From an uncultured Paracoccaceae bacterium (GTDB lineage Bacteria > Pseudomonadota > Alphaproteobacteria > Rhodobacterales > Rhodobacteraceae), in contig CANMEQ010000005.1 of assembly GCA_947497065.1 (NCBI GenBank), positions 62,001-126,000 on the forward strand: 64,000 nucleotides of DNA, written 5' to 3'. Made by a program: the position numbers and the translations under genes. How positions within the stretch are numbered: position 1 is the first letter of the stretch; each line of letters begins with the position of its first letter. Of the stretch, positions 1 through 64,000 are shown piece by piece. Under the pieces are notes generated by a model. That model ran no database searches and was not told where the DNA came from. It saw nothing but the letters and a program-made list of their open reading frames with translations.

Positions 1-859
1 ATGTCCCATCGTCACCCACCAGCCGCGAATATTGCGCGGTGGACAGGCGGAACGACACTTCCAAATCATCCTTTTGAATAAGCTCTCCCAGCCGCTCATT
101 GGCGGTCACGCGCACGCCTGTCGCCACCGTGACGTCGGCCATGGTGCCGGAAAACGGGGCTCGGATCTCTGTGTCCGCCAAGATGCGGGTCGCGTCTTCC
201 AAATTCAGTTTTTCACGATCAAGGCGCGTCGCCGCCTGATCGAGGCGCGCTTGCGCCTGTGCTTCGGCCTGACGGCTGGACAGAACAGCTTGGCGCGCGG
301 AGGACAGGGCCAATTCAGCGGTTTCAATCGCGGCGGCCGTCCCGACGCCCCGTTGTTCCAAATCTTGCTGGCGGGTCAGGGCCTGTTGCCGCAGTGCGGC
401 CTGATCTACGGCGGCGGCCAATTCATCTTCCGCCAAAACCAATGCCCGCTCTGCATCGCGGGCCTCGGCTTCTGCATCGCGCAAATCTGCCGCGACACGG
501 TCTAGGCTGGATTGCGCATCGCGCGGATCGATGCGCACCAGAACTTCGCCTTCCGTCACACGCCCACCGTCGACGAAATTTTCAGACACTTCTAAAATTG
601 TGCCACTCGACAGGGCGCGCACGTCCACGGTGGTGGCGCTGGACAATTGACCAAACACGACAAGCTCCGGCGCGATGGTTTCTGGTGTCACTGTGACCAC
701 ATTCACCGACAAAACACGCTCGCGTTGCGGAAAACTGCGGGGCTCTGCGTTCAGGCGGTCTTGAACAGCCACGCGCACGGTGTTTCCAGCCCATGCAAAA
801 ATGGCCAAGGTCACCGCCAGTAGGAAAACTCCGACAAGGCTACGTCGTAGAAATTGCAT
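1..859 (-). CDS. HlyD-family RND efflux periplasmic adaptor (3' end beyond window)
   Basis: This is the N-terminal 286 residues of a membrane-fusion (adaptor) protein of a tripartite RND efflux pump, which bridges the inner-membrane permease and an outer-membrane channel. The reading frame begins at the ATG at 859 with a short basic stretch (MQFLRR) and one hydrophobic segment acting as signal anchor. A barrel-sandwich half motif follows (SGTILEV...GGRVTEGEVLVRID), then a long alanine/glutamate-rich coiled-coil hairpin, then the second half (TRILADTEIRAPFSGTM). The frame is open to base 1, so the C-terminal part and probably the RND permease gene lie outside the window. The neighbour moaB is on the same strand 96 bp upstream. 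The family call is firm; the substrate cannot be inferred. Confidence 0.9.
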   Translation of the reverse strand, partial: MQFLRRSLVGVFLLAVTLAIFAWAGNTVRVAVQDRLNAEPRSFPQRERVLSVNVVTVTPETIAPELVVFGQLSSATTVDVRALSSGTILEVSENFVDGGRVTEGEVLVRIDPRDAQSSLDRVAADLRDAEAEARDAERALVLAEDELAAAVDQAALRQQALTRQQDLEQRGVGTAAAIETAELALSSARQAVLSSRQAEAQAQARLDQAATRLDREKLNLEDATRILADTEIRAPFSGTMADVTVATGVRVTANERLGELIQKDDLEVSFRLSTAQYSRLVGDDGT

Positions 860-955
860 CTTTAACTCTCCGTTCGGACCTTTGAAAACCTAGCTTGCGT
901 TCCACATTTGCACAGGGAATTTACACAGGGATTTTCTATTATACGAACGGCGCAG

Positions 956-1495
956 CTATTTCCGTCGCTGATGTTCGTCTAATCGCGGTAATATTTCGAC
1001 AAAGTTGCAGGGGCGGTGCCGATAGTCCAGTTGCCACACCAAAATGTCATCCCAAGCGTCTTTGCAGGCGCCCGTGCTGCCGGGCAGCGCGAACAGATAG
1101 GTCCCGTTGGCAATACCCCCCGTGGCGCGCGATTGCACGGCACTGGTGCCAATCTTTTTCATCGACACCATGGTGAAAACCGTCCCGAAGGCATCGATTT
1201 CCTTTTCATAGACATCGCGGTGCGCCTCGACTGTCACATCACGGCCCGTCAGCCCAGTCCCGCCTGTGGATAGGACCACGTCAATCTCGGGGTCCGCACA
1301 CCATGCGCGCAATTGATCGGCGATCTGCGCGCGTTCGTCGCGCAGGATTTTACGGTCAGCCAAGATATGGCCCGCCTCGGTCAGCCGGTCCACCAAGGTC
1401 TGGCCAGACCGATCCTCCTCGATCCCGCGCGTGTCACTGACGCTGAGGATGGCGATGCGGACAGGGATAAAATCACGGCTTTCATCAAGGCTCAT
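956..1495 (-). CDS. moaB: Molybdenum cofactor biosynthesis protein MoaB/MogA family
   Basis: A 179-residue protein of the MoaB/MogA fold, which adenylylates molybdopterin ahead of molybdenum insertion. The characteristic SVSDTR segment lies at residues 18-23, the STGGTGLTGRD loop at 76-86, and a late ALPGS..A motif near the C-terminus; length fits the family. The ATG at 1495 overlaps the stop codon of the upstream UDG-like gene (ATGA), so the two are translationally coupled, and this start leaves the conserved core intact. A molybdenum-cofactor gene makes sense in a genome that carries the CO dehydrogenase cluster of this window, although the two are about 20 kb apart. MoaB and MogA are hard to tell apart by motif alone. 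Confidence 0.92.
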   Translation of the reverse strand: MSLDESRDFIPVRIAILSVSDTRGIEEDRSGQTLVDRLTEAGHILADRKILRDERAQIADQLRAWCADPEIDVVLSTGGTGLTGRDVTVEAHRDVYEKEIDAFGTVFTMVSMKKIGTSAVQSRATGGIANGTYLFALPGSTGACKDAWDDILVWQLDYRHRPCNFVEILPRLDEHQRRK

Positions 1496-2271
1496 GCAAG
1501 GTCTTTCAAACGAGATTTCAGCGCCAGCAAATCCGCCCAAGCGTCGCGTTTTGCGGCGCCGGTGTTCAGCAAATAGCTTGGCGCAAACATGGGCAGGGCG
1601 GGCAGGCCTGCAACGTCGGCCCATTTGCCACGCAACCGCGTCATGCCGCTGCGCCCCAACAATGCCTGACACGGGCCATTGCCCATCAGCACCAGAATTT
1701 TTGGGTTCGCCAGTGCGATATGGCGTTTGAGAAACGGCACCATCATAGCCCATTCTTCGGCATTCGGGTCACGGTTTTGGGGTGGGTTCCATGGTACGAC
1801 AGGCGCCATGTAAACCGCGTTTTCGCCCACAAGGTTCAACCCAATCGCGGCCAACATTTTGTCAAACAGCACGCCCGTGCGCCCCGAAACCATTTGCCCC
1901 GCACGGTCGTCATCGCGGTCGGGCGCATCGGTGATGATCATCACGTCAGACCCTGCGACACCGTCAGAGAATATAAAATTGCGCGCGGCAACCTTGAGAT
2001 CACAGTGTTCAAACGCCAACATCGCCGCGCGCAAACCGTCGAGGTCTTGTGCCGCTGCTGCCGTGCTTTGCGCCACGTCTGCGGTGTTGATCTCAGGCTC
2101 CTGCACAGGTTCTGGCGGTGCTGTGTTGATCGCGGGCGTCTTGGGCGCGGGCTTTTTGTCTTCCAGCGCGTACCGGTCTATCGGCGCGTCACAAATGGCC
2201 TCGTCTACGCCCATCTCGACCTGCCAGTCGAGAAGCGCTTTCGTTGTCCAGTATTCCACAGCCGATTCCAT
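1492..2271 (-). CDS. Uracil-DNA glycosylase family 4-like protein with degenerate motifs
   Basis: A 259-residue protein whose residues 80-250 align with family-4 uracil-DNA glycosylases: the block [16 protein letters not shown] (110-125), the [11 protein letters not shown] segment, NRDPN..EW (166-174) and PSYLL (231-235). Family 4 enzymes normally carry GEAPG in motif A, HPA in motif B and four cysteines for a [4Fe-4S] cluster. Here motif A reads TDAPD, motif B reads FAPSYLL, and only Cys90 remains of the four cluster cysteines; the other positions read F, W (161) and M. Residues 1-75 form an extra proline/alanine-rich region. It overlaps moaB (ATGA) and is divergent from pyrB. It probably lacks the cluster; whether it still removes uracil is open. 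Confidence 0.8.
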
Positions 2272-2314
2272 GCCGCACCTTAGCGCGCCCGCAACAAGAC
2301 TTCACGCCCCGATC

Positions 2315-2343
2315 TTGCCCCCTTTGCCGCAGCCCCCTATAAG
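2315..2343 (+). promoter_or_regulatory. Probable sigma-70 promoter of the pyrB operon
   Basis: TTGCCC at 2315-2320 is followed after 17 bases by TATAAG at 2338-2343, a near-ideal spacing. The predicted transcript would start near 2350, just before the GATCGGAGG Shine-Dalgarno (2355-2363) and the pyrB ATG at 2369. The element sits in the 97-bp gap between the divergent UDG-like gene and pyrB. It is a match by eye and has not been tested. Confidence 0.55.
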
Positions 2344-2368
2344 CAGCCAAACCAGATCGGAGGCTTCA

Positions 2369-3331
2369 ATGGCATTTCGCGCATCGCACCTTTTGGGCAT
2401 CGAACATCTCCACCCCACGGAAATCACAACACTGTTGGATTTGGCGGACCGTTACGCCGAAGATAACCGTTTGGGGCGCCCGCACCGTGACGTGTTGGAG
2501 GGGCTGACCCAGATCAATATGTTTTTCGAAAATTCGACCCGCACGCAGGCCAGTTTTGAAATCGCGGGCAAACGGCTGGGCGCGGATGTGATGAACATGG
2601 CGATGCAGGCCAGTTCGATCAAAAAGGGGGAAACCCTGATCGACACGGCCCTGTCGCTAAACGCGATGCGCCCAGATTTGCTGGTCGTGCGGCACCCCAA
2701 TTCCGGCGCGGTCGATTTGCTGGCGCAGAAGGTGAATTGCGCTGTGCTGAACGCTGGCGACGGCAAACATGAACACCCCACGCAAGCCCTGCTCGATGCG
2801 CTGACCATTCGCCGTGCCAAAGGCCGTTTGCACCGTCTGTCCATCGCGATTTGCGGCGATGTGGCCCATAGCCGCGTGGCGCGGTCCAACATCATGTTGT
2901 TGGGCAAAATGGAAAACCGCGTGCGCCTTGTTGGCCCGCCCACCTTATTGCCATCGGGCATCGAACACTTCGGGGTCGAGGTGTTCCACGACATGCGGGA
3001 GGGGCTGAAAGACGTGGACGTCGTGATGATGTTGCGGCTGCAAAAGGAACGCATGGATGGTGGGTTTATTCCGTCAGAACGTGAATATTTCCACCGCTAC
3101 GGGCTGGACGCGGAAAAGCTGAGCTACGCCAAGGACGATGCGATCGTGATGCACCCGGGCCCCATGAACCGCGGCGTTGAAATTGACGGCACAATTGCCG
3201 ACGACATCAACCGCAGCGTCATTCAGGAACAGGTGGAAATGGGGGTTGCCGTGCGCATGGCCGCCATGGATCTTTTGGCCCGCAACCTGCGCGCCAAACG
3301 CGGTGCCAAAGCGGCGGGGGTTATGGTGTGA
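2369..3331 (+). CDS. pyrB: Aspartate carbamoyltransferase catalytic subunit
   Basis: A 320-residue enzyme that condenses carbamoyl phosphate with aspartate, the committed step of pyrimidine synthesis. The carbamoyl-phosphate loop STRT is at residues 56-59 inside FFENSTRTQ, and HPTQ at 136-139; the downstream segments MLRLQKER and HPGPMNRG are typical of ATCase. The start at 2369 follows an AGGAGG-like Shine-Dalgarno and a credible promoter, and it gives the normal family length; the frame stays open upstream but that part lies on the divergent gene. The stop overlaps a GTG start of the next gene. The operon also encodes a DHOase-like protein that may assemble with this subunit, as PyrC' does with PyrB in Pseudomonas. 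Confidence 0.97.
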
Positions 3332-3741
3332 GCAAAGGCCTGCCGCCTCTGAACGACGGTGAAATCGTGCTGCACGACCACGTGCCCAGCATGGGGAAAT
3401 TCCGTAAGGCGGCCTTGGTGGCGATTGCAATCACCCTTGTGCCGACGGTGATGTTTGCCGTGCTGTGGCCAGACACGCTTTTCGGTGTTGTGCCCTTGCT
3501 GCTCACCTGTGTTGTGCTGGTTCAGGAGCGGCTCACGCTGGGCCGGTACCGTGCATGGATCACCAATCAACGGGTCATTTTGCAGGGCGGGGAAGAGGCG
3601 CCGCTGTGGGATGTCACCGAGGTCACCCAGCGCTGGGCGGGCGTGCGGCTCGACGGGGTGAACCTGCGTCTGGCCTATGTTGCCGATACGCAGGCGCTGC
3701 GCGACGTGATCGCAGCAGCCCATAAAGCGGGGGCGGCATGA
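3328..3741 (+). CDS. PH-domain-like membrane protein in the pyr operon
   Basis: A 137-residue protein with two hydrophobic segments close together (about residues 28-65, [12 protein letters not shown]...LLLTCVVLV) followed by [16 protein letters not shown] and a short beta-rich tail. This layout matches bacterial PH-domain membrane proteins, in which the phrase YxxTxxRVI marks the first strands of the domain. The GTG start at 3328 overlaps the pyrB stop (GTGA) and its own stop overlaps the next ATG (ATGA), so translation is coupled on both sides. No function is known. A regulatory or scaffolding role for the pyrB product is possible but rests on position only. Confidence 0.7.
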
Positions 3742-4277
3742 CGGTTATTTCCGAACATGAACACGGCGTTGTGCGTGTTTTCCTACTGGATGCGCAGTTG
3801 CGTGCGACCTTGGAAAATACCAAATCCTACGCGGCGGTCTGCGCGGCGCTGGGCGTGGATGAGATCAACCCCGATGATGTTCAGCAGGTCGAAACACAAA
3901 CACTTGCGCCCATGACATTGGCAGACTTTCTGCGTGACGGCTATGAGGCCAACGTGGATGATCTGACCGAGTATCAATTCCAGCTGGACGCGGTCAGCGA
4001 CACGGACGCCATGGTGTTGGTCATGCGCACGGGGGCTTTTGTCACCCGGCCCACGACCCTCACCACAGAGGGGGCCGCCCGTTTGATCGCAACCCTGCGC
4101 GAGCCGCATTCCAACTTTACGTTCAAACCGTTGCCCAACCCCGACCCCGATGCGACCTTGCAAGACCCGCCGCAGAAAAAACGCCCCTCGGACGCTGCGA
4201 TGTCAGGCCGGATCGCGACAGTCGCCCTGTTGGTGATGGCGCTGCTGGTTTGGCTGATGATCTGGATCGCCGGATGA
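3738..4277 (+). CDS. Hypothetical C-terminally membrane-anchored protein
   Basis: A 179-residue protein I do not recognise. It starts with [15 protein letters not shown], has a soluble acidic body of about 150 residues, a proline/lysine-rich linker (about 140-156) and a single hydrophobic segment at the very C-terminus (TVALLVMALLVWLMIWIAG). That is a tail-anchor layout with the body in the cytoplasm. The ATG overlaps the stop of the PH-like gene. It lies 42 bp before the DHOase-like gene. The operon position makes expression together with pyrimidine genes likely; nothing in the sequence shows an enzymatic function. Confidence 0.7.
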   Translation: MTVISEHEHGVVRVFLLDAQLRATLENTKSYAAVCAALGVDEINPDDVQQVETQTLAPMTLADFLRDGYEANVDDLTEYQFQLDAVSDTDAMVLVMRTGAFVTRPTTLTTEGAARLIATLREPHSNFTFKPLPNPDPDATLQDPPQKKRPSDAAMSGRIATVALLVMALLVWLMIWIAG

Positions 4278-4319
4278 CCGGCGCCCCCTCCACCCCTTCG
4301 ACCCAATGGAAAGACCGCT

Positions 4320-5591
4320 ATGCGCATTCTGTTTGAAAACGCCCAATTGATTGATCCCGAAGCCGGCACACAGACGCTGGGGTCGCTGATGGTGGAGGAT
4401 GGTTTCATCGTCGACGGCGGTGGGGCGGCGGACCAAACCATTGATTGCCGTGGAAAATGTTTGGCACCGGGGATTGTCGATATCGGCGTCAAAGTGTCAG
4501 AACCGGGGGAACGGCACAAAGAGAGCTTTGCCTCGGCCGGGCGTGCTGCGGTGGCGGGTGGGATCACCACAATCGTCACGCGCCCCGACACGATCCCCTC
4601 GATTGACACGCCTGAAACCTTGGAGTTTGTCGAACGCCGCGCGTCTACCGATGCGGCTGTCAATGTTTTGCCCATGGCGGCCCTGACCAAAGAACGCGCA
4701 GGCCGCGAGATGACAGAAATTGGGTTCTTGATGGATGCGGGGGCTGTAGCGTTTACCGATTGCGACCGCGTCGTGACTGACACCAAGGTTTTCAGCCGCG
4801 CGCTGACCTATGCCAAATCCTGCGGCGCGTTGGTGATCGGCCATGTTCAAGAGCCGATCTTGTCCAAAGGGGCGGCTGTCACCTCTGGTAAATTCGCCTC
4901 GCTGCGCGGGCTGCCCGGCGTGTCGCCCATGGCTGAACGGATGGGGCTGGACCGTGATATCGCGCTGTTGGAAATGACCGGTGCCGCCTATCATATCGAT
5001 CAAATCACCACGTCGCGCGCTTTGCCTGCGTTGGAGCGGGCGAAGGCCAATGGGTTGGACATCACGGCAGGTGTGGGTATCCACCATTTGACGTTGAACG
5101 AGCTTGATGTGGCCGACTATCGCACCTTCTTCAAACTCAAGCCGCCCTTGCGCTCCGAAGAGGATCGGTTGACCGTGGTCGATGCCGTGGCGACGGGGCT
5201 TATTGATATCATTTCATCAATGCACACGCCGCAAGACGAGGAATCCAAACGACTGCCGTTTGAAGAGGCCGCGAGCGGGGCTGTCGCGCTGGAAACCTTG
5301 CTGCCTGCGGCGTTGCGACTTGTGCACGCGGGCCATCTGGATCTGCCACAATTGTTCCGCGCGCTGGCGTTTAACCCTGCGAAAAGATTGGGTCTTTCCT
5401 GTGGGCGGCTTGCGGTTGGGGCGCCTGCGGATTTGGTGTTGTTTGACCCTGATGCGAGCCTGAAGCTGGACCGGTTTAAGTTGAAATCAAAATCGAAAAA
5501 CACGCCTTTCGACGGTGCTATGTTGCAGGGCAAAGTGATCGCCACCTACGTGGGCGGCGTGAATAAAACCGAAAGCCTGACCGATGCCTGA
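4320..5591 (+). CDS. pyrX: Dihydroorotase-like protein, probably non-catalytic (PyrC'/PyrX type)
   Basis: A 423-residue amidohydrolase-fold protein aligned along its length with class I dihydroorotase. In active enzymes the metal site uses an HxH pair, an Asp/carboxylated Lys, two further His and a late Asp (DHAPH). Here the HxH position reads G56-V57-K58 in DIGVKVSEPG; FTDDG is FTDCD (C148); the HVST histidine is Q228 (YHIDQITT); and DHAPH is replaced by MHTPQ (301-305). Only the histidine at 175 (GHVQEP) and H225 remain. In Pseudomonas an inactive DHOase homologue forms a dodecamer with PyrB and is needed for ATCase activity, so that is the likely role here. A catalytic pyrC should exist elsewhere in the genome. 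Automated annotation will probably call it dihydroorotase. Confidence 0.85.
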   Translation: MRILFENAQLIDPEAGTQTLGSLMVEDGFIVDGGGAADQTIDCRGKCLAPGIVDIGVKVSEPGERHKESFASAGRAAVAGGITTIVTRPDTIPSIDTPETLEFVERRASTDAAVNVLPMAALTKERAGREMTEIGFLMDAGAVAFTDCDRVVTDTKVFSRALTYAKSCGALVIGHVQEPILSKGAAVTSGKFASLRGLPGVSPMAERMGLDRDIALLEMTGAAYHIDQITTSRALPALERAKANGLDITAGVGIHHLTLNELDVADYRTFFKLKPPLRSEEDRLTVVDAVATGLIDIISSMHTPQDEESKRLPFEEAASGAVALETLLPAALRLVHAGHLDLPQLFRALAFNPAKRLGLSCGRLAVGAPADLVLFDPDASLKLDRFKLKSKSKNTPFDGAMLQGKVIATYVGGVNKTESLTDA

Positions 5592-6192
5592 TATTCTCAA
5601 CACCGTTCCTACATTCGGCCTTTGGGCGATTATTGCTTACCTGATCGGGTCTATCCCGTCGGGCGTAATCATCGCGCGGATTATGGGGTTGGGCGATTTG
5701 CGCGCGATCGGGTCGGGCAATATTGGGGCGACCAATGTGCTGCGTACGGGGTCCAAAAAGGCCGCCGCGTCGACCCTTGTGCTTGATGCGGGCAAGGGGC
5801 TCGCGGCGGTGCTGCTGGCCTTGGCGCTCGCGGGACCCGATGTGGCGCAAGTGGCTGGTTTTGCTGCCATGATTGGCCATTGTTTTCCGGTGTGGTTGCG
5901 GTTTCGTGGCGGCAAAGGGGTGGCAACATTTTTTGGGGTTTTGTTCGGCATAGCGTGGCCGCTTGGGCTGGTTGCCGCGGTCACGTGGATTGTGGCGGCG
6001 GCGGTGTTTCGCATGTCATCATTTGCGGCGCTGCTGGCCAGTGTTGCGGCCCCCGTTTTCGCCCTTGTCGCGGGGTTTGGCGAGGTCGTGGTTTTGACGA
6101 TCTGTTTGTGTCTGTTGATCGTGGTACGCCATCGTGCGAACATCGAGCGGTTGATTGCAGGAACGGAAAGCAAAATCGGCTCAAAAGGTTAA
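5584..6192 (+). CDS. plsY: Acyl-phosphate:glycerol-3-phosphate acyltransferase PlsY
   Basis: A 202-residue integral membrane enzyme that acylates glycerol-3-phosphate with acyl phosphate at the start of phospholipid synthesis. The three family motifs are visible: GSIPSGVIIAR near the N-terminus, the GSGNIGATNVLR loop, and GHCFPVWLRFRGGKGVAT. About five hydrophobic segments are present. It starts 8 bp inside the end of the DHOase-like gene, in a different frame, so translation is probably coupled. It is the last gene of the pyrB operon as far as can be seen; the region downstream carries a repeat array and an orphan gene. Confidence 0.96.
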   Translation: MPDILNTVPTFGLWAIIAYLIGSIPSGVIIARIMGLGDLRAIGSGNIGATNVLRTGSKKAAASTLVLDAGKGLAAVLLALALAGPDVAQVAGFAAMIGHCFPVWLRFRGGKGVATFFGVLFGIAWPLGLVAAVTWIVAAAVFRMSSFAALLASVAAPVFALVAGFGEVVVLTICLCLLIVVRHRANIERLIAGTESKIGSKG

Positions 6193-6262
6193 CGCGCCGC
6201 CCGTTGGACGGCCTGCGTGGCCCAGAATCAGTGGTTAACGCCTTATTTTCAAGGAAAATCGC

Positions 6263-6331
6263 GACATGGGACCGGTATTGCTTCGGTATGGGTCTGGTAT
6301 TGCTCTGAGGATGGATGTTGCGCGGTTAACG
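6263..6331 (+). repeat. 11-bp-periodic tandem array with GCGGTTAACG box (copy A)
   Basis: Three exact-phase 11-bp units follow each other: GGTATTGCTTC (6274-6284), GGTATGGGTCT (6285-6295) and GGTATTGCTCT (6296-6306). A degenerate fourth unit lies before them (6263-6273). Fifteen bases after the array comes GCGGTTAACG (6322-6331). Bases 6284-6307 match 47694-47717 exactly over 24 bp in inverse orientation, where a similar array (copy B) also has the GCGGTTAACG box downstream. The 6193-6471 interval holds this element and no convincing gene. An 11-bp period places each unit near the same face of the DNA helix. Confidence 0.7.
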
Positions 6332-6471
6332 CACCGTGCGCTGGGGTGTGTTAAGGATTTGGAGTGTGTGCGGCGAATGACCGGTTTGAGCTCACGTTGT
6401 CATATTTCCGCATTGCAGCTAACGTCTACTTTCAGGATGGTCGAAGGAAAAAAAGCAGTACCCAATTGAGC

Positions 6472-6774
6472 ATGAAAAAACTCTTCGTATCCTTGGCCGC
6501 GCTTCTCATCGCTACACTAGTGCTGATTTCAAGAAGCAGTTTGGAAAAGAATGCTGAGTCTTTGGCAAACAAAATCGCTGTACGCCAAACCTGCGGAATC
6601 ACGCCGGTATTTCTAGGGTACGATAGTGTAGCTGGACGGTACGATTTTGACCGCGTCGATCAACTGAAGTTCCAGTTGGCGTATGCTCAATACTTCGCTG
6701 AGGCAGAAAGCCGAATTTTGGAATTGAAATCCGAAGAACGAACTGAGATGTGCGAAGATGCTTCACGGTCCTAG
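6472..6774 (+). CDS. Orphan small secreted or membrane-anchored protein
   Basis: A 100-residue protein starting MKKLFVSLAALLIATLVLI, a basic start plus a hydrophobic stretch typical of an export signal or membrane anchor. The rest is soluble and charged with two cysteines (TCGITPVF and EMCED) that could form a disulfide. The frame is open further upstream to a GTG at 6364, but the MKK start gives the sensible signal sequence; no strong Shine-Dalgarno precedes it. Base composition is visibly AT-richer than the flanking genes, suggesting recent acquisition or weak selection. I do not recognise the family, and it may not be a functional gene. Confidence 0.5.
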   Translation: MKKLFVSLAALLIATLVLISRSSLEKNAESLANKIAVRQTCGITPVFLGYDSVAGRYDFDRVDQLKFQLAYAQYFAEAESRILELKSEERTEMCEDASRS

Positions 6775-6862
6775 TAGGATGGTGCCTCAAACCAGACATT
6801 GGTTCGCGTTAAGCGAAAGCCCAGTTTGCCCGCATTGCTGACATTGGAGTTTCTGCGCGTTC

Positions 6863-8233
6863 CTAGTAGCTATACGCCTCGTAGATTTTGCTGAGGTCGC
6901 CGTTCCAGTCGCCATTGTAGTGGGCCAAGAGCTCGTCGGCGGGGGTTTTGCCGGTCTCGATGCTTTCGTGCAGGGCGTTGAGGAAGTGGGTTTCATCGGG
7001 CACCAAGCCGCCGGCGCCGGGCATGGCGCGGTTTTTTAGGCCGGTTTGCGCGATGGCGACCGTTTCGCGGGCGATGTCGTGCATGGATTGGCCGTTTACC
7101 TGTGCCTGAAGCCCGTGGATGGAGGCCTCGACGCGCCATGCTTCGCGGGTTTCAGCGTCCCAGTCTTTGCAGAGGTCATAGGCGGCGTCCAAGGCCTCTT
7201 GGTCGTAGGTGAGGCCGACCCAGAAGGCAGGCAGGGCGCACAGGCGGCGCCATGGGCCGCCGTCAGCGCCGCGCATTTCGATGAATTTTTTCAAACGCGC
7301 TTCGGGGAAGGCGGTTGTGAGGTGGTCGGCCCAATCAGACAGGGTTGGTTTTTCGCCGGGCAGGGCGGGCAGTTCGCCCTTTAGAAAATCGCGGAAGGAT
7401 TGGCCCAAAGCATCGACGTATTCACCGTTGCGGTAGACAAAATACATGGGCACATCGAGGGCGTACTGCACCCAAGCCTCGAACCCGAAACCGTCGTCGA
7501 AGACGAAGGGCAACATGCCGGTGCGGGCGTCATCGAGGTGGCGCCAGATGCGGCTGCGCCATGATTTGTGGCCGTTTGGTTTGCCCTCAAAAAACGGAGA
7601 GTTGGCGAAGAGCGCTGTTGCGACCGGCTGCAGGGCCAGCGCCACGCGCATTTTCTGCACCATGTCCGCTTCGGTCGAGAAATCGAGGTTCACCTGCACG
7701 GTGCAGGTGCGGCGCATCATCATTTTGCCGGAGGTGCCCACCTTATCCATGTAGGCGTCCATCAGTTTGTAGCGGCCTTTGGGCATGAGCGGCATTTCAT
7801 CGTGGGACCATTCCGGCGCGGCGCCCAGCCCGATGAATTTCACGCCAATCTCGTCGGCGATGGATTTCACCTCGGCGAGGTGGGCGTTCACCTCGTCACA
7901 GGTTTGGTGGATCGATTCGACCGGAGCGCCGGACAATTCCAGCGCGCCACCGGGTTCGAGCGAGACATTTGCGCCGTTCTTTTCCAGCCCGATCAGAAAG
8001 CCGCCTTCGGTGACGGGGGCCCAGCCGTAGGTGTCGCGCAGCCCGCTGAGGACCGCTTCGATGGAGCGTTCGCCGGAAAAGGGCAGGGGTTTATGGGTGT
8101 CTTTGCAATAGCCGAACTTTTCATGTTCGGTGCCGATGCGCCAATCCGCCTTGGGTTTGCAGCCGTCGGCCAGATATTGGGCCAGTTGGTCGTGATGTTC
8201 GATTGGGCCGCCGCCGGACTGAGGAATAGACAT
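6863..8233 (-). CDS. gshA: Glutamate--cysteine ligase, GshA (alphaproteobacterial/plant type)
   Basis: A 456-residue ATP-dependent ligase that joins glutamate and cysteine in the first step of glutathione synthesis. Signature segments are WRIGTEHEKFGY (about 32-43), FLIGLEKNGANVSLEPGGALELSGAP (about 79-104), MMMRRTCTVQVNLDF (about 171-185), and EMRGADGGPW (about 321-330). Length and motifs fit the plant/alphaproteobacterial type rather than the enterobacterial one. It is the last gene of a minus-strand run rsmE, membrane protein, gshA, 59 bp behind the membrane-protein gene, an order often seen in related genomes. Start at 8233. Confidence 0.95.
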   Translation of the reverse strand: MSIPQSGGGPIEHHDQLAQYLADGCKPKADWRIGTEHEKFGYCKDTHKPLPFSGERSIEAVLSGLRDTYGWAPVTEGGFLIGLEKNGANVSLEPGGALELSGAPVESIHQTCDEVNAHLAEVKSIADEIGVKFIGLGAAPEWSHDEMPLMPKGRYKLMDAYMDKVGTSGKMMMRRTCTVQVNLDFSTEADMVQKMRVALALQPVATALFANSPFFEGKPNGHKSWRSRIWRHLDDARTGMLPFVFDDGFGFEAWVQYALDVPMYFVYRNGEYVDALGQSFRDFLKGELPALPGEKPTLSDWADHLTTAFPEARLKKFIEMRGADGGPWRRLCALPAFWVGLTYDQEALDAAYDLCKDWDAETREAWRVEASIHGLQAQVNGQSMHDIARETVAIAQTGLKNRAMPGAGGLVPDETHFLNALHESIETGKTPADELLAHYNGDWNGDLSKIYEAYSY

Positions 8234-8292
8234 GGGTTACGCGCTCCAATTGCGTTTCAGAAATGAACGGTTGGCCCGCCCGAACAACAGTG

Positions 8293-8802
8293 TCAATGCA
8301 ACACTTTGTAAGGTTTGTGGTCGGGCGCCATCCAGACGGTCATTTGCGCAACGTTTGCGCGGTTGAGAACATACAACATGTATTCCGTTTTTATGCCGGG
8401 CAAGGTGATAAAGACGTCAAACAGTGCCTCGACCCCTTTTGCATTTGTTGGAATGTCCAGAAATGAACCATCTGCGTTAATTAATCGCCAAGACGGGGCG
8501 GGGGTGAGGTCCAGTTGGACCATGAGGTCTAATTCCGCGACGCCGCCGTCAAGTGGCCCTAGATAGGTGACGCGCCGTTCGTCCAAAGTGACGACGCCGG
8601 GCCCGTCATCGAGGGCTTGGAAGCGGACCTTTTGAGCGGCTGAGATGGCCAGCATGATCCCGAGGGCAGCAACGGCCCAGCCGACCCATTCCATGATGCC
8701 GAAGGCGGAGAGGGCGAACCATGCGCCCAAGCCTGCGAGAATGAGGGCGGCGATTACTTCGCGCCACCGCCACAGGCTGTCGCGCAGTTCGGGGCGGATC
8801 AT
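8293..8802 (-). CDS. Conserved membrane protein between rsmE and gshA
   Basis: A 169-residue protein beginning MIRPELRDSLWRWREV, with two closely spaced hydrophobic segments (about residues 16-50) and a soluble beta-rich C-terminal part that may lie in the cytoplasm (LDDGPGVVTLDERRVTYLGPLDGG). The soluble part resembles the small PH-like domains found after a double-spanning membrane hairpin, but I am not certain. The ATG at 8802 overlaps the rsmE stop (ATGA), so it is translated together with rsmE. The frame stays open far upstream over rsmE, which is a shadow. No function can be assigned. Confidence 0.75.
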   Translation of the reverse strand: MIRPELRDSLWRWREVIAALILAGLGAWFALSAFGIMEWVGWAVAALGIMLAISAAQKVRFQALDDGPGVVTLDERRVTYLGPLDGGVAELDLMVQLDLTPAPSWRLINADGSFLDIPTNAKGVEALFDVFITLPGIKTEYMLYVLNRANVAQMTVWMAPDHKPYKVLH

Positions 8803-9551
8803 GTCCAATCCCCCAGATGGGCCTGCCAGAGGGTCATCGCGGCAATTGCAGCGGTTTCGGCGCGCAAGATACGCGGGCCGAGGCCGATGGGCACGATGGT
8901 GTCGGGCAAGGCGGTGCGCAGGTGATCGGTTTCGGTGGTGGAAAATCCGCCTTCGGGCCCGATGAGGATGGCCCAGGGTCCGGCGGGGCGGCTGAACTGC
9001 GTCAGCGCGCTGTGGCCTTGTTTCAACGACAGGCTTTCGTCGCAGTGCAGGATTTTGCGGTCGGTGGGCCAGCTGGCGAGGGCTGATTTGAGTTTTTGAA
9101 CCTCGAGCACCTGCGGCACCGAGAGGGCTTCGCATTGCTCGGCGGCTTCGATTGCGGTGGCTTGGAGTTTGTCTTGGCGCACGCGGTTGGCGCCTTGGGT
9201 GTATTCGGTTTGGACGGGGACGATTTTGGACACGCCCAGCTCCACCGCTTTTTCCACCACAAAGGCCATGCGTTCCTTGCGGATGGGGGCGCAGAGTAAC
9301 CACAGGTCGGGCGGGGTGGTTTGTGGGCGTGTTTGTGTCGCACAAGCCAGCACGCCGCCCTTTTTGCCTGCCTCGGCCACGTCGGCCAGCCATTCACCAT
9401 CGGTGCCGTTGAATACGATCACCTGATCGCCCGCAGACAGACGCATGACATTGAATAAATAATGCGCTTGATCCCGCGACAGCGGGACCCGTTGCGCAGC
9501 CGACAGCGGGTGATCTACATAGAGACGACGAAGTGATGCATTCCGAACCAT
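8799..9551 (-). CDS. rsmE: 16S rRNA (uracil(1498)-N(3))-methyltransferase RsmE
   Basis: A 250-residue SPOUT methyltransferase that methylates U1498 of 16S rRNA using S-adenosylmethionine. The knot motifs LIGPEGGFSTTE and LGPRILRAETAAIAAM are complete, and the N-terminal PUA-like part (RRLYVD.PL, ...VFNGTDGEWLADV) is present. I chose the ATG at 9551 (MVRNASLRR); an in-frame ATG at 9563 would add MLGP. Its start lies only 12 bp from the divergent ubiA start, so the promoters of the two genes must lie inside each other's coding sequence. Confidence 0.95.
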   Translation of the reverse strand: MVRNASLRRLYVDHPLSAAQRVPLSRDQAHYLFNVMRLSAGDQVIVFNGTDGEWLADVAEAGKKGGVLACATQTRPQTTPPDLWLLCAPIRKERMAFVVEKAVELGVSKIVPVQTEYTQGANRVRQDKLQATAIEAAEQCEALSVPQVLEVQKLKSALASWPTDRKILHCDESLSLKQGHSALTQFSRPAGPWAILIGPEGGFSTTETDHLRTALPDTIVPIGLGPRILRAETAAIAAMTLWQAHLGDWT

Positions 9552-9563
9552 AGGGCCGAGCAT

Positions 9564-10523
9564 ATGACCGACACGAACGGGACACCAGAGCCGCAAATTG
9601 CCGATGCCGTGATTGGCAACTGGGTGGACCGGTTTGCGCCCCCCGCCACGCGCCCCTATTTGCGGCTGAGCCGTGCGGATCGCCCGATTGGCACATGGCT
9701 TTTGCTGTTGCCCTGTTGGTGGGCGCTGCTGTTGGCGATGCTGCACACGGGGCAGGCCAGCTGGTTTGATGGCTGGATCGCGCTGGGCTGTGCGATTGGC
9801 GCGTTTTTGATGCGCGGTGCAGGCTGCACGTGGAATGACATCACCGACCGCCACATTGACGGGTCGGTCGAGCGCACGGCCAATCGCCCGTTGCCATCGA
9901 GACAGGTGACCGTGCGCGGGGCGTTGATCTGGATGGCGGTGCAGGCGCTGATTTCGCTGGCCATTTTGCTGACGTTCAACCTCAACGCGGTTTTGCTGGG
10001 CTTTGCCTCGATCATTCCGGTGGCGATTTACCCCTTTGCCAAACGGTTCACCTGGTGGCCGCAGGCGTTCCTTGGGATTGCGTTCAATTGGGGGGCGTTG
10101 CTGGTTTGGACGGCGCATACCGGCACCTTGGGCTGGCCTGCTGTCGCGCTTTACGTGGCGGGCATCGCTTGGACGTTGTTTTACGACACGATTTATGCCC
10201 ACCAAGACGCCGATGATGATGCGTTGATCGGGGTGAAATCAACCGCGCGGCTGTTTGGCGACAAAACCATGATCTGGCTGCGGTATTTTCTTGTGGCGAC
10301 GGTGTCGTTCATGGGGATTGCGGTGATTGTGGCCCTGATCGATGTCTCGCCTTTGGCGATGGTTGTGGCCCTTGGCGGGCCGTGGGCCATGGGGTGGCAT
10401 CTTGCGTGGCAGCAACGCAGCTTTGATCCTGAAAACGCAGCCGGGTTGCTGCGCACCTTTCGATCCAACCGCGAGGCCGGGTTTATCCCTTTGCCGTTTT
10501 TCGCCGTCGCCCTGTTGCTGTGA
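9564..10523 (+). CDS. ubiA: 4-hydroxybenzoate polyprenyltransferase UbiA
   Basis: A 319-residue integral membrane prenyltransferase of ubiquinone synthesis, which attaches the polyprenyl tail to 4-hydroxybenzoate. The first Asp-rich motif is NDITDRHID at residues 91-99 with downstream ERTANRPLPSR; the second is YDTIYAHQDADDD with KSTARLFG. Eight or so hydrophobic segments follow. An AGGG sequence 8 bases before the ATG can serve as ribosome binding site. The gene is divergent from rsmE and followed by the OmpA-family gene. Confidence 0.96.
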   Translation: MTDTNGTPEPQIADAVIGNWVDRFAPPATRPYLRLSRADRPIGTWLLLLPCWWALLLAMLHTGQASWFDGWIALGCAIGAFLMRGAGCTWNDITDRHIDGSVERTANRPLPSRQVTVRGALIWMAVQALISLAILLTFNLNAVLLGFASIIPVAIYPFAKRFTWWPQAFLGIAFNWGALLVWTAHTGTLGWPAVALYVAGIAWTLFYDTIYAHQDADDDALIGVKSTARLFGDKTMIWLRYFLVATVSFMGIAVIVALIDVSPLAMVVALGGPWAMGWHLAWQQRSFDPENAAGLLRTFRSNREAGFIPLPFFAVALLL

Positions 10524-10580
10524 TTGATCCTTGGGCCACAACCGCCTAAGCACTGTGCAACGATTTTAAAGGACCGGGTC

Positions 10581-12476
10581 ATGCGGCTTTCTGCACTTTT
10601 CATCCGATTGGGCGCCTTTGCGCTCGCTGCTGTGATTTGCGCCTTGGGCGCGCGCGTGGCTGTGGCCACGGTTGAGACCCGCTCGGTTGAGGCGGTGCAA
10701 CTGTCGTTGGAAGAGAACGGGCATGGGTTTGCGACGGTTCTGGGCGATGGTCTTCAGGTTATTCTTGAGGGGGAGGCCCCGTCTGAAGCCGTGCGGTTTC
10801 GCGCCATTTCGACAGCGGGGGGTATGGTCGACGCCAGCCGCGTGATCGACAATATGACAGTGGAAGACAGCGCCGATCTGGAGGCGCCTGAGTTCTCCAT
10901 GGAGATCTTGCGCAACGACAGCGGTATTTCGATCATCGGGCTGATCCCGGCCTCTGCCGACCGGGAAGACCTGACCACACGGCTGACGGACATGGCCGGT
11001 GAGGGGGCGAATTTCGCCGATCTATTGGAAAGCGCTGATTATGAAGAACCCGACGGCTGGGAGCCTGCGGTGAACTACGCGATCCGCGCGTTGCAGCGGT
11101 TGCCGCGCTCCAAGATTTCGGTGCGTGCGGGCCGTGTGACCATCGAGGCGATTTCGGATTCAATGGAAGAGAAAGCCACGCTTGAGGCGCAGTTGCGGCG
11201 GATCACGCCAGCCGGCATCACCACCACGCTGGATATTATGGCGCCGCGCCCTGTTGTGTCGCCCTATGTGACGCGGTTCATTCTGGATGAAGAGGGCGCG
11301 CGGTTTGACAGCTGTGTCGCTGACACCGCCGAGGCCGAGCGCCGGATCGTGGCTGCGGCTGAGGCGGCGGGTGTGAGCGATCGTGTGGGGTGCACCTTGG
11401 CGCTGGGTACGCCTACCACGCGCTGGGCCGATGCGGTTTCGCTGGCCATTGGTGCGGTTGAGGAATTGGGCGGCGGGACTGTCACGATTTCGGATACAGA
11501 CGTGACGCTTTTGGCGCCGATGGGCACGGTGCAGGGCAATTTCGACCGGATCGCGGGCGAGCTGGAAAACGCTTTGCCAGAGGTGTTTGCTTTGGACGCA
11601 GTTTTGCCGGCTGCCCCTGCCGCAGGCGATGAAGGCCCGCCGCAATTTGTGGCGACGTTGAGCCCCGAAGGTTTGGTGCAATTGCGTGGGCGCGTGTCTG
11701 ATGAGTTGTTGAATACGACGGCTGAAAACTTTGCCGGGGCGAAATTCGGGTCTGCTGATATTTCCATGGCCACACGGGTGGTTGATGGGTTGCCCAACGG
11801 CTGGCCTGTGCGTGTTTTGGCGGGGATCGAGGCGCTGTCGAAATTGTCCAACGGGTCTGTCACGGTGGAGCCGACATCGGTCGTGGTGCGCGGGAACACG
11901 GGCTCGCAAAGTGCAGGGGGTGAGATTACCCGCCTGCTGGTGGAAAAGCTGGGCACGACGGATGAGTTTTCGGTCGATGTGACCTATGTCGAGGCGCTTG
12001 ATCCGATTGCGGCCTTGCCGACGGAAGATGAATGTCTTGAGCAGATTGGTGCCGTCACCCAGAGCCGCAAAATCACGTTTGAGCCGGGGTCTGCGACGAT
12101 TGCGGGCGAAGGGGCCGGCATCATCGATGATATCGCCGATATTTTGCAGAAATGCGCAGATTTGCGTTTGGAAATTGCCGGATACACGGACAGCCAAGGG
12201 TCTGAGGACGGGAACCAGCGTCTTAGCCAGCAACGGGCGGATGCGGTTCTGGATGCGCTGCGCGTGCGGCGGGTTCCTGTTTCCAATTTCCGCGCAATCG
12301 GGTATGGCGAAGAAAACCCGATCGCGGACAATGAAACCGAAGCGGGCCGAGAGGCCAATCGCCGGATTGAATTTACCCTGATCGTGCCGGAAAGCACCGA
12401 AGAGCCAACGGCGTTGGAACAAATTGAAGAGGAGGCTGCTGCAGCCGCGCAAACAGACGATGCTGCAACAGACTAA
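10581..12476 (+). CDS. OmpA-family protein with tandem BON-like repeats (first module)
   Basis: A 631-residue envelope protein. It opens with a signal or anchor (MRLSALFIRLGAFALAAVICALGARVAVA split across about 30 residues), then several BON-like units with the pattern W..A...ai.AL..L..G.V.V....V.v.G (for example near GWEPAVNYAIRAL, RWADAVSLAIGAV and GWPVRVLAGIEAL). It ends in an OmpA C-terminal peptidoglycan-binding domain (GYTDSQGSEDGNQRLSQQRA, GYGEENPIADN, NRRIEF). The final 30 residues are Glu/Ala-rich. The ATG at 10581 follows an AAAGGA Shine-Dalgarno; upstream in-frame codons belong to the ubiA tail region. A second protein of the same design is at 51939-54122, and each is followed by a small TM/coiled-coil gene. 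Confidence 0.88.
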   Translation: MRLSALFIRLGAFALAAVICALGARVAVATVETRSVEAVQLSLEENGHGFATVLGDGLQVILEGEAPSEAVRFRAISTAGGMVDASRVIDNMTVEDSADLEAPEFSMEILRNDSGISIIGLIPASADREDLTTRLTDMAGEGANFADLLESADYEEPDGWEPAVNYAIRALQRLPRSKISVRAGRVTIEAISDSMEEKATLEAQLRRITPAGITTTLDIMAPRPVVSPYVTRFILDEEGARFDSCVADTAEAERRIVAAAEAAGVSDRVGCTLALGTPTTRWADAVSLAIGAVEELGGGTVTISDTDVTLLAPMGTVQGNFDRIAGELENALPEVFALDAVLPAAPAAGDEGPPQFVATLSPEGLVQLRGRVSDELLNTTAENFAGAKFGSADISMATRVVDGLPNGWPVRVLAGIEALSKLSNGSVTVEPTSVVVRGNTGSQSAGGEITRLLVEKLGTTDEFSVDVTYVEALDPIAALPTEDECLEQIGAVTQSRKITFEPGSATIAGEGAGIIDDIADILQKCADLRLEIAGYTDSQGSEDGNQRLSQQRADAVLDALRVRRVPVSNFRAIGYGEENPIADNETEAGREANRRIEFTLIVPESTEEPTALEQIEEEAAAAAQTDDAATD

Positions 12477-12511
12477 CGCGCCGCGCAGGCGGACAGGGAC
12501 GGGACAACACG

Positions 12512-12838
12512 ATGAACAGAACTGAATTTATTGTCGCCACAGCGATAATTTTGTTCGTAGCTTTTTGTCTGGGCTGGTTTGCCAGTTGGCTGATCAACCG
12601 TTTTACCCGTGTGTCCAAAGCGGAAGTGGGCGAGCTGGACCGCATGGCGCAAGCCCTGCACGAGGCCGAAGAAACCCGCGATCAGGCGATCACTTATTTG
12701 CAGCAACGCGAAGCCGAGATCACCAATCAGCTGAGCCAGACCGAGGCGGAATTGCGCGCCGCTATGGACGGCCTGCGCGATGCGCGCCAAGAGGCCGAAG
12801 AGTTGCGCGCCTATATCGAGCGTCAAAACGCGGGCTAA
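12512..12838 (+). CDS. Small TM plus coiled-coil protein paired with OmpA-family gene
   Basis: A 108-residue protein with one N-terminal hydrophobic segment (about residues 8-30, ending in GWFASWLINRF) followed by a long charged heptad-like helix rich in Glu, Ala, Gln and Arg (about 38-105). It lies 35 bp downstream of the OmpA-family gene on the same strand. The second OmpA-family gene of the window is followed by a protein with a similar beginning (GLFAGWLIW plus coiled coil), suggesting the two partners work together at the inner face of the envelope. No named family is recognised. Confidence 0.75.
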   Translation: MNRTEFIVATAIILFVAFCLGWFASWLINRFTRVSKAEVGELDRMAQALHEAEETRDQAITYLQQREAEITNQLSQTEAELRAAMDGLRDARQEAEELRAYIERQNAG

Positions 12839-12853
12839 CGCCGCGCGCGGTTC

Positions 12854-12914
12854 GTTTCAAAACAGCCATAAAATACCATCATTTTGCGGGCCTGCGTTTA
12901 CTTTGTTTCAAAAC
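12854..12914. repeat. Two copies of GTTTCAAAAC upstream of the ThDP gene
   Basis: GTTTCAAAAC occurs at 12854-12863 and again at 12905-12914, 51 bp apart, in the 178-bp gap before the ThDP enzyme gene. The sequence is an imperfect inverted repeat (GTTT..AAAC), and a spacing near five helical turns is compatible with paired operator sites. The rest of the gap shows no gene. Confidence 0.3.
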
Positions 12915-13016
12915 GCAGCGGGGATAAGCCGTTCCTATGACATTCTCGTGGGCTGGCTTGTGAACGTGCCCTATCTGATGCACCTAAGATAAAGATTTTG
13001 AACGATAGGACAGACT

Positions 13017-14615
13017 ATGCGCGCAGCAGATGTACTCGCAAAACGATTGTACGCGGCCGGATGCCGATATGCCTTTGGGATGCCCGGTGGCGAGGTTTTG
13101 ACCATTCTGGACGCTTTGCGCGCGGTTGGTATTGAATTCATTTTGTGCCGTCACGAAAATGCCGCGGGCTTTATGGCGGAGGGGACGTACCACCGCACTG
13201 GCGCGCCTGGCATTTTGCTGGGCACGGTTGGACCGGGCGCGTTGAACGGGATCAATGTTGTTGAAAACGCCCATGAGGACCGCGTGCCCCTGATCGTGAT
13301 CAGCGGCTGCGTTGACCCTGAAACGGCGCAAACCTACACCCATCAGGTGCTGGATCAGACCCGCGTGTTTGAGCCCATCACCAAGGCCAGTTTTACCCTG
13401 AATGCAGGTGCGGCAGCGGTGATTGCCGACAAGGCAGTGGGCATCGCCACCGAAGGCCGCCCCGGCCCTGTGCACATCGATGTGCCGATTTCCGTGGCGG
13501 ATGCGCCTGCGACGGGGGGCGATATTTTGCGCCCTGCGGCTCATCCGATGGTGCCAAGTGGCCCTGCGCTGGAGGCTGTGCGCGAAGCCCTTGGGGCGGC
13601 GAAACGCCCATTGATTATCGCCGGTCTTGATGCGGTGTCTGATGCGGGCGCGGCGGCTGTTACACGCGCCGCTGAAACCTTGGGCGCACCGGTGATCACC
13701 AGCTATAAAGCCAAGGGCCTGCTGCCGGAAACCCATGCGCTGTCGCTGGGCGGGGCGGGGCTTTCGCCCAAGAACGACGCGATCTTGCTGCCGTTGGTCG
13801 CCAAGGCCGATGTGATTTTGGCGATTGGGTATGACCCCGTTGAAATGCGCCCCGGCTGGCAGAATCCGTGGGACCCGAGCGCGCAGATCGTGATCGATAT
13901 CACAGCAGAACCGAACCACCATTACATGCACCACGCGACCCATAATTTCATCGGCGAAGTGGCCGCCTCTGTGGAAACGATGCTGCCCGATGCGCCGATT
14001 GAAACATGGGGCGGGTCCGACATTGCCGAGACCAAGGCCGCCCTCGCGCAAGCGTTTCCGAAGGGCGACACTTGGGGGCCCGCGCAGGCGATTTCGATCT
14101 GCCAAGAGGTGCTGCCCGCCGACACATTGGCCACCGCAGACAGTGGCGCACACCGCATTCTTTTGAGCCAGATGTGGGACTGCAAGTTCCCCCGTGCTCT
14201 GACGCAATCTTCGGGCTTCTGCACCATGGGCTGCGCGGTGCCTTTGGCGATGGGCGCGAATGTGGTGGAGCCGGACCGCACGGTTGTGTCGTTCAGCGGT
14301 GACGCCGGATTTTTGATGGTGGTGGGCGAATTGGCCACCGCCGCAGAACAAAAGCTGAAGACCATTTTTGTGGTGTTTGTGGATGCCTCGCTGGCGTTGA
14401 TTGAATTGAAACAACGGGGCCGTCAGCTGACCAACGTCGGCGTTGATTTTGACCGCACTGATGTGGCGGCCGTGGGGCGTGCGTTTGGCGGCAACGGGGT
14501 GTCTGTTTCGTCGGAAGGTGACTTGCGCGCAGCTCTTGCCGAGGCGCAAAACGCGGATGCGTTTACCGTGATTGCAGTTGAAATTGATAAGCAGGCATAT
14601 GATGGCGCATTCTGA
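13017..14615 (+). CDS. Thiamine diphosphate-dependent enzyme of the acetolactate synthase superfamily
   Basis: A 532-residue three-domain ThDP enzyme. The N-terminal PYR domain has the catalytic glutamate E47 in CRHENAAGFMAEG, the middle domain runs about 185-325, and the PP domain carries GDAG at 428-431 with the metal-binding partner at VFVDAS (D456). Canonical enzymes have GDG and NN; the GDA...VD variant occurs in uncharacterised relatives. The regulatory subunit of true acetolactate synthase is absent. The next gene, a CoA transferase, starts 17 bp inside this one, so the two are coupled. Oxalyl-CoA decarboxylase/2-hydroxyacyl-CoA lyase-like chemistry on a CoA ester is a reasonable guess, not a demonstration. 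Confidence 0.8.
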   Translation: MRAADVLAKRLYAAGCRYAFGMPGGEVLTILDALRAVGIEFILCRHENAAGFMAEGTYHRTGAPGILLGTVGPGALNGINVVENAHEDRVPLIVISGCVDPETAQTYTHQVLDQTRVFEPITKASFTLNAGAAAVIADKAVGIATEGRPGPVHIDVPISVADAPATGGDILRPAAHPMVPSGPALEAVREALGAAKRPLIIAGLDAVSDAGAAAVTRAAETLGAPVITSYKAKGLLPETHALSLGGAGLSPKNDAILLPLVAKADVILAIGYDPVEMRPGWQNPWDPSAQIVIDITAEPNHHYMHHATHNFIGEVAASVETMLPDAPIETWGGSDIAETKAALAQAFPKGDTWGPAQAISICQEVLPADTLATADSGAHRILLSQMWDCKFPRALTQSSGFCTMGCAVPLAMGANVVEPDRTVVSFSGDAGFLMVVGELATAAEQKLKTIFVVFVDASLALIELKQRGRQLTNVGVDFDRTDVAAVGRAFGGNGVSVSSEGDLRAALAEAQNADAFTVIAVEIDKQAYDGAF

Positions 14616-15822
14616 TCACCCCACACCCGGCGCACTGGATGGTGTTTTGGTTCTGGATCTGTCGCGCATTTTGGCGGGGCCCACGGCGACCCAATTGCTG
14701 GGCGATTTGGGGGCGACGGTGATCAAGATCGAGAACCCGAAAACCGGTGGCGATGACACGCGGGCTTGGGGGCCGAACTATGTTGAAACGCCCGATGGGA
14801 ACAGCGACCTGAGCGCCTATTACAGCTGTGCCAACCGCAACAAACATTCTGTGGCGGCGGATCTGTCGACGCAGGCGGGGCGTGATTTGGTGGCATCGAT
14901 CGCGGCGCATGCGGATATCGTGATCGAGAATTACAAACCCGGTGGGTTGAAGAAATACGGCCTTGATTATGACAGTCTCAGCGCGGAGAACCCGCGGCTG
15001 GTCTATTGTTCGATCAGCGGGTTTGGTCAGACGGGGCCGAACGCTGCGCGCCCCGGATATGACCTGATGGCCCAAGGCTATGGCGGTGTGATGGATTTGA
15101 CCGGCGAGGCTGAGGGCGTGCCGACCAAAGTGGGCGTCGGCGTTGCCGATGTGATGTGTGGTATGTACGCGACCGTTGGCATGTTGGCCGCGTTGCGCCA
15201 TGCCGAAGCCACGGGCGAGGGGCAGTATATCGATGTGGCGTTGGTGGACAGCCAAATGGCGTGGCTGGTGAACCAGGGGACCAATTATCTGGTGTCGGGA
15301 ACCTCGCCGAAGCGGCAGGGAAATGGGCACCCGAATATTGTGCCTTACAGCGTTTTTCCAACCCAAGACGGCCACATCATTTTGGCGGTGGGCAACGATA
15401 GCCAGTTCCAATCGTTTTGCACTGCGATGGGGCGTGAGGATGTGAAAGCGGATGAAAGATTCGCGACAAATCCGTTGCGGATTACCCACCGTGAGGCGCT
15501 CGAAGCGCTGGTGATTGAAACATTTGCGGCCCGAACCAACACCGATATTCTTGAAACATTGCAAGCCGCGGGCGTGCCGTGCGGGCCGATTCACACAGTT
15601 GAGCAGGCTTTAACGTCGGATCAGGCGGTGGCGCGAGGCGCTGTCGTCAAGGTGAATGACCCCCAAACCGTTGCCGGATCTGTCGATCTGCTCGGTAATC
15701 CGCTAAAATTTTCGAAAACGCCTGTCAAATATGCAAAAGCACCACCGCGTTTTGGGGCCGACACGGAAAACCTTACTGAAATCATTGGAAAAACACGTGA
15801 TCGGCGGACGGACGCCGAGTGA
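14599..15822 (+). CDS. Class III CoA-transferase, CaiB/BaiF family
   Basis: A 407-residue family III CoA transferase, which moves CoA between carboxylic acids through an enzyme-bound anhydride. The catalytic aspartate is D155 in RPGYDLMAQ; the N-terminal LDLSRILAGPTATQLLGDLGA and ENPKTGGDDTR segments and the glycine-rich GVGVADVMCGMYA are typical. The ATG at 14599 lies within the end of the ThDP gene (17-bp overlap, different frame); an ATG at 14602 is equally possible. Pairing with the ThDP enzyme implies that one activates or recycles the acyl group the other cleaves or joins. The substrate is unknown. Confidence 0.9.
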   Translation: MMAHSDHPTPGALDGVLVLDLSRILAGPTATQLLGDLGATVIKIENPKTGGDDTRAWGPNYVETPDGNSDLSAYYSCANRNKHSVAADLSTQAGRDLVASIAAHADIVIENYKPGGLKKYGLDYDSLSAENPRLVYCSISGFGQTGPNAARPGYDLMAQGYGGVMDLTGEAEGVPTKVGVGVADVMCGMYATVGMLAALRHAEATGEGQYIDVALVDSQMAWLVNQGTNYLVSGTSPKRQGNGHPNIVPYSVFPTQDGHIILAVGNDSQFQSFCTAMGREDVKADERFATNPLRITHREALEALVIETFAARTNTDILETLQAAGVPCGPIHTVEQALTSDQAVARGAVVKVNDPQTVAGSVDLLGNPLKFSKTPVKYAKAPPRFGADTENLTEIIGKTRDRRTDAE

Positions 15823-15928
15823 TCACAGATTGATCACAAACGTGGCATTCGCGGTGTCGTGATGGGGCGCGCCCTTCTAAAAAGACTATATTCCCAATGA
15901 TGTACCCTGACAAAAAAGAGAAAACTTA

Positions 15929-17293
15929 ATGTTAGATGATGTTTGTGGCTGCCGTGTGAGCCTGACCGATGCAGATGCTTTAGCTGCATGGAACGGTGTT
16001 GTTTTAGGTATCCTGTCCCACGGGCAAGCCACAGGAGATCATCTGGGTGATTTGTTGCAGCGCGCACCGGAGTTCGCGCTGGCCCATGCGATGAAGGGTC
16101 TGGCCTGCCTTATGCTGGGGCGTCGTGAAGTTGTTCAGACCGCTGTTGAGGCGAGTGCGGCTGCGAATGCGGCCCTTGCACGGGGCGGCGCGACCGCGCG
16201 CGAACAGCTGTGGTGCAAAGCCTTGGAAGACTGGCTGGCAGGGCGGCCAACGGATGCCATCGGGCGCATGGAAGCCGCGATGCAGCTGAACCCGGCTGAT
16301 ACGATCAGCATGAAATTGTCCCACGGTATCCGGTTCATCATGGGCGACAACACGGGCATGTTGCGGTCTGTCAAACGGGCGTTGCCGGCCCATGGCCCTG
16401 ATCACCCGCTGTATGGTTACATTCTTGGGTGCCATTCCTTCGCGTTGGAAGAAAACGGCGATTATGAAGGGGCGGAACGGGTTGGTTTGCGCGCGCTGCA
16501 GTTCGCCAAGGATGACGCATGGGGCCTGCACGCTGTGACCCACGTCTACGACATGACGCACCGCACCGATGCTGGCATTGCCTTGATCGACGAAAACACC
16601 GGCGTTTGGAGCCATTGTAACAACTTCCGGTTCCACGTGTGGTGGCACAAGGCGTTGCTGCATCTGGACCAACGCGACTACGACACAGCCTTGTCTCTCT
16701 ACGACACCAAAATTCGCGAAGATAAAACCGATGACTACCGTGATTTTTCGAACGCCAGTTCGCTGCTGATGCGCCTTGAACTGGAGGGTGTGAACATCGG
16801 CGACCGTTGGGTTGAACTGGCGGATTTGGCTGAGAAACGCACATCGGATGGCTGTTTGGTGTTTGCCGATATGCATTACATGCTGGCCTTGATTGGGGAA
16901 ACACGCCCCGAGGCTGCGGCTCAGATGACCGCGCGTGTGGCGCAAAGCGCCAAGGAACACGACGAGATGGCGCAGGTGATGACGACACCGGGCCTGTCCA
17001 CGTCAAAAGGGCTCGAAGCGTTTGGCGAGGCCGATTACAGCGCCGCGTTCGCCCATCTTCACGCGGCCCAGCCGCATTTCCAATCCATGGGCGGCAGCCA
17101 CGCACAGCGCGATGTGTTCGAGCGGCTGACGATCGAGGCGGGTCTGCGCGCAGGGCGGTTGAACGAAACCGAAGCCTTGCTGTTGGAACGCACGACGTTG
17201 CGCGGTGGGTTCGAGGATAATTTTGCGGCCACCCGAATGGACCATGTTGCCAAATTGCGTCAAATGTCCGAAGCACCGACCGCCGCAGAATAA
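15929..17293 (+). CDS. Tetratricopeptide repeat protein 38 (TTC38)-like protein
   Basis: A 454-residue all-helical repeat protein of the TTC38 family, which is shared by bacteria and animals and has no established biochemical role. Typical phrases are LAHAMKGLACLMLGRRE, the LYGYILGCHSFALEENGDYEGAER unit, WGLHAVTHVYDM, and HVWWHKALLHLDQRDYDTAL. No signal peptide is present, so it should be cytoplasmic. It begins with MLDDVCGC and ends 18 bp before opgC, on the same strand; co-transcription with the glucan genes is likely. Its presence at the head of a periplasmic glucan operon is unusual. Confidence 0.85.
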   Translation: MLDDVCGCRVSLTDADALAAWNGVVLGILSHGQATGDHLGDLLQRAPEFALAHAMKGLACLMLGRREVVQTAVEASAAANAALARGGATAREQLWCKALEDWLAGRPTDAIGRMEAAMQLNPADTISMKLSHGIRFIMGDNTGMLRSVKRALPAHGPDHPLYGYILGCHSFALEENGDYEGAERVGLRALQFAKDDAWGLHAVTHVYDMTHRTDAGIALIDENTGVWSHCNNFRFHVWWHKALLHLDQRDYDTALSLYDTKIREDKTDDYRDFSNASSLLMRLELEGVNIGDRWVELADLAEKRTSDGCLVFADMHYMLALIGETRPEAAAQMTARVAQSAKEHDEMAQVMTTPGLSTSKGLEAFGEADYSAAFAHLHAAQPHFQSMGGSHAQRDVFERLTIEAGLRAGRLNETEALLLERTTLRGGFEDNFAATRMDHVAKLRQMSEAPTAAE

Positions 17294-17311
17294 GTAGAAC
17301 GGACCCCCAGA

Positions 17312-18529
17312 ATGACGCCGACCCCTGCATCGTCGCCAGCCCCACGTGTGCGAGATATCCGTTTGGATTTCTTCCGTGGTATGGCGATGTTCATCATCCT
17401 GTTTGCCCATACGCCGGGCAATTATTTCACCAACTGGATTCCCGCGCGCTGGGGCTTTTCGGACGCGACTGAAATGTTTGTGTTTTGCTCTGGCATGGCC
17501 AGCGCGATTGCCTTTGGTGCGACCTTTGACCGGGCGGGGATTTTGCTGGGGTCTGCACGGGTGCTGTTTCGGATTTGGCAAATCTATTGGGCACATGTCG
17601 GCCTGTTTTTCGCCACCACCGCCCTAATGGTGTTTTACACCGATCTTGGGATCACGGGCCGCAATTATTGGGGCAATTTGAACCTTTGGATGCTGTTCGT
17701 TGAAAGTGACAATTGGGAAAATCCCAACATTCTGTTCAGTTTCATGACCCTGCAATGGGTGCCAAACCTGTTCGACATTTTGCCCATGTATATGGTCGTT
17801 CTGGCGATGATGCCTGTCTATTATGCGCTGTCGAAGGTGCATTTTGGTTTGGTTGCGGCGCTGTCGGTCACGCTGTGGTTTTTTGCGCAGCGGGATTTTG
17901 TCGAATTTTTCGATCTGCCCTATTTCAACTTCACCGCCGAGCCGTGGCTGGGCGATGACAATTGGCAGCGCCGTTGGTTCCTGAACCCGTTCGGCTGGCA
18001 GTTGGCGTTTTTCACGGGTTTTGCATTTATGCGGGGCTGGTTGCCGAAACCGCCTGTCGCCCTGTGGCTGATTGCCCTGACGACGCTGATCGTTTTGGGC
18101 AATATCCCTCTGTCCAACATCGGGGTGCGCGAGTTTGAATTCGCTTGGGCGCGAGACTGGCGTTCGGAGTATGCGCAGCTGATTTCCAAATCTGATTTCG
18201 GCCTGTTGCGGTATGTTCAATTCTTGTCGCTGGCCTATTTGGCGTGGGTGATTGCAGGCGACAAAGGCAACCGGTTGCGGGCTGGTGCGGGCTGGCTCGG
18301 GCGCATTTGGGCGCCGTTTCTGGCGATCTTTTTGAAGGTCGGTCAGCAATCGCTTGCGGTGTTTGTGGTGTCCATCGTGGTGGGCCGCAGCAACGCATTT
18401 TTGATGGATATTATCGGCCGCGACACGTGGACAGTCGTCGGCGTGAACCTATTTGGCATGATGCTGCTGGTGCTGACCGCCTACGGCGCTGGCTGGTTCA
18501 AACAAACCCCTTGGAAAGTGAAAGCATAA
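17312..18529 (+). CDS. opgC: OpgC-family membrane protein (periplasmic glucan modification)
   Basis: A 405-residue membrane protein with about ten hydrophobic segments. The N-terminus RDIRLDFFRGMAMFIILFAH matches the OpgC/acyltransferase-3-like start (R-D-x-R-x-DFFRG), which in relatives adds succinyl groups to osmoregulated periplasmic glucans. It precedes opgG by 4 bp, so the genes form one transcript. In Rhodobacter sphaeroides opgC is the distal gene of the glucan operon; here it is proximal. The family assignment is good; the exact substituent is not shown by the sequence. Confidence 0.9.
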   Translation: MTPTPASSPAPRVRDIRLDFFRGMAMFIILFAHTPGNYFTNWIPARWGFSDATEMFVFCSGMASAIAFGATFDRAGILLGSARVLFRIWQIYWAHVGLFFATTALMVFYTDLGITGRNYWGNLNLWMLFVESDNWENPNILFSFMTLQWVPNLFDILPMYMVVLAMMPVYYALSKVHFGLVAALSVTLWFFAQRDFVEFFDLPYFNFTAEPWLGDDNWQRRWFLNPFGWQLAFFTGFAFMRGWLPKPPVALWLIALTTLIVLGNIPLSNIGVREFEFAWARDWRSEYAQLISKSDFGLLRYVQFLSLAYLAWVIAGDKGNRLRAGAGWLGRIWAPFLAIFLKVGQQSLAVFVVSIVVGRSNAFLMDIIGRDTWTVVGVNLFGMMLLVLTAYGAGWFKQTPWKVKA

Positions 18530-18533
18530 CACC

Positions 18534-20057
18534 ATGCTAAGACGTGAATTCCTTGCCTCTCTCGCGGCGTTTGCCGCTGCATCACCGGCCCTGGCGCAAG
18601 CGCAGGAACCGGGTCTTCAAGTGGGTCAAGACACGCCTTTCAACCCCGCGGATGTGATCGCGCTCGCGCGCCGTCTCAGCGCGGCGGACTACCAAGAACC
18701 GCGCCGCGTGCCGCAAGATTGGACCGAGATTTCATACGAGGATTACGTGTCCATCTGGTTTGATGGTCGTAACGCCCTGTGGGAGGGCGAGGCGGAGACG
18801 CCTTTGCGCATGGATGTCTTTGCACCGGGTCTGTATTTCCCGAACCCGATTGATGTTTCGATCGTTGAAAATGGCACGGCGCGTCCGCTGTTGTTCGATC
18901 TGGATGTGTTCGACCGGACAGATAAATTCCCCGATCTTACGATCGATGAAAGCCTAGGGTATTCCGGTCTGCGGTTGCGGGCCGAGCTTGAAAAGGCGGG
19001 TATTTTCCAAGAGTTTGCGGTGTTCCAAGGGGCGAGTTATTTCCGCGCCATCGGGACCGGTGATATTTACGGGCTGTCGGCCCGTGGCTTGGCGATTGAT
19101 ACCGCCGGGCCTGATGGGGAAGAATTTCCTGAATTCCGTGGGTTCTGGTTGGAAAAACCGGCACCGGGGGCCACGCAGGTGGTGTTGCATGCCTTGCTCG
19201 ATAGCCCCAGCTGCACAGGCGCGTACCGGTTCAACATCACCACCGGTCAGCCGCTGGTGATGGACATCGAGGCACATATTTTCCCGCGTCGCGATTTGGA
19301 AACTGTTGGCATTGCGCCGCTGACGTCGATGTTTCAATACGACCAAACCAATCGCACCCGTTTCACGGATTTCCGCCCTGCGGTGCATGACACCGACGGA
19401 TTGCAAATCGTCAATGGCGCGGGCGAGACGATTTGGCGGCCTTTGGCCAACCCCAAAACCCTGCAGCTGAGCAGCTTTGTGGATGAAGACCCAGCTGGTT
19501 TCGGCCTGATGCAACGGGCGCGCAGCTATGGTGATTTTGCGGATCTCGAAGCGCTCTATCACCGGCGTCCTGGCGCATGGGTGGAACCGCAGGGCGACTG
19601 GGGCAAGGGGTTTGTCCGTCTGGTTGAAATTCCGACCGAGTCTGAGATTTTCGATAATATCGTCTGCTACTGGCAGCCCGAAGGCGGGCTTCGTGCGGGG
19701 CAAGACGCGGCCTTTTCCTATCGTCTGACATGGGGCGATGCGCTGGGCTACGGCGCTGGCCTGAAGGCGATGAACACGATCATGGGCACGGGGTTCGACA
19801 ACGACGGGATCGTCGTGCTGATCGATTTTGAGGACGGCGCAGATGTGCCCGAAAACCTCGATGAGATCGAAAAACTGATCCGCAGCAATGCGGGCGAGGT
19901 GTCGGGCGGTGTTTTGCAACGAAACCCTGAAACCAATGGGCCGCGTTTGGCGTTCAAGTTTCATCCCGGCGATGCCGAGACAATTGAATTTCGCGCCCAG
20001 CTTCGTTTGAACGGGCAGGCGCTGAGCGAAGTGTGGCTTTATCGGTGGACCGTATGA
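18534..20057 (+). CDS. opgG: Periplasmic glucan biosynthesis protein OpgG
   Basis: A 507-residue periplasmic protein needed for the backbone synthesis of osmoregulated periplasmic glucans. The N-terminus MLRREFLASLAAFAAASPALAQ has a twin-arginine-like RREFLAS motif followed by a hydrophobic stretch and an AxA cleavage site, so Tat export is likely. The MdoG/OpgG fold is seen in YEDYVSIWFDGRNALW, GYSGLRLRAELEK, FAVFQGASYFRAIG and YGLSARGLAIDTA. It is coupled to opgH by an ATGA overlap. No opgI or opgD is present next to it. Confidence 0.95.
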   Translation: MLRREFLASLAAFAAASPALAQAQEPGLQVGQDTPFNPADVIALARRLSAADYQEPRRVPQDWTEISYEDYVSIWFDGRNALWEGEAETPLRMDVFAPGLYFPNPIDVSIVENGTARPLLFDLDVFDRTDKFPDLTIDESLGYSGLRLRAELEKAGIFQEFAVFQGASYFRAIGTGDIYGLSARGLAIDTAGPDGEEFPEFRGFWLEKPAPGATQVVLHALLDSPSCTGAYRFNITTGQPLVMDIEAHIFPRRDLETVGIAPLTSMFQYDQTNRTRFTDFRPAVHDTDGLQIVNGAGETIWRPLANPKTLQLSSFVDEDPAGFGLMQRARSYGDFADLEALYHRRPGAWVEPQGDWGKGFVRLVEIPTESEIFDNIVCYWQPEGGLRAGQDAAFSYRLTWGDALGYGAGLKAMNTIMGTGFDNDGIVVLIDFEDGADVPENLDEIEKLIRSNAGEVSGGVLQRNPETNGPRLAFKFHPGDAETIEFRAQLRLNGQALSEVWLYRWTV

Positions 20058-21940
20058 CGACCTACGCCTTTAACCATATGCCCCCCAAAGCGCCGCTGGA
20101 AATGGCGCCGCAAACGTTTGACCGTGTGACCGGCAAACATGAGGGGCCGCAACACAGCAAACGGACCGACCGTTTGTGGCGCCTCTGCGCGTTCGTGCCG
20201 ACCATTCTGATCTCGGCGCTGTTGTGTTTTGCGATGGCGCAATATTTTTTGATGAACGGCGTGATGCTGCATGAAACGGCTGTCTTGGCCTTGGTGACGC
20301 TGTCGTTCGTTTGGCTGACGTTTTCGGTGAATACGGCGGTGTTGGGCGCCCTGCGCGCGACGTATTTCAGGCCCAAACCAAACGCAGGCGTCAACGCGCA
20401 GGCCACAGCGGACATCGCCCTGTTGGTGCCCATGTATAACGAGGCCGCGTGGGACGTGTTCGGCAATGCCTCTGCGATGCTGCGCGAATTGATCCGCGCG
20501 GATGGGGGCAACCGCTATGCGCTGTTTGTCCTCAGCGATACGCGCGACCCTGAAAGTGCAGCGCAAGAGGAACGGGCCTTTGCCGCGTTGCGCGCCGAGC
20601 TGGGCCATGATTTGCCTGTGTACTATCGCCGCCGTGCGGAGAACACCGATAAGAAAGTCGGCAATATTGGGGATTGGGTTGAAAACTGGGGTGCCGCTTA
20701 CGAAGGCATGGTCGTGCTGGATGCCGACAGCCTGATGAGCGGCGCGGCCATTCGCCAGCTGTCCAACGCCCTGATCGCCGACCCTGACGCTGGGCTGATC
20801 CAAAGCCAGCCGATGCTGATTGGCGCGCGCACCTTGTTTGGGCGCGTGCAGCAATTCTCCAACGCGGTCTATGGCTGGCTGTCTGCTGAAGGGCTGGCCA
20901 CATGGTCGCAAAAAGAGGGGAACTATTGGGGCCACAACGCCATTATTCGCACCCGTGCCTTCGCCCAAAGCGCGCGTCTGCCCTATTTGCGTGGCTGGCG
21001 TGGCCGCAAAAGCCTGATCCTCAGCCATGATTTTGTCGAGGCGGGCATGCTGCGCCGCGCGGGCTGGTCCGTGCAATTGCTGCCCCATGTTGGCGGGTCG
21101 TTCGAAGAAACGCCGCAAACCATGATCGATTACATCCTGCGCGACCGTCGGTGGTGCCACGGGAACATGCAGCACCTGCGTCTGCTACGTGTGCGCGGCT
21201 TCCACATGATTTCGCGGGTTCACATGCTGCAAGGCGCGATGGCGTTTTTGATGTCACCGGTTTGGCTGACGCTAGTTGTTTTGTGGTCGTTCCTTGGGCT
21301 TGGGATGGACGTGCCGACGACCTATTTCTCGGCCGCCAATCCGCTGATGCCGATCTGGCCCGATCAGCCCGAAAGCGCGGGCTGGGTTTATCTGTTTCTT
21401 GTGTACGGGATGCTGCTGTTTCCCAAAGTGGTCGGGTCCATTTTGTTCGGTTTGCGCCGCCAGACACGTGCCGCCTATGGATATAGCACGCAATACGTAG
21501 GCTCTATCCTGTTCGAATTGGTGATGTCTGTGCTTTATGCGCCGATCATGATGGTGCAGCACACCATTGCCACGACCAACGCGATTTTGGGCAAGACCCC
21601 CTCGTGGTCGCCGCAAAACCGGGGCGCGCAGGGGCACAGCTGGGGGCAAACCCTGCGGTTCCACTGGGTTGAAACTCTGTTTGGTTTATTGCTGCTGGCC
21701 GGTATCGTCTTCGCGGGCGTGTCATTGCTGATCTTGCCGATCGCGATCTCGCTGGCGGCGGCTGTGCCTTTGTCAAAGCTCAGCTCTTTGCCGGTGATCG
21801 ATGCAGGCTCGCGTATTTTGCGGCTGGATACGCCCCATACGTTGATCGAGCCGAAGATCATCAGCAATGCCCGTGCCGAGCGTGCATGGATGAAACATCA
21901 GGTGACAAACACCCCTGCCTCTGGGATCGCGGCGGAATAG
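20054..21940 (+). CDS. opgH: Glucans biosynthesis glucosyltransferase OpgH
   Basis: A 628-residue inner-membrane family-2 glycosyltransferase that polymerises glucose from UDP-glucose into the linear backbone of periplasmic glucans. Motifs are the DAD of VVLDADSLMSG, HDFVEAGMLRRAGW, and the acceptor-site RDRRWCHGNMQH. Hydrophobic pairs flank the catalytic domain on both sides. I place the start at the ATG at 20054 overlapping the opgG stop; an in-frame GTG lies 21 bp upstream within opgG. It ends 7 bp from the convergent DoxX-like gene. Confidence 0.95.
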   Translation: MTTYAFNHMPPKAPLEMAPQTFDRVTGKHEGPQHSKRTDRLWRLCAFVPTILISALLCFAMAQYFLMNGVMLHETAVLALVTLSFVWLTFSVNTAVLGALRATYFRPKPNAGVNAQATADIALLVPMYNEAAWDVFGNASAMLRELIRADGGNRYALFVLSDTRDPESAAQEERAFAALRAELGHDLPVYYRRRAENTDKKVGNIGDWVENWGAAYEGMVVLDADSLMSGAAIRQLSNALIADPDAGLIQSQPMLIGARTLFGRVQQFSNAVYGWLSAEGLATWSQKEGNYWGHNAIIRTRAFAQSARLPYLRGWRGRKSLILSHDFVEAGMLRRAGWSVQLLPHVGGSFEETPQTMIDYILRDRRWCHGNMQHLRLLRVRGFHMISRVHMLQGAMAFLMSPVWLTLVVLWSFLGLGMDVPTTYFSAANPLMPIWPDQPESAGWVYLFLVYGMLLFPKVVGSILFGLRRQTRAAYGYSTQYVGSILFELVMSVLYAPIMMVQHTIATTNAILGKTPSWSPQNRGAQGHSWGQTLRFHWVETLFGLLLLAGIVFAGVSLLILPIAISLAAAVPLSKLSSLPVIDAGSRILRLDTPHTLIEPKIISNARAERAWMKHQVTNTPASGIAAE

Positions 21941-21946
21941 GCTGGG

Positions 21947-22363
21947 CTAGGCGCGTCGCGCGCGCCACCCATCGACCGTGAACGCATCATCGTGACGCAT
22001 AATAAACAAGGCGACCGCTGCGCCCAACGCAGGCACGGCGGCCCACATCAAATTGTTGGGGTAGTTCGTGTAATTCATCAGGTTAGGGAGGGACCCCAAA
22101 ACGCCCGCGCCCTGCATCAACACCAAGGCGCCGTAGCTGAACGTGCGCCATAGCCCTACAGCAAAGACCAGCACCAAAATAACTTGCGCAGTCCCCACAT
22201 AGGCCGACAAATCGCGGGTCACAAAGTCGAGCCCGTACATGTTGGTGAACACGTTTTCGAACCATTCGGGCCGGTAGAATTTCAGGCTGGCCCATGCGCC
22301 AAAGAACGCGGCAATCGTCAGTCGAAGAATGGTGAGAGATGCAGCAAGCTTAAGGTTGGTCAT
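21947..22363 (-). CDS. DoxX-like small membrane protein
   Basis: A 138-residue protein with four hydrophobic segments and the sequence LRLTIAAFFGAWASLKFYRPEWFENVF near the N-terminus, a layout shared with DoxX/DUF-type quinol-associated membrane proteins. The ATG at 22363 (MTNLKLAAS) gives a clean start; the frame extends 13 codons further without a better signal. It lies 63 bp downstream of the second XdhC-family gene, on the same strand, and could be the last gene of the cox transcript. Its role is unknown. Confidence 0.65.
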   Translation of the reverse strand: MTNLKLAASLTILRLTIAAFFGAWASLKFYRPEWFENVFTNMYGLDFVTRDLSAYVGTAQVILVLVFAVGLWRTFSYGALVLMQGAGVLGSLPNLMNYTNYPNNLMWAAVPALGAAVALFIMRHDDAFTVDGWRARRA

Positions 22364-22426
22364 GACGGCCTCATCGGTATGAAAGGTGATACAGCCGTTC
22401 AATCAGATTTCACGGGCCGCAACACA

Positions 22427-23383
22427 TCACATGTCCGTCAGGCGCACGATCTGAGGTTGGGTTTCAACAATTTCCGCCATCGCCGAGACCGCTATAAACG
22501 AGGCATTGCGCAAGGAAGGCACGAGGCCGATTGGCCCCCGCAAGCGCAGCAGCGGGGCGTCGTCTACGCCAAGTGCGCGCAGGGTTTCGAGACGCATGGC
22601 ATGGGTGCGGCGGCTGCCCAGGCTGCCGATGAAATGGGCCGGGGTCTCAAGCGCTGATTTGAGCAAGTAGGGCTCCCAGTCGTGATCGTGAAACAGGGTT
22701 AAAAACGCGGAGTGCGCATCCAGCGTGCTGAGGGACACGGGCGTATCTGGTGTGGTGAGATGCTGGGCGGGCAGGGTCGTGACCTCTGCGAGTGCGTCTA
22801 AATCATCAACGTCGGGGGAGAGGGCCGCGACCTCAAATCCGGTCGAGCGCCCGACCTGCGCCATGGCGCGAAAAATCGCGCCGCGTCCGGCCAAAACCAA
22901 CCGGAACGGGGGCGCGTAGACAAAGGTGTAGTTGGCCCTGTCCAAGGTGTTGCCATCTTGCGGGGGCGTGAAGGTGAGCGTGGCAGGGATGCGCGCCTGA
23001 AACGCAGTATGCGCCGCGATCAGCGCTTCTGTATCCGGTGCGGGATCGATCAAGATCGTCAGCGCCCCGCCGCAGGGCAATTTCAGATCAACGAACCGCG
23101 ACCCGTCCCCGTAGCGAATGACCTTCTTTTCGCCGCAGGCCAGCGCATCCAACGCTTGATGCTGGATGTCTTTGTCGATGCAGCCGTTCGACAGATAGCC
23201 GGTCATCACGCCGCGATCATCCACAAGGGCAAGCGACCCGGTTTCCCGCGCCGCCCCCCCTTCGATGGCCAAGGACGTGATCAGCGCAAACCGCCGCGAC
23301 CCGCGGATCAGCTCCGCTGCGGTCGCGACAATGTCTGACGCGTGTTCGGCATAGACAATCTGATCAGGCAACGGTGTCTTCAT
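22427..23383 (-). CDS. coxI: XdhC/CoxI family molybdoenzyme maturation protein
   Basis: A 318-residue protein of the XdhC/CoxI family. The N-terminal domain has the ARETGSLALVDDRG and GYLSNGCIDKDIQ segments, and the C-terminal Rossmann part has LVLAGRGAIFRAMAQVGRSTGFEV and the HDHDWEPYLLKSALE stretch. Family members protect and sulfurate the molybdenum cofactor before insertion into xanthine-dehydrogenase-type enzymes. It starts 20 bp inside coxG. It is the distal Mo-maturation gene of the cluster; a separate XdhC-family protein lies at 24528-25301. Confidence 0.88.
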   Translation of the reverse strand: MKTPLPDQIVYAEHASDIVATAAELIRGSRRFALITSLAIEGGAARETGSLALVDDRGVMTGYLSNGCIDKDIQHQALDALACGEKKVIRYGDGSRFVDLKLPCGGALTILIDPAPDTEALIAAHTAFQARIPATLTFTPPQDGNTLDRANYTFVYAPPFRLVLAGRGAIFRAMAQVGRSTGFEVAALSPDVDDLDALAEVTTLPAQHLTTPDTPVSLSTLDAHSAFLTLFHDHDWEPYLLKSALETPAHFIGSLGSRRTHAMRLETLRALGVDDAPLLRLRGPIGLVPSLRNASFIAVSAMAEIVETQPQIVRLTDM

Positions 23384-23819
23384 TCACAACATCCGCAAAG
23401 GATTTGAAAAACTTCGCCGCCAGCTTTTTCGATGTGCTCTGGATCAGACGGCTGCCCAATTGTGCCAGCTTGCCGCCAATGTCGGCTTTCGCCTCATAGC
23501 GCAAAATCGTCGTGTCTGGCCCGTCTGCGGTCAGGGTCACATCGGCACCGCCTTTGGCATGGCCCGCGGCCCCGCCGCTGCCCTGACCGGTGAGCGAAAA
23601 CGCATCGGGCGCACCGGCGGTATCGAGCACAACATCGCCGCCAAATTTGGCCTTCACCGGCCCGATTTTCAGCACCACCTTGGCCTCAAGCTCGGTGTCT
23701 GAATGTTTGATCAATTCTTCGCAGCCGGGGATGCATTGTTTCAGCACCTCTGGGTCATTTAGCGCCGCATACACGCGGTCTTTCGGGGCGTTGATGACGA
23801 TTTCGTCTGAGAGTTCCAT
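23364..23819 (-). CDS. coxG: CO dehydrogenase accessory protein CoxG (SRPBCC fold)
   Basis: A 151-residue protein of the CoxG/SRPBCC family beginning MELSDEIVINAPKDRVYAALNDPEVLKQCIPG, the hallmark of CoxG. CoxG has been linked to membrane attachment of CO dehydrogenase, and related proteins to quinone delivery. This version is short and ends soon after the fold (SKKLAAKFFKSFADVV), without a long C-terminal membrane tail. An AAGGA sequence precedes the ATG. The preceding gene is the 33-codon ORF, ending 15 bp upstream. Confidence 0.93.
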   Translation of the reverse strand: MELSDEIVINAPKDRVYAALNDPEVLKQCIPGCEELIKHSDTELEAKVVLKIGPVKAKFGGDVVLDTAGAPDAFSLTGQGSGGAAGHAKGGADVTLTADGPDTTILRYEAKADIGGKLAQLGSRLIQSTSKKLAAKFFKSFADVVNEDTVA

Positions 23820-23834
23820 GTGGTCTTTTCCTTC

Positions 23835-23936
23835 TTAACAACAGGGGAATTTAATCGAGGCAAGCTGCTCTGCTTGTTCGGGTGTGAGCGCGGCCTTGCG
23901 GCGCAATCGGGCGATCCATTTGCGAAGTGTCGTCAT
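23835..23936 (-). CDS. 33-residue ORF with Cys-Cys C-terminus inside the cox maturation operon
   Basis: A previously unlabelled-looking ORF of 34 codons. It begins MTTLRKWIARLRRKAAL, a basic amphipathic stretch, continues TPEQAEQL and ends IKFPCC. A canonical GGAGG sits 7 bases before its ATG, and the ATG overlaps the stop codon of the MobA-like gene (ATGA), so both initiation signals and translational coupling are present. It ends 15 bp before coxG. I know no family for it. The vicinal cysteines at the C-terminus suggest metal or sulfur handling, which would fit the CuSMo site built by neighbouring proteins, but this is inference. It may be too short for routine gene calling. Confidence 0.6.
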   Translation of the reverse strand: MTTLRKWIARLRRKAALTPEQAEQLASIKFPCC

Positions 23937-24535
23937 CTTGCGTCCTCCAGATCGGCGAAATTTTCATAGGCCTCAGGTGTGTCGATATCGGCGTAAAACC
24001 CTCGTGCAGGCAGGGTGTGAAACTGAACATGCTGAGGGTTTTGGCGGGTGAATTTTTTGCACCCCGGTGCGCGCGGGTCGTCCAACAGGCGCGCGCGTAG
24101 GGGGGCCGGAATAGCAATCGGGTTCCCGCGTGCATCACCGTGGACCGGAATGGAAATGCGCGCCGGATCGCCCGCATGATGCGCCGTGATCAGCGTGGAA
24201 ATATCCGCAGGGGTCAGCATCGGTTGATCGCCCAACCCCAGCAACACCACCTCGGCGGCAGGGGCGGTGGCCAGCCCACGTGCGACCGAGGTCATCTGTC
24301 CGTCTGCGTAATTGGGGTTGAAAACGGTCACCGCGCCGGAGTTTTGCAACGCATGCTCGACCTTGCTGCGGTCATGCCCCGTCACCACCCAAACCGGCCC
24401 ATCGGTGGCCCGTTTATACAGATCCACCATGTGCCGGATCATGGGCACGCCCGCCACTGGCAACAGCAGCTTGTTGCGCGCGCCCATGCGCCGCGACAGG
24501 CCTGCCGCCAAGAGGATCGTCACGACCTTATTCAT
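23933..24535 (-). CDS. MobA/MocA-like molybdenum cofactor nucleotidyltransferase
   Basis: A 200-residue nucleotidyltransferase with the N-terminal ILLAAGLSRRMGARNKLLLPVAG loop (consensus LAAGxSxRMGxxK), the LGDQPMLTP motif and the HGDARGNPIAI segment. Such proteins transfer CMP or GMP to molybdopterin; CO dehydrogenases carry the cytosine dinucleotide form, so a MocA-type cytidylyltransferase is the better guess. It starts 8 bp inside the XdhC-family gene before it and its stop overlaps the 33-codon ORF. All are on one transcript with coxDE. Confidence 0.9.
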   Translation of the reverse strand: MNKVVTILLAAGLSRRMGARNKLLLPVAGVPMIRHMVDLYKRATDGPVWVVTGHDRSKVEHALQNSGAVTVFNPNYADGQMTSVARGLATAPAAEVVLLGLGDQPMLTPADISTLITAHHAGDPARISIPVHGDARGNPIAIPAPLRARLLDDPRAPGCKKFTRQNPQHVQFHTLPARGFYADIDTPEAYENFADLEDAR

Positions 24536-25301
24536 CGCGCACCACCGGCGCGCGGCGCACCTTGACCAAATCCGCCAGGATCGACAGCGCGATCTCTTCG
24601 GGGGTGAGCGCCCCGATGTTCAAACCCGCAGGGGCTTTTACCGCTTCGATCTTGGCCCGTTCAAATCCTTCGGCCTCCAGCTTGTCCGCGAGGGTCGCAA
24701 ACTTTCGCGCACTGCCCACAAAAGCCACATGGCCGCAATTGGCCGATAGGGCGGCTTTCAACGCATCCATGTCGCCTTGCCCTTGGGTGGCGATGACGAT
24801 GGCGCGTTTTGGCGTGGCCTCATCTAGCGGTCCGTCCGAAACCGCCCAGTGAAACTGCGGCGCCAATGCGGCCAAGGCTTTTGCGACGGGGGAGGTGCCC
24901 ATCACCGCCAGCTGTGGCACGGGCAAACAGGGTTCGATGAAAATATCGACCGTGCCGCGCGACGGGCATCCGTTGCTGGCGAATTTCGTGCCGTCCACTA
25001 CATCACCTGCGGCGACGCCAATCTCGGCGAGCAAGTCTTCTGGTGCCACGGAGACCAGCTGCGGCGTGCCGTCTTGCAAGGCCTGTAGCGTGGCGCGTTT
25101 CACGGCGCCTCGCGTGCATCCGCCCCCCAACCAGCCGTGCACAATCGCCCCATCTGGGCCCAACACCGCCTTGGCGCCCGGTTTTGCCGCCGTGGACCCG
25201 ACGGTGCGCACGATTGTCGCGAAGGCGAACGGTTCGGATCTGTCGCGCAGGGTTTGGGCCACGTCGGCCAGATCCTCCGATAAAAACTCGGCTGGGGTCA
25301 T
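24528..25301 (-). CDS. coxF: XdhC/CoxF-family maturation factor of CO dehydrogenase
   Basis: A 257-residue protein with the XdhC_CoxI N-terminal domain (FAFATIVRTVGSTAAKPGAKAVLGPDG, HGWLGGGCTRGAVKRA) and a C-terminal nucleotide-binding-like domain ending IGALTPEEIALSILADLVKVRR. CoxF works with CoxD and CoxE in assembling the Cu-S-Mo active site. The ATG at 25301 overlaps the coxE stop (ATGA); upstream in-frame sequence is antisense to coxE and is ignored. The order coxD-coxE-coxF fits known clusters, so I use the coxF name with moderate certainty. Confidence 0.85.
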   Translation of the reverse strand: MTPAEFLSEDLADVAQTLRDRSEPFAFATIVRTVGSTAAKPGAKAVLGPDGAIVHGWLGGGCTRGAVKRATLQALQDGTPQLVSVAPEDLLAEIGVAAGDVVDGTKFASNGCPSRGTVDIFIEPCLPVPQLAVMGTSPVAKALAALAPQFHWAVSDGPLDEATPKRAIVIATQGQGDMDALKAALSANCGHVAFVGSARKFATLADKLEAEGFERAKIEAVKAPAGLNIGALTPEEIALSILADLVKVRRAPVVRDE

Positions 25302-26482
25302 AATGTGGCAAGCTCCCGTTCCAAATCGGCCAGATCGCCTAGCGTGTTTGCCGCCTTGAACATGTCCAAATGGGGCAGGGCGGCGGCCATGCCGCTGGCG
25401 ATCGGCGCATAGTCTTTCCAGCCCTTCAGCGGGTTTAGCCAGATGATCTTGCAGCCGCGTTTGCGCAGCTTGGCGAGGGCGTCGCCCATGATGTGTGGCG
25501 GGGCTGTGTCGTAGCCATCGGACAGGATCAAAACCACCGTGCGCCCATCCACGAAACGCCGTGCGTAGGTGTCGGTGAACCGCGACAGCGACGGCCCGAT
25601 TTCGGTGCCGCCGCCAAACCCGTCGGCCATCAACGACAACCGCCCAATGGCGCGCATGGCGTCGCGGTCGCGCAGGGCCTCGGTGATGCGCACAAGCCGT
25701 GTGTGAAACAGATAGGCGTCCGCGGCGGTATCGGCGCGCATCAGCCCGGCCAAAAACGCCAGAAACACCTGCGCGTAAATCGTCATCGATCCCGACACAT
25801 CGCAAAGTGCTACGATCTTGCGGGTGCGGTCGGGGCGTTTTTTGCGCAGCAGGCGCACAGGCTCGCCCCCCGTGGACAGGCTCTCGCGGATCGTTTTGCG
25901 GAAATGCAAACGGTCGCCCTTGCGCGCGGCGATGCGACGGCGCGAGCGTTTGTCCCGCAAGGCCTCGCCCAGCCGCCGCGCCACATCTTCGGCTTCGGCG
26001 ATTTCTTCGGGGCGCACCATATCGCGCAGGTCGCGGCGCGAAAAATTGCGCACCTCGGTGGCGATCAATTTGCCCGTGCCGTCGCTTTCAGCATCGCCAC
26101 CGCCGTGATCATCGGGCGCTGTCGCTTGGCCCGCCGATCCGGTCTCTTGGCCCTTGGCATCGCGGGAGGAATGCACGTCGTCATTCATGGTTTGAGAGGT
26201 GCTGGGCACGGATTTCTGGCGCACGCGGCCCATGTCCATCCAGTAGCTGGTGAACAAGTCGTCGAACCGCTCCGCCTCGTCTTTGCAGCCGGTGCACACG
26301 GCTTTCAGCGCGCGGCGTGTTTCGTCGGGTTTGATCGCCTCAACATGGGTCAGGGCGGTTAGGGCGAGATCTGCCTCAGCCACGCCCAACCGCAGGCCGT
26401 TGTCGCGCAGGTGCGCCACAAATCCGGCCACGCGGGCGGCAGGCCCCTCATCGCGGCCAGCAAAACGGGTCACGCGGCTCAT
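25298..26482 (-). CDS. coxE: CoxE-like VWA-domain protein
   Basis: A 394-residue protein with a C-terminal von Willebrand A domain. The MIDAS motif DVSGSM lies at residues 228-233, and the later ILSDGYDT and GGGTEIGPSL segments complete the domain. The region around residues 85-145 is hydrophilic and low in order. CoxE acts with the AAA ATPase CoxD, in the manner of MoxR/VWA pairs, during metal insertion. It overlaps both neighbours by ATGA. No signal peptide is seen, so it is cytoplasmic. Confidence 0.93.
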   Translation of the reverse strand: MSRVTRFAGRDEGPAARVAGFVAHLRDNGLRLGVAEADLALTALTHVEAIKPDETRRALKAVCTGCKDEAERFDDLFTSYWMDMGRVRQKSVPSTSQTMNDDVHSSRDAKGQETGSAGQATAPDDHGGGDAESDGTGKLIATEVRNFSRRDLRDMVRPEEIAEAEDVARRLGEALRDKRSRRRIAARKGDRLHFRKTIRESLSTGGEPVRLLRKKRPDRTRKIVALCDVSGSMTIYAQVFLAFLAGLMRADTAADAYLFHTRLVRITEALRDRDAMRAIGRLSLMADGFGGGTEIGPSLSRFTDTYARRFVDGRTVVLILSDGYDTAPPHIMGDALAKLRKRGCKIIWLNPLKGWKDYAPIASGMAAALPHLDMFKAANTLGDLADLERELATL

Positions 26483-27354
26483 GCGGCGCGCCCTGCGATG
26501 CGGCCCGCCACCTCAGGCGTGATATGCGCCTGATCGCTTTGGGTTTTCAGCAAGGTGGTCAGCGTGTGCTGCAAGGCGGCGGGATCGTCGGTCAGATCGG
26601 CAATCCCAAGGCCCATCAGCGCGGCTGCGAAATCCAGCATCTCGGCCACGCCCGGTGTCTTTTCTAATTCCTCTTCGCGCAGCTTTTGCACAAAGCCCAC
26701 AACTTGGTTGCCCAAATGCGCCTCGATCTGCGGGCAGCGCGCCTTTAAAATCGAAAGCTCCGTCTGGCGGTCCGGGTAGTCGACATAGGTGTACAAGCAC
26801 CGCCGCCGCAGCGCGTCTGACAAATCGCGCGTGCCGTTGCAGGTGAGGATCACAATCGGTTTGCTGGTCGCTGTGATCGTTCCCAGCTCAGGCACGGACA
26901 CTTGGTAGTCCGACAGGATTTCCAGCAGGTAGGCTTCGAATTCTTCATCGGCGCGGTCGATCTCGTCGATCAACAATACCGGGGGTGTCTCTTTCGTAAT
27001 CGCCGCCAGCAGCGGGCGTTCCAACAGGAAATCGCGGGAGAATATACGATCCTCAACCGTTTTGCCTGTCTCACCATCCTCTGCCGCCGCACGGATCGTC
27101 AGCAGTTGGCGTTGGTAATTCCATTCGTAAATCGCCTGCGCGGCATCCAAGCCTTCGTAGCATTGCAACCGGATCAATTCAGCCTCGCGCACCGCGGCCA
27201 GCGTGCGGGCCACTTCGGTTTTGCCCACGCCCGCCGCGCCTTCCAGCAACAAAGGGCGCCCCAATGTCAGCGCCAGATGCAGTGCAACGGCCAGATCATC
27301 AGATGCAACATACCCGTCGCGCGACAGCGCGGTTTGTAAATCAGTCCAAGTCAT
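26479..27354 (-). CDS. coxD: CoxD, MoxR-type AAA+ ATPase
   Basis: A 291-residue AAA+ ATPase of the MoxR branch. Walker A is EGAAGVGKTEVA near residue 40, Walker B is LLIDEIDRADEEFEA, sensor 1 is VILTCNGTRDL, and an arginine cluster follows at LRRRCL. CoxD is a chaperone-like ATPase thought to unfold apo-CoxL so that sulfur and copper can be inserted at the molybdenum. The start is 57 bp downstream of the coxL stop, and a GC hairpin lies in that gap. Confidence 0.94.
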   Translation of the reverse strand: MTWTDLQTALSRDGYVASDDLAVALHLALTLGRPLLLEGAAGVGKTEVARTLAAVREAELIRLQCYEGLDAAQAIYEWNYQRQLLTIRAAAEDGETGKTVEDRIFSRDFLLERPLLAAITKETPPVLLIDEIDRADEEFEAYLLEILSDYQVSVPELGTITATSKPIVILTCNGTRDLSDALRRRCLYTYVDYPDRQTELSILKARCPQIEAHLGNQVVGFVQKLREEELEKTPGVAEMLDFAAALMGLGIADLTDDPAALQHTLTTLLKTQSDQAHITPEVAGRIAGRAA

Positions 27355-27379
27355 AACAGGTCCTACCCAGGGTCAGTCT

Positions 27380-27403
27380 GGGGGCAGGCCGAAACCCGCC
27401 CCC
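27380..27403 (-). promoter_or_regulatory. GC-rich hairpin between coxL and coxD
   Basis: GGGGGC (27380-27385) and GCCCCC (27398-27403) can pair across 12 bases, and two further G-C pairs can form inside after one mismatch. No T-run follows on the transcribed strand. It is the only sizeable intercistronic gap between coxS and the end of the maturation genes, so it could stabilise the coxMSL message or reduce read-through into coxD and later genes. Confidence 0.4.
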
Positions 27404-27411
27404 GCTGTTGG

Positions 27412-29838
27412 TTAATCGTGCAAACCCAGCTCATTGGCGGTCTTCCAGATCCGCCAGTGATCATGCGGCATGTTGGTGTGCGTCAGGCCAAAGGCACGGA
27501 ACGCATCCTGCACAGCATTGGAGAAACACGGCACGCCGCCCACGTGGGGGCTTTCGCCCACGCCCTTTGCACCGATCGGGTGATGCGGGGAGGGGGTGAC
27601 CGTGTAATCGGTCTCATAGTTTGGCACTTCCCACGCGGTTGGCAGGAAGAAGTCCATCAACGTACCGGTTTTGCAGTTGCCCATCTCATCATAGGCAATC
27701 TCTTGCCCCAAGGCGACGGCAAGCGCTTCGGTCAAACCACCATGGATCTGACCTTCGATCACCATCGGGTTGATCCGCGTGCCGCAATCATCCAGCGCAT
27801 AGAAGCGGCGGATGTCTGTGACGCCCGTATCAACATCAATGTCCATCACGCAGACATAGGCACCGAACGGATAGGTCATGTTGGGCGGATCGTAATAGCT
27901 GACCGCCTCAAGCCCTGGCTCGATCCCCGGGATTGCTTGGTTGTAGGCGGCAAAGGCAATGTCTTTCATCGTCTTGAACCGCTCCGGCGCGCCTTTGACC
28001 ACAAACCGGTCCACATCGAATTCCACATCGTCATCGTGAACTTCGAGCAGATAAGCCGCGATCATCTGGGCCTTGGCGCGGATTTTGCGCCCAACCATGG
28101 CCGCCGCCGCACCCGCAACCGGTGTGGAGCGGGACCCATAGGTGCCCAAACCGTAAGGCGCGGTATCTGTGTCGCCTTCCTCGATGGTGATGCTGTCGGC
28201 AGACAGGCCAATTTCTGTGGCCAAGATTTGCGCGAATGTCGTCGCGTGGCCCTGGCCTTGAGAAATTGTACCCAACCGCGCAATCGCCGACCCGGTGGGG
28301 TGAATGCGAATTTCACAGCTGTCGAACATGCCCATCCCAAGGATGTCACAGTTTTTGACTGGCCCCGCCCCGACAATCTCGGTGAAGAAGCTCAGCCCCA
28401 CACCCATCAGTTTGCGGGTTTTGCCAGCTTTGAAATCCTCGACCCGTTGGGCTTGCTCGGCCCGCAGACCGTCATAATCAACGGTCTTCAGCGCCTTGTC
28501 CCACGCGGTGTGGTAATCACCGGAATCGTATTCCCAGCCAAGGGCGGCCTTATACGGGAACTGCTCTTTCTTGATGAAGTTGATCCGGCGAAGCTCGGCT
28601 GCATCCATGTCCAGCTTGATCGCCAGAACTTCGATCATGCGTTCGATGAAATACACAGCCTCGGTCACACGGAACGAACAGCGGTAGCTTACGCCGCCCG
28701 GTGCTTTGTTTGTGTAGACACCGTCCACCGCCAAATAGGCCGTCGGGATGTCATAGGATCCGGTGCAGATGTTCATGAACCCAGCTGGGAACTTGGTTGG
28801 GTCAGCACAGGCGTCAAACCCACCGTGGTCGGCAGTGACGTGACAGTGCAGACCCGTGATCTTGCCCTCAGGCGTGGCGGAGATTTTCCCCTTCATCCAA
28901 TAATCCCGCGCAAAGGCGGTGGTCATCAGATTGTCCATGCGGTCTTCGATCCATTTCACAGGCTTGCCCGTGACGATGGAGGCGACCACGGAACACACAT
29001 AACCCGGATAGGCGCCCACTTTGTTGCCGAAGCCCCCACCAATGTCTGGCGAAATCACACGGATGTTGTGCTCTTCAATGCCGGAAATCAGCGAGACAAT
29101 GGTACGAATGGCGTGTGGTGCTTGGAATGTGCCCCACAGCGTCAGCTTGCCGTTCACCTTATCCATCGACGCCACACAGCCACATGTTTCCAACGGGCAG
29201 GGGTGCGTGCGGTGGTAATACATCTCCTCTTCGGCGACGATCTCGGCGTTGGCGATCACCTCTTCGGTCGGGTCTTTGTCACCGGCTTCCCAGGTGAAAA
29301 TGTGGTTGGGGTGGTTGCGTGGCCCGTGGGCCCCATCAACAGCCTTGCCGTTTTCATCCACCGTATCGGGGCGCAAAATCACATCGGACTTCAGCGCCTC
29401 AAACGGATCAACAACGACTTGAAGCTCTTCATACTCCACCTCAACCGCTTCAATCCCGTCAGCGGCGGCATAGCGGTCTTCGGCGATGACATAAGCCACC
29501 TCTTGGCCTTGGTACAAAACCTTGCCGTCGGCCAAAACCATCTGCTTGTCGCCCGCCAATGTGGGCATCCAATGCAGGCCAAGCGGTTCCAGATCGGCGG
29601 CTGTTAGAACGGCGACAACACCGGGCACCTTGAGGGCGGCTTCGGTATCGATGCTTTTGATGTTGGCATGCGCGTAGGGCGAGCGCACAAAATCACCAAA
29701 CAGCATGCCGTCCAGCTTTACGTCATCAACGTAGTTGCCTTTGCCTTGTGTGAAACGGGCATCTTCGACCCGCTTGCGTGAACACCCCATCCCTTTGAGG
29801 TTATCGACGCGTTCCTCGCGTGAGATTTCGTCCTTCAT
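27412..29838 (-). CDS. coxL: Aerobic CO dehydrogenase large subunit, form I
   Basis: An 808-residue molybdopterin hydroxylase large subunit, the catalytic part of CO dehydrogenase that oxidises CO to CO2. The form I signature AYxCSFR appears as SYRCSFR at residues 384-390, with the copper-ligating cysteine C387, equal in position to C388 of the Oligotropha enzyme; form II enzymes read AYxGAGR. Other active-site pieces are [12 protein letters not shown] (about 262-273), the [12 protein letters not shown] and YGSRST stretches, and GAKGVGES near the end with the catalytic glutamate. Length is family-typical. It overlaps coxS (ATGA) and no frameshift is seen. The serine for alanine at the first signature position is a variant worth noting. 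Confidence 0.97.
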
Positions 29839-30329
29839 TCCGCTGCCTCCTTGGCGCTGGCCATTTCAGTGGCCGCAGCCTGAATGGATTTCACGATGTT
29901 CTGGTAGCCCGTGCAGCGGCAAATATTGCCCGCCATGCCAAACCGGATTTCTTCCTCGGTCGGCATCGGATTTTCTTCCAGCAGCTTCTTGGCACGGGTG
30001 ATCATGCCCGGTGTGCAATAGCCGCACTGCAAACCGTGGTGCTCTTTGAATGCCTCTTGCAGCGGGTGCAGATCGTCCGGCCCGCCGATCCCTTCGATCG
30101 TCGTCACCTCGGCCCCGTCCGCTTGCGCCACAAACATGGTGCAGGATTTGACGGATTTGCCGTTGATCGTCACCGTGCAGGCCCCGCAGTGGGATGTTTC
30201 GCAGCCAATGTGTGGCCCGGTGATGTTCAGCCGCTCGCGCAGCGTGTAAATCAGCAGCTCCCGTGGTTCGGCCAAAAACTCTTCGTTTTTGCCGTTCACG
30301 TTCAGCTTGATGTGCATTTTATCTGACAT
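29835..30329 (-). CDS. coxS: CO dehydrogenase small subunit, 2x[2Fe-2S]
   Basis: A 164-residue iron-sulfur subunit. The N-terminal plant-type ferredoxin cluster uses C43, C48, C51 and C63; the second cluster uses C102, C105, C137 and C139 ([14 protein letters not shown]). It passes electrons from the Mo-Cu site in CoxL to FAD in CoxM. Its start is 12 bp downstream of the coxM stop, and it overlaps coxL. All eight cluster cysteines are present. Confidence 0.97.
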
Positions 30330-30341
30330 AGTCGTCCTCCC

Positions 30342-31196
30342 TTACGCCCGTGACCAAGCACGTTCGATGGTGCGGCGCAGGATCACGCCAGCCACATGGT
30401 TTTTGAATGCGATGGGGCCGCGGTTGTCTTCCGACGGATCAATGTCCTCCAACATGGCCGCAATCGCCGCCTTGATCGCCGCATCGTCAACGGTGGTGCC
30501 CACCAAAGCCTCGACAGCATCCGCAGAATAAATCGGCGTATCGCTCAGGTTGGTCATCGCCACAGACGCAAACGTGCAGGTGTCGCCATCTTTGACAATC
30601 TGAACCGCCGCCGCCGCTGTCGCGTAGTCGCCGATTTTGCGTTTCTGCTTTTCATAGGCGTAGCCGCCCTGTGGCGTGGGGATCGTGACACCGGTCAGCA
30701 CTTCGTCATCCTCGCGGTCGGTCATATAGGCCGCCTCGTAGAAGTCGCGCGCCGCAACATCGCGGGTGCCATCAGGCCCCACCAAATGAAACGTCGCATC
30801 CAGACACTGCATCAACCCCGGCATGTCATTGCCCGGATCGCCATTGGCCACATTGCCGCCAATCGTGCCCATGTAGCGCACCTGCGGATCGGCAATCTGC
30901 AACGCCGCCTCGCGCAAAATCGGCGCGGCCTTGGTCAGCTCCGCATTGTCGATCAGCTCGGCCTGCGTGACCATCGCACCAATCTTGATGCTGTCAGCGC
31001 TGACCACAATGTCGGACAGGTCTGGGACGTCCTGCAGATCGATCAAATGCGGTACATCCGCCATCCGCAATTTCATCATCGGGATCAGGCTGTGCCCCCC
31101 CGCCATAACACGGGCGTCATCGCCGTGTTCCACAAGGATGGACAGCACAGCCTCCATATCCTTGGGTCGATAATAATCAAATGCCGCTGGAATCAT
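30342..31196 (-). CDS. coxM: CO dehydrogenase medium subunit, FAD-binding
   Basis: A 284-residue FAD-binding subunit. The AGGHSLIPMMKLR and TIGGNVANGDPGNDMPG motifs bind the flavin pyrophosphate in this family; the C-terminal CO_deh_flav part includes YSADAVEALVGT. It starts with MIPAAFDYYRPKDMEAVL and is preceded by a strong GGGAGGAG ribosome binding site. It heads the structural operon coxM-coxS-coxL; the 155-bp gap upstream holds a LytTR-type repeat site and an inverted repeat. Confidence 0.97.
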   Translation of the reverse strand: MIPAAFDYYRPKDMEAVLSILVEHGDDARVMAGGHSLIPMMKLRMADVPHLIDLQDVPDLSDIVVSADSIKIGAMVTQAELIDNAELTKAAPILREAALQIADPQVRYMGTIGGNVANGDPGNDMPGLMQCLDATFHLVGPDGTRDVAARDFYEAAYMTDREDDEVLTGVTIPTPQGGYAYEKQKRKIGDYATAAAAVQIVKDGDTCTFASVAMTNLSDTPIYSADAVEALVGTTVDDAAIKAAIAAMLEDIDPSEDNRGPIAFKNHVAGVILRRTIERAWSRA

Positions 31197-31242
31197 CGGC
31201 TCTCCTCCCTAAAAGCGATTGTTCTGGCTAGGAGGTCAGACT

Positions 31243-31258
31243 GCATACGTCTGTATGC
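31243..31258. promoter_or_regulatory. Inverted repeat GCATAC-N4-GTATGC upstream of coxM
   Basis: A perfect 6-bp inverted repeat, GCATAC (31243-31248) and GTATGC (31253-31258), separated by four bases, lies about 47 bp before the coxM start codon. It could be an operator near the promoter or a leader hairpin. I could not place convincing -35/-10 boxes around it. Confidence 0.4.
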
Positions 31259-31293
31259 CGCGGCTGTAGAAAATCAATGAAACACGGGTGTTT

Positions 31294-31328
31294 TGCACGA
31301 AATGCGCCGCAGGATGCACGAACTGCGC
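31294..31328 (-). promoter_or_regulatory. LytTR-type direct-repeat site upstream of coxMSL (probable CoxC target)
   Basis: Two 14-bp direct repeats differ at one base: TGCACGAAATGCGC (31294-31307) and TGCACGAACTGCGC (31315-31328), with a period of exactly 21 bp. On the coxM coding strand the cores are GCAGTTCGT (31318-31326) and GCATTTCGT (31297-31305), separated by 12 bp. LytTR domains bind pairs of imperfect 9-bp repeats of pattern [TA][AC][CA]GTTN[AG][TG] spaced by 12-13 bp; the first core fits 8 of 9 positions, the second 7. The site lies 98-132 bp before the coxM ATG, and the adjacent gene coxC encodes a LytTR protein. Confidence 0.7.
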
Positions 31329-31351
31329 TGACCTGCGCCAGCGCCGACACC

Positions 31352-32479
31352 CTAAACCGACAGCGCATCCTGTATCGGTTTCAACTTCGACCGGCTGACA
31401 GGGGCAGGGGGCACACCGTCACCCGCAAAGAAACACCGGCCTTTGTCTTTGGCGCGCTCAAACCGGGCCACATGGGCAGGGTTCACCAGATAGCTGCGGT
31501 GCGATTGCAAGAACCCCTCGGGCACCAGTCGCTTGGTGGCCTCGGTGATGGGCCAGGAACAAAACAGATGCCCAGTGGTGGTGTAGACTTGGGTGTAATG
31601 CCCGTCTGCACGCACAAACAAAACATCAGCGGCGGGCACGAACAATTTCTTGCCATCCCGCTCGCATGGCACCTGCAACCGTACGGGCTGCTCCACCGGC
31701 TGTGCGGCAGGCGCACCCACGGTGCCCGCCTGATCCCGCATCTGTTCTGGCGTCTGATCGGGTGGCACCAGATAGGTCACGCTGACCCACAAACAGGCGC
31801 CAAAAATCACAAAGCTGAAAAACACCACGCCCAAGGCCATCGTTTCATTGCTGATCGAGGGGCCGAACTCCGCAAAGGTTGGTTCCGCCACGAAAGACGT
31901 GCCCGCCATCGCCAGAAAATGCACCGAAGCCACAGCCACCGCAAAACACAAGGTGCCCAGCAGGATGTTGCGGTTCGTGCGGTGCCCATAGGCGATCCAG
32001 ATCGCCAGAATGCACAGCCCGACCGCCGCGATCGACGACAAAATCACTGTCGGCACCGTGTACACCGCGCGGCACAGCTCCAGCCCCGCCATGCCAATGT
32101 AGTGCATCACCAAAATGCCGCCGCCCACAATGCCACCCGCCGTCGTGATCACCACCGGCGTGCGTTCCGCGAAATGCAACAGAATCAGCGCCGCCCCCAC
32201 GATCAAAATCGCCGTCAGCGCAGAGACCAGCGTGATCGCCGCATCGTAATAAAACAGGATCGGCAATTGCAGGCCCAACATCGCAACAAAATGCATCGCC
32301 CAGATGCCGCCGCCCAATGCGATGGACGCCAAAGCAACCGAAGCCTGCTTCTGCGCCATAGGTTTCGCCGACAGGTTCCGCGTCAGCGATAACCCGGTGA
32401 ATCCCGCGATAATTGCCACGACACACGACATGACAATCAACAAAGCGCTATGCGATGTTGTTAACTCCTCCATCCGCAT
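31352..32479 (-). CDS. coxC: CoxC, membrane MHYT-LytTR transcriptional regulator
   Basis: A 375-residue fusion of an MHYT sensor and a LytTR DNA-binding domain. Seven or so hydrophobic segments (about 12-238) carry the three MHYT-type motifs MHFVAM (62-67), MHYIGM (125-130) and VHFLAM (186-191), which in this family are thought to bind a metal that could sense a gas such as CO or O2. A linker (about 240-265) leads to the LytTR domain (about 266-370; FVRADGHYTQVYT, FLQSHRSYLVNPAHVARF). CoxC-type proteins occur only in CO dehydrogenase clusters such as that of Oligotropha carboxidovorans. It sits directly upstream of coxM, with a LytTR-like direct repeat between the two. Confidence 0.92.
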   Translation of the reverse strand: MRMEELTTSHSALLIVMSCVVAIIAGFTGLSLTRNLSAKPMAQKQASVALASIALGGGIWAMHFVAMLGLQLPILFYYDAAITLVSALTAILIVGAALILLHFAERTPVVITTAGGIVGGGILVMHYIGMAGLELCRAVYTVPTVILSSIAAVGLCILAIWIAYGHRTNRNILLGTLCFAVAVASVHFLAMAGTSFVAEPTFAEFGPSISNETMALGVVFFSFVIFGACLWVSVTYLVPPDQTPEQMRDQAGTVGAPAAQPVEQPVRLQVPCERDGKKLFVPAADVLFVRADGHYTQVYTTTGHLFCSWPITEATKRLVPEGFLQSHRSYLVNPAHVARFERAKDKGRCFFAGDGVPPAPVSRSKLKPIQDALSV

Positions 32480-32523
32480 AACTTGGCGGATGCGCCGCGA
32501 CTTGGCAATTGGGCAAACGGGGT

Positions 32524-33108
32524 CTAGCTGTTCATTAACGCAGAAATGATCTCTTTGGCGTTGTCACTGGCCCAATCAGCATCGCCAATAAGTCGTGCAA
32601 TTTCATTACCTTGCGGATCTAGGATCAGCGTCACGGGCAGGCCGATCACCCCCATGTCGCGCGCAAGGGCGGAATTGCCATCGGTGTGCAATGGCAAATT
32701 ATCCACCCCGATTTCAGCCAAAAATCGTTGCATCGCGGGGCGTTGGTTTACCCCAGTGGCAATCGTGACGACCTCAAAATCATCGCCACCAAACTCCGCC
32801 TGCAACTCAGACAGATGGGGCATTTCCTTGCGGCACGGGGCGCACCACGTGGCCCAGAAATTCAAAACCACATGCTTTCCCGCATAGGCGGCCAAGGTCA
32901 TGTCCTCGCCATCCTCAGAGGTAAACACCACGTCCGACCCGCGATCCGCGCCGAATTGCAGCTTCAACATGTCACCCTCGCGCATCGCTTCAAAGGCTGT
33001 GAAATCACGCGCAGCGACAGCAGGGCTTTCCCCTTGTCCCAAGGCCAAGTATAGCCCTCCGGCAATACCGATGACGGCGGCGGCTGCGAAAATCAGTGGC
33101 TTCTTCAT
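32524..33108 (-). CDS. TlpA-family thiol:disulfide oxidoreductase
   Basis: A 194-residue thioredoxin-fold protein with an N-terminal signal anchor ([23 protein letters not shown]) and the redox motif WCAPC at residues 88-92, followed by a [15 protein letters not shown] strand that carries the cis-proline. It belongs to the TlpA/ResA type that reduces periplasmic cysteines, often for cytochrome c or copper-site assembly. It is divergent from argH (30 bp between starts) and its stop is 44 bp from the coxC start. A copper- or cytochrome-related role alongside the cox cluster is possible, but the argH neighbourhood is its usual place. Confidence 0.9.
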
Positions 33109-33138
33109 TGGATAAACCCGCGGTTGGAGACTAAAAAC

Positions 33139-34533
33139 ATGTCGGACAAAACATCGTCAAATGCAATGTGGGGCGGGCGCTTTGCCGCAGGCCCAGACGC
33201 CATTATGGAAGCCATCAACGCATCCATCGGTTTTGACCGTCGTTTGGCGAAACAAGACATCGAAGGCTCCCGTGCACATGCGGCGATGTTGGCCGCTCAA
33301 GGTATCATTACCGCTAACGATGCTGAAGCCATTCGTGAAGGCCTCCTCACGGTGTTGTCAGAAATCGAAAACGATACCTTCCCGTATAAAGTCGAACTCG
33401 AAGACATTCACATGAACGTCGAGGCGCGGTTGAAAGAAATCGTGGGCGAGCCTGCGGGCCGTTTGCACACAGGCCGGTCGCGCAACGATCAGGTCGCCGT
33501 CGATTTCCGCCTGTGGGTGCGCGATCAATGCGATGCCGCCGACGCGGCGCTCAAAGCCCTGATCGAAGCCTTGATCGGTCAAGCCGAAGAAGGCGCGGAT
33601 TGGGTGATGCCAGGCTTTACGCACCTGCAAGTGGCCCAGCCTGTAACATGGGGCCACCACATGATGGCCTATGTGGAAATGTTCGCCCGCGACCGCGCGC
33701 GCTTTGCCGATGCCCGCAAGCGGATGAACGAATCTCCCTTGGGTGCGGCTGCCTTGGCTGGCACATCCTTCCCGCTGGACCGTCAGATGACCGCCGAGGC
33801 GCTGGGCTTTGACCGCCCCATGGCCAACTCCCTCGACGCGGTCGCCGCCCGCGATTTCGCGCTCGAATTCCTGTCTGCCGCCTCGATCTGCGCCATGCAC
33901 CTCAGCCGTTTGGCTGAAGAGCTGGTGATCTGGTCCTCGGCCCAGTTCCGCTTCGTCTCTATGTCCGACCGCTGGTCCACCGGCTCCTCGATCATGCCGC
34001 AAAAACGCAATCCCGATGCCGCCGAATTGCTGCGCGCCAAAATTGGCCGCATCTTTGGGGCGAATGTGGCCTTGATGACCGTGATGAAAGGTCTGCCGCT
34101 GACCTATTCCAAGGATATGCAGGAAGACAAAGAGCAGGTCTTTGATGCCGCCGATAACCTGATGCTCGGCCTTGCCGCGATGTCTGGCATGGTCGCCGAT
34201 ATGAAAGGCCGCCCCGATGATCTGCGCGTGGCCGCCGCCATGGGCTTTTCCACCGCCACCGACCTTGCCGATTGGCTGGTGCGCGAACTGGGCCTGCCCT
34301 TCCGCGATGCTCACCACGTCACCGGATCACTGGTCGCCATGGCCGAAGACAAAGGCGTGGATCTGCCGGAATTGACCCTGTCAGACATGCAGTCTGTTCA
34401 CGCGGACATCACGCAGGCTATCTTTGATGTGCTGGGTGTGGACAATTCGGTGCGCAGCCGCACATCCTACGGGGGCACCGCGCCAGACAATGTGCGCGCG
34501 CAAATCGCCCGCTGGAAGACAGACCTAGGTTGA
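33139..34533 (+). CDS. argH: Argininosuccinate lyase
   Basis: A 464-residue enzyme of the fumarase/aspartase superfamily that splits argininosuccinate into arginine and fumarate. The signature [12 protein letters not shown] is complete, the N-terminal MWGGRF and the [16 protein letters not shown] block are present. The ATG at 33139 ([15 protein letters not shown]) is preferred over an in-frame TTG at 33124. It overlaps the start region of the following small lipoprotein gene and stands before lysA, joining arginine and lysine synthesis genes in one run. Confidence 0.97.
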
Positions 34534-34544
34534 AAGGATTGGGG

Positions 34545-34718
34545 ATGAGCCGATTGATCGCCATCGCAGCTCTCACCGTTGTCGCCGCCTGCGGCGCCGA
34601 CGACCCGCCCTTTCGCCCCACCGGAAACGTGGGCGTCAGCGTCGGAACCAACGGCGTGAACACCTCCACCTCTCTGGGCGCCACCAACGGCACATTCTCT
34701 GTCGGGGTCAGCCTGTAA
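34545..34718 (+). CDS. Small predicted lipoprotein
   Basis: A 57-residue protein, MSRLIAIAALTVVAAC followed by a short glycine/threonine/asparagine-rich tail. The signal sequence ends in VAAC, a lipobox, so the mature lipoprotein would be about 41 residues. The ATG at 34545 follows a GGATTGGGG stretch. It lies between argH and a DUF2834 gene, as is common in related genomes. Function unknown; the short repetitive mature part may only serve as an anchor. Confidence 0.7.
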   Translation: MSRLIAIAALTVVAACGADDPPFRPTGNVGVSVGTNGVNTSTSLGATNGTFSVGVSL

Positions 34719-34719
34719 C

Positions 34720-35034
34720 ATGCGGTGGCTGTTCGCGGCACTGGCGATCTGGGGCACGATCCACCCCATGTTTTACTTCATCACGTGGTTCCAAACCAAC
34801 GGCTGGAACCTCATGGCGATGGTCGATGCCTGGCACGCCAACACCGCCGCCTCGGGCCTCGTGTGGGATCTCACAATCGCGGCGGTGGCCCTCACCATTT
34901 GGGTCATCACCGACGCGATTCAAACCCGCGATTGGCGCAGCCTCCTCGCCGTACCCGCCACCTTTTGCATCGGCGTCAGTTGCGGCCTGCCGCTTTACCT
35001 GTTCTTCCGCCTCTCGCGCCCCACACACCGCTAA
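34720..35034 (+). CDS. DUF2834 membrane protein
   Basis: A 104-residue protein with three hydrophobic segments, matching DUF2834 in its FAALAIWGTIHPMFYFITWF start, the central NAASGLVWDLTIAAVALTIWV-like pair and the C-terminal LYLFFRL. It begins one base after the lipoprotein stop. Members are short membrane proteins of unknown role. It precedes lysA by 98 bp. Confidence 0.8.
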   Translation: MRWLFAALAIWGTIHPMFYFITWFQTNGWNLMAMVDAWHANTAASGLVWDLTIAAVALTIWVITDAIQTRDWRSLLAVPATFCIGVSCGLPLYLFFRLSRPTHR

Positions 35035-35132
35035 CCGCCCTGCCCACCGCCTGCGCGTTTTTCCCCAGATCAAGGGTTAAGCTTTCCGCCTGATCTGCTA
35101 GGACTGTCTGAAACTCGAATCCGGAGCCAAAG

Positions 35133-36398
35133 ATGGACCATTTCCTTTACCGCGACGGCCAATTGATGGCCGAAGACGTCGCAATCGCAGACATCGCGGC
35201 CCAAGTGGGCACGCCGTTCTACGTCTATTCATCCGCCACCTTGCTGCGCCACTTTAAATTGTTTGATGACGCGCTGGCCGGCATGGATCATCTGGTCTGC
35301 TTTGCGATGAAATCCCTGTCCAATCAGGCGGTTCTGAAACTTCTGGGCGATGCAGGCGCAGGCATGGATGTGGTGTCGGGGGGCGAATACCGCCGCGCGC
35401 GCGCCGCTGGCATCCCCGGCGATCGCATCGTGTTTTCCGGCATCGGCAAAACCCGCGAAGAAATGCACACCGCGCTGACCGGCGGCATCCGCCAATTCAA
35501 CGTCGAATCTGAGCCTGAAATGCAGGCGCTCTCTGCCGTCGCCACCGAACTGGGCGTCGACGCACCGATCACCGTGCGCGTCAACCCGGATGTCGACGCG
35601 AAAACGCATGCCAAAATCTCCACCGGCAAAAAAGAAGACAAATTCGGCATCCCCATCAGCCGCGCCCGCGAGGTCTACGCCATGGCCGCCTCCCTGCCGG
35701 GGATCAAAGTGATCGGCATCGATGTGCACATCGGCTCCCAGCTGACCGACCTTGAGCCGTTCCGCCTTGCCTACCGCAAAGTGGCAGAGCTGACCGAACA
35801 GCTGCGCGCAGACGGGCACGAGATCACCCGCCTCGATCTGGGCGGCGGCTTGGGCATTCCCTACGCCCGCTCCAACGAGGCTCCACCGCTGCCGTCCGAA
35901 TATGGCGCGATGGTGCAAGAAGAAGTCGGCCACTTGGGCTGCGAGATTGAAATCGAACCGGGCCGCCTGATTTCGGGCAACGCGGGCATGCTGGTGACGG
36001 GCGTGATCTACGTCAAATCCGGCGAGGACCGTAAATTCCTCATCCTCGATGCCGCGATGAACGATCTTATCCGCCCCGCCATGTACGAAGCCCACCACGA
36101 CATTATCCCAGTGGTCGAACCGGCACCGGGCGCAGAGCAAACCGAATACGATATCGTCGGCCCCGTCTGCGAAAGCGGCGATACCTTTGCCAAAGGCAGA
36201 ATGCTGCCGACCGTTGCGGCAGATGATTTAATCGCCTTCCGTTCCGCGGGCGCCTATGGTGCAGTGATGGCCAGTGAATACAATTCGCGCCCCCTCATCC
36301 CAGAGGTGCTCGTCCACGGTGATCAATTTGCGGTTATTCGTGCGCGTCCAACCTTTGACGAAATGATCAATCGCGATACCATACCTGAATGGCTGTAA
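35133..36398 (+). CDS. lysA: Diaminopimelate decarboxylase
   Basis: A 421-residue fold-III PLP enzyme that decarboxylates meso-diaminopimelate to lysine. The PLP-lysine segment is VCFAMKSLSNQAVLKLL, the glycine-rich phosphate loop is DLGGGLGIPY, the active-site ESGDTFAKGR is near the C-terminus. Length and motif order are normal. A GGAGC sequence lies 10 bases upstream of the ATG. The following DUF4175 gene begins shortly after the stop. Confidence 0.97.
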   Translation: MDHFLYRDGQLMAEDVAIADIAAQVGTPFYVYSSATLLRHFKLFDDALAGMDHLVCFAMKSLSNQAVLKLLGDAGAGMDVVSGGEYRRARAAGIPGDRIVFSGIGKTREEMHTALTGGIRQFNVESEPEMQALSAVATELGVDAPITVRVNPDVDAKTHAKISTGKKEDKFGIPISRAREVYAMAASLPGIKVIGIDVHIGSQLTDLEPFRLAYRKVAELTEQLRADGHEITRLDLGGGLGIPYARSNEAPPLPSEYGAMVQEEVGHLGCEIEIEPGRLISGNAGMLVTGVIYVKSGEDRKFLILDAAMNDLIRPAMYEAHHDIIPVVEPAPGAEQTEYDIVGPVCESGDTFAKGRMLPTVAADDLIAFRSAGAYGAVMASEYNSRPLIPEVLVHGDQFAVIRARPTFDEMINRDTIPEWL

Positions 36399-36494
36399 CC
36401 GCATCGCGTCAGCCCTAACAGCGGGAGAGGGCCTCTGACCCTGAACAGCACACCACGCGGCAGCGCGCCTCGGCATCTGAAACGGCCCGTCGCA

Positions 36495-39110
36495 TTGACC
36501 CATGCGGGCCTTGTGGCCGAGCGTGTGACCCAAAGCTTCTGGCCCTTCTGGACCGTGCTGTTTTTTGTGCTCGCCCCGCTGATGATGGGCTGGCACGAGA
36601 TTGCCCCCCTTGAGGGGCTTTGGGCCTTTGGCGTGATCGCACTGGTGGCCCTTGTCTGGTCTCTGATCTACGGTATCCGCCGCCTCACATGGCCCAGCCG
36701 GGCCGAGGCCACAGCCCGCGTGGATGCACGCCTGCCAGGCCGCCCCATCGCGGCCCTCACGGATGTTCAAGCCATCGGCGCAGGCGATGCCGCCTCAGAG
36801 GCAGTGTGGTCCGCGCACCTCGCCCGCATGGCCGAGAAAACCAAACAGGCCAAAGCGGTCGAACCTGATCTACGGGTGTCCGCGGCTGATCCCTACGGCG
36901 TCCGGTTCATGGCGTTGCTGGTTTTGATCGTGGCGTTGTTTTTCGGCTCGATCTGGCGTGTGGGCACCCTTGCCGATGCGGCCTCAGGGGGCGTCGCGCC
37001 GCTTGCCACAGGCCCTGCGTGGGAAGGCTGGATCGAGCCGCCTGCCTACACCGGTAAGCCTACGTTGTATCTGGCCGATATCATCGCCAACCGTGTCCAA
37101 GTCCCGCAAGGCTCCTTTGTCACCCTGCGTCTTTACGGCGATGTGGGCGATCTGACGGTGTCCGAAACGGTGTCGGGCCGCACCGAAGATTTGGGTGCCG
37201 CCACCGACCTTCAGCAAGGGTTTGAAATCACCCAAGGCGGAACGCTCTCCATCGACGGTGAGAACGGCGCATCGTGGACCATTTTGTTGCTGCCCGATGA
37301 TGCCCCCTCTGTCGATCTGACTGGCCCCATCGAGGCGGATGCGTCTGGCGAAATGTCCCAGCCTTTTGCGGCGATGGATGATTACGCCGTCGTCGCTGGC
37401 ACCGCGACAATCGCCCTCGACCTATCGCGCACCGAACGTTTGCACGGCCTCACCGTCGACCCCGATCCGCGTGACGCTGTGACGCTCGATCTGCCCATGC
37501 CCTTCACCGGCGACCGTGCCGATTTCGACGATTTCCTCATTGATGATTTCAGCCAACACCCCTTCGCAAACCTGCCCGTCACCCTGACACTGCAGGTCGA
37601 AGACGCGCTGGGCCAGACCGGGGCCAGCGACCCCGAGCCGCTGATCCTGCCGGGCCGCCGCTTTTTCCAACCCATCGCCCGTGCCGTTATCGAACAACGC
37701 CGCGATCTTTTGTGGTCCAAATCCAACGCGCCGCGCGTGGCTCAAATCCTGCGCGCCGTGTCCCACCGCCCCGAAGACATCTTTCCCGACGAAACCACCT
37801 ACCTGCGCCTGCGTTTCATCATCCGCCGCCTCGAAAACATGGCCGAAATCGACGGGCTGACCGACGAGATCCGCGATGAACTGGCCCTGGCCCTGTGGGA
37901 CCTTGCCGTCCAACTCGAAGAAGGCTCGCTCGCCGATGCCCGCGCCCGCCTCGAACGCGCCCAAGAACGCCTCGAAGAAGCCATGCGCAACGGCGCCTCC
38001 GACGAAGAAATCGCCGAACTGATGCAAGAGCTGCGCGAGGCGATGAACCAATACATGAACATGCTCGCCCAAAACGCAGAGCCAAACGACACCACCGACC
38101 AGCCCGATCAAAACGCCGAAGGCAACCAGATCACGCAGGACGAATTGCAGGCCCTGATGGACCGCATCCAAGAACTGATGGAAGAAGGCCGCATGGCCGA
38201 AGCCATGGAACTGATGGAGCAGCTGAACGAGCTGATGGAAAACCTGCGCGTCACCCAAGGGCAGGGCGGCGAAGGCGGCCCGCAAACACCGGGCGAACAA
38301 TCTATGGAAGACCTCGCCGAAACCCTGCGCGACCAGCAACAGCTGAACGACGAAGCCTTCCGCGAACTGCAAGAGCAATTCAACCAAGGCCAAGAACAAG
38401 GCCAGCAACGGGGCCAAGAACAGGGCCAACAGCCCGGTCAACAACCCGGCCAGCAAGGCCAGCAACAAGGTCAACAGGGCCAAGACGGCCAAGGCCAACA
38501 GGGCCAACAACCCGGCCAGCAACAAGGCCAAGGTCAGGGCCAAGGCAACAACGCCCAAGATGGCCTCACCGATGAGGGCGGCCAAGGCGGCGAAGGCGGC
38601 AGCGACCAAAGCCTCGCCGAACGCCAACAGGCCTTGCGCGACGGCCTCAACCAACTGCGCAACGGCTTGCCCGGCCTCTCTGGTGACGCGGCAGACAATG
38701 CCGAACGCGCGCTGGAACGGGCCGAAGGCGCGATGGACGGTGCCGAAAACGCCCTGCGCGAGGGCGACCTGCCTCAAGCCATCGACCGCCAAGCCGAAGC
38801 CTTGGACGCTTTGCGCGACGGCATGCGCAACCTGGGCGAAGCTCTGGCCGAAAACCAGCCGGATCAATTGGAAGAAGGGCAGGGCAACCAAACCGGCAAT
38901 GCCGATGGCCGCCCCCAACCCGAACGCCGCGACCCGCTGGGCCGTCAACTGGGCGAACAAGGCCAGTTCGGCACCGAAGAATCCCTGCTCCAAGACGAAA
39001 TCAACCGCCGCGCCGAAGAGCTGCTGCGCGAGTTGCGTGACAGATCATCAGAGCAAGATCGCCCCCAACTCGAATTGGATTATCTGCGCCGCCTGCTGGA
39101 CAGGTTCTAA
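36495..39110 (+). CDS. DUF4175 (TIGR02302-type) large membrane protein
   Basis: An approximately 871-residue protein of the alphaproteobacterial TIGR02302/DUF4175 family. It has three hydrophobic segments in the first 170 residues, a periplasmic-looking middle part, then a long glutamate/glutamine-rich helical region and a Gln/Gly tract (38385-38549). I give the TTG at 36495; the frame is open back to the lysA stop, and family members carry about 15-20 residues before a conserved RPxALT segment. That segment is visible here from about 36480 (KRPVAL), so the true start is probably a CTG at 36435 or 36441, after GGGAGAGG at 36423-36430. Function unknown. Confidence 0.85.
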   Translation: MTHAGLVAERVTQSFWPFWTVLFFVLAPLMMGWHEIAPLEGLWAFGVIALVALVWSLIYGIRRLTWPSRAEATARVDARLPGRPIAALTDVQAIGAGDAASEAVWSAHLARMAEKTKQAKAVEPDLRVSAADPYGVRFMALLVLIVALFFGSIWRVGTLADAASGGVAPLATGPAWEGWIEPPAYTGKPTLYLADIIANRVQVPQGSFVTLRLYGDVGDLTVSETVSGRTEDLGAATDLQQGFEITQGGTLSIDGENGASWTILLLPDDAPSVDLTGPIEADASGEMSQPFAAMDDYAVVAGTATIALDLSRTERLHGLTVDPDPRDAVTLDLPMPFTGDRADFDDFLIDDFSQHPFANLPVTLTLQVEDALGQTGASDPEPLILPGRRFFQPIARAVIEQRRDLLWSKSNAPRVAQILRAVSHRPEDIFPDETTYLRLRFIIRRLENMAEIDGLTDEIRDELALALWDLAVQLEEGSLADARARLERAQERLEEAMRNGASDEEIAELMQELREAMNQYMNMLAQNAEPNDTTDQPDQNAEGNQITQDELQALMDRIQELMEEGRMAEAMELMEQLNELMENLRVTQGQGGEGGPQTPGEQSMEDLAETLRDQQQLNDEAFRELQEQFNQGQEQGQQRGQEQGQQPGQQPGQQGQQQGQQGQDGQGQQGQQPGQQQGQGQGQGNNAQDGLTDEGGQGGEGGSDQSLAERQQALRDGLNQLRNGLPGLSGDAADNAERALERAEGAMDGAENALREGDLPQAIDRQAEALDALRDGMRNLGEALAENQPDQLEEGQGNQTGNADGRPQPERRDPLGRQLGEQGQFGTEESLLQDEINRRAEELLRELRDRSSEQDRPQLELDYLRRLLDRF
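38385..38549 (+). repeat. Gln/Gly low-complexity tract inside the DUF4175 gene
   Basis: About 55 codons consisting nearly only of CAA/CAG and GGC/GGT, encoding alternating QG, QQ and QGQ units with a few P, E, D and R. The DNA is built of imperfect GGCCAA-like hexamers, so slippage could change its length in steps of three without breaking the frame. It links the coiled-coil region to the C-terminal helical region. Confidence 0.85.
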
Positions 39111-39113
39111 ACG

Positions 39114-40106
39114 CTATCCTTCTGGCGCAGCGTCCGCCTCGGCCTCAGGCTCGGCAGGCACCTCAGGCGCATCCGTCGTGATGTCCGCTGGGGCCGTGTC
39201 CACCGCTGGCGTGTCCTCAACCGCATCCGCAGCTGTGTCCGCCGTAGCGCCAGCATCGGCTTGCTCCAAGAACCCTTGCACCTTCATGTCCAACCAAATC
39301 CGCTTTGCATCCACCCAGTTCACGTAGGACGTCAACGCAGGTTCAACCTGCGGCACCGCCGCACTGATCTGTGGCGCGAAAATATAAAGCGCCAAAGCAA
39401 TCAGCGCCAACAGCACCATCAACATAAACCCACGGCGGAACCCACTGCGCGGGCGGGGTTCATCCTCCGCATAGTCGGTCTCGGTGGGGGCTGCGTCAGG
39501 GCGCAGGCTTGAATTGATCTCTTCAATATCGGGCAGCAATTCGCGCCGTGGGGCCTCAACCTCTTGATGCATCACCGCACTCACGGCAGCCGCTGCCATT
39601 GGCGCGGCCCGTTCCTCGGCAGGCGCTTCAGCTGGCTCTTGCGGGCGCGGGCTTTGATAGGTCTCATCGATATCGTGGGAGAGATCAAAATCAGGCTGCG
39701 TTTCTAGGGCATTTTGTTCCGCCAAACGCGCAGATTGCTCAAACTCGGCCTCTTGGCGCAAAATATCGGTGATGTCCGACGACAGCTCTTGCCGTACAGG
39801 CGGCTCTGCGGGGGCAGGCTCTGGAATGGGCTCAGGCTCAGGTTCAGCGGCCGGAACAGGATCAGGCTCCGGTGCAGGCTGCGGCTCTGGGATAGTCGCG
39901 TTTGGCACAGGTGATATGTCAGGCTCCAAATCGGCATGCAAAGCGGCTGCTGCACGCGCATCTCCGTCCTCATCGGCTACCGATGCACCGGGCTGTTCAA
40001 ACCACGTATGCCCACAATTGGAACACTGAACGTCCCGTCCCGCCTCCGGAATAACATCCTCAGCCACTTCATATTGGGCACCGCAATTCGGACAAATCAG
40101 CCGCAT
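39114..40106 (-). CDS. Zinc-ribbon (MJ0042-type) single-pass membrane protein
   Basis: A 330-residue protein with an N-terminal zinc ribbon (CPNCGAQYEV, VQCSNCGHTW; four cysteines in the first 35 residues), a long acidic, proline-rich middle part, a single hydrophobic segment at about 225-245 (GFMLMVLLALIALALYIFAP) and a C-terminal Ala/Glu/Asp-rich tail. It is divergent from ftsE with a 178-bp gap and convergent with the DUF4175 gene, 3 bp apart. The family is typical of alphaproteobacteria and often sits next to ftsEX. A role in cell division or envelope assembly is plausible but not shown. Confidence 0.88.
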   Translation of the reverse strand: MRLICPNCGAQYEVAEDVIPEAGRDVQCSNCGHTWFEQPGASVADEDGDARAAAALHADLEPDISPVPNATIPEPQPAPEPDPVPAAEPEPEPIPEPAPAEPPVRQELSSDITDILRQEAEFEQSARLAEQNALETQPDFDLSHDIDETYQSPRPQEPAEAPAEERAAPMAAAAVSAVMHQEVEAPRRELLPDIEEINSSLRPDAAPTETDYAEDEPRPRSGFRRGFMLMVLLALIALALYIFAPQISAAVPQVEPALTSYVNWVDAKRIWLDMKVQGFLEQADAGATADTAADAVEDTPAVDTAPADITTDAPEVPAEPEAEADAAPEG

Positions 40107-40284
40107 CGATGAATTTCCTTGCCTATACCGGACGTTCTGTCCGCGTTGTTACCGGAATCTTACCCACGTATTTGTCCGCGCGTAAAGGTTTGCAGCACGA
40201 TCAACGTCACAGCAGATTGCATGTGTCGCATCTTTGCGCCAAAACCCTACCCAAGGACCTAGACCCAAGGGCCGGGGGGCGACC

Positions 40285-40956
40285 GTGATTGAGCTGGATA
40301 ATGTAGCCTACAGTTATGGCGGGGCCGAATTGTTTTCGAGCCTCAACCTAGCGCTTGCGCCGGGGTCATTTCATTTTTTAACGGGGCCGTCGGGCGCTGG
40401 GAAAACCACACTTTTGAAATTGTGCTACGGCGCGTTGATCGCCACCGGCGGGCAGGTGCGCCTGTTTGGTCAAGACGCTCGCACGCTGGATCGTGATGCC
40501 GTTGCCCTGTCGCGCCGCAAAATCGGGGTGGTCCACCAAGATTGCCAATTCCTCGATCATTTGACCGTCGCCGAAAACATCGCCCTGCCGCTCACCGTGT
40601 CGGGTCGTAGCGTGCAAGCCTCTGATGTCACTGACCTTTTGGGATGGGTCGGGCTGACCCAGCAAGCCAACCAATTGCCCCCCGAATTGTCAGGGGGCGA
40701 ACGTCAACGCGCGGCACTGGCCCGCGCTGTCATCATGTCACCGGAAGTGATTTTGGCGGACGAGCCCACCGGCAATGTCGATTGGGAAATGTCCCAGCGT
40801 CTGCTCGCCCTGTTGGTCGAGTTGAACAAAATGGGCAAAACCGTCCTCATTGCCACCCACGACCTCAGCCTGATCCGCACCGCGAAATCGCAGGTCTCCG
40901 CCCGTGTGCTGCGCCTCAAAGACCGCAAGCTGCAATTGGCAGGGGCGGATTTGTGA
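40285..40956 (+). CDS. ftsE: Cell division ATP-binding protein FtsE
   Basis: A 223-residue ABC ATPase that with FtsX links septal peptidoglycan hydrolase activation to the divisome. Walker A is TGPSGAGKTTLL, the Q-loop is VVHQDCQFL, the signature is LSGGERQRAALARA, and Walker B is VILADEPTGNVD. I use the GTG at 40285 (MIELDNVAYSYGG), which has a GGGGGG stretch upstream; the more upstream in-frame codon at 40234 would add residues not seen in the family. It overlaps ftsX by one base. Confidence 0.95.
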   Translation: MIELDNVAYSYGGAELFSSLNLALAPGSFHFLTGPSGAGKTTLLKLCYGALIATGGQVRLFGQDARTLDRDAVALSRRKIGVVHQDCQFLDHLTVAENIALPLTVSGRSVQASDVTDLLGWVGLTQQANQLPPELSGGERQRAALARAVIMSPEVILADEPTGNVDWEMSQRLLALLVELNKMGKTVLIATHDLSLIRTAKSQVSARVLRLKDRKLQLAGADL

Positions 40957-41858
40957 TGGATAAACTGCAGCGCATCCTCGATTTGATCGCAGGCGACCCG
41001 CAGGCCGACCGCGCCGTGCCGCCCACAGGCTTCACCGCCCGCCTGACCTTTCTGGCCGCCGCTGCGATGGCGTTTCTGGCGGTCTTTGCCTTGGCCCTGT
41101 CGCTGGCCACAGGGCGTCTCGCCGATCGCTGGTCGGCGGAACTCGCCAAAACATCCACTCTGCGCATTTCTGCCCCTGCCGGCCAAATGGACGCGCAAAC
41201 CGCGGCGGCTCTCTCGGTTCTTGAAACCACACCCGGTGTCGCCGAGGCCCGCGCGCTGGATGATGATGAGCAACGCGCGCTGCTGGCCCCGTGGTTTGGC
41301 GCCGACTTGCCCATCGAAACACTCCCCGTGCCGCAACTGATCGAAATCATCGAAGACGGCGACGGGTTCGACCCCACCGGCCTGCGCGCCCGCCTGCAGG
41401 CCGAAGTGCCCGGCGCAGTGCTCGACGACCACACCCGCTGGCGCGAACCCTTGGTCGAAGCCGCCTCGCGTCTGCGCCTGCTCGGCATCGTCTCAATGCT
41501 GCTGATCGCCGGCGCCACCGCCGCGATGATCACACTGGCCGCGAACGCCGCCCTGGCCGCGAACGCCCAAGTCATCCGCGTGATGCGGCTGGTCGGTGCC
41601 CAAGACATTTATATCGCACGCGCTTTCGTTCGCCGCTTTACCCTGCGCTCTTTCCTTGGGGCCGCAGGCGGTACGCTGCTGGGCACGTTCGCTGTGCTGC
41701 TGCTACCCCGCGCCGATGCCGCCGGTGGCTTTCTCACCGGTCTGGGCTTCCAAGGCTGGCACTGGCTTTTGCCCCTCACCATTCCCGTCCTCGCCGCCGC
41801 CGTCGCCTTTTTCGCCACCCGCGCCGCCGCCCTGCGCACCCTACAGGAACAATCATGA
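40956..41858 (+). CDS. ftsX: Cell division protein FtsX (permease-like)
   Basis: A 300-residue FtsX homologue: an N-terminal hydrophobic segment after about 30 residues, an extracytoplasmic loop of about 120 residues (LRISAPAGQMD...), and three C-terminal hydrophobic segments around INxAxxIRLxGA-like IRVMRLVGAQDIYIARAFVRRF. The ATG at 40956 shares its A with the ftsE stop codon TGA. It overlaps the acyltransferase gene (ATGA). Confidence 0.93.
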   Translation: MDKLQRILDLIAGDPQADRAVPPTGFTARLTFLAAAAMAFLAVFALALSLATGRLADRWSAELAKTSTLRISAPAGQMDAQTAAALSVLETTPGVAEARALDDDEQRALLAPWFGADLPIETLPVPQLIEIIEDGDGFDPTGLRARLQAEVPGAVLDDHTRWREPLVEAASRLRLLGIVSMLLIAGATAAMITLAANAALAANAQVIRVMRLVGAQDIYIARAFVRRFTLRSFLGAAGGTLLGTFAVLLLPRADAAGGFLTGLGFQGWHWLLPLTIPVLAAAVAFFATRAAALRTLQEQS

Positions 41859-42592
41859 CCTACGCCTTCCAATGGATCCGCTCACTCCTCTTCATCGTTT
41901 ATATGTACGTGATGCTCTTGCCGTGGGGCCTGGTTTTCCTCATCCCCGCGATCTTTTCCCGCCGTGCAGCGATCTACTGCTGCCGATCCTATTGCTGGCA
42001 CATCCAATGGGTCGCGGGCTGGCTCATCGGCCTCAAATGCGAAGTCCGCGGCACCCCTCCCACGGACGAAGTCCTCATCGCCGCGAAACACCAATCCTTC
42101 CTTGATGTCCTGATGATCTACGGCGCCATCCCCACCGGCCGCTTCATCATGAAAGACATCCTTAAATTCGCGCCCATCGTCGGCCAATTCGGCCTGCGCG
42201 TCGGCTGCATTCCCGTCAAACGGGGCAAACGCGGCGCCGCGATTAAGAAAATGGTCGCCGACGTCGAGGCAGGCCGCGCCATGCCGGGCCAGCTGATCAT
42301 CTACAGCCAAGGCACGCGCATCGCACCGGGCGTCAAAGCCCCCTACAAAGTCGGCACAGGCGTGCTCTACAAAGAACTGGGCCAAGACTGCGTGCCCGTC
42401 GCTGCCAACGTGGGCGTCTTCTGGCCCAAACGCGGTATCTACCGCAAACCGGGCGTGGCGGTTGTCGAATTCCTGCCGCGCATAAACGCAGGCATGGAGC
42501 TCGACGCCTTCATGGCGCATCTCGAAACAACCGTCGAAACCAAATCAAACGCACTCATGCGGGAGGCGGGGTTCACCGCGATCGAAGAATGA
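41855..42592 (+). CDS. plsC: 1-acyl-sn-glycerol-3-phosphate acyltransferase
   Basis: A 245-residue membrane-bound LPLAT enzyme that acylates the sn-2 position of lysophosphatidate. The catalytic HX4D is H79-D84 (KHQSFLD), followed by the KDILKFAPIVGQF motif II and the YSQGTR motif III, where the common glutamate of EGTR is a glutamine. A hydrophobic segment lies near the N-terminus. Its start overlaps the ftsX stop and its end overlaps the next gene, so a four-gene run ftsE-ftsX-plsC-PPOX is likely co-translated. Confidence 0.93.
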   Translation: MTYAFQWIRSLLFIVYMYVMLLPWGLVFLIPAIFSRRAAIYCCRSYCWHIQWVAGWLIGLKCEVRGTPPTDEVLIAAKHQSFLDVLMIYGAIPTGRFIMKDILKFAPIVGQFGLRVGCIPVKRGKRGAAIKKMVADVEAGRAMPGQLIIYSQGTRIAPGVKAPYKVGTGVLYKELGQDCVPVAANVGVFWPKRGIYRKPGVAVVEFLPRINAGMELDAFMAHLETTVETKSNALMREAGFTAIEE

Positions 42593-43188
42593 CAACAATC
42601 ACCACCATCCAAGATCTCGAAACGCTCTACGATGTGGCCGTGCCCGCGTCTTTGACCAAAGTCGTCAAACGCATCACGCCCCACTACGCCACATGGATCA
42701 ACGCTGCGAAATTTTGCGTGCTCACCACCGTGGGCCCCGAAGGCACCGATGGCAGCCCGCGGGGCGACACAGGCCCCGTCGTGCGCCTGATCGATGATAA
42801 AACCCTGCACCTGCCCGATTGGCGCGGCAACAACCGCATCGACAGCCTGCGCAACATCGTCCGCGACGGTCGCGTTAGCCTCATGCTGATGGTGCCCCAC
42901 GCCAACAACGTGATCCGCATCAACGGCACCGCTGTGCTCAGCGCCGATCCGGCAGTCACCCAGACGTTCGAACAAAACGGCAAACACCCCCGTTCGGTCA
43001 TCGTCATCACCGTGGCCGAGGCGTATTTCCAATGCGCCAAAGCCGTGATGCGCTCGGAGCTATGGACAGCGCAGCCCACCGAAAACCTGCCCACCGCAGG
43101 CCAGATGATCAAAGAACAACAGACCGAATTCGACGCGCAAAGCTACGATGAGAATTATGCCGAATACGCCAAAACGCGGATGTGGTGA
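42589..43188 (+). CDS. FMN-dependent pyridoxamine 5'-phosphate oxidase-like protein (MSMEG_1061 type)
   Basis: A 199-residue split-barrel flavoprotein of the PPOX superfamily. The segment FCVLTTVGPEGTDGSPRGDTG and the later HLPDWRGNNRIDSLRNI resemble the MSMEG_1061/DR2398 subgroup. The substrate is unknown. It starts at the plsC stop (ATGA) and ends with the next gene directly adjacent. FMN binding is expected from the family. Confidence 0.85.
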   Translation: MTTITTIQDLETLYDVAVPASLTKVVKRITPHYATWINAAKFCVLTTVGPEGTDGSPRGDTGPVVRLIDDKTLHLPDWRGNNRIDSLRNIVRDGRVSLMLMVPHANNVIRINGTAVLSADPAVTQTFEQNGKHPRSVIVITVAEAYFQCAKAVMRSELWTAQPTENLPTAGQMIKEQQTEFDAQSYDENYAEYAKTRMW

Positions 43189-43746
43189 ATGAAGCGTTTG
43201 GGCTTTCTGACCGGCGCACTTCTTGCCGCCATCGTCGTGTTCGCGTTCCATCAATGGCGCCACGTGGATGACGATGATCGCCTGCTGGCCGTCCTCGTCG
43301 ATCACTGTCTGCCCTATGTGCAAAACGGCGATATCCCGTTCCAAACCGTGGGTCGCGCACCGGGTGTCTATGACGCGGTCGAGGTGGATGCCGGTCTAAA
43401 GAACGGCGGGGCTCGCCTTATTTACGATCTTCGCTTCATCGGCGAATGGGGTGAAACCGAAGGTTTGTACGGCCCCGCTCGATTTTGTAGCGTCCGACCA
43501 ACGTACGGTGAAAATACGGTGCCCGCGTTCGAGGTCGATCCGAATGGATTTGTCAGCCGCTATTCGCGTCTTATGAAGACGTTTGACCCTCTCCTAGAAC
43601 CTCAATCAGAGACACTAACGAATGAGGGGCCGGTTGTTTTTGGTTGGTACCGTTCCGATCAGTCAGAAGCCAAAGGTTTGCGCGTCGTGCTCACCGCAAG
43701 CGTGGGGGTAGTGTCTGGGGTGACGATGGTGAAAGAACTGCCTTGA
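43189..43746 (+). CDS. Hypothetical membrane-anchored protein
   Basis: A 185-residue protein with an N-terminal hydrophobic anchor (MKRLGFLTGALLAAIVVFAFH) and a soluble, probably periplasmic body with cysteines at DHCLPYV and RFCSVRP. It starts immediately after the PPOX stop codon and is followed immediately by the next gene. I recognise no domain. The second half of the gene is somewhat richer in A and T than its neighbours. Confidence 0.7.
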   Translation: MKRLGFLTGALLAAIVVFAFHQWRHVDDDDRLLAVLVDHCLPYVQNGDIPFQTVGRAPGVYDAVEVDAGLKNGGARLIYDLRFIGEWGETEGLYGPARFCSVRPTYGENTVPAFEVDPNGFVSRYSRLMKTFDPLLEPQSETLTNEGPVVFGWYRSDQSEAKGLRVVLTASVGVVSGVTMVKELP

Positions 43747-44463
43747 ATGAACCTTCCGTGGCAAACCTCTGACCTGCATCCCCATGCGCTGACGTTGACA
43801 GAAGACGCCCTCGAAGGGGGCGATTTGGCCCAAGCCCTCGCCGCCGATCTTGCCGCTTTCCATCCGCCCGAAATCATCCACCGCTACCGCATCATTGCCC
43901 ACGCGGGCGATCATGAAGACGCGCTGCAATCCAACGGGTTCATCGCCACCCGTCTGACCACGCTCACCGATCTCCCGCTCAGCCTTGTGTCCCATCCCAC
44001 CCTCGATGTGGAGCTGCCCCAATCCCTATCGGCCCATTGGTTCACGCTCAAAGAACGCGCGCCGTGGGGCCAGTGGATTGGCCAACATTGGCGGCATTAT
44101 CAGGCCACGCACCTCTCCAACCCGCCGCGCGAACCGGTCAAAGGGTTGCGTAAAATCTTTATCGGCACCGATCTGGTCGAAGGTCTCGCCTTGCGCGATG
44201 GGCCGCAGGGTCGCGTGCGCAGTTTCGCCAGCCTGCGTGATGATCAAAATCTCGGTTGGATCGGCGGCACATCAGATCACCTGCCGTATCTTTTGGGCGC
44301 CTGCCTGCGGCGCGCCACGGCGCTCGGGTGGACCAAAGCCACAATCGAAGTCGATGATGATGACCGTGCCCTTTGGGCGTTGGTGTCAGCGCTCGGCGTG
44401 GCCCCTCAACACACTTTTGTGACATGGCAGCGCGAACGCGACCCGGCCAAACGGCCCAATTAA
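43747..44463 (+). CDS. Acetyltransferase-like (GNAT) protein
   Basis: A 238-residue protein whose C-terminal part looks like a GNAT fold: LRDDQNLGWIGGTSDHLPYLLGACLRRATALGWTKATIEVDDDD is laid out like the acetyl-CoA loop and the following beta-alpha units, and the region before it (KIFIGTDLVEGLAL) like the preceding strands. No canonical R/QxxGxG/A loop is visible, so the assignment is tentative. Its stop overlaps the stop of the convergent gene by four bases. Confidence 0.55.
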   Translation: MNLPWQTSDLHPHALTLTEDALEGGDLAQALAADLAAFHPPEIIHRYRIIAHAGDHEDALQSNGFIATRLTTLTDLPLSLVSHPTLDVELPQSLSAHWFTLKERAPWGQWIGQHWRHYQATHLSNPPREPVKGLRKIFIGTDLVEGLALRDGPQGRVRSFASLRDDQNLGWIGGTSDHLPYLLGACLRRATALGWTKATIEVDDDDRALWALVSALGVAPQHTFVTWQRERDPAKRPN

Positions 44464-44954
44464 CTCAGCGGGCAATCGGCCACATCAACATCGACCACCA
44501 CGAACACCTGCGGCCCGTATTCCAGCCCGCCGACATCCACAAACAATTTCGATCCATCCACGAAAATCGCATCCTCGGCCAATGTCACGGTGGAATTTTC
44601 AACGTCCTGCGCGGCCCCGTTGAACAACACGCAGTCGGTCAGGAAATCCAAAACATAGCCGTTAAATTCAGGCTCGGGGAACGTGCCGCCCACGGTGTCG
44701 GGGTAGGTCAGAATGATCTGGCTGTCGCGAATATCGATGATCGACGGAACGATGTCCCAACCGTTCTGCGATCCTTCTGGCCCCAGCCCGTATTCAATGG
44801 CTTGCGTCACAATCGCCGGATGCCGCGCGCCCACATAAATCGGCGCATCAGCGTCGTCATAGGCCAAGGCCCCGAACGTCACGGTGCGGTCCATCAATCC
44901 ACCCGCCGCAGCCCCTTGCGCCATCAGCGCAATTGCCGCGGCCAGCCGGATCAA
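44460..44954 (-). CDS. Hypothetical secreted protein downstream of accA
   Basis: A 164-residue protein starting [18 protein letters not shown], a short signal peptide, followed by a beta-rich soluble body with two cysteines (TDCVLF, ADCPLS). Its start overlaps the accA stop (ATGA), so it is translated from the same mRNA. Likely periplasmic. No known family is recognised. Confidence 0.7.
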
Positions 44955-45913
44955 GCGGCCAGGCCTTTCTTGCCCAGATCAAGGTATTTCTTGCGCCGCG
45001 ACTGGCTCAACCCGCCCGCCGACTTGCCGTCCAGCTCCGCCAACATCGATGCAATGGTCTTGCCAACCGCCGCAATTGTCTCCGGCTTATGGCGATGCGC
45101 GCCGCCCACAGGCTCAGGAATAATCCGGTCGCACACACCCAGCTCATGCAGCTCCTGCGCAGTCAACCGCAAGGCCTCCGCCGCTTCGCGCATCTTTTCG
45201 GAATCTTTCCACAGGATCGACGCGCAGCCCTCCGGCGAAATCACCGAATACACAGAATGCTGCAACATCGCCACACGGTCCGCCGTGGCAAACGCCACCG
45301 CCCCACCAGAGCCGCCTTCGCCAATAATCACACTCACCAACGGCACCTGCAGCTGCAAACATTTCTGCGTCGCACGGGCAATCGCCTCAGACTGGCCCCG
45401 CTCCTCTGCACCCTTACCAGGGTAGGCACCGGGCGTGTCCACCAACGTCACAACAGGCAGCCCAAACCGATCCGCCATATCCATCAACCGAATAGCCTTA
45501 CGGTAGCCCTCAGGGCGCGCCATGCCGAAATTGCGCTCAATCCGCGACTTCGTATCGTTGCCCTTCTCATGCCCAATCACCATCACAGGCGTGTCGTTGA
45601 ACCGCGCCAAACCACCCATCACCGCATGGTCATCGGCAAAATTCCGATCACCGGCCAGCGGCGTATACTCGGTGAACAACGCCTCGATGTAATCCTTGCA
45701 ATGGGGCCGGTCCGCATGGCGCGCAACCTGACATTTCCGCCACGGCGTCAAATCCTTGTACATCTGGATCAACAGCGCATCCGCCTTTGCGTCCAGCGCC
45801 TTTGCCTCGGCCTCTACATCCATTTCCTCGTTGGCCCGCGCCATGGCACGCAGCTCAGCCGCCTTGCCTTCAATCTCGGCCAGCGGTTTTTCAAAATCGA
45901 GGTAGTTGGTCAT
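44951..45913 (-). CDS. accA: Acetyl-CoA carboxylase carboxyltransferase alpha subunit
   Basis: A 320-residue subunit of acetyl-CoA carboxylase that with AccD transfers the carboxyl group from biotin to acetyl-CoA to form malonyl-CoA. The conserved runs [25 protein letters not shown] and [16 protein letters not shown] are complete. The N-terminus [18 protein letters not shown] is typical. It is transcribed away from the PLP decarboxylase gene. No anomalies. Confidence 0.97.
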
Positions 45914-46107
45914 ATCATTTGGCTCCAGAACTCACTTGCGCCCGATATAAGGCGGACAGGGTGCACAATGCAATGACACCTGCGCCCTTACGTCACTTCT
46001 GGCGTATTCTTGATCACCCAATCCTCTCCAGCGCGCACAGTTTTGTTGCGATTTGGCCCGCAAATGCCCTACACACATCCAACACAGGGCTTGAGGAGGC
46101 ACCCCAT

Positions 46108-47526
46108 ATGACATCGGAAGGCGAACACCTTGATCCCGAGAATTGGGATGACTTCAGCCGTGAGATGCACGCCTTGATGGATCAGTGCCTGACCCGCATG
46201 AAAAAGGCCCGCGACCTGCCATGGCAACCCAAACCCGATGATCTCGCGCAGCGCGTGTCGCTCACAGACGCCCCAACAGGCGTCGGCGCGGCTCAATCCT
46301 TCGATCATTTGGTCAACGACATCATGCCTTTTGCCACCGGCAACACCCACCCCAACTTTTTCGGCTGGGTGCACGGCGGGGGCCTGCCCGTCTCCGTGGG
46401 GGCCGAACTGGTGGCCGCCACGATGAACAGCAATTGCGGCGGGCGCGACCATGGCGCAGCCGAGGTGGAACGCGCGACGCTGGATTGGGTGCTCAACCTG
46501 TCTGGCCTGCCCGAAACGGCCTCAGGTATCCTCACCACGGGTACGTCGCAGGCCACGATCCTCGCGCTGATCGCCGCCCGCAACAAACACTTTGGCCAGG
46601 ATATCCGCAAAACCGGCATCCAATCCCTCCCGCCTGTCGCCGTTTATGTGCGCAAAGGCACCCACTCGTGCATCGCCAAAGCGCTCGAAGCCATCGGCTT
46701 CGGCACCGACGCCCTGCACATGGTCGACACAGACGAGACCATGAAAATCGACATGACGTCCCTCGCGCAGGCCGTGGCCCAAGACCAGGCCGCGGGGCGG
46801 GTGCCCCTCGCCGTGGTCGGCACCGCCGGATCGGTGAACACAGGCTCGTTCGATGATTTCAACGCGCTGGCCGATTTTTGCACCGAACACGACATTTGGT
46901 TGCACGTGGATGCGGCCTTTGGCTTTTGGGCAAGGCTGGCCGATGCCCCGTGGGATCACCTGACAGACGGCATGGGCCGCGCCCACTCCATCGCCTGCGA
47001 TTTCCACAAATGGATGTCGGTCCCCTATGATTGCGGCGCCTGCATGATCTACGACCGCGATCTGCACCTCGCCTCCTTCACCTCCCGTCCCAATTATCTG
47101 GAACAACAAGATCAGGGCTTGGGCGGCGGCGACCTGTGGTTTTGCGATTACGGGCTGGAACTCTCACGGGGGTTTCGCGCCCTCAAAGTCTGGACCGCGA
47201 TCAAATCCATCGGCACCGATGCCTTCTCAAAATCCATCACCGACAATTGCAAACAGGCCGCGTTGATGGGCGAGCTTGTCACCGCCTCCGATGTGCTCGA
47301 TCTGGCCTTTCCGGTCGTGTCCAATGTCTGCTGTTTCGCGGTGAAACACGGCGACGCCACCAAAATCGCAGCGGCCCTGCAGCTGAGTGGTGAGGTCGTG
47401 TTTTCCACCACGGTCATTCACGACACGCCCTGTTTGCGCGCGGCTTTGGTCAATCACCGCACCACCTCCCAAAGCATCCGCGACGCCATTGCCGCCGTCG
47501 AGCGGGTCGTGCGTGAGCACGCATAA
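46108..47526 (+). CDS. PLP-dependent group II amino acid decarboxylase-like protein
   Basis: A 472-residue fold-I PLP enzyme of the aromatic amino acid/glutamate decarboxylase type. The PLP lysine is in IACDFHKWMSVPYDCGA, the LHVDAAFGFWA aspartate contacts the pyridine nitrogen, and the GTAGSVNTGSFD and TSGxxATILALIAAR-like TTGTSQATILALIAAR segments fit. A strong GAGGAGG ribosome binding site lies before the ATG at 46108. The substrate is not evident. The end of the gene is the likely source of the tandem repeat at 47505-47604. Confidence 0.9.
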   Translation: MTSEGEHLDPENWDDFSREMHALMDQCLTRMKKARDLPWQPKPDDLAQRVSLTDAPTGVGAAQSFDHLVNDIMPFATGNTHPNFFGWVHGGGLPVSVGAELVAATMNSNCGGRDHGAAEVERATLDWVLNLSGLPETASGILTTGTSQATILALIAARNKHFGQDIRKTGIQSLPPVAVYVRKGTHSCIAKALEAIGFGTDALHMVDTDETMKIDMTSLAQAVAQDQAAGRVPLAVVGTAGSVNTGSFDDFNALADFCTEHDIWLHVDAAFGFWARLADAPWDHLTDGMGRAHSIACDFHKWMSVPYDCGACMIYDRDLHLASFTSRPNYLEQQDQGLGGGDLWFCDYGLELSRGFRALKVWTAIKSIGTDAFSKSITDNCKQAALMGELVTASDVLDLAFPVVSNVCCFAVKHGDATKIAAALQLSGEVVFSTTVIHDTPCLRAALVNHRTTSQSIRDAIAAVERVVREHA

Positions 47527-47604
47527 AAGGTCGTGATGGAGTACGCATAAAAGGTCGTGATGGAGTACGCATAAAAGATCGTGATGGAGCACGCATAAAG
47601 GGTC
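47505..47604 (+). repeat. 24-bp tandem repeat derived from the end of the decarboxylase gene
   Basis: Three full units of 24 bp (47521-47544, 47545-47568, 47569-47592) and a partial fourth (47593-47604) follow the coding region. Each begins GCATAAAAG, contains GTCGTGATGGAG and ends in TAC or CAC. The last 22 bases of the gene (GGTCGTGCGTGAGCAC then GCATAA, 47505-47526) resemble a unit. So the array looks like repeated duplication of the gene's own 3' end with its stop codon. Units differ by one or two bases. Confidence 0.85.
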
Positions 47605-47625
47605 GGGGGCAGGGGCCATGCCCCC
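47605..47625. promoter_or_regulatory. GC-rich hairpin after the tandem repeat
   Basis: GGGGGCA (47605-47611) and TGCCCCC (47619-47625) form a 7-bp stem with a 7-base loop. No T-run follows, so it is a weak candidate for termination. It is one of three GGGGGC/GCCCCC hairpins in intergenic spaces of this window (others at 27380 and 49964). Confidence 0.4.
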
Positions 47626-47648
47626 CAAACCCTCGGGCGGTTTTCGAT

Positions 47649-47716
47649 CGTTAACCGCCCCGATCTGGGGATTTACCCCTACCGGACCCATACCAGAGCA
47701 ATACCAGACCCATACC
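47649..47716 (-). repeat. 11-bp-periodic tandem array with GCGGTTAACG box (copy B)
   Basis: On the minus strand four 11-bp units run from 47716 to 47673: GGTATGGGTCT, GGTATTGCTCT, GGTATGGGTCC and the degenerate GGTAGGGGTAA. Further along, GCGGTTAACG occupies 47658-47649. The first two units plus a neighbouring base match copy A (6284-6307) exactly over 24 bp. The element lies between the convergent decarboxylase and mcl1 genes. Confidence 0.7.
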
Positions 47717-47744
47717 GCAGGCCGATGGGAAAATATTGCAAGTG

Positions 47745-48704
47745 TTAATGGCCCGCGATCATCTCGGATTGGCGCACAATCACTTCGGCTTGTTTGATGC
47801 TCGCGATGTCCACCAAGCGACCCTTATACACGGTCGCCCCCTCACCGCGCGCCTTGGCCTCTTCCATCGCCGCCAGAATGTCCCGCGCCTCGGTCACCGC
47901 CGCGTCAGACGGGGTGAACACCTCATTGGCCAAAGCGATCTGTTTGGGGTGGATCGCCCATTTCCCAACCATGCCCAACGTGGCCGACCGCCGTGCCTGC
48001 GCGCGATAGCCCTCGTCGTCGCTGAAATCGCCAAACGGGCCATCCACGGGCAACACGCCATGGGTCCGGCAGGCCGCAACAATCGCCGTTTGCGCCCAGT
48101 GCCACGGATCGGAATAATGGCGGGTATCCCCGTGTAGCATATAGTAATTGTCCTGCGTGCCGCCGATGCCCGTGGTCTGCATCCCCATGGAGGCCGCAAA
48201 ATCAGCGGCCCCAAGGCTCATCGCTTGCAAACGCGGGCTGGAGGCCGCGATCTCTTCCACATGGGCAATGCCCGCAGCACTCTCAATAATCACCTCAAAC
48301 CCGATAGGCTTGGTCCGCCCCTTGGCCGCTTCAATCGCCGTCACCAGCGCATCCACCGCATAGACATCTGCCGCACATCCGACCTTGGGGATCATGATAA
48401 TATCCAGCCGCTCGCCCGCTTGCTCCAGAACATCCACCACATCGCGGTACCAATAGGGCGTGTCCAACCCGTTGATCCGCACGGACAGTGTTTTGGTGCC
48501 CCAATCAATGGTGTTGATCGCCTCAATCACATTGGCCCGCGCGGTGTCCTTGTCCGACGGGCTCACAGAATCTTCCAGATCCAGATTGATCACATCCGCC
48601 GCCGACGTCGCCATTTTCGGATGCAATTTCGTATTGCTGCCAGGCCCAAACAGCTGGCAACGGTTCGGACGGGCGACGGGGGTGGGTTGCAGGCGAAACG
48701 ACAT
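47745..48704 (-). CDS. mcl1: L-malyl-CoA/beta-methylmalyl-CoA lyase
   Basis: A 319-residue HpcH/HpaI-type lyase. It matches Mcl1 of Rhodobacter closely in the N-terminal FRLQPTPVARPNRCQLFGPGS, the INLDLEDSV metal-binding segment, FEVIIESAAGIAHVEEI and the SLGAADFAASMGMQTTGIGG segment. It cleaves beta-methylmalyl-CoA to glyoxylate and propionyl-CoA, and L-malyl-CoA to glyoxylate and acetyl-CoA, in the ethylmalonyl-CoA pathway for acetate assimilation. I start at the ATG at 48704 (MSFRLQP); the open frame upstream is not conserved. It is divergent from dgcN with a 233-bp AT-rich gap. Confidence 0.95.
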   Translation of the reverse strand: MSFRLQPTPVARPNRCQLFGPGSNTKLHPKMATSAADVINLDLEDSVSPSDKDTARANVIEAINTIDWGTKTLSVRINGLDTPYWYRDVVDVLEQAGERLDIIMIPKVGCAADVYAVDALVTAIEAAKGRTKPIGFEVIIESAAGIAHVEEIAASSPRLQAMSLGAADFAASMGMQTTGIGGTQDNYYMLHGDTRHYSDPWHWAQTAIVAACRTHGVLPVDGPFGDFSDDEGYRAQARRSATLGMVGKWAIHPKQIALANEVFTPSDAAVTEARDILAAMEEAKARGEGATVYKGRLVDIASIKQAEVIVRQSEMIAGH

Positions 48705-48769
48705 TTTGAATCCTAAGAGCAATGATATTACGTTTTGATTATTGATGTTGGTATATTCTTGCGTGCCGT

Positions 48770-48797
48770 GCTGCAAGTGCGAATATGCACTCGCAGC
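48770..48797. promoter_or_regulatory. 28-bp imperfect palindrome between mcl1 and dgcN
   Basis: GCTGC (48770-48774), AGTGC (48776-48780), a six-base centre, GCACT (48787-48791) and GCAGC (48793-48797) form two-part inverted half-sites with one unpaired base in each arm. It lies 65 bp before the mcl1 start and about 40 bp before the predicted dgcN -35 box. The size and symmetry fit an operator for a dimeric regulator acting on one or both genes. Confidence 0.5.
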
Positions 48798-48836
48798 ATA
48801 GTGCGTGATCAGGATAAAATTTCACAAAATGCATTA

Positions 48837-48864
48837 TTGGCGCAAAAATATCGCGAATTATATT
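48837..48864 (+). promoter_or_regulatory. Probable sigma-70 promoter of dgcN
   Basis: TTGGCG at 48837-48842 is followed after 16 bases by TATATT at 48859-48864, in an AT-rich stretch. Transcription would start near 48871, about 67 bases before the dgcN ATG. By-eye prediction. Confidence 0.45.
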
Positions 48865-48937
48865 TTAACCACGCGCATTTCGATATGTTTTCCCCAATCC
48901 CCCAGTGCATCCTACAAAAAACCAACAGGAGCCTGCC

Positions 48938-49939
48938 ATGATTCCCACCCCCTATCTTTTGTTCTTGGGCGACGCCCCCGATCAGCTCGCCGCGAAAGTT
49001 GCGCAAGGCATCAAAGACTGGCGCCCTGAAAATGCCGTTGGCCAGCTTCGCCTGCCAGGCTGTGGCGCGGATGTCGGCCTGTCTGACCTGACCTTGCAAG
49101 AGGCGAAAGACGCAGGCGCGCAAACCCTTGTCATCGGTGTTGCCAACCGCGGCGGCGTCATTTCCGCCGCATGGAAAGAGGTCCTGATCGAAGCGCTGGG
49201 CATGGGTTTCGACCTGGCGTCAGGCCTGCACAACCTGTTGCGCGACGAAGACGACCTCGTCGCGGCGGCCAAGGTCAACGGCCGCACCCTGCACGATGTG
49301 CGCATTCCATCCACGGCCTATCCAATCGCAACTGGCGTAAAGCGCAGCGGCAAACGGTGTCTCGCCGTTGGCACGGATTGCTCCGTTGGTAAAATGTACA
49401 CCGGCCTCGCGATGGATGCTGAAATGCGCGAACGCGGTTTGAAAACAACATTCCGCCCCACGGGCCAAACGGGCATCTTGATCACGGGGGGCGGCGTGCC
49501 GCTCGATGCGGTCGTGGCCGACTTTATGGCCGGCGCGGTGGAATATCTGACACCGGACAACGACGATGATCACTGGGATCACATCGAAGGGCAGGGCAGC
49601 TTGTACCACGTCAGCTATTCTGGCGTGACAATGGCGCTGGTCCACGGTGGCCAGCCGGACGCCTTGGTGCTGTCGCATGAGCCAACACGTGCACACATGC
49701 GCGGCCTGCCAGATTATCAACAACCCTCCTTGGAAGACCTGCGCGACACGGCGCTGGCCATGGCGCGGGTCGCCAATCCGGCCTGTCAGGTCATCGGCAT
49801 TTCGGTGAACACGCAGCACCTGTCTGAGGAAGAGGCCACCAAATATATGGCCGAGGTCGAAGACCGCATGGGCCTGCCCACGGTTGATCCGTTCCGCAAT
49901 GGCGCTGCGCGTCTGGTGGATGCGCTCCTCGCGCTGTAA
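48938..49939 (+). CDS. dgcN: DgcN-family protein (DUF1611), D-glutamate N-acetyltransferase type
   Basis: A 333-residue DUF1611/DgcN protein with a P-loop-like GTDCSVGKMYTGLAMDAEM (from residue 145) and a C-terminal domain with LVHGGQPDALVLSHEP. DgcN in marine Pseudoalteromonas works with DgcA to N-acetylate D-glutamate before racemisation. It has no signal peptide. The ATG at 48938 follows AGGAGCC. The next genes are dgcA and a D-amino acid aminotransferase, which supports the functional call; substrate preference cannot be read from the sequence. Confidence 0.85.
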   Translation: MIPTPYLLFLGDAPDQLAAKVAQGIKDWRPENAVGQLRLPGCGADVGLSDLTLQEAKDAGAQTLVIGVANRGGVISAAWKEVLIEALGMGFDLASGLHNLLRDEDDLVAAAKVNGRTLHDVRIPSTAYPIATGVKRSGKRCLAVGTDCSVGKMYTGLAMDAEMRERGLKTTFRPTGQTGILITGGGVPLDAVVADFMAGAVEYLTPDNDDDHWDHIEGQGSLYHVSYSGVTMALVHGGQPDALVLSHEPTRAHMRGLPDYQQPSLEDLRDTALAMARVANPACQVIGISVNTQHLSEEEATKYMAEVEDRMGLPTVDPFRNGAARLVDALLAL

Positions 49940-49963
49940 GTTTCCAGACAGACGACAGGTGGC

Positions 49964-49986
49964 GGGGGCCTTTGCCGGAGGCCCCC
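49964..49986. promoter_or_regulatory. GC-rich hairpin between dgcN and dgcA
   Basis: GGGGGCCT (49964-49971) and AGGCCCCC (49979-49986) form an 8-bp perfect stem with a 7-base loop in the 116-bp gap after dgcN. No T-run follows it. It could shield the dgcN 3' end or attenuate read-through into dgcA. Confidence 0.5.
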
Positions 49987-50055
49987 AAACACCAAGACAC
50001 CTGACCCAAAAACGCGGGCACGAATTCGCGGGCACCAAAGACAAAAAGGCTGCAT

Positions 50056-51021
50056 ATGACCATCACCGTGACGCAAGATGTTTTCAAACTGGCTGAGGTG
50101 TTCACCATCAGCCGCGGCTCGCGGACCGAAGCCAAAGTGCTGACTGTTTCTGTGACCCGCGACGGCGTGACAGGCTGGGGCGAATGCGTGCCCTATGCCC
50201 GCTACGACGAAACCATGGACAGCGTCACAGACGAAATCACAGCTCTGCCGGAAGATGTCACGCGGGACGGGCTGTATGATCTGCTGGGCGCAGGGGCCGC
50301 GCGCAATGCGGTCGATTGCGCCCTGTGGGATCTTGAGGCTAAGCGCGCAGGCAAACGCGTGTGGGACCTTATCGGCGCACCTGCGCCCAAACCGTGCATC
50401 ACCGCCTTTACCCTCTCGCTGGATACCCCCGAGAATATGAAACTGGCGGCGGCCAAACACGCCCATCGCCCGCTTTTGAAAATCAAACTTGGCACCCCCG
50501 ATGACATGGCCCGCCTAGAGGCCGTGCGCGCAGGGGCGCCAAACAGCACCATCATCGTGGATGCCAACGAAGGCTGGACCGCCGACGTCTATTCAGACCT
50601 CGCGCCGCACTTACTTCGCCTCGGCGTCACCATGGTCGAACAGCCGCTTCCCGCAGGCGCGGATGATATGCTGGCCGAAATCGACCGCCCCCTGCCGGTC
50701 TGTGCCGATGAAAGCTGCCATGACACCGCGACGCTGGCTGGGCTGGCGGGCAAATATGATATGATCAACATCAAGCTCGACAAAACCGGCGGCCTGACAG
50801 AGGCGCTGCGCCTGAATGAAGCAGCGCGCGCGGCGGGCTACCGGGTGATGGTCGGCTGCATGGTCGGATCGTCCCTTGCGATGGCGCCTGCGACGATTGT
50901 TGCGCAAGGTGCAGAGGTCGTGGACCTTGACGGCCCGCTTCTTCTGGCCGAAGACCGCGCTGAACCTTTGAATTTTGACGCAGCCGGGGTCCATCCCCCA
51001 AAAGCTGCCCTATGGGGATGA
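50056..51021 (+). CDS. dgcA: DgcA, enolase-superfamily N-acetyl-D-amino acid racemase/dipeptide epimerase
   Basis: A 321-residue enolase-superfamily enzyme of the muconate-lactonizing/dipeptide-epimerase subgroup. The catalytic lysines are in KIK (142-144) and K240 (INIKLDKTGG); the metal ligands are D169 (VDANEG), E195 (VEQPLP) and D218 (CADES). Next to dgcN this is the expected N-acetyl-D-glutamate racemase, giving N-acetyl-L-glutamate. The alternative, an L-Ala-D/L-Glu epimerase for peptidoglycan recycling, has the same catalytic residues. It is coupled to the aminotransferase gene at its end. Confidence 0.88.
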   Translation: MTITVTQDVFKLAEVFTISRGSRTEAKVLTVSVTRDGVTGWGECVPYARYDETMDSVTDEITALPEDVTRDGLYDLLGAGAARNAVDCALWDLEAKRAGKRVWDLIGAPAPKPCITAFTLSLDTPENMKLAAAKHAHRPLLKIKLGTPDDMARLEAVRAGAPNSTIIVDANEGWTADVYSDLAPHLLRLGVTMVEQPLPAGADDMLAEIDRPLPVCADESCHDTATLAGLAGKYDMINIKLDKTGGLTEALRLNEAARAAGYRVMVGCMVGSSLAMAPATIVAQGAEVVDLDGPLLLAEDRAEPLNFDAAGVHPPKAALWG

Positions 51022-51026
51022 ATGAC

Positions 51027-51887
51027 ATGAGCCGCACAGTTTACCTAAACGGAGAATACCTGCCCGAAGACGAAGCGAAGATTTCCATCTTCGACCGGTC
51101 CTTCCTGATGGCCGATGGCGTGTACGAAGTGACCTCTGTTCTGGACGGCAAGCTGATCGATTTCGACGGTCACCGCATCCGCCTCGAGCGGTCCTTGAAC
51201 GAGCTTGGCATGCAAAAGCCCGAAGCCTTCGACGATCTGCTCGACATCCACCGCGAGCTTGTGCGCCTCAACGACATCACCGAAGGCCTGATCTACCTGC
51301 AAGTCAGCCGCGGCAGCGCAGGCGACCGCGATTTCGTCTACCCGTCAGACGACGTCAAGCCGACCCTCGTGTTGTTCACCCAAAACAAGCCGGGCCTGGC
51401 CAACAACCCAGCCGCCAAAACCGGCATCAAGGTCATTTCCATCGAAGATCAGCGTTGGGGCCGCCGCGACATTAAAACGACCCAGCTTTTGTACCCCTCC
51501 ATGGGCAAAATGATGGCCAAAGCCGCCGGTGCCGATGACGCATGGATGGTCGAAGACGGTGCCGTCACCGAAGGCACGTCAAACAACGCCTACATCGTGA
51601 AAGGCAACACGATCATCACCCGCCAGCTCAGCAACGATATTTTGCACGGTATCACCCGTGCCGCTGTGCTGCGCTTCGCCAAAGAGGCCCAGATGAAAGT
51701 CGTCGAACGCGCCTTCACAATCGATGAGGCGAAAGAGGCCGACGAAGCCTTTGTCACCTCCGCCTCCACCTTCGTGATGCCTGTCGTCGAAATGGACGGT
51801 GCAGCCATCGGCGACGGCACACCAGGCGCCGTCGCGACCCGTTTGCGGGAAATTTACCTCGAAGAAAGCCTAAAAGCCGCAATTTAA
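51027..51887 (+). CDS. dat: D-amino acid aminotransferase (class IV)
   Basis: A 286-residue fold-IV PLP aminotransferase. The Schiff-base lysine is K150 in RRDIKTTQLL, and the phosphate-binding VTEGTSNNAYIV segment follows. Start codons in frame are 51012, 51018 (ATGA overlap with the dgcA stop) and 51027; I choose 51027 because GGGG lies 9 bases before it and because MSRTVYLNGEY is the family-like start. The enzyme would interconvert D-amino acids and 2-oxo acids, for example D-alanine/D-glutamate, fitting a D-amino acid catabolic unit with dgcN and dgcA. Confidence 0.9.
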   Translation: MSRTVYLNGEYLPEDEAKISIFDRSFLMADGVYEVTSVLDGKLIDFDGHRIRLERSLNELGMQKPEAFDDLLDIHRELVRLNDITEGLIYLQVSRGSAGDRDFVYPSDDVKPTLVLFTQNKPGLANNPAAKTGIKVISIEDQRWGRRDIKTTQLLYPSMGKMMAKAAGADDAWMVEDGAVTEGTSNNAYIVKGNTIITRQLSNDILHGITRAAVLRFAKEAQMKVVERAFTIDEAKEADEAFVTSASTFVMPVVEMDGAAIGDGTPGAVATRLREIYLEESLKAAI

Positions 51888-51938
51888 TGCGCTTGTGACG
51901 CATCTCTGTCGTTTCTCCCCGTTGCTATTGCGTCAGTT

Positions 51939-54122
51939 TTGGCCAAAGTGACGGGGAATATACGTGAAGTTTGGACGGGGGCGGATGTGCGCAAACTAGT
52001 TGGTGGGATTGTATTGGTCGCAGGGTTTGGCGGGTTGGGCTATGTGGCCACAACCAACCATGCCGAACGGATGGAAGACGCCATCTCGGAGGCCGCGAAC
52101 GGTGTGTCAGACACCGCGACATTGCCGGTGGATGTGGCCGTCTCGGGGCGTGATGTCACCGTAACGGGCCAGGCGGTTGATCAGGCTGAATTGGATCAGC
52201 TGAAATCTGTCTACCAAGGTCTTGACGGTGTGCGTGTGGTCAATGTCGACGGTGTCGACCTTTTGCCTGTCGCGGACCCCTTTGAAATTCAAATCACCAA
52301 AGCCGCTGATGGCGCACTGGCCGCGTCCGGCGTCGTGCCGTCCTATGTGGCACAGGCCCAATTGGGCAGCGTTGCCGCTGATTTGCCGCTGGCCGCTGGC
52401 GCGCCTGACGGCTGGACCGATGCCGCAGCCGCAGGGCAAAATGCACTTGGCGCTCTCAACTCTGGTCAGATGACCTTGTCCGGCACCACCCTTTCCATCA
52501 CCGGCGAGGCCAACAGCCCCGTCGAGCTGTCAGACGCCACAGCCGCATTGGCCGATCTGTCCGGCGACTACACAACGGACGCCCAGATCGATGTGCTCGA
52601 CGATGGCACACCGCTCCGCGTTGACCTCACCGTGGCCGACAGCGCCGTCAGCGGCGCGGTAAAACTGCCCGCCGAGCTTGACGGTGATGCAGCCTTCACT
52701 GCGTTTGACACAGTGCAATCGCCCCTCGCCGCCGCTGATGCGGATTGGCCCGATGCGGCCCGCACAGTGCTCGCGGCCTCCGGCAGCTTGATCGAGGGTG
52801 ATGTTGACCTGACCGATCAAAATCTCGTCGTGCGCGGCCAAGCGAGCCCCGAAGGCAAAACTGAAGCCGAAGCCACCCTCGCCACCTTGCCAGAGAGCTA
52901 CACCCAAGACGTCCAGATCGACCTTTGGGATGACGGTGAACCGCTGCAATTCGCGATGGATTGGGACGGCACGACAGCCACAGCTGATGGCAAACTGCCT
53001 GCTGATTTCACATTGTCCGGCCCTGCTGGCACAACCGTTGAGCCAACAGGCACCACCAGCTTCCGCCCAGATGCGGACGGCGCATTCACCGCCAACGCAA
53101 ACGCCGGTGTCGCGGCACTGGCCTCTTTGAACGACGGGTCATTGACGGTCACCGAGACCAGCATCGCGCTGACCGGCACGGCGACCTCTCCACAGGTGAA
53201 CGCTGATCTGGATGCGATTTTGGCGAATGCCGCACCGGGCACCGAGATCACCCGCGACTTCACCTTCCTCGACGATGGCTCGCCCGCGTCTTGGGTGCTC
53301 GACTATGATGCCGCAAATGGTGGCTCGATCGAGGGACGCTTGCCCACGACGCTTGAGGTCAGCGATCTGTCCGATGCGCTGGGTGTTCCTGAAATCGAAG
53401 GCGAAACCTCTGTCGCCTTGGCCGATGATACCGCAGGCCCTGCCGTTGAAATCTTGACCGCAGTGTCCGGCTATTTGCCCGAAATCGAAACGCTGAAACT
53501 CTCCCGCGATGGGGACGGCACAGTGCTCGACATGGTGATGGCACCAGGCGTTGACGTCGATCTTGTCGCCGCTGACCTGTCCGAACGCCTCCCGTCTGAC
53601 GCGGCGTTCAGCATCGCTGGTACAGAAAACCTGCCGCAGCAGGGCGCCTACCGTGTGAACGCGGCAACCGGCTTGGGCGAGGTTTACCTCAACGGGTTCT
53701 GGATCCCCGATCTGAACTTCGTCACCTCCATCGAAGGCTGCGGCGAGCAAACCGCGCTGCAAATGCAAAACGGTGGCATCAACTTCCTCTCCGGTTCCGC
53801 CCGTTTGGACGCCACATCGGTCCGCGTGATCAACGCCCTTGCCGCGATTGCCGTTCCTTGCGTCGAAGCGGACCTCGAGCTTGAGGTTGCAGGCCACACC
53901 GATGCCTCCGGCGACGCCGGTTTGAACCAAACCCTCAGCGAAGATCGCGCCGCCACCGTGCGTGCCGCCTTGATCGCACGGGGCGTGCCGGAACGGGCCA
54001 TCACCTCTGTCGGATTTGGCGCCAGCCAGCCGATTGCAGATAACGAAACACCAGAAGGGCGTGCTGAAAACCGTCGGACCGAAATTGAATGGTTCGAACG
54101 CGGCGCCCCACGTAACCCATAA
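51939..54122 (+). CDS. OmpA-family protein with tandem BON-like repeats (second module)
   Basis: A 727-residue envelope protein with one N-terminal hydrophobic segment (GGIVLVAGFGGLGYVATTN), at least five repeats with the pattern A..al.AL..L..G...l....l.l.G.A.sp......a...L, and a C-terminal OmpA-like domain (GHTDASGDAGLNQTLSEDRA, GFGASQPIADN, NRRTEIEWF). It is the larger counterpart of the protein at 10581-12476. The start is a TTG at 51939; a GTG at 51948 is an in-frame alternative, and neither has a good Shine-Dalgarno. It is followed 24 bp later by a TM/coiled-coil gene. Confidence 0.87.
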   Translation: MAKVTGNIREVWTGADVRKLVGGIVLVAGFGGLGYVATTNHAERMEDAISEAANGVSDTATLPVDVAVSGRDVTVTGQAVDQAELDQLKSVYQGLDGVRVVNVDGVDLLPVADPFEIQITKAADGALAASGVVPSYVAQAQLGSVAADLPLAAGAPDGWTDAAAAGQNALGALNSGQMTLSGTTLSITGEANSPVELSDATAALADLSGDYTTDAQIDVLDDGTPLRVDLTVADSAVSGAVKLPAELDGDAAFTAFDTVQSPLAAADADWPDAARTVLAASGSLIEGDVDLTDQNLVVRGQASPEGKTEAEATLATLPESYTQDVQIDLWDDGEPLQFAMDWDGTTATADGKLPADFTLSGPAGTTVEPTGTTSFRPDADGAFTANANAGVAALASLNDGSLTVTETSIALTGTATSPQVNADLDAILANAAPGTEITRDFTFLDDGSPASWVLDYDAANGGSIEGRLPTTLEVSDLSDALGVPEIEGETSVALADDTAGPAVEILTAVSGYLPEIETLKLSRDGDGTVLDMVMAPGVDVDLVAADLSERLPSDAAFSIAGTENLPQQGAYRVNAATGLGEVYLNGFWIPDLNFVTSIEGCGEQTALQMQNGGINFLSGSARLDATSVRVINALAAIAVPCVEADLELEVAGHTDASGDAGLNQTLSEDRAATVRAALIARGVPERAITSVGFGASQPIADNETPEGRAENRRTEIEWFERGAPRNP

Positions 54123-54146
54123 GTTTAGAGACGGAAGGAACCACAG

Positions 54147-54707
54147 ATGTTTAAGGAATGGGGCTTCTTGCTCACAGAGATTTGGGTGCTGCTCGCACTG
54201 ATGGCGCTGATTGGCTTGTTCGCAGGCTGGCTGATTTGGGGCGGTGCGCCAGATTGCTCAGAATGCGAAAAGGCATCGGCTGCAAAAGACGCCGAATTGA
54301 AACGCCTGCGCGCTGAACTTGACGCGAAAGAGGCCGCGCTCGCCGCTGAAAAGGCCCGCGTTATCGAACCCGTGCCCGCACCAGAGCCCGAGCCCATCGT
54401 AGAAGCGATCCCTGTTGCCGCTCCAGTCGCGGCACCTGTGATCGAGGAGGCCGCACCAGAGGTGGGCGTCAAACCCGAAGGTCTCGACGCCGCGCGTGAC
54501 GGCATCCCTGATGATCTGAAGCTGATCAAAGGCGTTGGCCCGAAAATGGAAAAACTCTGCAATTCGCTCGGGTACTACCACTTCGACCAGATCGCCGCTT
54601 GGACCCCAAGCGAAGTCGCATGGGTCGATGACAACCTCGAAGGGTTCAAAGGCCGCGTCACACGTGACAACTGGGTCTCACAAGCGAAAACACTCGCAAA
54701 ATCGTAA
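54147..54707 (+). CDS. TM/coiled-coil protein with C-terminal helix-hairpin-helix domain
   Basis: A 186-residue protein with a hydrophobic segment at about 10-32 (ending GLFAGWLIWGG), a cysteine pair (CSEC), a charged helical stretch (about 45-72), a Pro/Ala/Glu-rich linker, and a C-terminal helix-hairpin-helix fold (DDLKLIKGVGPKMEKLCNSLGYYHFDQIAAW). The last domain resembles the predicted 5' DNA nuclease-like/NuoE-type HhH module. It follows the second OmpA-family gene directly, as the coiled-coil gene at 12512 follows the first, and ends before a strong terminator. Confidence 0.82.
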   Translation: MFKEWGFLLTEIWVLLALMALIGLFAGWLIWGGAPDCSECEKASAAKDAELKRLRAELDAKEAALAAEKARVIEPVPAPEPEPIVEAIPVAAPVAAPVIEEAAPEVGVKPEGLDAARDGIPDDLKLIKGVGPKMEKLCNSLGYYHFDQIAAWTPSEVAWVDDNLEGFKGRVTRDNWVSQAKTLAKS

Positions 54708-54730
54708 CCTGCGATTTTGTTTTAAATAAA

Positions 54731-54760
54731 AAAGGGCGGCACCCTACGTGCCGCCCTTTT
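54731..54760. terminator. Bidirectional rho-independent terminator
   Basis: AAAGGGCGGCAC (54731-54742) and GTGCCGCCCTTT (54748-54759) form a 12-bp perfect stem with a five-base loop. A-rich sequence precedes and T-rich sequence follows, so it can terminate the HhH gene (plus strand) and the convergent DUF1244 gene (minus strand). Confidence 0.92.
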
Positions 54761-54783
54761 GCATGTGCGCTGGCCCATGTGGC

Positions 54784-55104
54784 CTAGCCCTTCGTGACAT
54801 TCTCCTCGAACGCGGTTTTGAACGCCTCGTTTTGCGTGGGCGTCGCCTCGGTTTGGTAATTGGCTTTCCAGTCCGCCATCGTCATCCCGTAGAACGCCTC
54901 GCGCCCTTCATCTTTCGTCATCTCAATCCCGCGCTCACCGGCGGCCTCTTGATACCAGCGGCTCAGACAATTCCGGCAAAACCCGGCAAGGTTCATCATA
55001 TCGATGTTTTGCACGTCCGTCCGGTCTTCCATCAGATGTTTTTGCAACCGTCGAAACGCCGCGGCCTCTAATTCGATCTGCGTTTGGGCATCGATGTCAG
55101 GCAT
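54784..55104 (-). CDS. DUF1244 family protein
   Basis: A 106-residue soluble protein matching DUF1244 (COG3492) in its central NLAGFCRNCLSRWYQEAAGERGIEMTKDEGREAFYGM, with two cysteines spaced CxxC. The family is widespread in proteobacteria and has no established function. It is divergent from pyk with a 198-bp gap. The ATG at 55104 gives the full family length. Confidence 0.9.
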   Translation of the reverse strand: MPDIDAQTQIELEAAAFRRLQKHLMEDRTDVQNIDMMNLAGFCRNCLSRWYQEAAGERGIEMTKDEGREAFYGMTMADWKANYQTEATPTQNEAFKTAFEENVTKG

Positions 55105-55204
55105 TTGTTTTCCCCATAAATTTTCAGCACGTTATTTGTGCATAGCGAATTAAAACCGAATTGGCACCTCTGTCGCACGTCTTCATCAATTTGTTAATTC
55201 TGGT

Positions 55205-55306
55205 ATGTCAGTTGTGAACCTTGGGGAAATGCGCAATAAGGCGACAACTCCGTTAGCGGTAACCTTAACCCAATCCGCTCAAAGCCTACGAGGAATACGA
55301 ACATGA
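55205..55306 (+). CDS. Possible leader ORF coupled to pyk
   Basis: A 33-codon ORF (MSVVNLGEMRNK...SLRGIRT) ends with a stop codon overlapping the pyk ATG (ATGA). It starts at ATG 55205, with a second in-frame ATG at 55229 that has GGGGAA before it. The peptide has no recognisable feature and may be a chance ORF. Its interest lies only in its exact coupling to pyk. Confidence 0.25.
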   Translation: MSVVNLGEMRNKATTPLAVTLTQSAQSLRGIRT

Positions 55307-56754
55307 AACGCGATCGCAACGTCAAGATTGTAGCAACGCTTGGCCCTGCATCTGATGACTACAAAATGATCCGCGCCCTGCACGAAGCAGGCGCAGACGT
55401 GTTCCGCTTGAACATGAGCCACGGCGATCATGCTGAAATCAAAGTGCGTCACGAAATCATCCGTCAGGTCGAAAAAGACCTCGACAGCCCGATCGCCATT
55501 CTCGCCGATCTTCAGGGCCCGAAACTGCGCGTTGGCGTGTTTGCCTCTGATGACGGTGAAATGCTCGAAGTGGGTGCAAGCTTCCGCCTCGACCTAGATG
55601 ATACACCCGGCACCGTTGACCGCGTGCAACTGCCCCACAAAGAGATTTTCGACGCGCTTGAGCCCGGCGCCCACCTGCTGGTGAACGACGGTAAAATCAA
55701 ACTGCGCGTCAAAGACTGTGGCCGCGACTTCGCGGATTGCGAAGTGATCGTCGGCGGCGTCATTTCCAACCGCAAAGGCGTGAACGTGCCAGACGTGGTT
55801 CTGCCACTGGCTGCCTTGTCAGAAAAAGACCGTAAAGACCTCGAATTCGTCTGCGAATTGGGCGTCGACTGGCTGGCCCTGTCCTTCGTTCAGCGCCCTG
55901 CTGACGTCGAAGAAGCGCGCAAATTGTGCAACGGTCGCGCTGCGATCTTGTCTAAAATCGAAAAACCAACCGCTGTCACATCCTTCGATTCAATCCTCGA
56001 AGTGTCCGACGGCATCATGGTTGCCCGTGGCGATCTGGGCGTTGAGCTTCCTGTTCAAAACGTCCCGCCAATTCAAAAACAACTGATCCGCAAATGTCGC
56101 GCCGCCGCAAAACCGGTGATCGTGGCCACGCAGATGCTCGAATCCATGATCGAATCCCCCATGCCCACACGGGCCGAGGTGTCCGACGTGGCAACAGCGA
56201 TCTACGAAGGCACAGACGCTATCATGTTGTCTGCTGAATCCGCCGCTGGCGACTTCCCAATCGAAGCTGTGACAACAATGAATAACGTGGCCGTCGAGGT
56301 CGAAGCCGACCCGACCTACACAGACATCATCGAAGCCAGCCGCAAAACATCCGGTAAAACAGTGGCCGACGGTATCGTGGCTGCGGCGCGCGAAATCGCC
56401 GAAACATCCGACGTGAAAGCGATCTGTTGTTATTCCCAATCCGGTGCAACTGCGGCGTTGGTCTCACGGGAACGTCCTCGTGTGCCAATCATCGTGTTGT
56501 CCAGTGACGTCAAAACGACCCGTCGTTTGTCTCTTAGCTGGGGCACGACCTGTGTGAAAACCGTGCAAGTGGTTGACCGCTTCAAAGACGCCGTTCTCGA
56601 AGCGGTGCGTGCAGCGCTCAAATCCGGTCTGGCCACGAAAACCGATATGGTCGTCGTGACAGCGGGTGTTCCATTTAACACACCGGGCAGCACAAACATC
56701 CTTCGTGTGGCACCCTGCGACGAACGTTTGATTCATGCGGGTGATGTAGAGTAA
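55303..56754 (+). CDS. pyk: Pyruvate kinase
   Basis: A 483-residue glycolytic enzyme that converts phosphoenolpyruvate and ADP to pyruvate and ATP. The metal/PEP-binding LSKIEKPTAV block, the MVARGDLGVELP segment, and MLESMIESPMPTRAEVSDVATA are complete. The C-terminal allosteric domain is present. Preceded by ACGAGGAAT as ribosome binding site. Length is family-typical and no anomaly is seen. Confidence 0.97.
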   Translation: MKRDRNVKIVATLGPASDDYKMIRALHEAGADVFRLNMSHGDHAEIKVRHEIIRQVEKDLDSPIAILADLQGPKLRVGVFASDDGEMLEVGASFRLDLDDTPGTVDRVQLPHKEIFDALEPGAHLLVNDGKIKLRVKDCGRDFADCEVIVGGVISNRKGVNVPDVVLPLAALSEKDRKDLEFVCELGVDWLALSFVQRPADVEEARKLCNGRAAILSKIEKPTAVTSFDSILEVSDGIMVARGDLGVELPVQNVPPIQKQLIRKCRAAAKPVIVATQMLESMIESPMPTRAEVSDVATAIYEGTDAIMLSAESAAGDFPIEAVTTMNNVAVEVEADPTYTDIIEASRKTSGKTVADGIVAAAREIAETSDVKAICCYSQSGATAALVSRERPRVPIIVLSSDVKTTRRLSLSWGTTCVKTVQVVDRFKDAVLEAVRAALKSGLATKTDMVVVTAGVPFNTPGSTNILRVAPCDERLIHAGDVE

Positions 56755-56788
56755 CCTTTTCTTAACTATTTTAGTTAGGGGTTACGAA

Positions 56789-57013
56789 ATGGATACGGAT
56801 CTGATGATGGTCATCGGCCTTGTGGTCGGTGTGTTCTCAATCCCATCAATCTTGGGCGCGCTCGTCGATGGGCGCGTCCCACGGGCTGCATCAATTGCAG
56901 TTATGGTATCGGGGGGGCTGATTGTCCTCGCGATCCGTGAAAATCCGGGCGGTTACGCTGTTGGCGACATCCCGAATGTTTTCGTCAACGTGATTGGAAA
57001 ATACATCAACTAA
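56789..57013 (+). CDS. Small two-segment membrane protein
   Basis: A 74-residue protein [42 protein letters not shown]... (given only in part) with two hydrophobic segments separated by a DGRVPR turn and a short C-terminal tail. It lies between pyk and rpmI on the same strand, as in many related genomes. Short size and clean hydrophobic pattern suggest a real gene. Function unknown. Confidence 0.65.
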
Positions 57014-57038
57014 TCACACTCGAATCACCTTGCTTTGG

Positions 57039-57063
57039 GGGCGTGTCCACGGTACATGCGCCC
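57039..57063 (+). promoter_or_regulatory. Possible leader hairpin before rpmI-rplT
   Basis: GGGCGTGT (57039-57046) can pair with ATGCGCCC (57056-57063), allowing two G-U pairs, with a nine-base loop, 72 bases before the rpmI ATG. L20 autoregulation acts through leader structures in other bacteria, so a regulatory role is possible; no pseudoknot or L20-binding motif was identified. Confidence 0.25.
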
Positions 57064-57134
57064 TTCAAACCGCGCGACCGGCCAATGTGGCATGCCGAGT
57101 CGCGTTTCATCACCGCACCTTAGAGGAGACGGAA

Positions 57135-57335
57135 ATGCCTAAGATGAAGACAAAATCGAGCTGCAAAAAGCGGTTCAAAATGACGGCGAGCGGCAAAGTC
57201 AAAGCAGCTCAAGCTGGTAAACAGCACGGCATGATCAAACGTACAAACAAGTTCCTGCGCAACGCGCGTGGCACAACAACCCTCTCTGCTCCTGATGCGA
57301 AAATCATCAAGGGCATGATGCCATACGCACGATAA
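57135..57335 (+). CDS. rpmI: 50S ribosomal protein L35
   Basis: A 66-residue basic protein with the L35 pattern [22 protein letters not shown] at the N-terminus and the [11 protein letters not shown] end region. A GAGGAG sequence precedes the ATG. It forms an operon with rplT 12 bp downstream. infC, often found before it, is not here. Confidence 0.97.
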
Positions 57336-57347
57336 GGAGAATTTGAT

Positions 57348-57707
57348 ATGCGAGTTAAAGGTGGTACAGTCACTCATCGTCGTCACAAAAAGGTAACAGA
57401 TGCAGCGAAAGGCTATTACGGCCGCCGCTCCAATACCTTCAAAGTTGCGCGTCAGGCCGTCGACAAGGCGAACCAATACGCAACACGTGACCGTCACAAT
57501 CGTAAGCGTAACTTCCGCGCGTTGTGGATCCAGCGTATCAACGCTGCCGTTCGCTCCATCGACGAGACATTGACATATTCCCGTTTCATCAACGGCCTCA
57601 ACTTGGCTGGTATCGAAGTGGACCGTAAGGTTCTTGCTGATCTGGCCGTGAACGAGCCTGAAGCATTCGGTGCGATCGTTGAAAAAGCGAAAGCAGCAAT
57701 GGCCTAA
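57348..57707 (+). CDS. rplT: 50S ribosomal protein L20
   Basis: A 119-residue ribosomal protein L20 that binds 23S rRNA early in 50S assembly and can repress its own operon. The helices [49 protein letters not shown] are conserved. Starts after AAGGAGAA. The rho-independent terminator follows 22 bp after the stop. Confidence 0.97.
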
Positions 57708-57719
57708 GCCATACTGCCA

Positions 57720-58601
57720 TTAAGATTTAAAAAGGTCGCTCCATTCGAGCGGCCTTTTTTGTTGGGCCAACTCTGGATCTTGCAGCGGCACCGGCGTTGC
57801 AAACTTGTGTTTGCGCACGCGAATTTCCGTGTCCGTCACCATCACGCCTTTGCGCCATTGGTCGTCGGTCATCACGTCAGGGTATCGTTTCGCATAGTCG
57901 CGAAACTGATCATTGCTCACCGCAAAGGCGCGGGGCAGGTGTCTCAGGCTATCCAGAACATACCGATCCGCCTGCATCCGCGTGGGCACCACATAAATCT
58001 CATCTTCCGTCAGCCCGAAACACTCCAGCAGGGTCTTCATCTCATGGGGCTTTCCGGTCGGCGCATCGCCGTATTTGATCAACGTGTAGTGAATGTTGGC
58101 ATCAAAAAAGCACACGACGCGATAGCCTTCATCGCGCAGCTGTGCCGCAATCGCTTTCAAAGGGCGCGGCCCCAAATTTTCTTGCAGACCAAAGTGATAG
58201 ATATTGCTGCCATCGAAAACCACGGTCTTCTGCTCCAACGCCAAGTCGGCCATAAACCCTTGGGCATCATGGGCCAGCAGCGGGTGTTGCCCTCCCTGCG
58301 CCGCGCCCCCGTGCCGCACCATCCTGCGCCGCACCGCGCGCCGCCTGTGCGCGACCACGCCCCAGGCAACCGCGCCACCCAGCAGCACATAGCCCGCCTT
58401 ACCCGGAATATCCGGCCACCAAACGGCGCATAAAATCGCCGTAACCGTGAGCGTGGTTAAAATCAGCACATGCAGCACCAAATACAACGCCAACAACGCG
58501 CGCACGGCCCGGTTCGGACCCGCCCCGCCCTTGGTGCGTTGATCAAGGGCCTCTCCCAATGTGCGGGGGGCGTGGTGCTGTGCGGATCGGCGTTTCAACA
58601 T
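57720..58601 (-). CDS. Membrane-anchored NYN/Zc3h12a-like ribonuclease domain protein
   Basis: A 293-residue protein. Residues about 33-85 contain two hydrophobic segments followed by an Arg-rich turn (RRRAVRRRMVRHGG). The C-terminal part has the NYN/PIN-like nuclease core: KTVVFDGSNIYHFG with the first acidic residue, VVCFFDANIHYTL with the second, and AVSNDQFRDYAKRYPD with the third, in the order seen in Zc3h12a-like RNases. No partner is encoded nearby. It is convergent with rplT, and its last codons overlap the rplT terminator. Confidence 0.82.
   Translation of the reverse strand: MLKRRSAQHHAPRTLGEALDQRTKGGAGPNRAVRALLALYLVLHVLILTTLTVTAILCAVWWPDIPGKAGYVLLGGAVAWGVVAHRRRAVRRRMVRHGGAAQGGQHPLLAHDAQGFMADLALEQKTVVFDGSNIYHFGLQENLGPRPLKAIAAQLRDEGYRVVCFFDANIHYTLIKYGDAPTGKPHEMKTLLECFGLTEDEIYVVPTRMQADRYVLDSLRHLPRAFAVSNDQFRDYAKRYPDVMTDDQWRKGVMVTDTEIRVRKHKFATPVPLQDPELAQQKRPLEWSDLFKS
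57729..57760 (+). terminator. Rho-independent terminator after rplT
   Basis: AAAAAGGTCGCTC (57729-57741) pairs with GAGCGGCCTTTTTT (57747-57760), with one G-U, and a run of six T follows. It lies within the 3' end of the convergent RNase gene, so its sequence is constrained by that gene too. Confidence 0.85.
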
Positions 58602-58729
58602 GGCTCAACTAATACGTGCGTCCCGCCAGAGCGCCAACCCCCCAAAACCACCCAGGCCCCCCGCGCACCAAACCTTGCAACCGCGCCGCCATTTCGCTAC
58701 CCCACCCCCAAGCGATAAAGGGCACGCAC

Positions 58730-59791
58730 ATGGACGATCTCAAATCCAAATATCTCGACCTCATCGGCAACGCAGCGGATGAATCCACACTCGAAGACCT
58801 GCGCGTGCAGGCCGTTGGCAAAAAGGGCGAGATCAGCCTCAAAATGCGCGAGCTAGGCAAAATGACCCCAGAGGAGCGTCAGGTCGCAGGCCCCGCCCTC
58901 AACGCGCTCAAAGATGAAATCAACGCAGCTCTCGCCGCCAAAAAGGCAGGCCTCGCCGATGCGGCCCTCGATGCGCGCCTGAAATCCGAATGGCTCGATG
59001 TGACCTTGCCCGCCCGCGACCGGCGCACCGGCACGATCCACCCCGTCTCTCAGGTCTGGGAAGAATGCACCGCCATCTTCGCCGACATGGGCTTTGCCAC
59101 CGCCGAAGGCCCGCAAATCGAATCCGACTGGTACAATTTCGACGCTTTAAACATCCCGGGCCACCACCCTGCGCGCGCCGAGATGGACACATTCTACACC
59201 CACCGTGCCGAGGGCGACGACCGCCCGCCCCACGTGCTGCGCACCCACACATCACCGGTGCAAATCCGCTCCATGGAAGCCCAAGGCGCGCCCATTCGCA
59301 TCATCTGCCCGGGCCGTGTCTACCGCGCCGACTACGACCAGACCCACACCCCGATGTTCCACCAAATCGAAGGTCTGGCCATCGACAAAGACATCTCCAT
59401 GGCGAACCTGAAATGGACGCTGGAAGAATTCTTCACCGCCTACTTCGGCACGAAGGTTAAAACCCGCTTCCGCGCCTCGCACTTCCCCTTCACCGAACCC
59501 TCAGCCGAGGTCGACATCCAGTGCGACTTCTCCGGCGGCACCGTAAAAGTGGGCGAAGGCAACGACTGGCTCGAAGTTCTAGGCTCCGGCATGGTCCACC
59601 CCAAAGTCCTCCAAGCGGGCGGCATCGACCCCAACGAATGGCAAGGCTTCGCCTTCGGCATGGGCATCGACCGCATCGCCATGCTGAAATACGGCATCCC
59701 CGACCTCCGCGCCTTCTTCGAAAGCGACCTGCGCTGGCTCAAGCACTACGGCTTCTCTGCCCTGCAGGTCCCGACGGTGCACGGGGGGTAG
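58730..59791 (+). CDS. pheS: Phenylalanine--tRNA ligase alpha subunit
   Basis: A 353-residue class II aminoacyl-tRNA synthetase subunit. The N-terminal coiled-coil ([10 protein letters not shown]...) is followed by motif 2 ([24 protein letters not shown]) and motif 3 ([18 protein letters not shown]). The ATG at 58730 (MDDLKSK) is the family start; the longer open frame upstream is not conserved. pheT follows after two unrelated genes. Confidence 0.97.
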
Positions 59792-59826
59792 AATTGCCGC
59801 CTGTTGGGTCACGTTGGGTATGGCCG

Positions 59827-59951
59827 TTGATGGTGTTTCACCATCAATATTGGAAGAACCAATAATGACCATGATGCCCAGCTGTGCTGGGCAGCGCCCG
59901 AACCTCCCCCCACGGGGAGGGCGCTTTCCGCCCACCCCTCGGCTCGGGCGC
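59827..59951 (+). ncRNA. Multi-hairpin intergenic element after pheS
   Basis: Four perfect or near-perfect stems follow each other: TTGATGGTG/CACCATCAA (59827-59847, 3-base loop), TATTGG/CCAATA (59848-59864), TGCCCAGC/GCTGGGCA (59875-59893), and an outer GCGCCCGA/TCGGGCGC (59894-59901 with 59944-59951) enclosing CCTCCCC/GGGGAGG (59903-59920) or an alternative GGGCG/CGCCC (59919-59933). This is more structure than chance or a simple terminator would give. It may be a structured RNA, a repeat family or a terminator complex. No gene is present between pheS and the next ATG at 59975. Confidence 0.45.
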
Positions 59952-59974
59952 CACATAAACGGAAAGGGTCTGCT

Positions 59975-60400
59975 ATGGCCGAAACAGAAGACCTCCAAGA
60001 AACCTACCCCGGTGCGGGGACGTTCCAATTCGGCACCAATGCCGAAACCTCCAAGGCCGCAATCGATCTCGTGCGCGCGGGTAAAAAGCGCGCGATCTGC
60101 GCTCCTTTGCGGGAATTCGAGGATGACCCTGCCTCAATGCCCGTCGAAGGCCGCACCGATATCGTCGCCCACTGGGACGGCACGCCCGCCTTGGTGGTCA
60201 AGACCGTGCGCGTGCAACAGGTCCGCTACTGCGATGTGAACACCAATATGGCCCACTCCGATCTTGGCCGCGACGAATTCGTCGCATGGCGCAAAGCCAC
60301 CAAAGCGGTCTGCCGTGAGTCAGGTGATTTTCACCCCGAAATGATGCTGGTGTTCGAGTTCTTTCAACTGATCGAAGACCTCGACGGTCGCCAGCTGTAA
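59975..60400 (+). CDS. ASCH-domain protein
   Basis: A 141-residue protein with an ASCH/PUA-like beta barrel: GAGTFQFGTNAETSKAAIDLVRAGKKRAICA, GTPALVVKTVRVQQVRYCDV, and a C-terminal FEFFQL strand. ASCH proteins are thought to bind RNA; some members cleave or hydrolyse N4-acetylcytidine. The ATG follows AAAGGG. It lies between pheS and pheT with a YrhK gene. Confidence 0.85.
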   Translation: MAETEDLQETYPGAGTFQFGTNAETSKAAIDLVRAGKKRAICAPLREFEDDPASMPVEGRTDIVAHWDGTPALVVKTVRVQQVRYCDVNTNMAHSDLGRDEFVAWRKATKAVCRESGDFHPEMMLVFEFFQLIEDLDGRQL

Positions 60401-60401
60401 C

Positions 60402-60683
60402 GTGGCCATGTTCCATCCCGACAATCGCAGCAAATCTGACCGCCACAACGCGACCTATGCCGCATTCGAAATCGCCCACACCGTGGTCGATTTTCTCGCG
60501 GCGCTGTGTTTTGTTCTCGGCTCGGCGATGTTCTTTTCGGATGCATGGGAAACCGCGGCGCTGTGGATGTTCCTGATCGGCTCGCTCTTGTTTGCCTGCA
60601 AACCCACCCTCCGTCTGATCCGCGAATTGCGGCTCGCGAAACTGGGCGATTGGGACGACATCACAGACAAACACGACAGCTGA
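60402..60683 (+). CDS. YrhK-domain membrane protein
   Basis: A 93-residue protein of the YrhK type, with two hydrophobic segments (FLAALCFVLGSAMFF and LWMFLIGSLLFACKP) followed by LRLIRELRLAKLGD. The start is GTG 60402 or ATG 60408. It begins one base after the ASCH stop and ends 65 bp before pheT. No known function. Confidence 0.75.
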   Translation: MAMFHPDNRSKSDRHNATYAAFEIAHTVVDFLAALCFVLGSAMFFSDAWETAALWMFLIGSLLFACKPTLRLIRELRLAKLGDWDDITDKHDS

Positions 60684-60748
60684 CGCTTTCCCCTGTCGCC
60701 CCGATCCGTTAAACCCAGCCCAACACCTTATTTGGCAGGACCCGCACG

Positions 60749-63145
60749 ATGAAATTCACCCTCTCTTGGCTCAAATCCCACCTCGACACCGACGCATCCG
60801 TGGACGAAATCGCCGATACGCTCACCGACCTCGGGCTTGAGGTTGAGGGCATCGAAAATCCTGCGGCCACACTCTCTGATTTTGTGATCGGCAAAGTCAC
60901 CGCCGCCGAAAAACACCCCGACGCCGACAAGCTGCGCGTTTGCACCGTCGAGGCGGGCGAGGGGCCAACGCAGATCATTTGTGGCGCGCCAAACGCCCGC
61001 GAAGGCATCACCGTGGTTGTCGCCAAGCCGGGCACCTATATTCCGGGCCTCGATATCACCATTTCCGTGGGCAAAATTCGCGGCATTGAGAGCTTCGGCA
61101 TGATGGCCTCTGAAAAAGAGCTGGAGCTGTCGGACGAGCACAATGGCATCATCGAATTGCCCAGCGGTGAGGTTGGCCAATCCTTCGCCGATTATCTGGC
61201 CGAGCATGACCCTGCACAGGTCGACCCCGTGATCGAAATCGCCATCACCCCCAACCGTCCAGATGCCCTGGGCGTGCGTGGCGTGGCCCGCGATCTGGCG
61301 GCCCGTGGTTTGGGCACGCTCGAACCATTGGCGTTGGAAAAGGTCCCCGCGACCTTCGCGAACCCCGTCACCGTCTCCATTGACGCCGACACATTGGACC
61401 AAGCTCCCGTGTTCTACGGTCGCCTGATCAAAGGCGTGAAAAACGGGCCATCCCCCGTCTGGCTGCAACAAAAACTCAAAGCGATCGGCCTGCGCCCGAT
61501 CAGCTTCCTCGTCGATGTGACCAACTGGTTCACCTACGATCTGAACCGCCCGCTGCACGTGTTCGACGCCGATAAAATCAACGGCAACACCCTGCGTCTG
61601 CACCGCGCCGCTGGAACCGAAACTTTGGTTGGCTTGGACGAAAAAGAATACACCTTGCCCGAAGGGGCCACGGTTATTTCCGACGCAGAAGGCCCCGAAT
61701 CCATCGCCGGCGTCATGGGCGGGCTGCGCACAGGCGTGTCCGACGATACCGTGAATGTCTTCGTCGAAGCGGCCTATTTCGACACCGTGCGCACCGCCTA
61801 CACAGGCCGCGCCCTGAAACTGAACACCGACGCGCGCTACCGGTTTGAACGCGGCATCGACCCGGCCTTCACACCCGAGGGCATGGAACACGCCGTGCGC
61901 ATGATCGTCGACATCGCAGGCGGCGAAGCCTCCGAAGTGGTGCAAGCGGGCGAAATCCCCGACACATCCCGCGCCTACAAACTCGACACCGCGCGCTGCT
62001 CCTCGCTCGTGGGCATGGACATCCCCGCCGAAACACAGCGCGACACGCTCACCAAGCTGGGCTTTGTGATGGACGGCGACATGGCACAGGTGCCCGCATG
62101 GCGCCCCGACGTACAAGGCGAGGCCGACCTGGTCGAAGAAGTCGCGCGCATGGCGTCCCTGTCCAACCTCGAGCCCAAACCGCTGCCGCGCCCCGCAGGC
62201 GTGCCAGCTCCGATCCTCACACCGATGCAAAAACGTCTCGCCACCGCGCGCCGCACCACGGCCAGCTTGGGCTACAACGAATGCGTCACCTATTCCTTCA
62301 TCGACAAAGCGTCGGCTGAACTGTTCGGCGGCGGCACCGACGCCACGATGCTGGCCAACCCGATCAGCTCTGAGATGTCGCACATGCGCCCTGCCGTGCT
62401 GCCCGGCCTGCTTCAGGCGGCGGCCCGCAACCAGGCGCGCGGCCTGTCAAACCTGGCCCTGTTCGAGGCGGGCGATGCGTTCCACGGCGGCGAGCCGGGC
62501 GAGCAGCACACTGTTGTCACCGGCATTCTGGTCGGCAAAACCGCCTCCAAAGACGTGCACGGCGCCTCTCGTGATGTCGATATCTTCGACGCCAAAGCTG
62601 ATGCCGAGGCCATCCTCAGCGCCATGGGCGCCCCCGCAAAGGTGCAAATCTTGCGCGGCGCTGGCGATGAATGGCACCCGGGCCGTCACGGCCAAATCTG
62701 CCTCGGCCCAAAGAAAATCCTCGGCGTGTTCGGTGAAATTCACCCCAAAATCCTGTCCGCCCTCAACGTGAAAGGCCCCGTTGTCGGCTTCACATTGTAT
62801 CCGGCAGAAATCCCCATGCCGAAAAAGCAAACCGCGAACCGCGGCGCTGTCACGATCCCCGATCTGCAAGCGGTCGAGCGTGATTTCGCCTTCGTCATGG
62901 ATGCCAAGGTCGATGCCCTCACCGCCATCAACGCCGCCGCTGGCGCGGATAAAGCCCTGATCGAAACAGTGCGTATCTTCGATGAATTCATCGGCGGCAG
63001 CTTGGGCGAAGACCAGAAATCACTGGCCATGACCGTGCGCCTCCAGCCCAAAGACGCCACGTTGAAAGAGGCCGAGATCGAGGCCGTCTGCACCAAGATC
63101 GTTGAAAAGGTCACCAAAGCGACAGGCGGCACGCTGCGCGGCTAA
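60749..63145 (+). CDS. pheT: Phenylalanine--tRNA ligase beta subunit
   Basis: A 798-residue subunit. It contains the N-terminal tRNA-binding EMAP-like domain (KVTAAEKHPDADKLRVCTVEAG), the B3/B4 editing domain (WFTYDLNRPLHVFD), B5 (KLGFVMDGDMAQVPAWRPD) and the C-terminal anticodon-binding FDX-ACB domain (TVRLQPKDATLKEAEIEAVC). The length is normal and the reading frame is intact. Its stop overlaps the convergent LysR gene by four bases. Confidence 0.97.
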   Translation: MKFTLSWLKSHLDTDASVDEIADTLTDLGLEVEGIENPAATLSDFVIGKVTAAEKHPDADKLRVCTVEAGEGPTQIICGAPNAREGITVVVAKPGTYIPGLDITISVGKIRGIESFGMMASEKELELSDEHNGIIELPSGEVGQSFADYLAEHDPAQVDPVIEIAITPNRPDALGVRGVARDLAARGLGTLEPLALEKVPATFANPVTVSIDADTLDQAPVFYGRLIKGVKNGPSPVWLQQKLKAIGLRPISFLVDVTNWFTYDLNRPLHVFDADKINGNTLRLHRAAGTETLVGLDEKEYTLPEGATVISDAEGPESIAGVMGGLRTGVSDDTVNVFVEAAYFDTVRTAYTGRALKLNTDARYRFERGIDPAFTPEGMEHAVRMIVDIAGGEASEVVQAGEIPDTSRAYKLDTARCSSLVGMDIPAETQRDTLTKLGFVMDGDMAQVPAWRPDVQGEADLVEEVARMASLSNLEPKPLPRPAGVPAPILTPMQKRLATARRTTASLGYNECVTYSFIDKASAELFGGGTDATMLANPISSEMSHMRPAVLPGLLQAAARNQARGLSNLALFEAGDAFHGGEPGEQHTVVTGILVGKTASKDVHGASRDVDIFDAKADAEAILSAMGAPAKVQILRGAGDEWHPGRHGQICLGPKKILGVFGEIHPKILSALNVKGPVVGFTLYPAEIPMPKKQTANRGAVTIPDLQAVERDFAFVMDAKVDALTAINAAAGADKALIETVRIFDEFIGGSLGEDQKSLAMTVRLQPKDATLKEAEIEAVCTKIVEKVTKATGGTLRG

Positions 63146-64000
63146 TCCGCCCGCAGGTTTGCCAAGGCCTGTCCTAAAACATCAAACACCAGCCTGATTT
63201 TCGGGCTGGTGTGGATCTCTCGGTGGGCGACCAGCCAAACCGGAAACGTGATCTCGCCCAAGGTTGGCAACACACGCTCCATCCCCAAAACCGCATCCCC
63301 CACCGCCGAATCCATCGGGCACAACCCCATGCCCGCCTTCGCCAATTCCCATGCCACCAACCCATTGCGCGACGACACACGGCACGCGTCTTCGCTCAGG
63401 TGAATGTCCAATGCGGCCAGATATGTGATCATCTCTTGCACATCACCGAACGATACCCAATCCATCCCGCTCAGATCGGCCTTTGATGTCGGTCGGCCCA
63501 CACGGTCGAGAAACGATTTGGCCCCGTAAAAATATCCATTCGCCTCGCCCACCAGCCGCGCCACCAAATCCGGCTGGTCCGGCCGCACATGGCGGATTGC
63601 AACATCGGCTTCCCGGCGCATCAAATCGCTGATGGTGTTGGTCGCCACAATCTCGACCTTCAACTGCGGGGCAAGCGCGCGCAGTTGCGTCACCACGTCC
63701 GGCATAATATGCGCCGACATGATGTCGCTCGCCGTGATCCGCACCCAGCCCGTCAAATCCGATTGTTGCCCATTCGCGCTGATCGCAGTGCGCCGCGCCG
63801 CCAGCCCCATGTTTTGTACATGCACCAACAGCTCGCGGCCCGCGTCGGTCAACACCAATCCGCGCCCAACCCGTTCAAAGAGCATCAGCGCCAGCGTCTC
63901 TTCCAAGGCGGCCACTTGGCGGCTTAGCGTGGGCTGCGTCAGGCCCAGCCGCCGTGCTGCTGCCGACAGCGAATGGGTTTCCGCCGTGGCCAGAAACGCG
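63142..64000 (-). CDS. LysR-family transcriptional regulator (5' end beyond window)
   Basis: The visible 285 residues hold most of the helix-turn-helix (THSLSAAARRLGLTQPTLSRQVAALEE) and the whole effector-binding domain (about residues 85-285), with the typical VRITASDIMSAHIMPDVV segment and DVAIRHVRPDQPD. The frame stays open at 64000, so only about ten N-terminal residues are missing. A target gene, usually divergent, would lie outside the window. It is convergent with pheT. Confidence 0.93.
   Translation of the reverse strand, partial: AFLATAETHSLSAAARRLGLTQPTLSRQVAALEETLALMLFERVGRGLVLTDAGRELLVHVQNMGLAARRTAISANGQQSDLTGWVRITASDIMSAHIMPDVVTQLRALAPQLKVEIVATNTISDLMRREADVAIRHVRPDQPDLVARLVGEANGYFYGAKSFLDRVGRPTSKADLSGMDWVSFGDVQEMITYLAALDIHLSEDACRVSSRNGLVAWELAKAGMGLCPMDSAVGDAVLGMERVLPTLGEITFPVWLVAHREIHTSPKIRLVFDVLGQALANLRAD

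Follow-up and report, generated by a model that had tools for sequence, protein, structure and literature searches.

The window, by which we mean the whole 64,000-nucleotide stretch that was analysed, carries an aerobic CO dehydrogenase gene cluster, and two direct repeats are found in the 155-bp gap between its coxC and coxM genes (Table 1). The genes behind the repeats are, in order, coxM, coxS, coxL, an AAA ATPase gene, a VWA CoxE-like gene, an XdhC/CoxI-type gene and a MobA-like gene. A TlpA-like thioredoxin gene (32524–33108) is located upstream of coxC on the same strand. Since coxC adjoins coxM and CoxL passes the TIGR02416 cut-off, CoxC is encoded beside coxMSL. Form I aerobic CO dehydrogenases carry the CoxL signature AYXCSFR. 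The CoxL motif in the window is SYRCSFR, and it was the same in 73 of the 76 sequences with the motif found (81 scanned, window included).

CoxC contains the MHYT region as two N-terminal Pfam stretches and the LytTR domain at the C-terminal end of the same chain. The MHYT motifs of the window protein are MHFV, MHYI and VHFL, the third at residues 186–189. At this third motif, Val or Ala replaces Met in all 81 of the near sequences described below, window included. A comparison of CoxC with solved structures gave no match at E ≤ 0.01. The clusters carried on plasmids in Marivivens and Aestuarium have a FadR/GntR regulator gene ahead of coxC (L096 4102–4884, L099 4101–4883).

Table 1. Genes and sequence elements of the cox locus in window coordinates
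Feature	Position	Strand	Remarks
coxE-like VWA protein	25298..26482	-	PF05762 2.7e-57
coxD-like AAA ATPase	26479..27354	-	domain match
coxL, aerobic CO dehydrogenase large subunit	27412..29838	-	NCBIfam TIGR02416 1386.6 bits, cut-off 991.15
coxS, [2Fe-2S] subunit	29835..30329	-	domain match
coxM, CO dehydrogenase medium (FAD) subunit	30342..31196	-	first gene behind the putative operator; domain match, neighbours in relatives
Inverted repeat GCATAC-N4-GTATGC	31243..31258	.	between putative operator and coxM, ~62 bp before coxM ATG
Probable weak third copy TTCATTGA	31274..31281	-	20 bp after copy 2; inferred for the window from relatives
Putative operator copy 2, proximal to coxM	31294..31307	-	coxM strand GCGCATTTCGTGCA; core TTCGTGCA 31294-31301
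Putative operator copy 1, distal to coxM	31315..31328	-	coxM strand GCGCAGTTCGTGCA; core TTCGTGCA 31315-31322
coxC, membrane MHYT-LytTR regulator, 375 aa	31352..32479	-	Pfam PF03707 6.4e-34, PF04397 1.2e-16
LytTR DNA-binding domain of CoxC, residues 279-373	31361..31645	-	Pfam

The repeats TGCACGAAATGCGC (31294–31307) and TGCACGAACTGCGC (31315–31328) are identical at 13 of 14 positions and start 21 bp apart. On the coxM strand both copies contain an exact TTCGTGCA at the 21-bp period, fitting the RcoM1 operator consensus TTCNNGCA (PMC11347149). Copy 2 starts 111 bp 5' of the coxM ATG, and the strong copies end about 98 bp 5' of it. The first-pass annotation had described coxC as a membrane MHYT-LytTR protein, which PF03707 and PF04397 bear out. 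It had also placed in the coxC–coxM gap two 14-bp direct repeats with one mismatch and a 21-bp period, with cores GCAGTTCGT and GCATTTCGT 12 bp apart that fit [TA][AC][CA]GTTN[AG][TG] at 8 and 7 of 9 positions. The repeats and both cores were recovered as described, and a count by hand gave the same fit. A better consensus than that pattern is TTCNNGCA/TTCGTGC.

Among 14-mer pairs with at least 13 matches at a spacing of 21 bp, the repeat pair is the sole one in the window, and shuffling the window 60 times with a first-order Markov model produced no such pair. The other spacings from 15 to 27 bp were also tried, and window pairs of at least 13/14 were found at 18, 22 and 24 bp (5, 2 and 56 positions, respectively), so this pair is not the only short repeat in the window. 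When the gap itself was shuffled, such a pair at a spacing of 18–23 bp was obtained in 1 of 2000 shuffles. The 56 positions at the 24-bp spacing probably reflect a tandem array with a 24-bp period.

Conservation of the repeat pair upstream of coxM

The near set was drawn from 80 loci, the best 80 of 199 in a contig scan with CoxC. The alignment contained 78 rows, that is, 77 relatives and the window, with L072, L074 and L077 left out. Two regions stood outside the counts: L072, with no coxM within its flank, and G102, with just 69 bp before coxM on its contig. In the 78 rows the pair aligned at a 21-bp step (20 bp in L010 and L080), and copy 2 started 104–115 bp before the coxM ATG. The positions of copy 2 carried 1.3–2.0 bits, and those beyond +45 mostly 0.0–0.7 bits.

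A further 50 regions downstream of CoxC were added, 40 from genomes of the family and 10 from other families of the class. The latter represent the 10 full-length CoxC matches used from the class search, MHYT-only matches being left out. Six of the 69 plasmid records with a match were taken, five of them with coxM, and Roseivivax (2 records) and Pseudosulfitobacter were left out. The final tally covered 138 distinct coxM upstream regions, with a pair spacing of 19–22 bp and a threshold of 16/20. Six duplicate upstream regions were dropped and close, non-identical ones were kept; some of the G-numbered genomes share their species with named loci.

Of the 132 distinct clusters with CoxC, 128 had a pair of at least 16/20 before coxM; these counts are not independent events, since close but non-identical regions remain among them. 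The pair was present in 80/80 clusters of the near set (window included), 31/33 far family members, 9/10 clusters from other families of the class, 3/3 with coxC split or distant and 5/5 plasmid clusters, and in 0/1 with a divergent CoxC. Shuffles reached 16/20 in at most 0.45% per group. The median distance from the first copy to the ATG was 130 bp in both the near and the far set, compared with 149 bp in the class set. In G316, CoxC is split, with the LytTR end before coxM and the MHYT part on another contig, and the repeats are present. The CoxC clusters below the threshold were G227, G224, G579 and G017, with 15, 15, 12 and 13 of 20, respectively. The last of these, L198 (G017), has a divergent MHYT-LytTR protein before coxM that is 30% identical to the window CoxC, and its site may differ from the usual repeat.

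CoxC was present in 54 genomes of the family, of which 40 were used; besides the window's own genome this leaves 13 others, which do not enter the 132 as G genomes. Loci read later (seven to eight, G038 and G073 included, missed by the pattern search) all carried the pair at 18–20 of 20, and the remaining six CoxC genomes of the family showed a pattern match beside CoxC.

The pair was found in none of six coxM-like upstream regions without an associated CoxC according to MHYT and LytTR scans, which are weak controls because their coxM-like proteins are 45–64% identical to that of the window and were classed by the coxM-like protein, not by coxL, and because completeness is 82–83% for G008 and G583 and a LytTR protein is encoded elsewhere in G008 and G109. 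For five of these regions, scanning the genome gave no MHYT domain, whereas the sixth precedes an additional coxM-like gene in a genome that does have CoxC. G109, which has no MHYT protein, scored 15/20, a value reached by 2 of 200 shuffles. The check proposed in the first-pass annotation, that the same repeat should occur at the same relative place in other CoxC–coxM clusters, thus came out strongly in its favour. The conservation of the repeats is far beyond chance, across genera and families.

In the window's own genome, the pattern GCRNTTCGTGC-N10-GCRNTTCGTGC was matched with 0 mismatches at the window site only, the other six places having three mismatches. A looser TTCNNGCA pair had one other match, at C1:327157–327185. 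Across 248 genomes of the family, a related pattern with at most one mismatch was found at 35 places, 24 of them directly after CoxC (adjacency taken from coordinates) and 11 elsewhere, all of the latter with one mismatch. All 16 exact matches were beside CoxC. The reversed control pattern gave about 35 matches in the same 248 genomes (counted by hand); as the pattern total is not above this number, the position beside CoxC alone sets the pattern apart.

Attachment of the pair to coxM and elements downstream

The pair stays before coxM even when coxC is located apart from it, as in L074 (2518 bp), L077 (407 bp), G007 (~3.8 kb) and G511 (~11 kb). The region directly after coxC in G007 and G511 contained no pair (best 12/20). 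Because the pair remains with coxM where coxC is distant, the element belongs to coxM.

The repeats might be conserved only as coding sequence of the CoxC C-terminal tail, since in 60 of the 78 rows copy 1 falls inside the last stretch of coxC coding sequence. In the other 18 rows, the window among them, copy 1 is located after the stop, and it matches equally well there (11.1 of 12 after the stop vs. 11.0 in coding sequence; L080 scores 0 owing to its spacing of 20, which likewise puts L010, a member of the coding group, out of register). In 78/78 rows copy 2 begins beyond the coxC stop, and the pair is found with coxM when coxC is elsewhere. The coding explanation was therefore rejected, and we give it practically no credence. 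Equally hard to credit is a chance or structural repeat with no regulatory role. Chance can produce a short two-copy repeat, and other close repeats occur in the window at spacings of 18, 22 and 24 bp, but none was expected at 21 bp from the shuffles, and the pair is kept across genera and families.

When further TTCGTGC copies were sought at offsets of 9–69 after copy 2, offsets 20–21 scored best in both sets. At offset 20/21, the 43 far rows gave 4.4–4.5 of 7, compared with a mean of 3.0 (sd 0.36), and the 80 near rows gave 4.1 of 7, compared with a mean of 3.0 (sd 0.46). There is thus probably a weaker third copy 20 bp downstream of copy 2. A palindrome, AAACACCCGTGTTT, is located between copies 2 and 3 (31280–31293) and, by eye, is not clearly kept in relatives.

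The inverted repeat between the putative operator and coxM was perfect at this offset in 15/78 rows and matched at five of six positions in 15/78. Eight control offsets showed perfect palindromes in 0–1 rows and five-of-six palindromes in 0–5 rows. Position 5 of the palindrome shows A-T to G-C swaps among the rows. Searched as GCATRC-N4-GYATGC, the window copy was the sole exact occurrence in its own genome. The palindrome is a possible second operator or 5' hairpin.

Comparison with published CoxC and RcoM systems

According to the main text of PMC11347149, CoxC of A. carboxidovorans represses PcoxB, and its LytTR domain binds three TTNNNGCN repeats with a spacing of 18–21 bp. CO relieves both binding and repression, and copper is needed (PMC11347149). 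General LytTR sites are described there as a pair of 9-bp direct repeats 10–13 bp apart. The kind of system reported here is therefore already known. The first-pass annotation had read the site as the CoxC operator of a one-component circuit, in which a membrane sensor switches the CO dehydrogenase operon directly. This reading is supported by the comparison with CoxC–coxM clusters and by the homologue of the same architecture, and is amended in that the mechanism was already published in 2024, with the regulator acting as a repressor released by CO (PMC11347149).

The window locus and the CoxC/PcoxB system of Afipia (Oligotropha) carboxidovorans OM5 share an MHYT-LytTR membrane one-component regulator beside coxMSL and direct repeats whose TTNNNGC-type cores recur about every two turns of the helix (PMC11347149). 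The two CoxC proteins, however, are 29% identical, and the third MHYT motif is VHFL in the window and MHYT in A. carboxidovorans. The published OM5 operator has three copies and is located before coxB, whereas the window has two strong copies, both with an exact TTCGTGCA core, and probably one weak copy between coxC and coxM. The RcoM1 operator of Paraburkholderia xenovorans likewise consists of TTCNNGCA direct repeats spaced by 12–13 bp, read by a LytTR domain in the control of aerobic CO dehydrogenase genes (PMC11347149). RcoM1 is an activator with a heme sensor domain, while CoxC has a membrane MHYT sensor (PMC11347149). General LytTR sites resemble the window site in repeat length, 12-bp spacing and direct orientation, but the window site is nearer in sequence to the RcoM/CoxC subtype and has a likely third copy.

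In A. carboxidovorans, the coxC–coxM gap contains a triple at NC_015689.1 ~28728–28778 that scored 21/30, a value reached by 3 of 1000 shuffles. The main text of PMC11347149 does not appear to mention this triple; by text search, the name PcoxM is absent from it and coxM appears in the introduction only. In our own scan, the best triple within 350 bp upstream of the coxB start, as annotated, scored 22/30 (1 of 1000 shuffles), and the best in the nearest 282 bp before coxB scored 18/30 (367 of 1000 shuffles). The triples of Bradyrhizobium SK17, Shinella HZN7 and S. meliloti AK83, with scores of 23, 25 and 26, respectively, were reached by 0 of 1000 shuffles. On the S. meliloti AK83 plasmid (L098 6257–6307), three TTCGTGC repeats with steps of 21 and 19 come after a CoxC-like gene, and the next gene is an EAL gene, not coxM. 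Relative to the main text of PMC11347149, the new elements are the place of the operator before coxM, its strength, the depth of its conservation, the A. carboxidovorans coxC–coxM triple and the changed third MHYT motif.

Proposed control of coxMSL by CoxC

On the basis of sequence comparison, we consider it highly probable that the repeats are the coxMSL promoter operator and that the neighbouring CoxC binds them through its LytTR domain, with derepression by CO predicted from homology. The two strong TTCGTGC copies, 20–21 bp apart on one helix face, together with the weaker third copy about 20 bp downstream, would hold the membrane-anchored CoxC on the coxM promoter through its LytTR domain. 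Without CO, CoxC would most likely repress coxMSL, as inferred from its homology to CoxC of Afipia carboxidovorans. Once detected at the MHYT domain together with copper, CO would release CoxC and allow transcription of coxMSL. Repression as the sign of this control is uncertain because no promoter was placed and because the third MHYT motif has Val or Ala, not Met. With this Met missing from all the near sequences, Afipia-like sensing of CO and copper is not simply to be assumed.

The same protein at the same site could instead activate coxMSL, like RcoM1 at its promoters, which we regard as plausible though doubtful. RcoM1 and most LytTR regulators bind upstream of the -35 element and activate (PMC11347149), the copies end well before the coxM ATG, and a consensus scan found no sigma-70-like promoter; such a lack of a good -35/-10 pair is compatible with an activator-dependent promoter. 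Activation is disfavoured by the MHYT-LytTR regulator of PMC11347149 being a repressor, and by TTTCATTGATTTTCTAAAGC downstream of copy 2, a block that shows conservation across the near set and may represent the core promoter, so that the repeats would be located on or next to the -35 element. It is very unlikely that the true reader is another LytTR protein, be it an RcoM-like regulator or either of the two further membrane LytTR proteins that the genome encodes. The RcoM1 motif is nearly identical (PMC11347149) and the genome does have two further LytTR matches, L082 and L083, but both are short membrane proteins encoded on other contigs, neither showing an MHYT motif by eye, and the site accompanies CoxC in 128/132 clusters and is missing in the six weak controls without it. 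L082 and L083 (own genome C2 and C3) each have a VHRSHW motif.

A broader joint reading is offered as speculation that we consider unlikely to hold in full. The coxC–coxM operator would be ancestral and the main target of CoxC, also in A. carboxidovorans, where PcoxB would be secondary. Most roseobacters would carry the operator in the last codons of their own regulator gene, and the roseobacter sensor, with Val or Ala in the third motif, would have an altered copper site tuned to low seawater CO. The conserved palindrome downstream would provide a further level of control.

Marine roseobacters are regarded as important oxidisers of CO. A literature search of titles and abstract beginnings found no paper on coxMSL regulation in marine roseobacters. 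To specialists who know the 2024 paper the site is expected, and its strength, place and depth of conservation are useful. The results suggest that, in addition to the published CoxC operator, A. carboxidovorans may have another. For coxMSL, they provide an exact putative operator and its putative regulator, kept in nearly every CoxC cluster examined.
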